Assembly (NCBI GenBank): GCA_036704125.1
Contig: DATNQI010000100.1
Coordinates: 1 to 36,190, forward strand
DNA: 36,190 nt
Direction of reading: 5' to 3'
Source: Pantanalinema sp.
GTDB taxonomy: Bacteria; Cyanobacteriota; Sericytochromatia; S15B-MN24; UBA4093
The notes below the pieces were generated by a model. It was given only the letters and a program-made list of their open reading frames with translations, made no database searches and was not told where the DNA came from. The position numbers and the translations under genes were made by a program. Position 1 is the first letter of the stretch. Every line of letters begins with the position of its first letter. Below, piece after piece: positions 1 through 36,190 of the stretch.

Positions 1-70
1 CATGAAGCAAGATTTGACGGGGATTTAACGAGATATCAATCAAGCCCTCCCCCGCACGACGAGGTCCCCC

Positions 71-919
71 ATGAAGAAGATCGCCCTGCCCCTGCTGCTG
101 CTCTCGCTTTCCCTCTCGCTTGCAGGCTGCGGCCTCGGGACCCCCTCGGCCTCGCAGCTGAGCGCCTCCGACGACGCGCAGCTTGCGGCCGAATCCCTCT
201 CCGGCGGCGACGAGGCGCGTCTTTCGGCCATCGTCGAGCGGCTCTCGGGCGACTTTTTAGGCACCGCCTCGCTGGAGGCCGCGTCGTCGGATCCGTTCGT
301 CGGGCCGCGCGCGGGCCTGCTGTACCGCGCCCTCGACAAGAGCCAGGTCCTGCGCACGCTCGGTTACAAGCTCTCGGGCGCCATCGTGAAGCGCCACTTC
401 AGCAAACCCGGAACGGTCGACGACGTCCCGCCCATCGGACCGGCGGATCGCGCCGCCCTGAGCCGCGCCCTGCAGCCCGGGGACGTGATCCAGTGCGGCA
501 ACAACAGCTCGTTCGTGCATGCGATCTTCTACCTGGGCGACGACGTGATCGTCCACGCCCTGGCCCAGGAGGGCTTCGGCCGCAAGATGATCGGGGTGCG
601 CGAGGAGACGCTGACGGCCTACCTGGATCGCGCCGAGCGGGACAAGGTGGTGGTCCTGAGGCCGCGCTGGACGCCCGAGAAGCTCCAGGACGCGATCGCC
701 TTCTCCCGGGCCCAGGTCGGCAAGGACTACGACACCCTCTTCATGACCGACGCGGACGATCGCTTCTACTGCACCGAGCTGGTCTACCGGATCCTGACCC
801 GCACCGGGGTCGCGCGGGTCGAGCCCCACAAGGTCAAGGGCGGCTGGCGGCTCGTCATGAACGAGGACTTCCGCAAGAGCCCGGACCTCGCGGTGGTCTA
901 CCGCCTCAACCACGACTAG
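71..919 (+). CDS. YiiX-like permuted NlpC/P60 lipoprotein
   Basis: 282 residues. The N-terminus has two lysines, a leucine-rich hydrophobic stretch and a lipobox LAGC with the acylated Cys at residue 20, so this is a lipoprotein facing the envelope. After a low-complexity linker the C-terminal half (about 125-260) looks like the YiiX/permuted papain-like amidase group: PGDV at 136-139, a candidate catalytic His150 in SSFVHAIFYLGD, and a candidate nucleophile Cys234 in RFYCTELVY. In this family the Cys lies near the C-terminal end, the reverse of standard NlpC/P60. Members hydrolyse amide or acyl bonds in peptidoglycan or lipids; the substrate here is unknown. GAGG at 61-64 precedes the ATG. 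It converges with the Tim44-domain gene across a shared hairpin. Confidence 0.8.
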   Translation: MKKIALPLLLLSLSLSLAGCGLGTPSASQLSASDDAQLAAESLSGGDEARLSAIVERLSGDFLGTASLEAASSDPFVGPRAGLLYRALDKSQVLRTLGYKLSGAIVKRHFSKPGTVDDVPPIGPADRAALSRALQPGDVIQCGNNSSFVHAIFYLGDDVIVHALAQEGFGRKMIGVREETLTAYLDRAERDKVVVLRPRWTPEKLQDAIAFSRAQVGKDYDTLFMTDADDRFYCTELVYRILTRTGVARVEPHKVKGGWRLVMNEDFRKSPDLAVVYRLNHD

Positions 920-930
920 AGGCGATCGAG

Positions 931-962
931 AAAAAGCGGGGCGCTCATCAGAGCGCCCCGCT
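931..962 (-). terminator. Intrinsic terminator between convergent genes
   Basis: A perfect 11-bp stem (935-945 with 952-962) closes a 6-nt loop. A run of A on the + strand at 931-935 is the U-tract for minus-strand transcripts, so it best fits the end of the Tim44-domain gene. It also lies just after the lipoprotein gene stop and may slow + strand transcription. Confidence 0.85.
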
Positions 963-969
963 TCGGCTG

Positions 970-1965
970 TTAGTACTGGTTGATGGCCGAGAGGCGCCAG
1001 TCGTCCTCGCCGCGGGTGCGGTTGAAGGTCCAGGCCTCCTTGAACTCGACCGGCTCGCTCGTCGAGCCCTCGACCACCTGACCGTGGCGCTCCATGTAGT
1101 CCACGAGGCGGGCGTAGATCTTGACGGTGATGTACTCCTCGCGGTCCTCGGTCCACGCCTCGGTGAGCTCGAAGGAGCGCATGACGATGTTCTTGATGAC
1201 GTTGCGCTCGCCTCGGCCGGCCATGGTGTCGAGGTCCTCGCGGAAGTAGTCGAACATCTCGGGGGTGGTCAGGCCGCGCAGGGCCGCCTGATCGTTGCTC
1301 GACCAGGCCTCCTGGACCCGGAAGAAGACGCCCGACAGGGCATCCTCGGTCTGCTCGGTCTTGAAGCCGGGGCTGTTGAGGGCGATGGCCGCGAGGCCCT
1401 GCTCCTTGGTCTGGCGGTAGCCGCCGATGTCGGTGATGGTGGGCGCCTGGGCGCCGAACTGCGAGGGCTGGTCGAAGGTCTGCCTGCCGAAGGGGTCCGA
1501 GGGGGCCCCCTGGCTGCCCGGCGCGTAGCTCGGCTGCTGGCGGTTCTTGAGCATGCGGTAGGCCATGAAGGCCAGGCCGCCGAGCAACAGCAGCGTCAGG
1601 AAGCCGCCGCCACCGCCGCCGCCCATGCCGCCGAAGCCTCCAAAGAGGCCGCCCAGCATCGAGAAGAGGGCGCTGCCCGCGAGCGCGCCGGCGAGGCCCG
1701 CCATGAACGGGTTGCGCTGGAACCAGGAGGGCTTGTTCTGCTGGAGCGGGTTGGTCCTTGCCGAGGCTGCGGGGTTGTTCCACTGCCGGGTGCGCTGGAT
1801 GCCCTGCATGCCGTTGTTGTCGAAGGTGCGCGCGCCGCGCGCCCCCATGGACGAGTACCCGCCCGACCTGGCCGAGCGGCCGGCGCGCGCCGAGGCGTCT
1901 TCGGCGACGACCCCGCCGAGGAAGATGCCGAGAGCTGCGATGGCGAGAATTTTACGAGCGTTCAA
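970..1965 (-). CDS. Tim44-domain membrane protein under a Mn riboswitch
   Basis: 331 residues starting at TTG (1965-1963). The start is fixed by a perfect AGGAGG at 1976-1971 with a 5-nt spacer. Residues 1-22 resemble a signal peptide or first membrane anchor. Residues 23-85 are Arg/Gly/Asn-rich. A glycine-rich hydrophobic segment (88-138, with a run of seven Gly near 115-121) probably spans the membrane. The C-terminal part (about 180-331) matches the Tim44-like domain: a VQEAWSSND region, then an NTF2-like fold ending in DDWRLSAINQY. Bacterial proteins of this layout are often annotated as Tim44-like translocase proteins, but their function is poorly known. The gene stands alone behind a 5' leader of about 237 nt holding a manganese riboswitch and terminator, which suggests a role linked to Mn stress or envelope proteins made under high Mn. 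Confidence 0.85.
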   Translation of the reverse strand: MNARKILAIAALGIFLGGVVAEDASARAGRSARSGGYSSMGARGARTFDNNGMQGIQRTRQWNNPAASARTNPLQQNKPSWFQRNPFMAGLAGALAGSALFSMLGGLFGGFGGMGGGGGGGFLTLLLLGGLAFMAYRMLKNRQQPSYAPGSQGAPSDPFGRQTFDQPSQFGAQAPTITDIGGYRQTKEQGLAAIALNSPGFKTEQTEDALSGVFFRVQEAWSSNDQAALRGLTTPEMFDYFREDLDTMAGRGERNVIKNIVMRSFELTEAWTEDREEYITVKIYARLVDYMERHGQVVEGSTSEPVEFKEAWTFNRTRGEDDWRLSAINQY

Positions 1966-2037
1966 ATGAACCTCCTGTGAGTCGCCGTCCGAGGACGGGG
2001 AAAAACGAGATCCGTCGTCTGCTCATCGGGACGTGCC

Positions 2038-2098
2038 AAAAAGGAGCACGACCTTGGATGAGCGGGCGACGGCCTGCTCAATACCAAGGTCTTGCTCC
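2038..2098 (-). terminator. Riboswitch-controlled intrinsic terminator
   Basis: On the minus strand a 15-position stem pairs 2098-2084 with 2057-2043 with one mismatch, followed at once by five U (A-run 2038-2042 on the + strand). Its 5' arm contains the GCAAGACCTTGG segment that also forms the 3' strand of the aptamer P1 helix. The terminator and the closed aptamer are therefore mutually exclusive, as in an ON switch. Confidence 0.85.
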
Positions 2099-2204
2099 CG
2101 AGCTGTCGCTCGTCGCGGGCACCGAGCCCAGAAGGGCTGTGTTGACGATGCCTGCGTCTGCCTTTTTTTGGGCGGCAGCGGCTACTCCCCTAAGTTTTGA
2201 ATGG
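2079..2204 (-). promoter_or_regulatory. yybP-ykoY manganese riboswitch aptamer
   Basis: The minus-strand RNA carries the hallmark loop GGGGAGTAGC (2190-2181), the second conserved loop ATCGTCAACA (2149-2140), and the 3' signature GCAAGACCTT (2095-2086), in the order and spacing I recall for the yybP-ykoY family. P1 is visible: the RNA 5' end (about 2202-2189) pairs with 2089-2077 through roughly 13 positions with two mismatches. In this family Mn2+ bridges the two conserved loops and stabilises P1. Here that would break up the overlapping terminator and turn the Tim44-domain gene on. Family match and geometry are seen; ligand binding is inferred. Confidence 0.85.
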
Positions 2205-2208
2205 AGGC

Positions 2209-2236
2209 ATCTTACCACACCGCGCCGAGATGTCAA
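2209..2236 (-). promoter_or_regulatory. Sigma-70 promoter of the riboswitch transcript
   Basis: Minus-strand TTGACA (2236-2231), 16-nt spacer, TAAGAT (2214-2209). The predicted transcription start near 2202 places the RNA 5' end exactly at the start of aptamer helix P1, which supports both calls. Confidence 0.8.
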
Positions 2237-2243
2237 GTGAGGG

Positions 2244-2440
2244 CTAGGTCTCGGCGGCTGGCATGACCAGCCACAGGATCACGTAGAGGACCCACATGGG
2301 GCCGGGCAGGAGGCTGAGCAGCAGCCAGACCAGGCGCGCGGCCATCGGCGAGATGCCGAAGCGATCGGCAAGGCTCCGCAGACCCCTGCGACGATGCGGT
2401 GATTGCGGGAGCGCACGAGGCGCGAGGGGGGCGAGGCCAT
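2244..2440 (-). pseudogene. PspC-domain protein with a one-base frameshift
   Basis: AGGAGG (2456-2451) lies 10 nt before ATG 2440. The first 22 codons end in HRIVAGVCG, the typical opening of a PspC domain. The continuation SLADRFGISP and a hydrophobic segment ending YVILWLVMP, also typical of PspC, is in another frame (2375-2244, stop TAG at 2246-2244). The join is at codon GGA 2377-2375: one base is missing relative to an intact gene of about 65 residues. There is no slippery run, so programmed shifting is unlikely; a real mutation or an assembly indel are both possible. PspC-domain proteins are small membrane proteins of the phage-shock/envelope stress response. Confidence 0.65.
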
Positions 2441-2477
2441 GGCGAGGACACCTCCTGATCAAGGGGATACGCCATGA

Positions 2478-2487
2478 ATGGTATAAT
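2478..2487 (+). promoter_or_regulatory. Extended -10 promoter of tldD
   Basis: TGG followed by TATAAT (2482-2487) forms an extended -10 element; no good -35 is seen. A start near 2494 would leave a leader of about 60 nt to tldD. The TATAAT is part of a near-palindrome and could also serve the divergent PspC-like gene. Confidence 0.6.
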
Positions 2488-2552
2488 AGGAGGTCCACGA
2501 TTGCCTAGAGCGGGTGCCCGTCGCCCGCGACCGCCCCACGTAAGGAGTCCCC

Positions 2553-3971
2553 ATGGAACCCACCACCGCCCCCGCGGGTGCGCCAGAGTTACTCGATCGC
2601 CGCCTGATCGGCGACGTGCTCGATACGGCCCTCTCGAACGGCGCCGACTTCGCCGAGATCTTCGTAGAGGACAAGGCGACCAGCCGCATCTCCCTGCTCG
2701 ATTCCAAGGTCAAGGACGCCGCCAGCGGCCAGGTCCTGGGGGCGGGCATCCGCGTGCTCTACGGCACCCGCGCGGTCTACGCCCACACCAACGACCTCTC
2801 GCGCGAGAGCCTGCTCTTCGCGGCGCGCTCGGTGAGCCAGGCCCACCAGGGTTCCGAGCGCCACCCGGCCTCGGCGCTGGTGAGCGCGCCGCGCGGTCGG
2901 GTCCATCCCTTCGAGCGGGACCCGCGCGAGGTGCCCTCGGCGCTCAAGGTCGCCCTGCTCTCGCGGGCCGACCGCGCGGCCCGGGCCTTCGCCAGCGAGA
3001 TCTCGCAGGTGGACGTTTCGTTGACCGAGTGGGTGCAGCGCGTCCTGGTGGCCAACTCGGAGGGGCTCTTGGCGAGCGACCTTCGGCCCTACGTCCGCCT
3101 GGCGATCCAGGCGATCGCCTCGGATGGCACCGAGTTCCAGACCGGCGCCGAGTCGCCGGGCGCCCTGCGCGGCTACGAGTGGATCGACGCGCTCGACGTG
3201 GAGGCCCTCGCCCGGTCCGCCGCCGAGCAGGCCATGACCATGCTCAAGGCGGGCTACGCCCCTTCCGGCAAGATGCCCGTCATCATCGACAAGGGCTTCG
3301 GCGGGGTCATCCTCCACGAGGCATGCGGTCACCTGCTCGAGACCACCTCGGTCGCGACCGGCGCCTCGGTCTTCGCGGGCAAGATGGGCGAGCGGATCGC
3401 CCACCCCAGCGTGACGGTGGTGGATGACGGCACCCTCGAGGCCGAGTGGGGCTCGACGGCCATCGACGACGAGGGCATGCCCACCGAGAAGACGACCCTC
3501 ATCGAGAACGGCAAGCTCGTCAGCTACATCGTCGACCGGCTCGGCGCCCGCAAGACCGGCTACCGCCCCACGGGCTCGGGCCGCCGCGAGAGCTACCGCT
3601 TCGCGCCCACCAGCCGCATGCGCAACACCTACATCGCCCCGGGCCCCCACTCGCTCGAGGAGCTGATCGCCTCGGTGCCCTACGGCCTCTACGCCAAGCG
3701 CATGGGCGGCGGATCGGTCAGCCCCGGCACGGGGGACTTCAACTTCTCGGTGCGCGAGGCCTACGTCATCCGCGACGGCAAGCTTTGCGAGCCGGTGCGC
3801 GGCGCGACCCTGATCGGTAACGGCTCGGACATCCTCCAGAAGATCGACATGGTGGGCAGCGACCTGGCCCATGCGGCCGGGATGTGCGGCTCGCTGAGCG
3901 GCTCGATCCCCGTCAACGTCGGCCAGCCCCCGGTCCGGGTCTCCGAGATCGTCGTGGGCGGAAGGAGCTAA
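2553..3971 (+). CDS. tldD: TldD metalloprotease subunit
   Basis: 472 residues, the usual length for TldD. The zinc motif is HEACGH, with His255, Glu256 and His260, followed by conserved blocks including EAEWGSTAIDDEG and the C-terminal GMCGSLSGSIPVNVGQP. TldD is the catalytic half of the TldD-TldE heterodimer, a cytoplasmic protease that digests unfolded peptides through a narrow channel. In Escherichia coli it matures microcin B17 and degrades the CcdA antitoxin. AAGGAG (2542-2547) sits 5 nt before the ATG. tldE follows after 4 nt, so both are co-transcribed and made in equal amounts. No peptide precursor gene is visible nearby. Confidence 0.97.
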   Translation: MEPTTAPAGAPELLDRRLIGDVLDTALSNGADFAEIFVEDKATSRISLLDSKVKDAASGQVLGAGIRVLYGTRAVYAHTNDLSRESLLFAARSVSQAHQGSERHPASALVSAPRGRVHPFERDPREVPSALKVALLSRADRAARAFASEISQVDVSLTEWVQRVLVANSEGLLASDLRPYVRLAIQAIASDGTEFQTGAESPGALRGYEWIDALDVEALARSAAEQAMTMLKAGYAPSGKMPVIIDKGFGGVILHEACGHLLETTSVATGASVFAGKMGERIAHPSVTVVDDGTLEAEWGSTAIDDEGMPTEKTTLIENGKLVSYIVDRLGARKTGYRPTGSGRRESYRFAPTSRMRNTYIAPGPHSLEELIASVPYGLYAKRMGGGSVSPGTGDFNFSVREAYVIRDGKLCEPVRGATLIGNGSDILQKIDMVGSDLAHAAGMCGSLSGSIPVNVGQPPVRVSEIVVGGRS

Positions 3972-3975
3972 GCAG

Positions 3976-5316
3976 ATGAACACCTACACCACCGAGATCC
4001 AGGCCGTGCTCGCGGCCGCGACCCAGGCTGCCGTCGAGGCCGAGGTCTACCTGCGCGCCGCCACCGCCACCACCATCCGCATCCAGGACCAGGAGGTCGA
4101 CCAGTTCTCGCTGGCGGACTCGCGCGGGGCGGGCATCCGCGTCGTGAAGGACGGAAAGGTCGGCTACGCCTACACCGAGGACCTCTCGGCCGAGGCCATG
4201 CTGCGCACCCTCGAGGCCGCGATCACCAACGCGGGCCTCATCCCCGAGTCGGTGGGAGCGGCGCTCGCCTCCTTCGAGGGAGAGACGGCCGAGCTGGGCC
4301 TGCACCGCCCCGCGCTCGCCGAGATCGCCGTGCCGGTCAAGATCGACAAGGCCAAGGCCCTCGAGCGCGTCGCGAAGGCCGCGGACCCGCGGATCAAGAA
4401 CGTGACGAGCACCATGTACTCCGACACCCACGGCTTCGTCCGGGTCGCGAGCACCGCAGGGGTCGATCGCAGCTTCAAGAGCAGCCTCGCGTGGCTCGCC
4501 ACCGTGCCCCTGCTCCACGCGGACGGCCAGAACAAGAACTACTACCAGGTCAAGGCCGTGCGCGACTTCGAAGCGCTCGATCCCGAGGCGATCGCCCGCG
4601 AGGGCGTCGCGCGCGCCGCCGAGAAGCTCGGCGCCCGCGAGCCCCAGTCGGGCACCTACCCGGTCCTGATCGAGTCGGATCCCATGGGGGATCTGCTGCA
4701 GGTCTTCTCCGGGATCTTCTCGGGCAAGCTCGCCCAGGAGGGCAAGACCCTGCTCAAGGACCGGATCGGCGAGGCGATCGCCGCGAGCGTCATCACCATC
4801 GTCGACGATCCGCTCAACGTGGAGGGCTACGGGGCGCGCCCCTTCGACGACGAGGGCTGCCCTTCCAAGGTCGTGCGGCTGGTCGAGGGGGGCGTGTTCA
4901 AGGGCTTCTTGCACAACGCCGAGACCGCGCGCCAGGCCGGGGTGGCCTCGACGGGCCATGCGGCCCGGGGCGGCTACAAGGGCACCGTCGAGGTCGCGCC
5001 CTCCAACCTGTACCTGGAGCCCGGGGAGCGCGAGCCCGAGGCGATCCTCGCCGAGTTCGAGCGGGCCGTCATCGTCACCGAGGTGACGGGGCTTCACGCC
5101 GGGGCCAACGTGATCTCGGGGGACTTCAGCCTCCAGGCCCAGGGCTTCTGGTGGGAGGGCAAGAAGCGCTCGCCCATCCACAACTTCACCATCTCGGGCA
5201 ACTTCTACGCCCTGCTCTTGGAGATCGCCGAGGTCGCCAGCGATCTCGAGTGGTTCACCTCCGGGATCGGCTCGCCCTCGGTGCTGGTCAAGGAGCTTGC
5301 GATCGCAGGGGCCTAG
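3976..5316 (+). CDS. tldE: TldE (PmbA) non-catalytic partner of TldD
   Basis: 446 residues, the standard TldE/PmbA length. It shares the fold of TldD, for example a similar N-terminal region with ADSRGAGIRVVKDGKVGYAYT, but lacks the HExxxH motif, as expected for the partner that completes the TldD active-site channel. The C-terminus keeps the FTISGNFYALL and GSPSVLVKELAI blocks. It starts 4 nt after the tldD stop; the ribosome site GGAAGGAG lies inside the end of tldD, implying translational coupling. A GC-rich hairpin follows its stop. Confidence 0.96.
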   Translation: MNTYTTEIQAVLAAATQAAVEAEVYLRAATATTIRIQDQEVDQFSLADSRGAGIRVVKDGKVGYAYTEDLSAEAMLRTLEAAITNAGLIPESVGAALASFEGETAELGLHRPALAEIAVPVKIDKAKALERVAKAADPRIKNVTSTMYSDTHGFVRVASTAGVDRSFKSSLAWLATVPLLHADGQNKNYYQVKAVRDFEALDPEAIAREGVARAAEKLGAREPQSGTYPVLIESDPMGDLLQVFSGIFSGKLAQEGKTLLKDRIGEAIAASVITIVDDPLNVEGYGARPFDDEGCPSKVVRLVEGGVFKGFLHNAETARQAGVASTGHAARGGYKGTVEVAPSNLYLEPGEREPEAILAEFERAVIVTEVTGLHAGANVISGDFSLQAQGFWWEGKKRSPIHNFTISGNFYALLLEIAEVASDLEWFTSGIGSPSVLVKELAIAGA

Positions 5317-5322
5317 GGCCCT

Positions 5323-5349
5323 CGGGGGCCGGCCTAGCGTCGGCCCCCG
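5323..5349. terminator. GC-rich hairpin after tldE, possible terminator
   Basis: A perfect 9-bp stem (5323-5331 with 5341-5349) with a 9-nt loop lies just after the tldE stop and over the end of the convergent small gene. There is no U-tract on either strand, so efficiency is doubtful. Confidence 0.35.
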
Positions 5350-5495
5350 CCCTCCTCGGTGAGGAACCAGGCGGGCTGCGCTCGATCCGGCGCCTGAAGC
5401 CGGCTGTGAATGGTCGGGAGGCGGGCGACCACCCCGAGCGCCATGGCGGTCAGGACGCAGACGAGGACCGAGAGGGCCTGCTGTGGGTTCGTCAT
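5334..5495 (-). CDS. Small single-pass membrane protein
   Basis: 53 residues from ATG 5495; GGGAGG six bases upstream on the minus strand fixes this start rather than the in-frame codon further upstream. Residues 6-24 form one hydrophobic helix (ALSVLVCVLTAMALGVVA). The tail is polar and ends in EEGGGRR. I recognise no family. It converges on tldE and shares a hairpin with it. Confidence 0.5.
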   Translation of the reverse strand: MTNPQQALSVLVCVLTAMALGVVARLPTIHSRLQAPDRAQPAWFLTEEGGGRR

Positions 5496-5590
5496 CCGCC
5501 ACCTCCCTGGGGCTTGATTAACAAATCGCAACAATTCCCGCAGCGTAGCCCAGCCCTCAGCTGCCGCGCAAGGTCCTGCCGCGCGTTGCC

Positions 5591-5620
5591 TTTACACGCC
5601 CCGCGCGGGCGCGGTAGGAT
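5591..5620 (+). promoter_or_regulatory. Promoter upstream of the 115-residue protein gene
   Basis: TTTACA (5591-5596), 18-nt spacer, TAGGAT (5615-5620). A start near 5627 gives a 40-nt leader to the GTG at 5667. Confidence 0.5.
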
Positions 5621-5666
5621 GCCACCAGGCCTTCAAGCTGCCTGGCCGGGCCGAAAGGATGGAGCC

Positions 5667-6014
5667 GTGAGCGATCAACCTCTTAACGCGGGCGCTCGCC
5701 CGCTTCCGACCGTGCAGGAGGTCATCTCCTGCATGCACACCCTGCAGTCCGCCCTCGGGGCCTACGTCCAGTTCGACGCCCGCAACGACGAGGGAGGCAA
5801 GTCGACCGCCTCGGCTCGGGTCATCGGGGCCTACCGCAAGCTGATCCAGACCTACGATGTCCTGCCGGAGGGCCCTCGCCTCAACATGCGCGCGCCGATC
5901 CACGCCCTCCACGAGACGGTCGTGAGCATCGGCATCCCGCTCGGCCACTGCCGGGTGCCCCTGCCGGTGGAAGTGCCGCTTCCTGAGCTCGACCCCGAGG
6001 CCGATCCGGGCTAG
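5667..6014 (+). CDS. Conserved-looking cytoplasmic protein, unknown
   Basis: 115 residues from GTG 5667; a purine-rich AAGGATGGAG stretch lies directly before it. The ATG at 5659 is in another frame and meets a stop at once. No signal peptide or membrane segment. The sequence begins with a predicted helix (VQEVISCMHTLQSALGAY), contains a possible second helix around VIGAYRKLIQTYDVL, and ends in a Pro/Glu-rich tail. I recognise no family. It has its own promoter and is followed after 121 nt by another small unknown protein. Confidence 0.6.
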   Translation: MSDQPLNAGARPLPTVQEVISCMHTLQSALGAYVQFDARNDEGGKSTASARVIGAYRKLIQTYDVLPEGPRLNMRAPIHALHETVVSIGIPLGHCRVPLPVEVPLPELDPEADPG

Positions 6015-6135
6015 CGCCGAGGGGTGCGACCTTCAGTTGACGCTTCGAGGACCGCAAGGCGTGTCGTATCGTGATCCCAGAGGGCGTCGCGCGCGGCGTC
6101 GTCACGAGCGACTGAAACTGAAGAGGAGGCCCCCC

Positions 6136-6441
6136 ATGGCCCAGCCGGAAAAGGTGAGGGAGCTGGCCGAACTCACGGCGCGGCACCCCGAGGTCGCGGT
6201 CGAGCTGCTCGACCGGATCGGCAACATCCGCATCATCCTCTTCGACGGCCAGACGCATCCGGAATGCTTGCCCAGCGGGGGCACGCGCGATCGCATTTCG
6301 CACGAGGACCCCATCCCGGCGGTCGTCGCCGCGAACGTCTATCCCCGGGAGCTCTACGAGGACGCGGCGATGATCGACTTCGAGCCCATCGCGACCCGCG
6401 TCGGCCTCGACGAGGCGATCAAGGTCATCGAGGAGGACTGA
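6136..6441 (+). CDS. Small unknown protein
   Basis: 101 residues from ATG 6136 with GAGGAGG at 6123-6129. Soluble, acidic, with no recognised domain: a helical start (KVRELAELTARHPEVAVELLDRI as a visible helix region), a central RIILFDGQTHPE strand-like stretch and a helical, acidic C-terminus ending VIEED. The last 17 bases overlap the end of the convergent pseudouridine synthase gene. Confidence 0.65.
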   Translation: MAQPEKVRELAELTARHPEVAVELLDRIGNIRIILFDGQTHPECLPSGGTRDRISHEDPIPAVVAANVYPRELYEDAAMIDFEPIATRVGLDEAIKVIEED

Positions 6442-7318
6442 CTTCCCCAAGGAACGCCGCCCAGCTCGAGGGCGCAGGCGCCTCGAACGCCATGGGGCCC
6501 TTGGTCGGGTGCTCGAACGAGAGCCGCGCCGCGTGAAGGGCCATGGGCCCGGGCGCCGGGGCGGGGTGGTAGCGGATGTCGCCCAGGATGGGGTGCCCCA
6601 GGTGCGACAGGTGCACCCGGATCTGGTGGGTGCGCCCGGTCTCGAGCCTCAGCTCGAGCAGGGTGCGCCCCTCGCGGCTCTCCAGCGAGCGGTAGCGGGT
6701 CCGCGCCGCTTTCCCGTCCGGGCTGACCCTCATCTGCCCTGGCTCGACCGGGTCCCGGCCGATGGGCGCGTCGATCAGGCCCTCCCCCGCGAGCTCTCCC
6801 TCGACCCAGGCCAGGTAGACCCGCTCCATCGAGCGCGCAAGGACCTGAGCGAGCAAATGGCGGTGGGCGCTCTCGGCCTTGGCCAGCACCAGGAGCCCGC
6901 TCGTGTCGCGGTCCAGGCGATGGACGACGCCCGGCTGCGCCACGCCGCTGATGCCCGGCCAGTGGGGGATGTGGAAGAGCAGGGCGTTGAAGACGCTGCC
7001 GCTCCACCAGCCCGGCCCCGGATGGGTCGCCATGCCGGCGGGCTTGTTGACCACCACCAGCTCGTCGTCGGCGTACCGGATGTCGAGGGGCAAGTCCTCG
7101 GGCGTCACCGCGCTAGGTTCGACCCCGGGCGGCGTGACGTGGACCGCGGCCCCCGGCCAGAGGCGCAGGGACGGCTTGACGTGCGAGCCGTCTACCGCGA
7201 CGCGGCCCGCCTCGATCCAGCGGCGCGCCTCGATGCGATCGATCGAAGGGAGCGATTCGGCCAAGAAGACGTCGAGCCGGGCGTCGGAAAGGGCGTGGAA
7301 GGTCATGCGTTCAGCCAT
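6425..7318 (-). CDS. rluD: RluD-family 23S rRNA pseudouridine synthase
   Basis: 297 residues. An S4 RNA-binding domain lies at about 12-70, and the RluA-type catalytic domain at about 80-290. The signature GVVHRLDRDTSG contains the catalytic Asp136. Later blocks ARTRYR, LELRLETGRTHQIRVHL and GDIRY are all present. RluD makes pseudouridines at 1911, 1915 and 1917 of 23S rRNA helix 69 in E. coli; RluA, RluC and related enzymes share this layout, so the exact site is inferred. The start ATG 7318 has no Shine-Dalgarno sequence, but an extended -10 box ends 7 nt before it, suggesting a leaderless mRNA. It lies downstream of the HEAT gene in the same direction. Confidence 0.9.
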   Translation of the reverse strand: MAERMTFHALSDARLDVFLAESLPSIDRIEARRWIEAGRVAVDGSHVKPSLRLWPGAAVHVTPPGVEPSAVTPEDLPLDIRYADDELVVVNKPAGMATHPGPGWWSGSVFNALLFHIPHWPGISGVAQPGVVHRLDRDTSGLLVLAKAESAHRHLLAQVLARSMERVYLAWVEGELAGEGLIDAPIGRDPVEPGQMRVSPDGKAARTRYRSLESREGRTLLELRLETGRTHQIRVHLSHLGHPILGDIRYHPAPAPGPMALHAARLSFEHPTKGPMAFEAPAPSSWAAFLGEVSPPR

Positions 7319-7325
7319 GGGGGGT

Positions 7326-7334
7326 ATTCTAGCA
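7326..7334 (-). promoter_or_regulatory. Extended -10 promoter of rluD, leaderless
   Basis: On the minus strand TGC precedes TAGAAT (7331-7326). Seven bases separate the -10 box from the ATG at 7318, so the predicted first transcribed base is at or next to the start codon. Confidence 0.5.
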
Positions 7335-7342
7335 CTCCCTGA

Positions 7343-8911
7343 CTACTCGATGGCCTCGATCGCGAGCACCTGATCCGCCTCGGGCTCGCTCGGCCGCGGC
7401 TTGCGGGGGCGATCCGGCGCGCGGAGCTCGTCGGGGGCCTCGGGGGCCTCGGGGTGGATGGAGGCGAGGGCGCGCTCGTCGCCGATGCGCTCCAATGCCC
7501 CTGCGACCACCTGCCGGAACGTGAGGGGGGGCTCTTCCTCCGCCGCGTCCTTCGCTCGGCGCTGCTTGCCGGGGCGTCCGGCCTGCTTGAGGGGCTTCTT
7601 GACCAGGCCGATCCGCTCCCAGAACGTCTCGCTGGGCTTCTGCATGCTGAGCGCGGCGAGCAGAGGCTTGACCGCACGCACGTCGCCCAGGTCCCCCAGG
7701 GTCTCGGCCGCGGCGAAGCGGACCCCCTGGTCCGGGTCCCAGAGGGCCTCGATCAAGGGGTCGATGGCGCGGCTGTCCCCGATGGCCTTGAGGGAGAGCG
7801 CGGAGCGGCGTCGCACGTCGCGGCTGGGATCCTGCAGGGCCTGGATCAGGCCGTCCACGGCCTGGGAGTCGCCGATCAGGCCGAGGGCTTCGGCGGCCCG
7901 CACCCGTACCGTGCGGTTGGCGTCCTTGAGGGTCCTGACGAGAGGGGCGAGCGCCTTCCTGTCGCAGAAGTCGGCCAGGGCATCCACGGCGGCGGCCCGG
8001 ACCCGGTGCTCGGGATCCGAGAGGGTGCAGACGAGCGGCTCGACCGCCCGGAAGTCTCCCAGGCGCTGGAGGGCCCGGATGACGGTGACGCGGACCGCGG
8101 CGTTGCTCGCGTGGCGCTCGTCTGCCCCCTCGCTCCCCTCTGCGCGCTTGCGCTGCCGGCGAGAAAGAGAAGGCAAAAGGGGGATGGCGAACGATCCCTT
8201 CCTGAGCGCCCGGGGGCCAAGGGCCGAGAGGAGCGGGATGACCGCCCGATCGTCTCCGAGCTCGCCGAGGGTCTCGGCGGCGGCTTCTCTGACCCCGTGG
8301 TCGGGATCCGTCAGGGCCTGGATGAGCGGCTCGACCGCGCGGCTGCTGCCGAGCTGGTTGAGGGCGAGGGCGCCGTGGCGGCGCACGTCCCGGCAAGGGT
8401 CCATGAGGGCCGAGACCAGGCTCTCGATGGCCTTGGCGTCGCCCAGGGTCCCGAGCGCCTCGGCGGCGCGAGCGCGCACGAGCCGGTGAGGGTCCTTGAG
8501 GGCGCGCATGAGCGGCTCGACCGCACGGCTGTCGTTGAAGTCGATCAGGGCGCAGACGGCCGCGGCGCGCACCCGGTACTCGGGGTCGCCGAGGGCCTCG
8601 AGCATGGGCGAGACGGCCCTGAGGTCCTTGAGGGCGCCGAGCGCCTCGAGGACCTCGACCCGGATCTTCCAGCTCGTGCAGGCGAGCGCCTGGATGAGGG
8701 GCTCGACCGCGCGCGAATCTCCCGCCTGGGCAAGCCCCCTCACCGCCTGCGACCGCGTCGCGAGGTCGGTGCTCGTGAGGGCCTTGAGGTGCGCGAGCAC
8801 GTCGGCGTAGTCGCCGCGGCTCTCTGCGAGCCCCTCGCGCGAGGGCCTGGCGACGCGCGCCTCAATGGCGCGAGCGTCTGGGGTGCGTGCGTCCAGGGTG
8901 CGAGTCTCCAC
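7343..8911 (-). CDS. HEAT-repeat protein with internal duplication
   Basis: 522 residues from GTG 8911, with GGAGGT six bases upstream. The open frame runs far beyond this toward 10294, but that part is antisense to pepP. After a polar N-terminus (1-50) come about eleven 31-residue HEAT/PBS-lyase-type repeats of the form RAVEPLIQALKDPxxxVRxxAAEALGxLGD. Residues 81-231 align without gaps to 271-421 at an offset of exactly 190, showing a block duplication. The blocks are separated by a basic linker (232-270). The C-terminus (422-522) is charged and disordered except one more repeat-like segment near 465-485. Such proteins are scaffolds or lyase-like partners; no phycobilisome gene is nearby, so the partner is unknown. 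Confidence 0.85.
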   Translation of the reverse strand: METRTLDARTPDARAIEARVARPSREGLAESRGDYADVLAHLKALTSTDLATRSQAVRGLAQAGDSRAVEPLIQALACTSWKIRVEVLEALGALKDLRAVSPMLEALGDPEYRVRAAAVCALIDFNDSRAVEPLMRALKDPHRLVRARAAEALGTLGDAKAIESLVSALMDPCRDVRRHGALALNQLGSSRAVEPLIQALTDPDHGVREAAAETLGELGDDRAVIPLLSALGPRALRKGSFAIPLLPSLSRRQRKRAEGSEGADERHASNAAVRVTVIRALQRLGDFRAVEPLVCTLSDPEHRVRAAAVDALADFCDRKALAPLVRTLKDANRTVRVRAAEALGLIGDSQAVDGLIQALQDPSRDVRRRSALSLKAIGDSRAIDPLIEALWDPDQGVRFAAAETLGDLGDVRAVKPLLAALSMQKPSETFWERIGLVKKPLKQAGRPGKQRRAKDAAEEEPPLTFRQVVAGALERIGDERALASIHPEAPEAPDELRAPDRPRKPRPSEPEADQVLAIEAIE

Positions 8912-8969
8912 GTCGATACCTCCGCCTACCTGCTTCGTTATCCCCGGAACCGTTGCAGGGCTAACGTCC

Positions 8970-8998
8970 GTGACGGGCGGCGCGCGCCGCAGTAGAAT
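8970..8998 (+). promoter_or_regulatory. pepP promoter
   Basis: GTGACG (8970-8975), 17-nt spacer, TAGAAT (8993-8998) in the gap between the divergent HEAT gene and pepP; predicted start near 9005 gives a leader of about 45 nt. Confidence 0.55.
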
Positions 8999-9049
8999 GG
9001 AAGCTGGCGATGAAACAAGAGCCGCATCGCCGACCGAAGGGAGTCCAAC

Positions 9050-10360
9050 TTGTACCAGCGCCGCCGCGAAGCCGTCATGAAGGCCATGGGCCATGGGGTC
9101 GCCATCCTTCCGAGCGCCCCCATCACCGTCCGCACCGCCGATCTCGACCACGAGTACCGGCAGGACAGCGACTTCTTCTACCTGACAGGCTTCAAGGAGC
9201 CCGAGAGCGTCCTGGTCCTCGCTCCCGATCACCCCGAGCACAAGGTCATCCTCTTCGTGCGCGCGCGGGACAAGGAGCGCGAGACCTGGGACGGCAGGCG
9301 CGCCGGCACCGAGGGGGCGCTGGCCGACTACGGGGTGGACGCCGCCTACACCATCGACCAGTTCGACAAGGTGATCGAAACCTACCTGGACAACCAGGAG
9401 CACCTCCACTTCCAGCTCGGCAAGAACAAGGCCTGGGACGAGCGCATCCTCGCGCTGCTCAAGCGCTACAAGGCCCGCGCCCGCAGCGGCGTGAGCGGGC
9501 CCTCGACCCTTCACGACCCCACCGAGATCCTCCACGAGCTGCGCCTCTTCAAGTCGGTTGCGGAGATCGACCTGATGCGCAAGTCGGCCTCGATCGCCGC
9601 CGAGGCCCACACGCGGGCCATGACCGCGACCCGATCGGGAATGCACGAGTACGAGATCCAGGCCGAGATCGAGTACGTCTTCAAGCGCCGCGGGGCCATG
9701 GGGCCCGCCTACGGCTCGATCGTCGGCGGCGGGGCCAACGGCTGCATCCTGCACTACGTCGAGAACGACGCCGTGCTCAAGGACGGCGATCTCCTGCTCA
9801 TCGACGCGGGGGCCGAGTACGGCTTCTACGCCTCCGACATCACCCGCACCTTCCCGGTCAGCGGGCGCTTCAGCCCCGCCCAGCAGGAGGTCTACGAGGT
9901 GGTGCTCGAGGCCCAGCTCGCGGCCATCGACGCGATCAGGCCCGGGGTGAGCTTCCAGGCGGTTCACGACGCGGCGGTGCGCGTCCTGACCGCGGGGCTG
10001 GTCAAGCTCGGCATCCTCTCGGGCGAGGTGGAGGCCCTGGTGGCCGCCGAGGCCTACAAGCCCTTCTACATGCACAAGACCAGCCACTGGCTCGGGATCG
10101 ACACGCACGACGTCGGCGCCTACAAGGTGAACGGCGAGTGGCGAACCCTCGCGCCCGGCATGGTGCTGACCGTCGAGCCCGGCCTCTACCTCAGCGCGGG
10201 CCACGAGGGGGTCGATCCCCGCTACGCCGACATCGGGATCCGCATCGAGGACGACGTGCTCGTCACGCCCGACGGCCACGAGGTCCTCACCCACCAGGTC
10301 CCCAAGGCGGTCGAGGAGATCGAGCGCCTGATGCAGGCTTCTATGGCCGCTTCGCGGTAG
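9050..10360 (+). CDS. pepP: Xaa-Pro aminopeptidase (M24B)
   Basis: 436 residues from TTG 9050, fixed by AAGGGAG at 9037-9043 with 6-nt spacing. An aminopeptidase-P N-terminal domain (about 1-150, with EYRQDSDFFYLTGF) precedes the pita-bread catalytic domain. The five metal ligands are present: Asp252, Asp263, His346, Glu376 and Glu400, in LLIDAGAEY, ASDITRTFP, SHWLGIDTHD, TVEPGLY and GIRIEDD. The enzyme removes the N-terminal residue from peptides with proline second, in the cytoplasm, using two Mn ions. The Nudix gene starts 4 nt after its stop and is probably co-transcribed. Confidence 0.95.
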   Translation: MYQRRREAVMKAMGHGVAILPSAPITVRTADLDHEYRQDSDFFYLTGFKEPESVLVLAPDHPEHKVILFVRARDKERETWDGRRAGTEGALADYGVDAAYTIDQFDKVIETYLDNQEHLHFQLGKNKAWDERILALLKRYKARARSGVSGPSTLHDPTEILHELRLFKSVAEIDLMRKSASIAAEAHTRAMTATRSGMHEYEIQAEIEYVFKRRGAMGPAYGSIVGGGANGCILHYVENDAVLKDGDLLLIDAGAEYGFYASDITRTFPVSGRFSPAQQEVYEVVLEAQLAAIDAIRPGVSFQAVHDAAVRVLTAGLVKLGILSGEVEALVAAEAYKPFYMHKTSHWLGIDTHDVGAYKVNGEWRTLAPGMVLTVEPGLYLSAGHEGVDPRYADIGIRIEDDVLVTPDGHEVLTHQVPKAVEEIERLMQASMAASR

Positions 10361-10364
10361 GACC

Positions 10365-10943
10365 GTGTACGCGGCGTTCGCGGGCTACCGGTCCCGCCGA
10401 TCCTCGGACCCCGCGCGGACCGATTCGGCGGTGCTGGTGCCCGTCTGCCTCGACCCCTCGGGGGACTTCCTGCTCTACGCGCTGCGCTCCGAGCGACACG
10501 GGGCGCACCGGGGGCAGGTGTGCTTCCCGGGAGGCAAGCGATCGCCCGAGGACGCGGACCTGGTCGCCACCGCGCTGCGCGAGGCCCACGAGGAGATCGG
10601 CCTCGACCCCGGCGCCGTCGAGGTCCTGGGGGTGCTCGACGACGTGATCACCCCTACCGGCTTCACCATCACGCCGGTGGTCGGGCAGGTCTCGATGCCC
10701 TACGCCTTCTTCCCCAACCCCGACGAGCTCTCCCGGCTCATCCGGGTGCCGGTCGTCGACCTCCTGGACCCCGCCTTGATCCCGCTGGTGAGCGACCCGA
10801 GCGCCAGCCCCTGGACCCGGGACGCCTTCGAGGCCGACGGGGTGCGGGTGTGGGGCGCCACCGCCCGGATCACTCGCCAGTTCGTCGACCGCCTGCGCGA
10901 AGGGATGCCCCCGCGGTCCCAGGATGGTCCGGCCGTTCGCTGA
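10365..10943 (+). CDS. nudL: Nudix CoA pyrophosphatase (NudL type)
   Basis: 192 residues from GTG 10365, four bases after the pepP stop, with only a weak ribosome site, so it is probably coupled to pepP. The UPF0035/NudL signature is visible: a leading LRSERHGAHRGQVCFPGG followed by the Nudix box with Gly57, Arg72-Glu73, Glu76-Glu77 and Gly79. Asp replaces the first Glu of the generic box (PEDAD), which I recall as usual in this subgroup. These enzymes split CoA and acyl-CoA to 3',5'-ADP and (acyl) phosphopantetheine, perhaps clearing oxidised CoA. A C-terminal WGATARI motif is also typical of the family. Confidence 0.88.
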   Translation: MYAAFAGYRSRRSSDPARTDSAVLVPVCLDPSGDFLLYALRSERHGAHRGQVCFPGGKRSPEDADLVATALREAHEEIGLDPGAVEVLGVLDDVITPTGFTITPVVGQVSMPYAFFPNPDELSRLIRVPVVDLLDPALIPLVSDPSASPWTRDAFEADGVRVWGATARITRQFVDRLREGMPPRSQDGPAVR

Positions 10944-11053
10944 CGAGCCCCGGCTCCGCGATTTGGCCGATGCCGCCGTGGCTGCGCCGCCTCGAGATGG
11001 CGTACCATGCCACAGGCGGCATCGAGGCTGGCCATGAAAGGGAGGGCTTTGCG

Positions 11054-11314
11054 ATGGGCATACGCGAGGACAGGATGGCCATGAAGCCCGTCGAAGAGCT
11101 GAGCCGGCAAGAGGCTATCCAGGAGCTGGAGCGGCGCGCCCACGCGACCCTCGGCCCGAAAGTGCGCCTCAAGGCGGTCTTCTACCGCAACCTCTCCTGG
11201 GAGGCCGAGCTCGAGGGGCCCGACCTGCCGGAGGGCACTCACGGCTACCTCTACGACGACCCGACGGGCGACGTGCAGTTCGGCACCCGCATCGAGCCCG
11301 GCACCGGGCACTGA
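11054..11314 (+). CDS. Small unknown cytoplasmic protein
   Basis: 86 residues from ATG 11054 with GGGAGGG eight bases upstream. No signal or membrane segment. An N-terminal helix (PVEELSRQEAIQELERRA) leads to a beta-rich part (VRLKAVFYRNLSWEAELEG, then GYLYDDPTGDVQFGTRI). I recognise no family. It stands alone between nudL and the convergent diguanylate cyclase gene. Confidence 0.65.
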   Translation: MGIREDRMAMKPVEELSRQEAIQELERRAHATLGPKVRLKAVFYRNLSWEAELEGPDLPEGTHGYLYDDPTGDVQFGTRIEPGTGH

Positions 11315-11324
11315 AGAGCGGGGC

Positions 11325-12617
11325 CTAGCCCGCGCAGATCACCTGGTTGCGCCCCTGGCGCTTCGCGGCGTAAACGGCCCGATCGGCCCGCTCCAGCAGG
11401 TCGCCCGGCGTCAGGTCCTCGTCCTGGAGCTGGGCGACGCCGATCGAGGCGCTCAGCCGCACGCGCCGCGGTCCGCTCGTCTCCTGGACCTCGAGCTCCT
11501 GGAGGGCCTCGCGCAGCCGCTCGGCGAGGATCGCCGCTCCCTCGCGCTCGGTCTGGGGCAGGATCACCGCGAGCTCCTCGCCGCCGTAGCGGGCGACGGT
11601 GTCGCACGCCCGGGCCGAGGCCTGCACCGTTCGCGAAACCTCCCGCAGCACCTCGTCGCCGGTCGGATGGCCGTAGGTGTCGTTGATCCGCTTGAAGTGG
11701 TCGATGTCGATGAACATCAGGCTGAGGGGCTGCTCGAAGCGGCGCGCCTCGAAGAAGCGCTTGGCCAGCTGCTCCTGGAAGTGGAGGTGGGTGGTCAGGC
11801 CGGTGAGCCCGTCGGTCACCGCCTTTTTCTGGGCGTCGAGGTACAGCCTGCTGACCGCCTCGAGCTTGGTCCGGTGCAGGGCCTGCTCGGCCTTGAACAG
11901 GAAAGGGGCGATCGCCTGGGCGCACGCGGGGGCGGCCTCGGCCATGGCCCTGAGCTCGGCGCTCCCGTAGGGGAGGCCGGATCGCCGGGCTCCGATGGTG
12001 GCGAGCCCGATCAGCTCGCCGTGCAGGGTGAGAGGCAGGCATGCGCGCGCGCCCACCTGGAACATCAGCTGGTCGAAGGCGCTCGGGAAGCCGTCGGCGC
12101 TCGAGCCGACCAGCCAGGGGTCATGCTGCCCGGAGGCGAGCCACTCGCGCAGCGAGAACTCGGGAAGCACCAGGGTCGTCGGGTAGGGCCCCTGCCCCGC
12201 CACCAGGTGGAGGCTGGCGTCGCCGGGGGGCGGCAGCCAGACGAAGGCCTGGCTGGCATCCAGCCCCTGCTGAAGGCGCGAGGCGATGAGGCGGGCGACC
12301 TCGCTCAGGTCCTTGGCCGACCGGGTGGCCTCCGCGAGGCCCCTCCAGCCGGCAGCGCGCGGATCGAGCCCCGGCGCGCGGCGCGGACGCCGCAGCATGC
12401 GCCGCAGGGGCCCGAGCCCGAGGGCCACCAGCCCCCCCGCGACGAAGCTCGAAGCATCGGGATCGAGGCCGAGCGCCGCGCCCAGGGCCAAGCGCGATCC
12501 CGCGTAGGCCCCGACGCTCGCGGTGCAGGCGACGAGCAGGGCGAAGGCCCGCGCCTTCAGCGCGCGGCGCTGGCGAGGTTCGAGCGGGGGAATGGACGAC
12601 GCGGGCTTGCGGGGCAT
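11325..12617 (-). CDS. Membrane GAF-GGDEF diguanylate cyclase
   Basis: 430 residues. Two hydrophobic helices at about 25-70 anchor it in the membrane, followed by a GAF-like sensor domain (about 90-240) and a GGDEF domain (about 265-430). The active site GGEEL is at 345-349, inside ARYGGEELAVILPQ. The inhibitory I-site RxxD is intact (Arg336 to Asp339), so product feedback by c-di-GMP is expected. DIDHFKRINDTYGH and ASIGVA blocks confirm the family. It makes c-di-GMP from two GTP. The ATG has no ribosome site; the -10 box lies six bases upstream, suggesting a leaderless mRNA. Confidence 0.93.
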   Translation of the reverse strand: MPRKPASSIPPLEPRQRRALKARAFALLVACTASVGAYAGSRLALGAALGLDPDASSFVAGGLVALGLGPLRRMLRRPRRAPGLDPRAAGWRGLAEATRSAKDLSEVARLIASRLQQGLDASQAFVWLPPPGDASLHLVAGQGPYPTTLVLPEFSLREWLASGQHDPWLVGSSADGFPSAFDQLMFQVGARACLPLTLHGELIGLATIGARRSGLPYGSAELRAMAEAAPACAQAIAPFLFKAEQALHRTKLEAVSRLYLDAQKKAVTDGLTGLTTHLHFQEQLAKRFFEARRFEQPLSLMFIDIDHFKRINDTYGHPTGDEVLREVSRTVQASARACDTVARYGGEELAVILPQTEREGAAILAERLREALQELEVQETSGPRRVRLSASIGVAQLQDEDLTPGDLLERADRAVYAAKRQGRNQVICAG

Positions 12618-12623
12618 GATGCG

Positions 12624-12651
12624 ATCATAGGGGCGCGCGGCGCGGGTTCAA
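12624..12651 (-). promoter_or_regulatory. Promoter of the diguanylate cyclase, leaderless
   Basis: Minus-strand TTGAAC (12651-12646), 16-nt spacer, TATGAT (12629-12624). Six bases follow before the ATG at 12617, so the A of the start codon is the likely first base. Confidence 0.65.
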
Positions 12652-12679
12652 GTGCAAGCGTCACGATGGGCGGGTCGCC

Positions 12680-12970
12680 TCAGTCCTGCCCCCCCGAGCG
12701 CCAGTCGCCCACCGACCCCACCTCGTCGCGGGCCAGTGCGAACAGGTCGCGCCGGGTCTGGTCGTCCACCGGGGGGGCGGTGGGCGTGTCCGCGCGCGAG
12801 TAGGCGTCTGGTGCGAGGTCGTTGATGGGCACGCTGCCCCGGAAGTCGGGCACCCCCTCGATGAACTGCCTGACGAGCACCGTCAGCCCGACGGCGCCCG
12901 CCACGCACAGCACCAGTAGCAGGACCAGGCTCAGGACCACCCCCCAGACCGGCAGCGAGAACGTGATCAT
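12680..12970 (-). CDS. Small membrane protein
   Basis: 96 residues from ATG 12970; a purine run AAGGAAAGGGGG lies upstream on the minus strand. One long hydrophobic segment (about 4-32) is followed by a polar, acidic cytoplasmic or periplasmic tail with PINDLAPDAYSRAD and a region rich in Thr/Pro/Asp. No family recognised. It lies directly downstream of the SEC-C gene in the same direction and could share its transcript. Confidence 0.55.
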   Translation of the reverse strand: MITFSLPVWGVVLSLVLLLVLCVAGAVGLTVLVRQFIEGVPDFRGSVPINDLAPDAYSRADTPTAPPVDDQTRRDLFALARDEVGSVGDWRSGGQD

Positions 12971-13060
12971 GGCGGCCCCCTTTCCTTCGGAAGGGAAGCT
13001 TAGCGCCGGGTGGCCCCGGTCGCAAGCGACGACCGGGCCAGAGCGATAGCGCCTGGAAGC

Positions 13061-13234
<174 letters not shown>

Positions 13235-13264
13235 GGCGCCTCCGGGGCGGGGATTTCCCGCGAT

Positions 13265-13313
13265 GTGATACGAGCCCGTCCTTTAGATGAGCCCGTCCTG
13301 ATACGAGCCCGTC
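13265..13313 (-). repeat. Three tandem 16-17-nt repeats
   Basis: Contiguous imperfect copies at 13298-13313, 13281-13297 and 13265-13280. On the minus strand each begins GACGGGCTC followed by RT and an A-rich end. They lie in the region between the divergent SEC-C and Ntn-hydrolase-like genes, inside the predicted leader of the SEC-C mRNA. Confidence 0.8.
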
Positions 13314-13314
13314 A

Positions 13315-13320
13315 ATTATA
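13315..13320 (-). promoter_or_regulatory. -10 box of the SEC-C gene
   Basis: Perfect TATAAT on the minus strand within TATATAATTG; no clear -35. A start near 13308 would put the three tandem repeats in the 5' leader. Confidence 0.45.
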
Positions 13321-13361
13321 TACGAGATGAAGCGCTCGACCCCAAGCGCCCTGGCTTGGGG

Positions 13362-13367
13362 TATAAT
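13362..13367 (+). promoter_or_regulatory. -10 box of the Ntn-like lipoprotein, leaderless
   Basis: Perfect TATAAT preceded by GGG; seven bases separate it from the ATG at 13375, so transcription probably starts at or next to the start codon. No convincing -35. Confidence 0.5.
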
Positions 13368-13374
13368 CGCGTCG

Positions 13375-14772
13375 ATGCCTGCCGCTCGTCCTCATAACCG
13401 TCGCTTCCTGGCCCTCGCCCTCGCGTCTTTCGTCGCGGCGCTCTCGGGCTGCGGGGACCCGATCCCCAATGCCCCCAACGGCCCTCGGCTCGAGGAGCGC
13501 ACCGTGCTGCGCACCATCCCCCAGAAGAAGGGCAAGCTGGAGCGGCTCCGGGGCGAGCTGGTCCTGACCACCGAGGGCAGCCCCTACGAGCAGGGCTTCC
13601 AGCACGGCTACCTCCTGCGCGACGAGCTTCGCACCTTCTACCGCGAGTACTACGAGGGGAAGCTGTTCGCAGCCTTCAAGCCCTTTCCCGGCTTCACCTA
13701 CGCGTGGTATGCCCGCTCTCTGGCTTCCGCCTACACCGCCGACGAGCGCGCCGAGATCAAGGGCCTCGCCGACGGATCCGGCATGAGCGAGGACCAGATC
13801 CTCGTCATGCAGGCCGAGGCGCCCTGGGGGCCCCCGGCTTCCTGGCTGGGTCTGGGCGTCCCCCTGCGTCCCGTCTTCGGGTCGGCGGCCTTCGTCGCCC
13901 GGGGCCCGGCGACCATCGGCGGGGCGACGCTCGTGGGCGCGAGCGTCAGCGGCCTGGGGTACGGCCAGCTGCACCGCTTCGCCCTGATCAGGGTGCAGCA
14001 TCCATCCAAGGGTTACGCCTTTGTCCAGCCGGGCTTCGTCGGGCGGGTGATGGACGGCGGGATGGCCTGGAACGAGCGGGGACTCAGCCTCGCGGCCAAC
14101 GATGCTCGCATGCGCTGGGCCAACGCCTCGGGCGTCACGGCGGGCCTGCTCACCCGGCGCGTCGCGCAGAGCTGCGCCACCCTGGACCAGGCCGAGGCCC
14201 TGGTTCGATCCCTTCGCCCCCGCGCCGGGCAGGGCTTGCTGCTCACCATGGCCACGCGCGAAGGGGCGCGCGTCCTGGAGGTGGGGCAGACCGTCTCGGA
14301 TGCCTGGCAGGGCCGCGATCGCATCCAGGTTCGCCCCGTCCCTGCCGCCATCGCCGTGACCAGCGCCTATCACGCGGAGGCGTTCCGGGAGGTGGCGGGG
14401 AGCGATCCCGACGCGGCCGCGCGCGAGTCTCGCCTGGTGGGCATGTTGCAGGGCTCCTTCGGCCGTCTGGACGTGAGCCGGGCCATGGAGATTCTCAGCG
14501 ACCGCGCCGTCGCCCTCGACGCGGCCGTGCCGGGCCTGCGCCTCGGCCCGTTCACCCTTGCCGCCCCCGCCCGGGTCACGACGGTGCTCAGCGCCGTCCG
14601 CAGCCTGGAGGCCGAGACGCTCTACCTGGCCCAGGGGCGCGAGACGCTCGAGAGCCCGGCGCAGTTCGAGGCCTTCGGGCTGGCCGAGCTGCTGTCGAGC
14701 ACGTCGTCGGTGCCCGTCCCTCGCCTGCCTGGCCCCCCAAGCGCGACCGCGAGCCCCGCGCTCGCGCCTTAG
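13375..14772 (+). CDS. C45-like Ntn-hydrolase lipoprotein, Ser at nucleophile
   Basis: 465 residues from ATG 13375; an in-frame ATG at 13327 is excluded because the -10 box lies between them and the signal peptide starts here. Lipobox ALSGC gives a lipidated Cys26. The body resembles the acyl-CoA:6-APA acyltransferase/C45 and phospholipase-B-like group of Ntn hydrolases: EGSPYEQGFQHG near the start, ADGSGMS, then RGPATIGG, and MAWNERGLSLAAND. In that group a Cys opens the mature chain (GCTxF). Here the aligned stretch is GSAAF, with Ser170 in that place and no nearby Cys. It may use Ser as nucleophile or be inactive. Substrate unknown, probably an envelope amide. Confidence 0.7.
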   Translation: MPAARPHNRRFLALALASFVAALSGCGDPIPNAPNGPRLEERTVLRTIPQKKGKLERLRGELVLTTEGSPYEQGFQHGYLLRDELRTFYREYYEGKLFAAFKPFPGFTYAWYARSLASAYTADERAEIKGLADGSGMSEDQILVMQAEAPWGPPASWLGLGVPLRPVFGSAAFVARGPATIGGATLVGASVSGLGYGQLHRFALIRVQHPSKGYAFVQPGFVGRVMDGGMAWNERGLSLAANDARMRWANASGVTAGLLTRRVAQSCATLDQAEALVRSLRPRAGQGLLLTMATREGARVLEVGQTVSDAWQGRDRIQVRPVPAAIAVTSAYHAEAFREVAGSDPDAAARESRLVGMLQGSFGRLDVSRAMEILSDRAVALDAAVPGLRLGPFTLAAPARVTTVLSAVRSLEAETLYLAQGRETLESPAQFEAFGLAELLSSTSSVPVPRLPGPPSATASPALAP

Positions 14773-14793
14773 CGCTCCGCGCAGGGCTCGCGG
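14747..14793. terminator. Long GC-rich hairpin between convergent genes
   Basis: Perfect 10-bp outer arms (14747-14756 with 14784-14793) enclose the stop of the Ntn-like gene and smaller inner pairing. No U-tract; it may act as a weak two-way terminator or mRNA end stabiliser. Confidence 0.35.
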
Positions 14794-14802
14794 CCGAGGG
14801 GG

Positions 14803-15036
14803 CTACCTGGTCTCGAGGTGAAGGGTGAGCGCGCGGTAGCTCGCGGCGAGCCGCTCGGGATCGGCCCCGACCTGCGAGCCGGCGCCAAGAGGGCGCTCGC
14901 CCAGCAGGGCCCGGGCGATCGCCCGGGGCGCGGTGTCGCTGGCGAGCGCGGCCGGTGAAGGCTGCACCCTGGCGAGCGCGCAGCCTCCGAGCACCGTGCC
15001 GAGGGCCGCCAGAGAGGCCATGAAAGTCTTGCTCAT
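14803..15036 (-). CDS. Small putative lipoprotein
   Basis: 77 residues. The N-terminus MSKTFMASLAALGTVLGGC ends in a lipobox with Cys19; the mature part is short, Ala/Arg-rich and ends in SYRALTLHLETR. No family recognised. The ribosome site is poor (purine-rich AAAGGGGAAG about 12 bases upstream). It lies after the terminator of the VWD gene in the same direction. Confidence 0.6.
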   Translation of the reverse strand: MSKTFMASLAALGTVLGGCALARVQPSPAALASDTAPRAIARALLGERPLGAGSQVGADPERLAASYRALTLHLETR

Positions 15037-15086
15037 GCCGGGAATCTTCCCCTTTCCGGGCCCGTACGTGGGGACCCAAGAACGAC

Positions 15087-15128
15087 TTACCCCGCCCGTC
15101 CCGCGGCATCGCGGGGCAGGCGGGGTAA
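15087..15128 (-). terminator. Strong hairpin after the VWD-domain gene
   Basis: Perfect 10-bp outer arms (15087-15096 with 15119-15128) plus an inner GC stem. It follows the minus-strand VWD gene by 13 bases. The U-tract is weak, so strength is uncertain. Confidence 0.55.
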
Positions 15129-15141
15129 ATCTCGGCGAAGG

Positions 15142-16224
15142 TTACTTGAGGATGCTCTCGCCCGAGTTGACGCGCCAGTCATCGAGCATGGCGTCCAGGT
15201 CCTTGGTGGTCTTGCCGTTGCGCAGGACCATGTCGTTGTCGCTGCTGGTGTCGGCGTCCATTGCCCCGACGGTGCCCTTGACGCTGCCGCTGTCGCGATC
15301 GCCCGAGACGGTGCCCGAGATGTCCAGGTACTGCGAGCCGTTGCGCTTGATGTTGAGCATGTTGATCTTGTCGCCGTCCTTGGTGAAGACCTCCAGGCGA
15401 TCGTAGGGGACCCCGCTGTCGAACTTGTCCTTGCTCATCTTCACGTGGCCGCCGCCGGGCAGCTGGATGTCCTTGCCCGCCTCGAAGGGGTAGGCCTTGC
15501 CGTTGATGGTGACGGTCTTGCTCGCAGCGTCGAACTGGACGGTGTTGCCGTCGGTCTTGACCGCGGCCTGGGTCTGCCAGATGCCGGAGCTGCCCTTGAT
15601 GGGCTCCTGGCGGGACTGGACCATCAGGTCGCCGCTGTCGGACTTGAGCAGGACGAAGTCGCCCTGCTTCTTGTTGTCGTACTTGCCGCCGTCGGCGGTG
15701 GTGATGTGGGGGTCGGCCACCGAGAGGAACTTCTGAGGCTTGCCCATCTTCTCCTTGGGCTCCTCTTTCTTCTTCTCCTCGACCTTCTTGGGCTCCTCCT
15801 TCTTTTCTTCGACCTTCTTGGGTTCTTCGTCCTTCTCCTCGGGCGTCTTGACGGTGGTGCCGGGAGCGGTCCCGGGCAGCTTGCCGACGGGATTGCCCTC
15901 GGCCTTCTCGTCGCCCTCGTCATCGCCGCCGATGAGGCCGAGCAGGCCATCCAGAAGGTCGATGACGTTGCCCAAGGTGGGGTCGATCTTGGTGGGCGAG
16001 GACACGTCGACCGGCGACGAGTCGCGCAGCACGATCTCCGAGGTCTTGCCGGAGCTCACGACGGCGGTCGTGTCGGGCGCGGGCGGAGGCGTGATGGGCT
16101 CGGCCGCGCGGGACGTGACCGGAGAGGACTCGATGGGAGCGATCTGCTCGACGGGCTTCGCCGGCTCGGCGAACCTGGGCTGGATTCCCTCGGAAAACCG
16201 CGCCGAAATCGTGCCGTCAGCCAT
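15142..16224 (-). CDS. VWD-domain protein with Lys/Glu/Pro linker
   Basis: 360 residues from ATG 16224, with AAGGAG seven bases upstream; an in-frame ATG at 16290 lacks a ribosome site. Residues 1-85 are Pro/Ser/Thr-rich and look disordered. A short hydrophobic, Leu/Gly-rich segment lies near 87-99. Residues 128-163 are almost only Lys, Glu and Pro, with EEPKKVEEKK repeated in tandem (133-142, 143-152). The C-terminus (about 168-360) resembles a von Willebrand factor type D domain: ADPHITTADGGKYD at the start, a GDFVLLKS strand, later SGTVSGDRDSGSVKGTVG and the end DDWRVNSGESIL. VWD domains are normally extracellular, yet no Sec signal peptide is present. It may leave by another route; function unknown. 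Confidence 0.75.
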   Translation of the reverse strand: MADGTISARFSEGIQPRFAEPAKPVEQIAPIESSPVTSRAAEPITPPPAPDTTAVVSSGKTSEIVLRDSSPVDVSSPTKIDPTLGNVIDLLDGLLGLIGGDDEGDEKAEGNPVGKLPGTAPGTTVKTPEEKDEEPKKVEEKKEEPKKVEEKKKEEPKEKMGKPQKFLSVADPHITTADGGKYDNKKQGDFVLLKSDSGDLMVQSRQEPIKGSSGIWQTQAAVKTDGNTVQFDAASKTVTINGKAYPFEAGKDIQLPGGGHVKMSKDKFDSGVPYDRLEVFTKDGDKINMLNIKRNGSQYLDISGTVSGDRDSGSVKGTVGAMDADTSSDNDMVLRNGKTTKDLDAMLDDWRVNSGESILK

Positions 16225-16391
16225 GGTGAAGCTCCTTTGCGTAAACGGGGGATGATGAACGACAACCCCTTCTCTTATGCCGGGAATCACGTTAAAGCTT
16301 GTCGAACAGTATCAAGCGTTCGTTAAAACTCCGTCGCGCTTGCGCTAAATCTCCGCGCGTGCAAGCCTGGCTAGGAGGCGTTTGGACCCGG

Positions 16392-16397
16392 TATAAT
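16392..16397 (+). promoter_or_regulatory. -10 box of the pterin operon
   Basis: Perfect TATAAT in the context CCGGTATAATG, the same ten-base context found on the minus strand at 18224-18215. No clear -35. A start near 16404 leaves a leader of about 50 nt before the first PTPS gene. Confidence 0.5.
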
Positions 16398-16454
16398 GAG
16401 GTCGGTCGAGGCCAGGGGGGCCGGTTTGCGCGCCCCCACCCGAGAGGGAGACCC

Positions 16455-16865
16455 ATGCTGATCACCCGACGCTTCAGGTTCGCCGCCGCCCACCGCTACT
16501 ACGACGAGGCCCTGGGCCTCGAGGAGAACCAGCGGCTCTTCGGCCCGTGCGCCAGCCGCCACGGCCACGGCCACAACTACGTCCTGGACGTGAGCGTGCG
16601 CGGGACGATCGCGCCGCGCACCGGCATGATCGTCAACCTGAAGGACCTCAAGGACGTCGTCCAGGAGAAGGTGATCTCCCGCTACGACTTCAAGCACCTC
16701 AACTTCGACATGGACGACTTCAGGGACACCCAGCCGACCTGCGAGGCGATCGCCATCCGGGTCTGGGAGCTGCTCGAGGGCGAGATCCCGGGTTGCGAGC
16801 TGGCGCGCGTTCGGGTGTACGAGAGCGAGGACCTGTTCGCCGACTACGAGGGCGAGTCGGCATGA
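16455..16865 (+). CDS. PTPS/QueD-family protein 1, catalytic His replaced
   Basis: 136 residues from ATG 16455 after GAGAGGGAG; the upstream in-frame extension is excluded by the -10 box. It is a 6-pyruvoyl-tetrahydropterin synthase family member. Zinc ligands His13, His38 and His40 and the catalytic Cys32 (CASRHGHGHNY, the C-x5-HGH spacing of animal-type PTPS) are present, as are Glu97 and the pterin-anchoring Glu123. The catalytic pair usually seen as Asp-His is here Asp78-Phe79 (RYDFKHLN), with a His two residues later. It may use that His, have a changed reaction, or work with the next protein. Its stop overlaps the next start (ATGA). Confidence 0.85.
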   Translation: MLITRRFRFAAAHRYYDEALGLEENQRLFGPCASRHGHGHNYVLDVSVRGTIAPRTGMIVNLKDLKDVVQEKVISRYDFKHLNFDMDDFRDTQPTCEAIAIRVWELLEGEIPGCELARVRVYESEDLFADYEGESA

Positions 16866-17323
16866 GGCGCGCGGCGCTCACGCGGGTCTTTCGCTTCTCG
16901 GCGGCCCACCGTCTTCACAGCCCCTTTCTCGACGACGAGGCCAACCGCGAGCTCTACCGGGACTGCAACAACCCGGGCGGGCACGGCCACAACTACGTGC
17001 TGGAGGTGACGCTGAAGGGGACCGTCGCGCCGCGAACCGGCATGCTGGTCGATCTGCCTCTGTTCGAGCGCATCGTCCATGAGCGGGTGCTGTCGCGCCT
17101 CGACCACCAGTTCATCGGGGTCCGGGAGTTCGGGCCCGATCCTGATCCCGACGCCTTCATCTCGACCTCCGAGGTGGTGACCGCCATGATCTGGTCGTGG
17201 CTCGACGGAGCCTTCCCCGAGGGGGTGAGCCTCGCGCGAATCCGGCTCGAGGAGACCCGCAACAACTTCTTCGAGTACCGCGGCGAGGACTCCCTCGCCA
17301 CTCACCAAGGAGATCCCTCATGA
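16862..17323 (+). CDS. PTPS/QueD-family protein 2, complete active site
   Basis: 153 residues, starting in the ATGA overlap with the first PTPS gene. Zinc ligands His16, His41, His43; catalytic Cys35 in DCNNPGGHGHNYVLEV, which closely matches the animal PTPS signature CNNPNGHGHNY; Asp81-His82 intact in RLDHQF; Glu104 and Glu131 (EETRNNFFEYRGE) present. All catalytic residues of PTPS are thus kept. PTPS turns 7,8-dihydroneopterin triphosphate into 6-pyruvoyl-tetrahydropterin; QueD relatives make 6-carboxy-tetrahydropterin for queuosine. The C-x5-HGH spacing and the following SDR gene favour the pterin route, but queG in this window keeps the queuosine option open. Confidence 0.88.
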   Translation: MRRAALTRVFRFSAAHRLHSPFLDDEANRELYRDCNNPGGHGHNYVLEVTLKGTVAPRTGMLVDLPLFERIVHERVLSRLDHQFIGVREFGPDPDPDAFISTSEVVTAMIWSWLDGAFPEGVSLARIRLEETRNNFFEYRGEDSLATHQGDPS

Positions 17324-18021
17324 TCAAGCGCGTCGTCATCGTCACGGGCGCGAGCCGCGGCATCGGGGCAGAGATCGCGCGCCGCCTGGCCTTCGAGGGC
17401 TACCGGGTGGTGCTCGCGGCGCGCTCCCATGCCCCCCTCCATGCGCTCGCCGCGGAGCTGCCCGAGGCGATCGCCCATCCTCTCGACGTCACCGATCCCG
17501 TGCAGGTCCAGGGCCTCGTGGACAGGACGATGGAGCAATGGGGCCGGATCGACGCCCTGATCAACAACGCGGGCCATGCGCACGTTGCCCCGGTCGAGGA
17601 GATCACCCCCGACCAGTTCGCCCATCAGCTCAACGTCAACGTGATGGGGCCCTTCCTCTGCACGCGTGCGGTGCTGCCCATCATGCGGGCCCAGCACGGC
17701 GGGCAGGTGGTCAACGTCCTGTCCGTGGCAGCAAAGCGGGCGTTTCCGAACTGGAGCGCCTACTGCGCCTCCAAGTTCGCCCTGGACGGCTTCGGTCAGG
17801 CCTTGGCCGAGGAGCTGAAGGGAACGGGGATTCGCCTGACGGCGATCTACCCGGGCGCCACCGACACGCCCCTCTGGGACGGGATGGGGATGTCGGCCGA
17901 GCAGCGCGCCGGCATGGTGCGGCCCGAGGACGTGGCGGACGCGGTGGCGTTTGCCCTGCGCCAGCCCGCGCGCACGCGGGTGGCCGAGGTGATCGTCGAG
18001 CCCTCGAGGGGGGACGTCTAG
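17320..18021 (+). CDS. Short-chain dehydrogenase, possible pterin reductase
   Basis: 233 residues, starting in a second ATGA overlap; AAGGAG lies nearby upstream. Classical SDR: cofactor motif TGASRGIG at 9-16, NNAG at 82-85, and the catalytic Ser135, Tyr148, Lys152 (SAYCASK). Arg35 in AARS suggests NADPH preference. The PTPS-PTPS-SDR arrangement, joined by overlapping codons, suggests that it reduces the 6-pyruvoyl side chain, the job of sepiapterin reductase in tetrahydrobiopterin synthesis. By sequence alone it could equally be a general 3-oxoacyl reductase-like SDR. Its stop shares CTAG with the stop of the convergent small gene. Confidence 0.85.
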   Translation: MIKRVVIVTGASRGIGAEIARRLAFEGYRVVLAARSHAPLHALAAELPEAIAHPLDVTDPVQVQGLVDRTMEQWGRIDALINNAGHAHVAPVEEITPDQFAHQLNVNVMGPFLCTRAVLPIMRAQHGGQVVNVLSVAAKRAFPNWSAYCASKFALDGFGQALAEELKGTGIRLTAIYPGATDTPLWDGMGMSAEQRAGMVRPEDVADAVAFALRQPARTRVAEVIVEPSRGDV

Positions 18022-18173
18022 CCCTCGGAGCCTGCGGCCTGGGCCTGCAGGGCCTCGGCTGCCAGGCGCGCGGCGCGCTTGGATCGGATCATCAGCACCA
18101 GCGTGACGACGACCGCGATCCACCCCCCGAGCAAGGAGAGAAGGGCCACCGGGAGGAACCAGCCAGGAAACAT
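18018..18173 (-). CDS. Single-pass small membrane protein
   Basis: 51 residues from ATG 18173, with AAAGGA five bases upstream; the longer in-frame start lacks this. MFPGWFLPVALLSLLGGWIA begins a membrane helix (about 5-28), followed by a basic MIRSKRAARL anchor and a short Ala/Gln tail. No family recognised. It lies downstream of the LuxR-type gene but has its own TATAAT. Confidence 0.6.
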   Translation of the reverse strand: MFPGWFLPVALLSLLGGWIAVVVTLVLMIRSKRAARLAAEALQAQAAGSEG

Positions 18174-18216
18174 GGGAGTCCTTTCGAGCGCATGGAGCGG
18201 GTGAGGGCGAGACGCC

Positions 18217-18222
18217 ATTATA
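18217..18222 (-). promoter_or_regulatory. -10 box overlapping the LuxR-gene stop codon
   Basis: TATAAT in CCGGTATAATG on the minus strand. The TAA at 18220-18218 inside it is the stop codon of the LuxR-type gene, so promoter and coding end share bases. It would serve the 51-residue membrane protein. Confidence 0.5.
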
Positions 18223-19000
18223 CCGGTTTGGCGAGCTCTCCGCGCAGGAAGATGACGGCGGCTTCCGGCGTCCGGATGCCGTACTGGTTCTCCAGCTCGA
18301 TCAGGATGTGGTCCCGCATGGCTCGGACCTCGCGCAGCGGGATCGCCAGGGTCTCGGCGATGCATGCGACATCCCAGCCCGCCGCCAGCATCGGCATGAT
18401 GCGGTCGTGATCGGTCGAGTGGCCAGGAATGCGGAAGCGCCAGCGCTTGCGCTGGACGATCTCCTTGAGCACGATGTGCCCCAGCTTGAGGGTCTCGCGA
18501 TCCGCATCGCTCAGCGGATCATCGCTGGCACAGCGGTGCAGCGTGATGAGCGGCGCGAAGTTCGGGGTCAGGCGCTTTGGCGCGTAGACGGCCCGTTGGA
18601 TCCCCTGGGACCGCATGAACGCCTGGATGAGGCGTTCGACCAGCAGGATCTCGGGGGGGATTTCGAGCGATGGCGGAAAGGCGATCGGTGAGGTGGCAGC
18701 CACTTCCACGTAGCCACCCACCCGCTCGGAGAAATCGACCGCCGAGAAGTTCGGGCACGGAATCTCCTGGGGAAAGAGGGTGCCGGGGAGACCCTCTGCC
18801 TCCGACATGTAAACGACTTCCGAGTATTCGGGATGACGCCGGATCTCCGAGTAGACGGCGCGATCCCAGTCCGTCGCGGCTCGGATCGCATCGATGAGCG
18901 CGACGACGCAGCCAAGGTAGGTCGTCTCGGGGGCGTAGACCCTTTCGAAGAGGTCCGGCAGGGCTTCAGCGAAGCTGGCGGCGTCGGGGCGGGAGGTCAT
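18218..19000 (-). CDS. LuxR-type regulator with GAF-like sensor region
   Basis: 260 residues. Residues 1-185 look like a GAF-type or related ligand domain (TYLGCVVALIDAIRAAT, YMSEAEGLPGTLFPQE, LITLHRCASDDPLSDADRE). The last 60 residues fit a LuxR helix-turn-helix: HDRIMPMLAAGWDVACIAETL, then REVRAMRDHILIELENQYGIRTPEAAV. The recognition helix is less canonical than in typical LuxR proteins. It lies directly downstream of the type III PKS gene on the same strand, and is the obvious candidate to control it. The ribosome site is weak; a TATAAT lies 36 bases upstream. Confidence 0.75.
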   Translation of the reverse strand: MTSRPDAASFAEALPDLFERVYAPETTYLGCVVALIDAIRAATDWDRAVYSEIRRHPEYSEVVYMSEAEGLPGTLFPQEIPCPNFSAVDFSERVGGYVEVAATSPIAFPPSLEIPPEILLVERLIQAFMRSQGIQRAVYAPKRLTPNFAPLITLHRCASDDPLSDADRETLKLGHIVLKEIVQRKRWRFRIPGHSTDHDRIMPMLAAGWDVACIAETLAIPLREVRAMRDHILIELENQYGIRTPEAAVIFLRGELAKPV

Positions 19001-19035
19001 CGCTTCTCATTTCTCTACAATGCAAAGACAAAGTA

Positions 19036-19041
19036 ATTATA
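19036..19041 (-). promoter_or_regulatory. -10 box of the LuxR-type gene
   Basis: TATAAT in the context GGTTATAAT within an AT-rich stretch (19010-19060) between the PKS and LuxR-type genes; -35 candidate TTTCCT at 18-nt spacing is poor. The regulator can therefore be transcribed apart from the PKS gene. Confidence 0.5.
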
Positions 19042-19110
19042 ACCTTATCGCTCCAATGTAGGAAATCTTGTGCGATGACGCCCCGCCCAAGACGGCGAGT
19101 CGGCGCTAGC

Positions 19111-20238
19111 TCACCTCTCCCAGCGCACGAGGAAGGCGCCTACGGTCATGCCCGGTCCCACCGCCACCATGATGCCGATGTCGCCCGCTTCCGGCTTGTT
19201 GAAGGCCAAGAGCTTGTCGAGCGAGAAGAGCACCGAGCAAGAGTTCATGTTGCCGTGCAGCCTCAGAACCTCGTAACTCGGAGCCATCTGAGCATCCGTC
19301 AGCCCCAGCCCGCCCTGGCAAACCTCGAGAACGCGGCGACCGCCGGTATGGAAGGCCCAGTGCTTGACTTGAGCCAGTGAGAGGCCGTGACGTTTCAGCA
19401 GGCGCTCGACCACTCTGGGCAGCACGCTGCCCGCGATGTCAGGCACCGCGCGATCAAGCAGCCCCTCCCAGACGGTGCCTTGCTTGAGGGCGACGGCGTT
19501 GAGCGAGTCGGGTGCGAGCTCTTGCTGCGAGTCGAGGATCGAGGGGTAGGCCGCTCCTTGCTCCGACTCGCCGTCGCCTTCCGCTGCCAAGATGATGGCT
19601 CCTGCGCCCTCCCCGAACAGCAGCTGCTGGACGATCACGGACTTGTCGTTCGGGTCTTGAGCGGGGTTGTACAGCGCTGCCTGGACTTCCGTGCAGACGA
19701 CGGCGACCTTCTTGGCCTGCTGCGAGACGATGAGGGCACGGGCGATCTGCATGGCCGGGAAAGCAGCGAGGCATCCTTGCCCCACCAGGTCATAGCGAAG
19801 CGCCGAGCGGCTCCCAATGCCGTAGGTCTCGCAGAGCACCTCGGCGATGCCCGGCATCATGTAACCGGTGGATGTGGCGGTGATGACCGCATCCAGCTCG
19901 CGCGGATCGATGCTCGAGCCTGAGGCCTTCAACACGGCCTCGGCGGCCAGCCGCGGAGCGTGCTCGCGATGATAGGCCCCCAGGGTGTCCGCCGTCGCCG
20001 AGGCCAGCAGATCCTTGATCGGAGCGCTGAAATTCCTGGTGTCGATGCTGGCGCCAGCGACGATCGCTGCGGCAAAGGCGTTGCCCGTGTACCCAAACTG
20101 CTCGAAGAGGTCGGCCTGCGAGTAGGAGGGCGGCGTTGCGGTACCGAGACCGAGCACGGGGATGCTCTGGTAGGTCGCGATGGAGATGGAAGGTGCAAGG
20201 GCGGGGGCCTTGGTAACCGTGGTCTGGCGCATCTGCAT
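19111..20238 (-). CDS. Type III polyketide synthase
   Basis: 375 residues from ATG 20238 with AAAGGA upstream; the open frame extends 26 codons further but without a ribosome site. It belongs to the chalcone/stilbene synthase family. The catalytic triad is visible: Cys156 in LVGQGCLAAFPAM, His297 in WAFHTGGRRVLE and Asn330 in LHGNMNSCSV. FGEGAGAIIL and the C-terminal GPGMTVGAFLVRWER also fit. Length and motifs resemble bacterial alkylpyrone/alkylresorcinol synthases, which extend a fatty acyl starter with malonyl-CoA; the product here is unknown. No tailoring oxygenase or methyltransferase adjoins it. A LuxR-type regulator lies downstream and a histidine kinase diverges upstream. Confidence 0.93.
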   Translation of the reverse strand: MQMRQTTVTKAPALAPSISIATYQSIPVLGLGTATPPSYSQADLFEQFGYTGNAFAAAIVAGASIDTRNFSAPIKDLLASATADTLGAYHREHAPRLAAEAVLKASGSSIDPRELDAVITATSTGYMMPGIAEVLCETYGIGSRSALRYDLVGQGCLAAFPAMQIARALIVSQQAKKVAVVCTEVQAALYNPAQDPNDKSVIVQQLLFGEGAGAIILAAEGDGESEQGAAYPSILDSQQELAPDSLNAVALKQGTVWEGLLDRAVPDIAGSVLPRVVERLLKRHGLSLAQVKHWAFHTGGRRVLEVCQGGLGLTDAQMAPSYEVLRLHGNMNSCSVLFSLDKLLAFNKPEAGDIGIMVAVGPGMTVGAFLVRWER

Positions 20239-20380
20239 GGGCTGACATCCTTTCGCCGATCGTAGGTGACGGGAAACGAGCTGACCTGGGTCGCCGGTGA
20301 CCGTGAGATTTGACAACGAAAGTAACGAAGCATCTTACGGGCATCGTTCCACTTGATTATTATTCCCGCCACTGTGTTAA

Positions 20381-20415
20381 ACTTTTTATGGGCGTCTTAA
20401 AGCCTCATAAAAAGT
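20381..20415. promoter_or_regulatory. Perfect 10-bp inverted repeat, candidate operator
   Basis: ACTTTTTATG (20381-20390) and its exact complement (20406-20415) are separated by 15 nt, in the AT-rich gap between the divergent PKS and kinase genes. It lies upstream of the kinase -10 box and next to a TTTAAC that could be the -35 of a PKS promoter. This suits a dimeric activator or repressor site, possibly for the LuxR-type protein. Confidence 0.6.
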
Positions 20416-20443
20416 CAGAAAAGCACCTGAACGTGCCGGCGTT

Positions 20444-20452
20444 TGTTATACT
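20444..20452 (+). promoter_or_regulatory. Extended -10 promoter of the histidine kinase
   Basis: TGT followed by TATACT (20447-20452); predicted start near 20459, about 31 bases before the TTG start codon. Its position rules out the longer upstream reading frame. Confidence 0.5.
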
Positions 20453-20489
20453 TGGCGCTGGTTTCATAACCGAGCAGCAGGGGGAAAGC

Positions 20490-21791
20490 TTGTCACAACA
20501 ACGAGTTTTCGATGCTCTGTGCCTGATGAGTCACGAGCTGAGCATCGCCACGTCGCTTCATGAAGTCCTGGACGTGGCGACGCGCCGGGTGAACGAGACG
20601 CTGGGGGAGGCGCGGTTGACCCTCTGGCTCTGGGATCCCCGGCTCGAGGCGCTCCAGCTCAAGGGCACCTACGCGCTCTCCGAAGCCGAGGTGGCGGCGA
20701 ACAACGCCATCGCGCAGACCGATCGCTTCCGCCAGGGCAGCCCCGTCTTCCGGAGCTTCGACCGGGTCGAGCCCCTGGCCGTCACGGCCCTGGGGGCGTC
20801 AGCGCACGCGGTTGGGGCGTTTTGCGTCTCCTCGGCGTTCAAGGCCTGCTATGTCGCCCCGGTGGTGTCGTTGCGCGGCGCGCTCGGGGCCCTTGCCCTC
20901 TTCAGCCCGCAGGCCTACGAGGACGAGGCCTTTGTCCTGCGATGCCTACAGGCGATGTCCGCTCAGCTCAGCTCCTCGATGACCCAGGATCGCCTTCGAT
21001 CCGAGCTGACGGAGAAGGCGACCCAGCTGCGCCTCACCAACAGCCAGCTCGAGCACGTCATCGACGAGCTGCGCGAGGTGGACCGGGTAAAGACGGGCTT
21101 CCTCAACGCCGTGAGCCACGAGCTGCGCACCCCCCTTGCGACCATCCAGGGCTACGCGGAGCTGCTCGAGGACGGTGCCGCAGGGGAAATGAACCCCGAG
21201 CAGAGCAGCTTCGTGGCGCGCATCTCGGGCGCTTCGCTCCAGCTCAAGTCCCTGGTCGACGATCTGCTGGATCTGGCGTGCCTCAATGCCGGCAAGTTCC
21301 GCCTGGAGCCCAGGGCCTTCCACTATGCCGATCTCATGCGCGACGTGGTGGGGCAGCTGAAGGTCATCAGCGACAGGAAGCGCCAGACCCTGACCCTCGC
21401 GGTGGAGTCGGAGATCCCCATGCTGGAGATCGACCCCTTGCGCCTCACCCAGGTGGTGAACAACCTCGTCTCCAACGCGATCAAGTACACCCCCGAGCAA
21501 GGGAGCGTCCACGTCCGGGTGTCCCTCGCGGAGCGGATGGTCCGCACCGAGGTCCGCGACACGGGCATCGGGATTCCCGAGGGGCATCGCGGGATGCTCT
21601 TCTCGAACTTCCACCGGGTGGACAACCGCCTCTCGCGCGAGGACGGCGGAGTGGGCCTGGGGCTCGCCATCTCCAAGGGCTTCGTCGAGGCCCACGGTGG
21701 CCGGATCGATTTCAGCAGCGCCCCGGGAGAGGGCAGCACCTTCTGGTTCGAGCTCCCCGTCCCCCGCGAGGGGGATCTAGCCGAGGGCTAG
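20490..21791 (+). CDS. GAF-domain sensor histidine kinase
   Basis: 433 residues from TTG 20490, with a purine-rich AGGGGGAAAG before it. No membrane segment, so it is a cytoplasmic sensor. A GAF-type domain covers about 5-165, a short coiled linker 170-198, the HisKA dimerisation domain about 200-265 with phospho-accepting His210 (NAVSHELRTPL), and the HATPase_c domain about 310-425 with an N-box QVVNNLVSNAIKYT, DTGIGIP and GVGLGLAI. No response regulator is in the window, so its partner is encoded elsewhere. It diverges from the PKS gene, and its last 15 bases overlap the next, convergent gene. Confidence 0.92.
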   Translation: MSQQRVFDALCLMSHELSIATSLHEVLDVATRRVNETLGEARLTLWLWDPRLEALQLKGTYALSEAEVAANNAIAQTDRFRQGSPVFRSFDRVEPLAVTALGASAHAVGAFCVSSAFKACYVAPVVSLRGALGALALFSPQAYEDEAFVLRCLQAMSAQLSSSMTQDRLRSELTEKATQLRLTNSQLEHVIDELREVDRVKTGFLNAVSHELRTPLATIQGYAELLEDGAAGEMNPEQSSFVARISGASLQLKSLVDDLLDLACLNAGKFRLEPRAFHYADLMRDVVGQLKVISDRKRQTLTLAVESEIPMLEIDPLRLTQVVNNLVSNAIKYTPEQGSVHVRVSLAERMVRTEVRDTGIGIPEGHRGMLFSNFHRVDNRLSREDGGVGLGLAISKGFVEAHGGRIDFSSAPGEGSTFWFELPVPREGDLAEG

Positions 21792-23180
21792 CCCCCGGCG
21801 TGCGCGCTCTTCGGCGATCTCCTCGGCCGGATAGGTGATGATTTCCGCGAGCGTCGGGTGCAGGTGGGGAATCTGCATGAGGCGCTCGACCGTGCACCGG
21901 AACTCCATGGCCACGATCAGCTCGTGGATGAGATCCGCCCCCTCCGGCCCCACGATGGCGGCCCCCAGGATCTCGCCGGTGGCGGGATCGGCGAGCAGCT
22001 TCACGAAGCCCTGCATGGCACCCTTGCCCATGCACTCGGCCTTGCCCAGGTCCTCGAAGGCGTACTTGCCGACGAGCACCTCGCGCCCCTCGGCGGCCGC
22101 GTCCTTCTCCGAGAGGCCGACCCGCGCGACGTTGGGGTCGGTGTAGATGGCGCTCGCCAGAAGGCGGTAGTCGGCGGTGCGCGCGGGCGACTTGTCCAGC
22201 ATGTTGTGGGCGGCCACTTCCGCCTGCTGGATGGCCACGTGCACCAGGAAGAAGTCGCCCAGGCAGTCGCCGGCGGCGAAGATGGCGGGGTTGCTGGTGC
22301 GCATCCGGGCGTCCACCCGGATGAGGCCGTTCGGTGCCTCGACGCCCGCCGCCGCCAGGTCGAGCGGGGCGATGAGGGGGGTGCGGCCGGTGGCGACCAG
22401 GATCTCCTCGGCCTCGAGGACCATGGTGCGATCCCCCTGCGCGAGCGTCATCGCCTTGAGGCCGTCCCGGCGCTCGACCGAGAGGGGCTTGACGCCCCGG
22501 AGGAGGGTGATGCCGTCCGCCGCGATGGCGGCCTCGACCACCTCCTGGACGTCCAGGTCCTCGCGCGAGAGGACGTGCTCGCCCCGGACGATCATCGTGA
22601 CCTTGACGCCGAGCCGGGCGTAGAACTGGCCGAGCTCGAGGGCGATCACGCCGCCGCCCCACACGATCAGGCTCGCCGGCAGGCGCGTGAGGTCCATGGC
22701 CTCGTCGCTGGTGATGTAGCCCGCCTCGGCGAGGCCCGGCACCGCGGGGACCGAGGGGGTCGAGCCGGTGGAGACGAGGAAGCGATCCGCGGTGTAGGTG
22801 ACGCCGTCCACCTCGATGCGGTCGGGGCCGCTGAAGCGGGCCGACCCCTGGATGAGCCTTGCGTTGGGCGCCTTGCGGATGCCCTCGACTCGGTAGGCCT
22901 GGAAGCCCTTCACCAGCCGGTGCTGCCGCGCCATGATGGCCTGGAAGTCCGCCCTCACGCCCTCGACTTCGATCCCGAGCTCCGAGGTCTCGCGGATCAG
23001 CTGGAGGACGTCGGTGGTGCGCAGCATGGTCTTGGTGGGCATGCACCCGCGAAGGATGCAGAGGCCGCCGAGCGGCCCCTTGTCGACCATCGCGACCGAC
23101 TTGCCGTGCGCGCCCAGGATCCGCGCCGCGTTGTAGCCCGCGCTCCCGGCCCCGATGATGATCGCGTCGAAGTGAGTCAT
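21777..23180 (-). CDS. FAD disulfide oxidoreductase (Lpd/MerA-like)
   Basis: 467 residues. FAD motif IIGAGSAGYNAA at 8-19; redox-active Cys41 and Cys46 in GGLCILRGCMPTK; NAD(P) motif WGGGVIALELGQ; second FAD motif TSNPAIFAAGDC; C-terminal dimer block ending in HLHPTLAEIITYPAEE with the active-site His and Glu. This is a class I pyridine nucleotide-disulfide oxidoreductase. MPTK rather than IPSK places it nearer the MerA-like/Sth-like uncharacterised group than true E3, and it lacks the extra C-terminal Cys pair of mercuric reductase. No lipoyl or 2-oxoacid dehydrogenase genes adjoin it. It diverges from the NDH-2 gene. Confidence 0.88.
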   Translation of the reverse strand: MTHFDAIIIGAGSAGYNAARILGAHGKSVAMVDKGPLGGLCILRGCMPTKTMLRTTDVLQLIRETSELGIEVEGVRADFQAIMARQHRLVKGFQAYRVEGIRKAPNARLIQGSARFSGPDRIEVDGVTYTADRFLVSTGSTPSVPAVPGLAEAGYITSDEAMDLTRLPASLIVWGGGVIALELGQFYARLGVKVTMIVRGEHVLSREDLDVQEVVEAAIAADGITLLRGVKPLSVERRDGLKAMTLAQGDRTMVLEAEEILVATGRTPLIAPLDLAAAGVEAPNGLIRVDARMRTSNPAIFAAGDCLGDFFLVHVAIQQAEVAAHNMLDKSPARTADYRLLASAIYTDPNVARVGLSEKDAAAEGREVLVGKYAFEDLGKAECMGKGAMQGFVKLLADPATGEILGAAIVGPEGADLIHELIVAMEFRCTVERLMQIPHLHPTLAEIITYPAEEIAEERARRGLALG

Positions 23181-23265
23181 GAGGGGCAGGCTTCTCCTGT
23201 ATCGGCTGAGCGGGCAAGACCGCTCATTATCCCCCGCTCACGCGCGTTTGCCCAGTGGTCGTGCG

Positions 23266-23294
23266 TTTGGTCCGCGGCCTAAGTTTTGTATACT
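23266..23294 (+). promoter_or_regulatory. NDH-2 gene promoter
   Basis: TATACT (23289-23294) with a weak TTTGGT (23266-23271) at 17-nt spacing; predicted start near 23301, about 40 bases before the ATG. Confidence 0.45.
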
Positions 23295-23341
23295 GCGCTC
23301 CACGCGGGCGGCCTCAGGCCCCCGGATCAGGGAGGTGCGAT

Positions 23342-24685
23342 ATGCAGCGCATCGTCATCGTCGGGGGGGGCTTCGGCGGGATCTACACCGCCCTCGCCCT
23401 CGAGAAGGCCTTGCGGGTGCGGGAGGACCTCCGGGTCACCCTGATCAACCGCACCAACTACTTCGTGTACTACCCCCTGATGCCCGAGGTGATCTCGAGC
23501 GGGGTCGAGCCTCGCCACGTGGTGGTGCCGCTGCGGACCCTCTTCAGGCGCGTCCGCGTCCTGGAGGCCGAGGTCCGCGCCCTCGACGAGAGCCGGCGCG
23601 AAGTCCTCGTCTATCGAGACGGCATGCAGGCGCGTCTGCCGTTCGACCACCTGGTGCTCGCGAGCGGCGTGGAGGCGAACCTCGCCGCCTTTCCCGCAGT
23701 GGCCGAGGTCGCCTTCCCCTTCAAGTCGGCCGAGGACGCGATCGCCCTCCACAACCAGATCGTGGACGCCTTCGAGGCGGCGGACTTCTCGGAAGAGCCG
23801 GCCGAGCGGCGCGCCCAGCTGACCTTCGTGGTGGTGGGCGGGGGGGCGACCGGAGTCGAGTGCCTGGGCGAGATCGAGGCCTATATCGAGGGGATCCGCC
23901 GCTACTACCCGCGCGTCGACCCGCGCGAGATCCGGCTGGTGCTGGTGGAGCTCGCCCCCCGCATCCTCGCCGAGGTCGGAGCGAGGCTCGGCGAGTATGC
24001 GGCCGATCGCCTGCGCCGTCGCGGCATCGAGCTTCACCTCGAAACCTCGGTCACCGACGCCGACTCGAGCCAGGTGCGGCTCTCCAACGGTGCGCTCATC
24101 CCGACCCGCACCCTGGTCTGGACCATCGGGACGGCCCCCACCGCCTTCACCAAGTCCCTCGATTTCCCGAAGGACGCCAAGGGCTACCTCAAGGCCGAGC
24201 CCACCCTCGAAATCGAGGGCCACCCCGGCGTCTGGGCCCTTGGCGATGCCGCACGGATCCCGGATCCCGACAACAGGCCTTACCCACCCACCGCCCAGCA
24301 CGCGGTGCGCGAGGCCAGGCGCCTGGCCTCCAACCTGCTCTCGACGATCGACGGCCGGCCGCTTAAGCCCTACGTCTTCCACACGTACGGGACCTTCGTC
24401 TCGATCGGTGCCCACGACGGGGTCGCGGTGATCCGGGGCCGGCAGGTAAAGGGCTTGTTGGCCTGGCTCGCCTGGCGCGCGGTCCACTTCGGGCTCTTGC
24501 CCGGCGCCGAGCGCAAGCTGCGGGTCCTGGTGGACTGGCTCTTCTCGCGCAGCCGTCGCAAGGACGTGGTCCAGATCGGGCTGCGCCGGCCGGCGTCCCA
24601 GCTGGTGGTGACCCCGCGCGTCGCCTTCCTGCGCGAGGGCCTGGCGGTGCCGTCGTCGAGCGACGCCGAGCCGCCCTTGGTCTAG
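23342..24685 (+). CDS. ndh: Type II NADH:quinone oxidoreductase
   Basis: 447 residues from ATG 23342 with GGGAGGT five to six bases upstream; the longer upstream frame holds the promoter. FAD motif IVIVGGGFGGIYTA at 4-17, NADH motif FVVVGGGATGVECLGE, quinone-side PPTAQHAVREA, and ALGDAA for the second FAD contact. The C-terminal part (about 375-420) has amphipathic or hydrophobic helices (LLAWLAWRAVHFGLLPG) that attach NDH-2 to the membrane. The enzyme passes electrons from NADH to quinone without pumping protons. This is the only respiratory complex in the window and points to a quinone-based chain. Confidence 0.93.
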   Translation: MQRIVIVGGGFGGIYTALALEKALRVREDLRVTLINRTNYFVYYPLMPEVISSGVEPRHVVVPLRTLFRRVRVLEAEVRALDESRREVLVYRDGMQARLPFDHLVLASGVEANLAAFPAVAEVAFPFKSAEDAIALHNQIVDAFEAADFSEEPAERRAQLTFVVVGGGATGVECLGEIEAYIEGIRRYYPRVDPREIRLVLVELAPRILAEVGARLGEYAADRLRRRGIELHLETSVTDADSSQVRLSNGALIPTRTLVWTIGTAPTAFTKSLDFPKDAKGYLKAEPTLEIEGHPGVWALGDAARIPDPDNRPYPPTAQHAVREARRLASNLLSTIDGRPLKPYVFHTYGTFVSIGAHDGVAVIRGRQVKGLLAWLAWRAVHFGLLPGAERKLRVLVDWLFSRSRRKDVVQIGLRRPASQLVVTPRVAFLREGLAVPSSSDAEPPLV

Positions 24686-24776
24686 CGCTTCAGAAATCTC
24701 TCGCAAGAACGGAACCCGGTAAGGGGGGGCCGCGTCTAGGGGACAGCAGCCCGGGAGTGGGCTGGAAAATCAAGCG

Positions 24777-24795
24777 ACGCCTCGATCCGAGGCGT
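24777..24795 (+). other. Hairpin in the lipoprotein gene leader
   Basis: A perfect 8-bp stem (24777-24784 with 24788-24795) and 3-nt loop lies 35 bases before the ATG; a smaller hairpin AGCCC/GGGCT lies just upstream near 24748-24763. No U-tract, so it is not a simple terminator; it could affect mRNA stability or translation. I found no clear promoter in 24686-24829. Confidence 0.35.
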
Positions 24796-24829
24796 TCTGC
24801 CGTCCTCTGGACTGAAAGGAGTCACCCCC

Positions 24830-25567
24830 ATGTTCAAGAAGGCTTCCGCCCTCGTGCTCACCGTTTCCGCTCTCGGGCTGGTCGGCTGCGGCGCCCTGCC
24901 CGGCACCACCACCCCTCCGAGCGCCAAGGACGCCCAGATCAACGGCCGGGTGACCCACCTCGGCAAGGATCCCGGCCAGGAGCTGACCCTCTCGCTCAAG
25001 CGCTTCGACGGATCGAGCTTCCAGCGCCTCGGCACCAGCACCCGCAGCGACAGGCAGGGTCAGTACGCCTTCTCGGGCTTGAGTGCGGGCAAGTACCAGG
25101 TCTTCTACGACGACCAGGGCGAGGTGGTGGACGCGGCCGACGTCAACACCGTCGGCGCCTACGTGGACGCCTCGGTCCAGGTGGTCGAGATCGGCGCGAA
25201 CGGCAGCGCCACCTCCAACTTCGACGTGGGCTGGCAGCTCTCGCCGACCATCAAGCCCAACGACGCCTTGCGGGTCGGCGGCTCCGATCGCTTCTCGTTC
25301 AGCTCCAAGTACGGCGACAGCGACGCCGAGTACCAGGTGCTGGTGGCCGACGGCGCAAAGCGCTCGGTCTGGTCCAGCGCCTGGACCAAGAGCACCAGCT
25401 TCGCATGGAACGGCAACGGCGGCAGCGAGACCAACAGCCCCACCCAGGCCTACGCCGGCACCGGCGCGCACTTCTACCAGGTCAAGTTCCGCAAGGCCGC
25501 GACGACCTTCGGCGGCGACGGCTACTACGGCCAGACCAAGTGGATCCCCTTCTCCGTGACCCGCTGA
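24830..25567 (+). CDS. Lipoprotein with carboxypeptidase-regulatory-like domain
   Basis: 245 residues from ATG 24830, AAGGAG eight bases upstream. Signal sequence with lipobox LVGC, Cys20. Residues about 35-125 resemble a CNA_B/carboxypeptidase regulatory-like beta-sandwich: INGRVTHLGKD, then TSTRSDRQGQYAFSGLSAGKYQVFYDD. The C-terminal half (130-245) is a Ser/Gly/Tyr-rich beta-type domain (SDRFSFSSKYGDSDAEYQVL, then GAHFYQVKFRKA). No catalytic residues are evident; it looks like a surface-displayed binding or structural lipoprotein. A strong terminator follows, so it is a single-gene unit. Confidence 0.8.
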   Translation: MFKKASALVLTVSALGLVGCGALPGTTTPPSAKDAQINGRVTHLGKDPGQELTLSLKRFDGSSFQRLGTSTRSDRQGQYAFSGLSAGKYQVFYDDQGEVVDAADVNTVGAYVDASVQVVEIGANGSATSNFDVGWQLSPTIKPNDALRVGGSDRFSFSSKYGDSDAEYQVLVADGAKRSVWSSAWTKSTSFAWNGNGGSETNSPTQAYAGTGAHFYQVKFRKAATTFGGDGYYGQTKWIPFSVTR

Positions 25568-25590
25568 GCACCCTTCCTGCCCGTCGCGGC

Positions 25591-25629
25591 CGGCCCGGGC
25601 CCTCGCTTGTCGAGGGCCCGGGCCGTTTT
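25591..25629 (+). terminator. Strong intrinsic terminator
   Basis: A perfect 15-bp GC-rich stem (25591-25605 with 25611-25625), 5-nt loop, followed by TTTT, closing the lipoprotein gene. Confidence 0.95.
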
Positions 25630-25643
25630 GTATAGAACGGTGC

Positions 25644-25672
25644 TTGCATGGGTCAAGGGGCAAGAGTATATT
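25644..25672 (+). promoter_or_regulatory. Promoter of the K+ uptake operon
   Basis: TTGCAT (25644-25649), 17-nt spacer, TATATT (25667-25672), right after the preceding terminator. Predicted start near 25679 leaves a leader of about 68 nt, too short for a c-di-AMP (ydaO) riboswitch. Confidence 0.7.
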
Positions 25673-25746
25673 AGTCCGGTTCAGCTCCCCTTTCGGGCGC
25701 CGCGCAGGACTGGTCCGCGTTTTCGCCCGGGTTATTAGGAAGCATC

Positions 25747-26157
25747 ATGTATCTGATCGTCGGCTGCGGCCGATTGGGCGCCAGCCTGGCCATCCGCCTG
25801 GCCACCGAGGGCCACGAGGTCGTGATCCTCGACCACCTTCGCGAGAACTTCCACCTCAACCTCCCCCGGGACTTCAAGGGCAAGACGATCGCCGGCATGG
25901 AGATCGACGAGGCCATCCTCCGCCGCGCCGGGATCGCCCGCGCCAAGGCGGTCATCTGCGTGGCCCGCGACGAGAACACCAACATGATGGCCGCCGACGT
26001 GGCCCGCCTCATGTTCAACGTCCAGAACGTCATCGTCCGCATCGACCAGCCGAACCTGGTGGAGGCCTATCGTCAGGGCGGTTTCGAGGTCATCAGCCCC
26101 ATCAGCATGGCCACCAGCGCCCTCGAAGCGAGCCTCTTGAAGGGCAAGGAACCGTAA
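25747..26157 (+). CDS. RCK_N (TrkA-N) regulatory protein, no RCK_C
   Basis: 136 residues. One Rossmann-type RCK_N domain: YLIVGCGRLGASLAIRLA carries the GxGxxG nucleotide loop, with Asp at the end of the second strand (VILDHLREN). The next parts, IDEAILRRAGI and AVICVARDENTNMMAA, follow TrkA. The usual C-terminal RCK_C ligand domain is absent; the gene ends cleanly before the next RCK gene. RCK proteins bind NAD(H) or ATP/ADP and gate K+ transporters from the cytoplasm. The pair with the following full-length protein suggests a hetero-octameric ring. Confidence 0.88.
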   Translation: MYLIVGCGRLGASLAIRLATEGHEVVILDHLRENFHLNLPRDFKGKTIAGMEIDEAILRRAGIARAKAVICVARDENTNMMAADVARLMFNVQNVIVRIDQPNLVEAYRQGGFEVISPISMATSALEASLLKGKEP

Positions 26158-26161
26158 CGCC

Positions 26162-26818
26162 ATGTACATTCTCATCGCGGGCGGCGGCAAGATCGGCCTC
26201 CACCTGATTCGCACCCTCCTCTGCAAGGGGCACGAGGTGGCCCTGATCGAGCGCGATCAGCGGGTCTGCGCCATGGTCGTCGACGAGTTCCAGGAGGTCG
26301 TCGTCCTGGCGGGCGACGCCACCAACCCGGAGCTGTTGCAGCGCGCCGACATCGCGCGCGCCGACGTGGTGGTGGCCGTGGCGGGCCGCGACCAGGACAA
26401 CTACGTCCTCTGCAAGATGGCCAAGAACCTCTACGGGGTCAAGCGCACCCTCGCGCGGGTCAACGACCCGCGCAATGCCGACCTCTTCAAGCTCGCCGGG
26501 GTCGACTTCATCATCAGCGTCACCGCCATGGTGACCCGGGCCATCGAGTACGAGATCGTCCCCCACGACATCGCGACCCTCTTCACCTGGCACGGCCGCA
26601 TGGCCATGGTCGAGGTGCTCATCCCGCCCAACAGCCCGGTGGTGGGGGTGCCCATCCGCAAGCTCGACTTCCCCGAGGGGGCCATCCTCTCGGCCATCTG
26701 GCGCGACGGCGAGGCCATGATCCCGCAGGGCGACACCACCCTCCAGCCGGGCGACGAGATCTTCGCCATGACCCTCCAGGGCCGCGAAGACCAGCTCCGC
26801 GCCACGCTGATCGGCTAG
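26162..26818 (+). CDS. TrkA-like K+ transport regulator (RCK_N + RCK_C)
   Basis: 218 residues, 4 bases after the previous stop. RCK_N at 1-130: YILIAGGGKIGLHLIRTL with the nucleotide loop, acidic end VALIERDQ, then GDATNPELLQRADI and VAVAGRDQDNYVLCKMAKN, all typical of TrkA/KtrA. RCK_C at about 140-218 (EVLIPPNSPVVGVPIRKLDFPEGAIL, then PGDEIFAMTL), a domain that in other family members binds c-di-AMP or cations. The length fits KtrA-type single-unit proteins, not the double-unit TrkA. It stands between the truncated RCK protein and an APC permease. Confidence 0.92.
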   Translation: MYILIAGGGKIGLHLIRTLLCKGHEVALIERDQRVCAMVVDEFQEVVVLAGDATNPELLQRADIARADVVVAVAGRDQDNYVLCKMAKNLYGVKRTLARVNDPRNADLFKLAGVDFIISVTAMVTRAIEYEIVPHDIATLFTWHGRMAMVEVLIPPNSPVVGVPIRKLDFPEGAILSAIWRDGEAMIPQGDTTLQPGDEIFAMTLQGREDQLRATLIG

Positions 26819-26822
26819 CCCC

Positions 26823-28751
26823 GTGGCCACGACGCAGCAAACCCGCGGCGGCACGGCGCCGCTGCCCAAGACCCATGCCCAGATCACCTGGTGGCTCGCC
26901 GCCGGCCTGGTCGGCGCCGACATCGGGACCTCGGTCTTCTACAGCACGGGGATCCTCTTCCCGCACGTGGGCTTCGCCGCCCCCTTCTTCATCCTGCTGG
27001 TGGTCGGGGCCATGTGGCTCTTCAAGGCGACCTACCAGGAGGGGACGGCGGTCGCGCCCATCAACGGCGGCGCCTACACCATGCTGCTCCAGACGGTCGG
27101 CCGTCGCTCCGGGTTGGTGGTGGGCAGCCTGACCATCCTCTCCTACCTGGCGACCGCGGTGGTGAGCGCCCTCTCGGGGGCCTACTATCTCTCGTCGCTC
27201 TGGCAGCACGCGCCCTGGCCCACGTGGCAGGTGGCCGCGGTCGCCGCGATCCCGGTGCTCCTCTTCGCCTTCCTCAACCTCTTCGGCCTGAAGGAATCGA
27301 CCAAGCTGGTCTTCGGCATCGCGGCCTTCCACTTCCTGCTCCTCATCGTGATCGACGTCTGGGGCCTGTTCGTCGTCTTCACGCAGGGCGTCGACTGGTC
27401 ACGCATCACCCATGGGGTCATGCATCTCGGCCCCCACGAGGCCATGCTGGGCCTGGCGGCGGCCTTCCTCGGGATCACGGGCTTCGAGACGGCCGCGCAG
27501 ATCGTCGAGGAGCTCGAGGCCCCCTCCTGGAAGGCCATCCAGAAGATCTACCTGGCGATCGTCCTGCTGGTGAGCTTCACCGCGCCGGTGAGCTCCATGC
27601 TGTGCATGCTCCTGCTGGACGACGCGCAGCTCAAGACCTACAGCTCCAACATGCTCTCGGGGCTCGCCTTCACGTTGGGCGGAAAGCCGCTGCTCTACGT
27701 GCTGGTCATCGATGCCTGCCTGACCCTCTTCGCGGCGGTCAACACGGCCTACGCGGGCGCCACGGGCCTCATGACCACCATGGGCAAGCAAGGCAACCTG
27801 CCGTCGATCGTCCTTCACCAGTGGACCAAGCGGTTCTCCGCCTTCCAGGGCTACCCCTACGTCGCCCTGCCGTTCATGGCCATCTGCCTGCTGATGCTGC
27901 TCGCCTTGCCGGGCAGCGTCAACGAGCTGGGCGAGGTCTACGGCATGGCCTTCCTGGCGGTCATGGTGAGCTACTGCCTGGGCGTGGTGCTCTTGCGCCT
28001 TTACCAGCCGCACAAGATCGCTCGTTCCCCCTACCTGTCCCGGTGGGTGGCTCATTTCAGGGCCAAGGCGATCCCCATGGCCGCGGTGGCCGGCGGCGGG
28101 CTCTTGCTCTTCGCCGAGCTGGTCTTGCTGTTCACCGCCAAGAGCGCCCGGGATCTGGGGGTCCAGCTCTTCTTGATCGTCCTGCTGATCATGGTCTTCT
28201 ACCGGCTGGGGCAGGTGGAGGGGCGAATGGTGCGCCTGCCGGACCTGCGCATCGGGCTGGGCAAGTTCCGCGACCTCGAGGAGTTGCCCGAGGACCTGCC
28301 GGTTTACGTCCTCTGCACCCCGGGGGCGACCCCGTCGCGCCTGGTGACGACCATCAGCTACCTCCTCAAGATCCACGGCCCCGACCCCATCGAGATCGTG
28401 CTCTTCCACGCCGAGGAGAAGGGCATGACCCACGGGGTGGTCTCCGAATCGCTGCAGCGCGTGGTCTCCCAGCAGCTCGAGGACTTCTTCTCCGAGCGGG
28501 ATTTCATCCTGTCGGTCAAGGTCCTTCCCGGCAACCTGGCCGAGGTCCTGCCCGAGTACAAGAAGGTCAAGCGCATCGACCTGGTGTACATCACCAGTGG
28601 CCGGCTCCCCGAGCGCAGCGAGGCCATGCGCCAGCTGCTGGCCAACGAGCTGGGCCTCGACGTGATCCGCCTCGACGAGGCGAGCCTGCCCAAGGGGCCG
28701 GGCGCCTGGTTCAACCAGTGGGTCCAGGGCTTCCGCAAGCAGAAGGACTAA
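26823..28751 (+). CDS. APC-family transporter, KimA-like K+ permease
   Basis: 642 residues from GTG 26823, four bases after the previous stop, without its own ribosome site, so coupled. About 12 membrane helices at 20-450 with an APC layout: GADIGTSVFYSTG in the first helix, PINGGAYTMLLQTVGR, FLNLFGLKES, and ITGFETAAQIVEEL. The soluble C-terminus (about 485-642) resembles the universal-stress-like cytosolic domain of KimA (YdaO): LPVYVLCTPGATPSRLVTTI and IEIVLFHAEEKG. KimA is an H+/K+ symporter of the APC group. Two RCK genes in the same operon support K+ as substrate, although RCK control of KimA-type proteins would be unusual. An amino-acid permease role cannot be excluded. Confidence 0.85.
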   Translation: MATTQQTRGGTAPLPKTHAQITWWLAAGLVGADIGTSVFYSTGILFPHVGFAAPFFILLVVGAMWLFKATYQEGTAVAPINGGAYTMLLQTVGRRSGLVVGSLTILSYLATAVVSALSGAYYLSSLWQHAPWPTWQVAAVAAIPVLLFAFLNLFGLKESTKLVFGIAAFHFLLLIVIDVWGLFVVFTQGVDWSRITHGVMHLGPHEAMLGLAAAFLGITGFETAAQIVEELEAPSWKAIQKIYLAIVLLVSFTAPVSSMLCMLLLDDAQLKTYSSNMLSGLAFTLGGKPLLYVLVIDACLTLFAAVNTAYAGATGLMTTMGKQGNLPSIVLHQWTKRFSAFQGYPYVALPFMAICLLMLLALPGSVNELGEVYGMAFLAVMVSYCLGVVLLRLYQPHKIARSPYLSRWVAHFRAKAIPMAAVAGGGLLLFAELVLLFTAKSARDLGVQLFLIVLLIMVFYRLGQVEGRMVRLPDLRIGLGKFRDLEELPEDLPVYVLCTPGATPSRLVTTISYLLKIHGPDPIEIVLFHAEEKGMTHGVVSESLQRVVSQQLEDFFSERDFILSVKVLPGNLAEVLPEYKKVKRIDLVYITSGRLPERSEAMRQLLANELGLDVIRLDEASLPKGPGAWFNQWVQGFRKQKD

Positions 28752-28788
28752 GCACGTATTGCCTGAATCAAACGTCTGCCTGCGTCCT

Positions 28789-28811
28789 CCCCGCCCCCCG
28801 GTGGGGCGGGG
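28789..28811. repeat. GC-rich palindrome, copy 1
   Basis: CCCCGCCCC, 5-nt CCGGT loop, GGGGCGGGG. The same palindrome with one extra C in the loop occurs at 36138-36161, also between genes. No U-tract. It may be a REP-like dispersed element. Confidence 0.6.
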
Positions 28812-28851
28812 AATCAAGCGAACGTTTAGTTTCACACCGAGCTGCTTAGCC

Positions 28852-28894
28852 GCAAAAAAGGGGGACGAGCCACCGGCTCGCCCCCCTTTTTTGC
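28852..28894. terminator. Bidirectional intrinsic terminator
   Basis: A symmetric hairpin: GCAAAAAA and GGGGG plus CGAGCC pair with the complementary arm ending in TTTTTTGC, with one A-C mismatch and a 3-nt loop. U-tracts on both strands end the K+ operon (+) and the sdpI cassette (-). Confidence 0.95.
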
Positions 28895-28900
28895 GCGCGC

Positions 28901-29545
28901 TCAGGCGCGCTTGAAGAGCCAGTACGAGTAGAACACCGGCAGCAGGGCCGCGATCCCGACGGCCCCGAGGAACACGGCCAGGCTCCAGGGCTGCGGCAGG
29001 CACGCGCCCAGGATGGTGATCGCGCCCGCTGCGACCATCAGCTTGCCGCCCAGGCGGTGGGTCCGGTACCAGACCTCCTCGCTGGAGAGGGTCCAGGGGG
29101 TGCGGATCCCGATGAAGAAGTTGGATCGCACCTTGGGCAGGTAGTTGCCGAGCACCACGAAGAGGATCCCCAGCCCGACCATCATGCCGCTGAGGGGCAG
29201 GTGCTGGCCGGGGGTGACCGACGCCGACAGGGTCAGGTAGGTCAGGAAGAGCGCGAACGCGCACAGGATGCTCCGGATGATCTCCAGGACCTGGGGGGAC
29301 TCGGCCAGGTGCCGTCCTCGCGGATCGAGCACGGGCAGAGCCCAGACGAGGGCGTAGAAGAAGGTCCCCATCACCGGGCCGATGAGCGCCCCGGTGGCCC
29401 TGGGCGCCCACTGGTCCGGATCACCGGCCATGCCCCAGTGGGTCGGCACCTGCTCGGGCAGCTGCGGCCAGTAGTAGGCCGCAACCCCCCAGCACGCTCC
29501 GACGAGCAGCAGGGGCAGCCATTCATTCCTGAGCGTCCAGCGCAT
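28901..29545 (-). CDS. sdpI: SdpI-family membrane immunity-like protein
   Basis: 214 residues from ATG 29545, AAGGAG six bases upstream. Six predicted helices. The N-terminal DUF1648-type segment (LPEQVPTHWGMAGDPDQWAPR) and the C-terminal SdpI block (GNYLPKVRSNFFIGIRTPWTLSSEEVW, split over two segments, then THRLGGKLMVAAG) are both plain. In Bacillus subtilis SdpI protects against the SDP cannibalism toxin and acts as sensor that draws the repressor SdpR to the membrane. The start lies inside the end of the sdpR-like gene (23-bp overlap), the same pairing as in Bacillus. No sdpC-like toxin gene is seen here. Confidence 0.9.
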   Translation of the reverse strand: MRWTLRNEWLPLLLVGACWGVAAYYWPQLPEQVPTHWGMAGDPDQWAPRATGALIGPVMGTFFYALVWALPVLDPRGRHLAESPQVLEIIRSILCAFALFLTYLTLSASVTPGQHLPLSGMMVGLGILFVVLGNYLPKVRSNFFIGIRTPWTLSSEEVWYRTHRLGGKLMVAAGAITILGACLPQPWSLAVFLGAVGIAALLPVFYSYWLFKRA

Positions 29546-29813
29546 TCCGCTCTCCTTTCCAGAGGCCCACCACGGTCGTGACCAGCTCCTCGAAGACGGT
29601 CAGGTTGAGGTGATAGGTGATGGTGGTGCCGTCCCGCTCGCCGTAGACCAGATCCGCCTGCTTGAGCTGGGAGAGGTGGTGCGAGATGGACGGCTTGGAG
29701 AGCGCGAAGTGGTCCGCGATCTCGCCCGCGTTCAGGGGGCGCTCTCGCAGCAGCGCGAGGATCTGCCGCCGCGTCGGATCGGCGACCGCCTTGAAGACCT
29801 CGTTCAGCGCCAT
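29523..29813 (-). CDS. sdpR: ArsR-family repressor, SdpR-like
   Basis: 96 residues from ATG 29813 with AAGGGGG upstream. Typical ArsR winged helix: NEVFKAVADPTRRQILALLR, then NAGEIADHFALSKPSISHHLSQLK as recognition region, then the wing GERDGTTITYHLN. It lacks the metal-binding Cys motif ELCVCD, as SdpR does. Overlap with sdpI supports the SdpR/SdpI pair. By analogy it represses its own operon and is released when SdpI captures it at the membrane. An AATT-centred palindrome at the cassette promoter is a candidate binding site. Confidence 0.9.
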   Translation of the reverse strand: MALNEVFKAVADPTRRQILALLRERPLNAGEIADHFALSKPSISHHLSQLKQADLVYGERDGTTITYHLNLTVFEELVTTVVGLWKGERNALDAQE

Positions 29814-29859
29814 GGAGAATCCCCCTTTTGCTTTCAGGATAGCATCGTACGACCCGAGA

Positions 29860-30681
29860 TCAGCGCCGAGAGAGCAATTCGCTGCGGGAGAACTTGCGCA
29901 CCGCGAGGAAGACCAGCCCGGCGTCGACGAGCCAGAAGACCGCGCCGAGCGCGATCGCAACCCATGTGCTGAGGTACAGGACGCCGGTCGCTTGCCCCAC
30001 CACCAGCCCGAGGACGACGAGCACCAGGCTGCCTGCCGCCTGGTTGGCCTCCATGAAGGTGCTGACCTTGGTGGAGACCAGGACGGTGGCGGCCATGCCC
30101 ATGACGGCGATCGCGGGGGTGACCCACAGCATCATGGGCCACCACTGGGCGGTCGGGAACCAGAGGCGCCCCATCACGTCGTAGCCGGCCGCGTTGGTCA
30201 CCACCGCGTAGACGGCGAAGCTGCCCCACGCGAGCAGCACCGCCGGCACCACGGCCGCGAGCGTCTTGCCGACGAAGAGCTCGGCGTCGGTGGCCGGAGT
30301 GTAGAGCAGGGCCTCGAGGGTCTTGCGCTCCTTCTCGCCGGCGAAGGAGTCGGCTCCCACGATGGTGGAGAGCATCATCGGCAGGACCAGGAACATGGGC
30401 GCCATCAGGTAGCCGAGCATCAGCGTGACCATGGTCTGGCGATCGCTGAGGCCCGAAAGCTCGCGGGCGACGGCCGGGGGCATGTGCTGCCGAAGCTGCG
30501 CGAGCGTCTCGGCGGTCTTGGCCCCCTGCAGATCGCCCTGGCCCGAGGCGAAGAGGATGATGAGCGGCAGGACGACCACGAAGATGAGGGGGACCGTCAG
30601 TGAAGGCACGATCGCCGCGCGGTTCCGCGACACCTCCATCAGGTCCTTCTTGGCGATCGCCTTGATCCGGCGCCAGTTCAT
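29860..30681 (-). CDS. ABC-2 type permease (NatB-like)
   Basis: 273 residues from ATG 30681, in an ATGA overlap with the ATPase gene. It begins with the amphipathic RRIKAIAKKDLMEVSRNR typical of ABC-2 permeases, then a helix at about 27-47, a polar loop (48-100), and five further helices. The central DSFAGEKERKTLEALLYTP block, between helices, is the ABC-2/NatB signature. With the ATPase it forms an exporter; NatAB of B. subtilis exports Na+, but relatives move lipids, antibiotics or peptides. In this setting export of an antimicrobial peptide is plausible. Confidence 0.88.
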   Translation of the reverse strand: MNWRRIKAIAKKDLMEVSRNRAAIVPSLTVPLIFVVVLPLIILFASGQGDLQGAKTAETLAQLRQHMPPAVARELSGLSDRQTMVTLMLGYLMAPMFLVLPMMLSTIVGADSFAGEKERKTLEALLYTPATDAELFVGKTLAAVVPAVLLAWGSFAVYAVVTNAAGYDVMGRLWFPTAQWWPMMLWVTPAIAVMGMAATVLVSTKVSTFMEANQAAGSLVLVVLGLVVGQATGVLYLSTWVAIALGAVFWLVDAGLVFLAVRKFSRSELLSRR

Positions 30682-31625
30682 GCGTGCACCTCTCTTTCTT
30701 GCCGCTGGAGCTTGAAGTAGATGTCCGACAGGGAGGCCTCGTGGGGCTGGACCCGGCGGATCTCGGCCCCTTCCCCGACCAGGGCGCTGACGAGCCCCGC
30801 GATGCGCCGCTCGTCCGAGAGGCGTGCCGAGAGCACCAGGCCCGAGAGGCCGGCCTCCTGGATGCCTTGGAGCTCCAGGATGCGCTCGACCACGCCTTCC
30901 CGGGGCTGCGTGAGGAACTCGACCTCGACGCGATGCCCCTCGCCCAGCCGGCCGGCGAGCTCGGCGACCGTGCCTGCGGCGAGCAGGTGCCCGCGGTTGA
31001 AGAGGGCCACGCGATCGCAGAGGCGCTCGGCCTCTTGCAACTGGTGGGTGCAAAGGAAGATCGTGCGACCTTCCTCGCGGCTCAGCTGCTCGACAAGGTC
31101 GATCACCTGCTGGGCCGATTCCGGGTCGAGGCCCGCGGTCGGCTCGTCCAGGAAGAGCAGGGAGGGCTCGTGCAGGAGGGCGCGGGCGATCGCGAGGCGC
31201 TGCTTCATACCCTTGCTGAAGCCCCCGGCCCTGGTGTCGGCGCGCGCCTCGAGGCCGAGCAGGGACAGGAGCCGCGCGATCCTGCCTTCGATCTCGCGGT
31301 TTGGAACCCCGTACATCTGGGCGAAGATCGATAGGTTTTCCCGGGCGGAAAGCCGCTCGTAGAGCGAGGGCGTCTCGGTCAGGACTCCCGTCTGGGCGCG
31401 CAGGGCGCTGCCGTCGACGGTCGGGTCGAGCCCGAGCACGCGGCTCTTGCCGCGCGTGGGCTGAAGCAGGCCGTTGAGGAGCCGCACGGTGGTGGTCTTG
31501 CCCGCGCCGTTCGGCCCGAGGACCCCGAAGACTTCCCCCGGCTTGACCTGGAAGCTCAGGCCGTCCACGGCGCGGATCTCTCCGAAGGTGAGGGCGAGGT
31601 CTTCGACTTCGATGGCCATGGTCAT
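30678..31625 (-). CDS. ABC transporter ATPase (NatA-like)
   Basis: 315 residues from ATG 31625 with AAAGGA seven bases upstream. Walker A GPNGAGKTTT at 37-46, signature FSKGMKQRLAIARAL, Walker B LLFLDEPTAGLD and H-loop TIFLCTHQL are all present. The C-terminal 90 residues form the extra beta domain found in ABC-2 exporters with the NatA/CcmA-like DUF4162 end (VQPHEASLSDIYFKL). It powers the permease encoded next, with overlapping stop and start. Confidence 0.94.
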   Translation of the reverse strand: MTMAIEVEDLALTFGEIRAVDGLSFQVKPGEVFGVLGPNGAGKTTTVRLLNGLLQPTRGKSRVLGLDPTVDGSALRAQTGVLTETPSLYERLSARENLSIFAQMYGVPNREIEGRIARLLSLLGLEARADTRAGGFSKGMKQRLAIARALLHEPSLLFLDEPTAGLDPESAQQVIDLVEQLSREEGRTIFLCTHQLQEAERLCDRVALFNRGHLLAAGTVAELAGRLGEGHRVEVEFLTQPREGVVERILELQGIQEAGLSGLVLSARLSDERRIAGLVSALVGEGAEIRRVQPHEASLSDIYFKLQRQEREVHA

Positions 31626-31644
31626 GCGTACATCCTTTCGGGAG

Positions 31645-32532
31645 CTAGCCGAGCGACGCGGTGCCGACGGCCGAGAGGCGGCCCGTCCGGTCCAGGACCC
31701 AGACGCCGAGCGCGAGCAGCCCCATGCCGATCACGCCGAGCGCCCCGCCGATGAACGTGTGGTAGGAGAGCACCAGGAGGCTCAGGACGAACGACACGCT
31801 CTGGTTGATCAGCCCGTGGGCGTAGCTCGCCACGAAGATGCTGCCCGAGGCGTAGTAGAGCCATGCGAGCACCGCTCCCGAGAGGACGCAGAAGAGGGTC
31901 ATCATGAGGATGCCCAGCACCGGATGGCCGGGGTAGTTGTAGCCCATGGCGATGAGCGGGGCGTGCCAGAGCCCCCAGATGACGCCGTGCAGCGCCAGGG
32001 CCCTGCGCGAGCCGAGCGGCAGCAGCCTGGGCAAGAGGTAGCCGCGCCAGCCGTACTCCTCGCCGAAGAGGGCAGGAAGGCCGAGGATGGGCCCCAGCAC
32101 GATCCCCTGCAGCGCGGCGACGCCCAGGAAGGCCGGGCCCGTCAGGCCGAGGGGTTTACCCGCCTGCTCGGCGAGCCTGGTCATCATCGCCTGGGCCTTG
32201 GTCAGCCCCGTGTCGAGCGAGAGCCAGGGGGTGAGGGCCGAGAGCCCGAACGAGAGAATCACCCAGCCGAGCACGAGGCCCACGGCGATCGCGTAGTAGC
32301 GCTTCTTGCCCAGGCACAGCCCGCTGCCCTTGAAACCTTCCTTGGTCACCCACTTCCGGAACACCACCGCCACCATGGCGGGGAAGAGCATCTGGAGGCT
32401 CGCGCCGATGGCGAAGGCCTTGGGGTTGGAGAGGCCGCCCTGGAAGAAGACCCAGGCGTTCATGGCCCAGGTCAGGGCGAAGACGACGGCGAGGTACCAG
32501 CCGACGGGTTTCCAGTTCATGGTCGGGGTCAT
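31645..32532 (-). CDS. CPBP-family intramembrane metalloprotease
   Basis: 295 residues from ATG 32532, AAGGAG eight bases upstream. About eight membrane helices. The three CPBP (Abi/CaaX-like) motifs are complete: EExxxR as Glu158-Glu159-Arg163 (FGEEYGWRGYLLPRL), FxxxH-like His190 (WGLWHAPL), and His239xxxAsn243 (YAHGLIN). CPBP proteins are related to Rce1; in Gram-positive bacteria several protect against bacteriocins or process peptides. First gene of the five-gene cassette, 19 bases before the ATPase gene. Confidence 0.92.
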   Translation of the reverse strand: MTPTMNWKPVGWYLAVVFALTWAMNAWVFFQGGLSNPKAFAIGASLQMLFPAMVAVVFRKWVTKEGFKGSGLCLGKKRYYAIAVGLVLGWVILSFGLSALTPWLSLDTGLTKAQAMMTRLAEQAGKPLGLTGPAFLGVAALQGIVLGPILGLPALFGEEYGWRGYLLPRLLPLGSRRALALHGVIWGLWHAPLIAMGYNYPGHPVLGILMMTLFCVLSGAVLAWLYYASGSIFVASYAHGLINQSVSFVLSLLVLSYHTFIGGALGVIGMGLLALGVWVLDRTGRLSAVGTASLG

Positions 32533-32558
32533 GGGCGAGGCTCCTTTTTAAGTCGATG

Positions 32559-32568
32559 TCTAATTAGA
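32559..32568. promoter_or_regulatory. 10-bp palindrome at the cassette promoter
   Basis: TCTAATTAGA, a perfect palindrome in an AT-rich stretch. It touches the -10 box (32573-32568) and covers the expected transcription start, the ideal place for a repressor such as the SdpR-like protein encoded in the same cassette. Confidence 0.5.
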
Positions 32569-32595
32569 TGATAATCGAAATAAGGAGCGAATCAA
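32568..32595 (-). promoter_or_regulatory. Promoter of the CPBP-ABC-sdpRI cassette
   Basis: Minus-strand TTGATT (32595-32590), 16-nt spacer, TATCAT (32573-32568); start near 32561, about 30 bases before the CPBP ATG. It lies directly after the terminator of the HEAT gene. Confidence 0.7.
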
Positions 32596-32604
32596 CCCCC
32601 ACCG

Positions 32605-32638
32605 CAAAAAAAGAGTGGCCGTGGGTTATCCCACGGCC
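32605..32638 (-). terminator. Intrinsic terminator containing a stop codon
   Basis: 9-bp stem (32617-32625 with 32630-32638), TTAT loop, then a U-rich tract (32605-32612 on the other strand). The TAA of the HEAT gene (32628-32626) is in the loop, so one arm of the stem is coding. Confidence 0.9.
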
Positions 32639-33492
32639 TGCTTGGTCAATTTTCCGAGGGCGTCGAGCATCTCGCGCCGCGAGGAGTCGTCCTCGATCGC
32701 GTCGATGGTCTCGCTGAGCCAGGGGATGGCCCGGGGGTCGCCGATAGCGGCGAGGGCCTCGGCGCATGCGGCGCGTACCAGGGCATCCGGGTCGCGCAGG
32801 CGCGAGCCGAGGGGCTCGAGGGCGCCCGGGTCCGCGAAGCGCCCGAGGGCGTGGGCGGCGCGGGCGCGCACGTAGGGGTCGGGGTCTTCCAGGGCGCCGA
32901 CGACGCTCGTGAACTCGACGGGGCCGCGCGAAGCCAGGGCGTCGACCGCGCGGGCGCGCAGGCCGGCATCGGGCGAGAGGAGCTGGGAGACGAGGGCCTG
33001 GTGGGCCTGCTGGTCGGCCGTGCCGAGGGTGACCATGGCCGCCTGGCGCATGGCCTCGACCCTGGGATCGCTCGAGGGCACCATCGCCTCGAGCGCGCCG
33101 AGGGCGCGCGGGTCGCCGATCATCGCCAGGGCCTCCATGGCGCCGAGCTGCATGGTGAGGCCGCCCTGCAGGGCCATCATGAGGATCTCGAGGGTCTCGG
33201 GGGCCTTGATCTTGGCGAGGGCCTCGGCGGCGAACGTCCTGAGCTCGGGGTCCTTGGACTGGATGGCCAGCAAGAGAGGCTGGATCCCGCTCGGAAGCCC
33301 CAGGTTGCCGAGCCCGATGGCGGCGCTGCGCTTGACCTGGAGCTCGTCGTCGAAGGCGAGGGTCTGCATGAGGTACTCGACGACCGAAGGATTGTTGGAG
33401 AGGCCGAGCACGATGGCCGCCTGGGAGCGGACGGCGGGATCGGGGTCGCGCAGGTCGAAGATGACCGAGTCCAGCGAGATGTCTTCGTTCAA
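32626..33492 (-). CDS. HEAT-repeat protein, compact
   Basis: 288 residues from TTG 33492, fixed by AGGAGG five bases upstream. Nine or so HEAT-type repeats fill the whole protein, for example DLRDPDPAVRSQAAIVLGL, KDPELRTFAAEALAKI, GDPRALGALEAMV, EDPDPYVRARAAHALGRF and RDPDALVRAACAEALAAI. No catalytic motif, signal or membrane segment. Unlike the larger HEAT protein at 7343 it shows no block duplication. The radical SAM gene ends 18 bases upstream on the same strand, so the two are probably co-transcribed and may work together. Confidence 0.85.
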   Translation of the reverse strand: MNEDISLDSVIFDLRDPDPAVRSQAAIVLGLSNNPSVVEYLMQTLAFDDELQVKRSAAIGLGNLGLPSGIQPLLLAIQSKDPELRTFAAEALAKIKAPETLEILMMALQGGLTMQLGAMEALAMIGDPRALGALEAMVPSSDPRVEAMRQAAMVTLGTADQQAHQALVSQLLSPDAGLRARAVDALASRGPVEFTSVVGALEDPDPYVRARAAHALGRFADPGALEPLGSRLRDPDALVRAACAEALAAIGDPRAIPWLSETIDAIEDDSSRREMLDALGKLTKQAVG

Positions 33493-33510
33493 GAGGGCCT
33501 CCTGCGGCGA

Positions 33511-34335
33511 TCAGTGCTGGGTGTCGGCCGGTCTGAAGACCGACACGACCTTGAGACCCGTCAGGCGCCTGAGCTCGTCCTCGATGGCCATGGCCTCGTC
33601 TCGATCCAGGTGCTTGAGGGGAATGGCGGGATAGGGGGCGACGTCGTAGTTGCCGCGCGCCTCGACGAACCAGCCCTGCGGCACCGGGCGGGTGGGGGTG
33701 TTGAGCTGCACCTCGTCCGGGCGGATCCGGTTCAGGATCTCGGCGAAGGCCTCGAGCTCCTTGCGGTTCTGGGGCATGAACATCATCTGGATGGCCAGGT
33801 AGCCCTGGTACTCGGCGCGCAGGGCGAGGATCCCCTCCACGATGGAGTCGACCGTCACGCCCTCGACCGGCCGGTCGATGACCTGGAGGGTGCGATCGTC
33901 GGCGGCGTCGAGCTTGCAGAAGACCTTCTCGGCCTTCGCCAGGTCGCGGCGCACCTGGGGATCCTTGAGGGTGGTCGAGTTGGTCAGCACCATGACGGGC
34001 TTGCCCGTGGCGGCGTGGATGCCGTCGATCACCTCGGCGAGGTTGGCGGCGAGGGTGGGCTCGCCGCTGCCCGAGAGGGTGACGATGTCCGCTTCCTGCC
34101 AGTTGCTGTCCTTCAGGTCGCTGAGGACCCGCTCGGTCGAGACGTAGACCTTGCGCTCGAGGGTCGGCACCTGGATCTTGCCGAGCTGGCAGTAGATGCA
34201 GCGGAAGGAGCAGATGCTGGTGCTGTAGAGCAGGTCGATCCCGAGGCTCATGCCGACGCGCCACGAGCGCACCGGACCGTAGACGGTCGAGACGTTCGGG
34301 ACAGCGGAGTCGGTTGAGGCGGTCGATGCTTTCAC
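33511..34335 (-). CDS. Radical SAM protein, wyosine-synthase-like (COG0731)
   Basis: 274 residues from GTG 34335 with GAGGA four to five bases upstream; the longer open frame upstream is antisense and lacks a ribosome site. The start YGPVRSWRVGMSLGIDLL and the cluster motif Cys42-x3-Cys46-x2-Cys49 (CSFRCIYC) fit the COG0731 radical SAM group, as do LSGSGEPTLA and MVLTNSTTL. The archaeal member Taw1 makes the wyosine base of tRNAPhe; bacterial members are mostly uncharacterised. The cluster reduces SAM to a 5'-deoxyadenosyl radical. The substrate here is unknown. The HEAT gene follows on the same strand. Confidence 0.88.
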   Translation of the reverse strand: MKASTASTDSAVPNVSTVYGPVRSWRVGMSLGIDLLYSTSICSFRCIYCQLGKIQVPTLERKVYVSTERVLSDLKDSNWQEADIVTLSGSGEPTLAANLAEVIDGIHAATGKPVMVLTNSTTLKDPQVRRDLAKAEKVFCKLDAADDRTLQVIDRPVEGVTVDSIVEGILALRAEYQGYLAIQMMFMPQNRKELEAFAEILNRIRPDEVQLNTPTRPVPQGWFVEARGNYDVAPYPAIPLKHLDRDEAMAIEDELRRLTGLKVVSVFRPADTQH

Positions 34336-34434
34336 GGGATCCTCGCAGGCGGGGGGCCGTGTCCAGTTTACCACCGCAGGGGCGGTTTTTACAGGGCGTT
34401 CGCGCCCCGATCGGGGCCCTCGGGCCGGGGGAGA

Positions 34435-34465
34435 TTGCCACCATCCCAGGGTCTTGGTGTAAGAT
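34435..34465 (+). promoter_or_regulatory. Possible promoter of the DUF2203 gene
   Basis: TTGCCA (34435-34440), a long 19-nt spacer and TAAGAT (34460-34465); start near 34472, about 60 bases before the TTG. Confidence 0.4.
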
Positions 34466-34534
34466 AACGGCCGAGATCCCGGCTGCCTTTCTGCCGGGCG
34501 GTCGCCCTCGGTGAGCCCAAGGAGGTTCTTTCGC

Positions 34535-34990
34535 TTGAAGCGGTTCAGTCTCGCGGAGGCCAATGCGATGATCCCCGCCCTGTCCCGGCGCCTCGACGCC
34601 GCTCAGGCGGAACTCGATCCTCTGCGCCTGAGCGTCAAGGAGGCCAACGACATCCTCCTGGCGCGCGAGTGGCGCATGCGCCTTGCCCGTCAGGACGGTG
34701 CCCCCCCGCTCTCCATGGCGGAGCTTTCGGCCGACTGGGACGAGGCCGCAGCCGACCTGTTCGCCATGCGCGAGCACCTCTGCGAGCGTGAGACGGCCTG
34801 GACCCGCCTCTTCGCCCGGGGGGGCGTGCTGGTGCGCGACCTGCGCAAGGGCGCGCTCGACATCCCAGCCGAGCACGACGGGCAGCCGGTCTGCTTCTGC
34901 TGGCAGCTAGGTCAGCCGAGCATCCATTACTGGCACCCGGTCGGTGCCCACGACGAGGCCGATCCGCGCCCGCTCACCGGGCAAGCCTGA
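34535..34990 (+). CDS. DUF2203 family protein
   Basis: 151 residues from TTG 34535; AAGGAGG at 34519-34525 fixes this start rather than the in-frame GTG at 34511, which contains the ribosome site. N-terminal KRFSLAEANAMIPAL is the usual opening of the family, followed by a helical middle region. The C-terminal VLVRDLRKGALDIPAEHDGQ and VCFCWQLGQPSIHYWHPVG match DUF2203 (glycine replaced by Ala in part of the GLVDFP-type motif). Function unknown; soluble. A terminator overlaps its stop codon. Confidence 0.85.
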   Translation: MKRFSLAEANAMIPALSRRLDAAQAELDPLRLSVKEANDILLAREWRMRLARQDGAPPLSMAELSADWDEAAADLFAMREHLCERETAWTRLFARGGVLVRDLRKGALDIPAEHDGQPVCFCWQLGQPSIHYWHPVGAHDEADPRPLTGQA

Positions 34991-35015
34991 TCACGCTGCA
35001 GGCGTGATCACTTTT
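34988..35015 (+). terminator. Terminator sharing two stop codons
   Basis: 9-bp stem (34988-34996 with 35002-35010), 5-nt loop, then CTTTTCT. The outer TGA/TCA of the stem are the stop codons of the DUF2203 gene (+) and queG (-). Confidence 0.8.
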
Positions 35016-36117
35016 CTCCAGCCAGCGCCCAGCGGACCTCCTCGATGACCGAGCCATCCGCTTCCGTCTCGAGGACCTGCTCGAGCGCATCACGGGCGCT
35101 GGCTCCGCCGATGCGCCCGAGGGCCCAGGCGGCGGCGCCGCGCACGCTCGAGTCGGCGTCCTCGCGCATGGCCTGGGCGAGCGCCGGCACGGTCGCGGGA
35201 TCCCCGAGGTTGCCGAGCGCGATCGCCGCGTTGCGGGCCATGCCGTGGCGCTTGGTGCGCTTGATGGGGCTGCCCTTGAAGCGGGCGCTGAATTCTTCCT
35301 GGGTCTGCGTGAGCAGCTCGACGAGATCGGGGTAGGCGCGCCCTTCCTTCGGGGAGTAGGCGGGCTCGGTGGCTTGCTCCGAGTGCTTGTTCCAGGGGCA
35401 AACCTCCTGGCAGAGGTCACAGCCGAAGACCCACTCGCCCATCAGGGGGCGCAGGTCGCGGGGGATCGGTCCGCGGTGCTCGATGGTCAGGTACGAGATG
35501 CAGCGCCGGGCGTCGACGACCCCGGGCGAGACGATGGCGCCGGTCGGGCAGGCGGGGATGCACCGGGTGCAGGTGCCGCACCGCACCGGGTGCGGGGCCT
35601 CGCTCACCGGCAAGGGGACGGCGGTGATGATCTCGGCGAGCAGGCCGTAGGATCCGCGCTTGGGGCTGATGATGCACCCGTTCTTGCCGATCCAGCCGAG
35701 GCCTGCGCGCTCGGCAACCGATCGCTCGAGCACGGGGCCCGTGTCCACGTAGGATCGCGCCACCGGATCGTCGAGGAGCCTGGCGAGCGCGCGCAGGCGC
35801 TCGGGGATGACGTCGTGGTAGTCGAGGCCGAGGGCGTAGCGGGCGATCCGCCCGCGCGGGACGTCCTGGGGCATGGGGCCGAGGGGGCCCGGGTCGTAGG
35901 CCATCCAGAGCGAGATCACCGAGTGGGCGCCGTTCACGACCTCGCGCGGGTCGCTGCGGCGATCCATGTTGCGGGTCATCCACTCCATGCCGGCGTGGTG
36001 GCCGGCCTCGACCCAGCGGCGGTAGGCCTCGGCGCCGCGGTAGGGCTCGGCGGGAGCGACGCCGACGGCGCTGAAGCCGAGGCTCTGGGCGTGAGAGACG
36101 AGGGTTTGCCAGTCCAA
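35008..36117 (-). CDS. queG: Epoxyqueuosine reductase
   Basis: 369 residues from TTG 36117, AAGGTG seven bases upstream. Cobalamin-binding N-terminal half with the catalytic Asp125 (RSYVDTGPVLERS) and RAGLGWIGKNGCIISP; two 4Fe-4S clusters from Cys180/183/186/190 (CGTCTRCIPACPTGAI) and Cys206/233/236/240 (CDLCQEVCPWN); then a C-terminal HEAT-like region (about 285-369, with GNLGDPATVPALAQAM and AAAWALGRIGG) that binds tRNA. QueG reduces epoxyqueuosine to queuosine at tRNA position 34. It is a stand-alone gene here; the PTPS/QueD-family genes are 18 kb away. Confidence 0.96.
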   Translation of the reverse strand: MDWQTLVSHAQSLGFSAVGVAPAEPYRGAEAYRRWVEAGHHAGMEWMTRNMDRRSDPREVVNGAHSVISLWMAYDPGPLGPMPQDVPRGRIARYALGLDYHDVIPERLRALARLLDDPVARSYVDTGPVLERSVAERAGLGWIGKNGCIISPKRGSYGLLAEIITAVPLPVSEAPHPVRCGTCTRCIPACPTGAIVSPGVVDARRCISYLTIEHRGPIPRDLRPLMGEWVFGCDLCQEVCPWNKHSEQATEPAYSPKEGRAYPDLVELLTQTQEEFSARFKGSPIKRTKRHGMARNAAIALGNLGDPATVPALAQAMREDADSSVRGAAAWALGRIGGASARDALEQVLETEADGSVIEEVRWALAGEK

Positions 36118-36137
36118 CGGGGTTCACCTTCTTCGTT

Positions 36138-36161
36138 CCCCGCCCCCCCGGTGGGGCGGGG
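36138..36161. repeat. GC-rich palindrome, copy 2
   Basis: CCCCGCCCC, 6-nt CCCGGT loop, GGGGCGGGG, upstream of queG. Same element as at 28789-28811 apart from one loop base. Confidence 0.6.
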
Positions 36162-36190
36162 CTAGGGGTGGGGGGATAAAATCGAGTTCC

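Follow-up and report, generated by a model that had tools for sequence, protein, structure and literature searches.

In the window (the whole stretch of DNA that was analysed, 36,190 nucleotides long), the gene of a membrane-anchored Tim44-domain protein appears to be controlled by a transcriptional riboswitch of the yybP-ykoY class that would switch it on, a reading of the sequence to which we give a probability of nearly nine in ten. The promoter, the yybP-ykoY aptamer and the overlapping terminator that a first-pass annotation had assigned to the region upstream of 970–1965 were all located on the minus strand, from 2236 to 2038, and no gene intervenes between this leader and the Tim44 gene (1965–970); a gene lying there is what the same annotation had named as speaking against its proposal. 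The riboswitch looks ordinary and of a known family, and its Tim44 target looks new: no such target was found in the full-text literature on yybP-ykoY, riboswitches or bacterial manganese together with Tim44, in line with the earlier statement that Tim44 is not an established one. This novelty is provisional, since the literature searched does not include Dambach et al. 2015 and Price et al. 2015, the principal surveys of targets. The elements of the unit are, in window coordinates:

2231–2236, minus strand: -35 hexamer TTGACA (promoter scan)
2209–2214, minus strand: -10 hexamer TAAGAT, after a 16-nt spacer (promoter scan)
2056–2202, minus strand: match to the yybP-ykoY (Mn2+) riboswitch, RF00080, model positions 1–177, 28.3 bits
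2189–2195, minus strand: 5' strand of P1, ACUUAGG (folding, covariation)
2181–2190, minus strand: L1 motif GGGGAGUAGC, the same in 7/7 switch-class leaders
2158–2178, minus strand: P2 hairpin (CUGCC/GGCAG)
2115–2155, minus strand: P3 with loop L3
2138–2145, minus strand: L3 motif UCAACACA (by comparison with the L. lactis loop)
2099–2112, minus strand: P4 hairpin CGAGC-GACA-GCUCG
2083–2089, minus strand: 3' strand of P1, CCUUGGU, common to the 5' arm of the terminator
2043–2098, minus strand: intrinsic terminator hairpin, -37.1 kcal/mol (folding)
2038–2042, minus strand: U run of the terminator (TTTTT)
1971–1976, minus strand: ribosome-binding site AGGAGG, 5 nt ahead of the TTG start
970–1965, minus strand: Tim44-domain membrane protein P0001, 331 aa, with a TTG start at 1965

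The promoter, TTGACA-16-TAAGAT, is the sole promoter-like site within 1960–2300 (shuffles: mean 0.0), and the 5' end of the RNA would lie near 2202 on the minus strand. From there to 2020, the folding energy is -93.5, compared with a shuffle value of -63.2 +/- 4.55 (z -6.66), the terminator contributing part of it. A simple terminator scan of 1960–2300 listed 0 terminators, the hairpin at 2098–2043 having been missed probably because its stem has internal loops. The 3' strand of P1 (2089–2083) falls inside this hairpin, just as the first-pass annotation had it when it described the 3' strand of the aptamer as being also the 5' arm of the terminator. Because P1 and the terminator thus compete for one strand, the switch probably permits expression when Mn2+ is high, and the geometry supports the earlier prediction to that effect. 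The strand sharing is found in 6/6 leaders examined among the seven of the switch class (those of the two Tim44 genes, of the short paralogue P0004, of two Na/Ca exchangers and of one TerC, the leader from the genome G010 being left out); folded by itself at minimum energy, the aptamer closes P1 in four of these six, and P1 is shifted by one base in the Tim44 leader of the related genome G001. In the L. lactis switch, as described in an excerpt of PMC11087558, Mn2+ stabilises P1.1 and blocks the terminator. If the window leader works as other members of the riboswitch family do, high cytosolic Mn2+ would, together with Mg2+, dock L1 to L3; this docking would stabilise P1, keep the terminator from forming and let the Tim44 gene be transcribed, while at low Mn2+ transcription would end at 2043–2038.

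When the leader was scanned with the Rfam covariance model, as the first-pass annotation had proposed, RF00080 returned a full-length match with an E-value of 4e-6 in a 361-nt search (9.1e-6 genome-wide), so that the expected match is there, at a score that stays under the curated cut-off (28.3 bits for a gathering score of 45 bits). Consequently, the window yields no entry in a default Rfam scan. Across the genome of the window and 58 relatives, RF00080 yields 12 matches with E up to 0.01 (L001, L002, L004–L013) in 11 of the 59 genomes, and 0/12 reach 45 bits. Among the ten loci outside the own genome, eight have a UPF0016-type gene (ELGDKT motif, by eye) and one a MntP-like gene (by eye), while one, in G010, has no clear gene downstream. 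Judged by eye, the leaders and UPF0016-type genes of these relatives suggest a Cyanobacteriota-like phylum. As all 12 matches are below the cut-off, including the eight before UPF0016-type genes, this cut-off is stringent for the group, and we think that the low Rfam score of the leader is not a problem, plausible switches of the group scoring low as well.

Two further covariance models were built, both with structures hand-drawn on their alignments: R1 from five switch-class leaders, of which the window leader is one, and R2 from five leaders of other genes, without both Tim44 leaders. R2 finds the window leader with 85.6 bits and an E-value of 3.8e-18, the next-best place in the window reaching 14.3 bits (E 0.27); the R1/R2 match spans 2198–2082 on the minus strand. 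The Tim44 leader of G001 is also found by R2 (49.2 bits, E 1.5e-9), with RF00080 giving merely 18.1 bits there (E 0.089). R1 finds seven leaders in 4/18 genomes of the class sample, five of them being its own training rows. Outside these seven, L006 and L007, which are more distant leaders, have an A as the ninth base of L1. Within L3, the A at 2143 lines up with A41 in the aptamer of L. lactis (UCA41AUUC), an equivalence based on the motif and not on a 3D model; A41 touches Mn2+ via N7 according to an excerpt of PMC6754395. The covariation of the seven leaders, which covers P1, P3 and P4 without P2, amounts to 14 pairs changed on both sides, against 8.2 +/- 1.9 in shuffles (1/500 as high), and to a score of 0.496, against 0.191 (0/500 as high), with sliding controls far lower; 85.5% of the cells are paired, against 68.3% in shuffles, P4 being the weakest helix (71.4%). 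This alignment is biased towards the R1 structure, to which it had been fitted; the same covariation picture emerges from five leaders aligned with MAFFT without such fitting, the alignment that underlies the hand-drawn structure. The G001 Tim44 leader has a long P2.

That a strong terminator hairpin and a riboswitch-like stretch were brought together by chance, or are left as a degenerate relic, is hardly credible: the absence of the window from the gathering-threshold scan and the share of the terminator in the folding energy would agree with such an origin, but it is contradicted by the independent model R2 at 3.8e-18, as well as by the covariation, the consensus promoter and the conservation in G001. 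Somewhat less far-fetched, while still quite improbable, is an aptamer that is a variant of the class responding to some other divalent metal or to a signal linked to pH, an idea to which the 12/12 Rfam matches under the cut-off, and the one class member that has GCCAAGCC in place of GUCAACAC in L3, lend some colour. Against it, the window leader keeps the L1 core and the Mn-contacting A, leaders found with the same model stand before TerC and CaCA genes, and UPF0016- or MntP-like genes, recognised by motif, lie behind 9/12 of the low-scoring leaders.

As for the gene under this putative Mn2+ switch, its product P0001 matches PF04280 with an E-value of 6e-34 (117.7 bits for a Pfam cut-off of 29.6). 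It is laid out as a signal-like helix (residues 3–28), two membrane-hairpin-like helices (86–108 and 119–140) and the Tim44 domain (188–330); since positive residues follow helix 119–140, the sequence places this Tim44/NTF2-like domain probably in the cytosol. A PDB sequence search gave no match. The AlphaFold2 model, computed from six sequences, has a low overall confidence (65.5), with a low-confidence linker before the C-terminal domain and mean pLDDT values of 88–96 per ten residues for residues 211–330. Using this model, Foldseek retrieved human Tim44 (2cw9, E 3.2e-7) and yeast Tim44 (3qk9); the best solved structures were human Tim44 and chains of the mitoribosomal large subunit, which we take to be mL45, and TIM23 complexes were matched too. 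Mitochondrial Tim44 acts at the TIM23 translocon. P0001 stays below the NCBIfam cut-offs, both for the Tim44/TimA adaptor (NF033779, 66.3 of 80 bits) and for the TimA equivalog (NF033778, 29.3 of 200). A plasmid search returned 162 records, all below 60% identity, 140/162 being from Rhizobium. Immediately downstream of the Tim44 stop, an inverted repeat rich in G+C and trailed by T (931–963, minus strand) looks terminator-like by eye; a simple terminator scan of 880–1010 listed 0 terminators. The surroundings hold a Peptidase_C92 (YiiX-like) gene at 71–919, convergent with the Tim44 gene, and, on the plus strand at 2553–5316, a TldD/PmbA-type metallopeptidase pair that is transcribed away from the riboswitch unit.

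The pairing of switch and gene recurs in the lineage. PF04280 is present in 3/18 genomes of the class sample, and the same three are retrieved from the 386-genome phylum sample: the own genome (G000), G001 (same family, other genus) and G010 (another family). The G001 ortholog (336 aa, 55% identical to P0001, Pfam E 4e-32) is the only other full-length Tim44 gene of the phylum sample, and it has the same type of leader, with a promoter-like stretch (by eye), an aptamer and a terminator directly upstream, the two Tim44 aptamers being 60% identical. The full-length Tim44 genes known under the switch are two, in draft assemblies of one family. In G010, a truncated Tim44 piece (PF04280 E 8e-13) sits close to the start of a contig, and no switch is seen alongside this fragment at the contig end; 58 bases separate its stop from the first ATG of a TerC gene further along the same strand (E 1.2e-47; L137 222–1392, G010:C191). 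A near-identical Tim44 stretch of the same genome ends contig C6, behind a MMPL gene, and the end of C6 repeats the start of the Tim44 contig. A MMPL gene (PF03176) stands ahead of the G001 switch and ahead of one of the G010 Tim44 pieces; as the two MMPL proteins are 29% identical, this common gene order is weak evidence.

G000 has three copies of the switch, located before the Tim44 gene, before P0004 and before a Na/Ca-exchanger gene. Na/Ca-exchanger genes are under the switch in both genera of the family, identified by Pfam in G000, the G001 gene being 62% identical to that of G000. Their aptamers are found at L003 1505–1618 and L029 1501–1616, and the L3 of L003 reads GCCAAGCC as opposed to GUCAACAC. 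In another genome of the class sample, G005, the switch precedes TerC (aptamer at C399:4819–4933, PF03741 at C399:5039). At G010:C174:15103–15220 (L026), an aptamer scores 73 bits with R1, for which it is a training row; by eye, it has no clear gene or terminator behind it and looks like an orphan or decayed switch. An exchanger-kind target of the switch is already known, CaCA being found at 9/99 Pseudomonadota switches, and yrbG is presumably a further member of the Na/Ca-exchanger family. The latter gene, coding for an inner-membrane protein, is predicted to be under the switch in Vibrio vulnificus in an excerpt of PMC13274385.

The switched paralogue in the own genome is the following:

L001 1457–1068 (G000:C45), minus strand: second switch of the own genome with P0004, a membrane protein of 129 aa

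P0004 has no Pfam match and aligns with residues 1–144 of P0001, i.e., its anchor half (BLASTP 38.1 bits, E 1e-8); a script gives this pair 39.7 bits, where 200 full shuffles reach at most 20.4 and 200 that keep the hydrophobic pattern at most 22.3. In single comparisons, to which the E-values refer, P0004 is also matched from the G001 Tim44 protein (E 1.9e-5), from the Tim44 relatives L021 and L022 (about 3e-5) and, with less clarity, from L019, L020 and L023 (E 0.004–0.06). Its relatives in the class sample amount to none in G001 and one weak match in G007 (E 2.2e-4). No other pair of aptamers is as similar as those of P0004 and Tim44 in the own genome (73%, the others ranging from 50 to 64%). 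Because P0004 resembles the anchor half and the aptamers are 73% alike, we read P0004 as a probable duplicate of the whole switch-gene unit from which the Tim44 domain was lost.

Outside the lineage, the distributions were examined in a sample of Pseudomonadota, where PF04280 occurs in 225/299 genomes and RF00080 in 89/299 (99 matches, from a search with stricter filters in which weak matches are lost). The genes downstream of the 99 switches, assigned by the best blastp match among ORFs within about 2.6 kb, belong to UPF0016 (69), MntP (14), CaCA (9), TerC (3) or none of these (4), and 93/95 of the target matches start within 700 nt of the aptamer; the earlier statement that the known targets are mainly Mn exporters agrees with these 95/99 switches. 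One of the four unassigned loci (L102) has a UPF0016-like EIGDKT motif by eye. Tim44 is found at 0/99 riboswitch loci, using an HMM that finds it in 60/60 Tim44 neighbourhoods, contig ends shortening 5/99 of the former and 9/60 of the latter. Conversely, no riboswitch match occurs within 17 kb of any of the 150 Tim44 matches listed, 38 of them in switch-carrying genomes, and R2 gives nothing better than E 0.54 in the neighbourhoods of 60 of these 150, taken with up to 4 kb of each flank. The same 60 neighbourhoods gave 0 matches to TerC, MntP, CaCA, UPF0016 or MMPL at E 1e-4 (tblastn, for which Tim44 queries matched 49/60), so that the TerC neighbour in G010 is atypical for Tim44 genes. R2 recovers 28/30 Pseudomonadota riboswitch loci at E up to 0.1, these 30 of the 99 coming mostly from the best-scoring third. 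The alphaproteobacterial Tim44 relatives L018–L023 have no switch either, their best R2 match being at E 0.12. The first-pass annotation had suggested looking for the same leader at other Tim44 genes; this holds for the G001 ortholog and fails in the 60 Pseudomonadota neighbourhoods (0/60) and in L018–L023. Taken together, the Pseudomonadota counts make the pairing a lineage feature in these samples.

Tim44 as a general Mn target was rejected for the Pseudomonadota sample (0/99 switches before Tim44). A joint acquisition of gene and riboswitch from Proteobacteria received no support, L018–L023 and the Tim44 genes of the Pseudomonadota sample being devoid of the switch.

Since the pairing is repeated in a related genus, it suggests that the Tim44 protein takes part in manganese handling, a link that we also infer from context, namely the switched anchor-only paralogue and the TerC neighbour in the third genome. 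The Mn-linked envelope function that the first-pass annotation had proposed would draw on this same context. There is, however, a sizeable chance, if clearly short of even, that the switch is real and the protein has no specific Mn role: it may be a housekeeping envelope adaptor that a duplicated riboswitch came to control by chance, or else be produced at high Mn as a general stress protein. This alternative competes with the protein-role part alone. It draws on the examined Pseudomonadota Tim44 genes, which are without a switch and unlinked to Mn genes, and on the three switch copies of the own genome, which indicate that copies spread. It accounts less readily for a pairing that was kept across two genera with 55% protein and 60% aptamer identity, for a second Tim44-like anchor gene that is also switched and for a Tim44 piece that adjoins TerC in a third genome, from another family.

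Should the Tim44 protein indeed have a role in manganese handling, its context points to a possible accessory of Mn2+ efflux or of membrane metal delivery. The protein would then be produced alongside the Na/Ca-exchanger-type transporter, which both genomes also have behind a switch of this kind, and its Tim44/NTF2-like domain, with a probable location in the cytosol, would serve as the adaptor. A Mn-induced membrane adaptor is the most economical functional guess for P0001, though an unlikely one. The G000 and G001 genomes give no TerC match, 12/18 genomes of the class sample have one, and UPF0016 is found in G001 and not in G000. In a speculative and rather doubtful extension, the Tim44 adaptors of the lineage would form a new Mn2+-induced class, acting in Mn2+ export or in Mn2+ loading during translocation, as TerC (MeeF/MeeY) in Bacillus; the anchor half (P0004) would be enough for the Mn regulon, and the full protein would come under Mn control in the two genomes that lack TerC. 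In any case, a Mn riboswitch before a Tim44 gene is a direct and testable hint of a Mn-linked membrane role; Tim44 genes are widespread in bacteria, as in the three quarters of Pseudomonadota genomes counted above, and the short list of the Mn regulon gains one candidate more.

Compared with known systems, the TerC proteins MeeF and MeeY of Bacillus subtilis, which an excerpt of PMC10550928 presents as membrane proteins with links both to the handling of Mn and to the Sec translocon, find a parallel in the TerC gene adjoining the G010 Tim44 piece, whereas P0001 itself has no TerC match and comes, like its G001 ortholog, from a genome without a TerC match; a functional link between P0001 and TerC/MeeF/MeeY is what we hypothesise. 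With the bacterial Tim44-domain proteins (PF04280, NF033779, Caulobacter TimA), P0001 shares a C-terminal Tim44 domain with membrane helices ahead of it and, with the alphaproteobacterial relatives, a FQRNP stretch; in contrast to them, it is under a predicted Mn riboswitch, of which 0/60 Pseudomonadota neighbourhoods have one. Caulobacter TimA has been used as an inner-membrane marker, according to an excerpt of PMC3359395. Finally, the window leader differs from the yybP-ykoY riboswitches of RF00080 by its target, a Tim44-domain protein, and by a bit score below the curated cut-off, while it resembles them in the L1 motif GGGGAGUAGC, in an L3 with the Mn-contacting adenosine, in its four helices and in the competition between P1 and the terminator.
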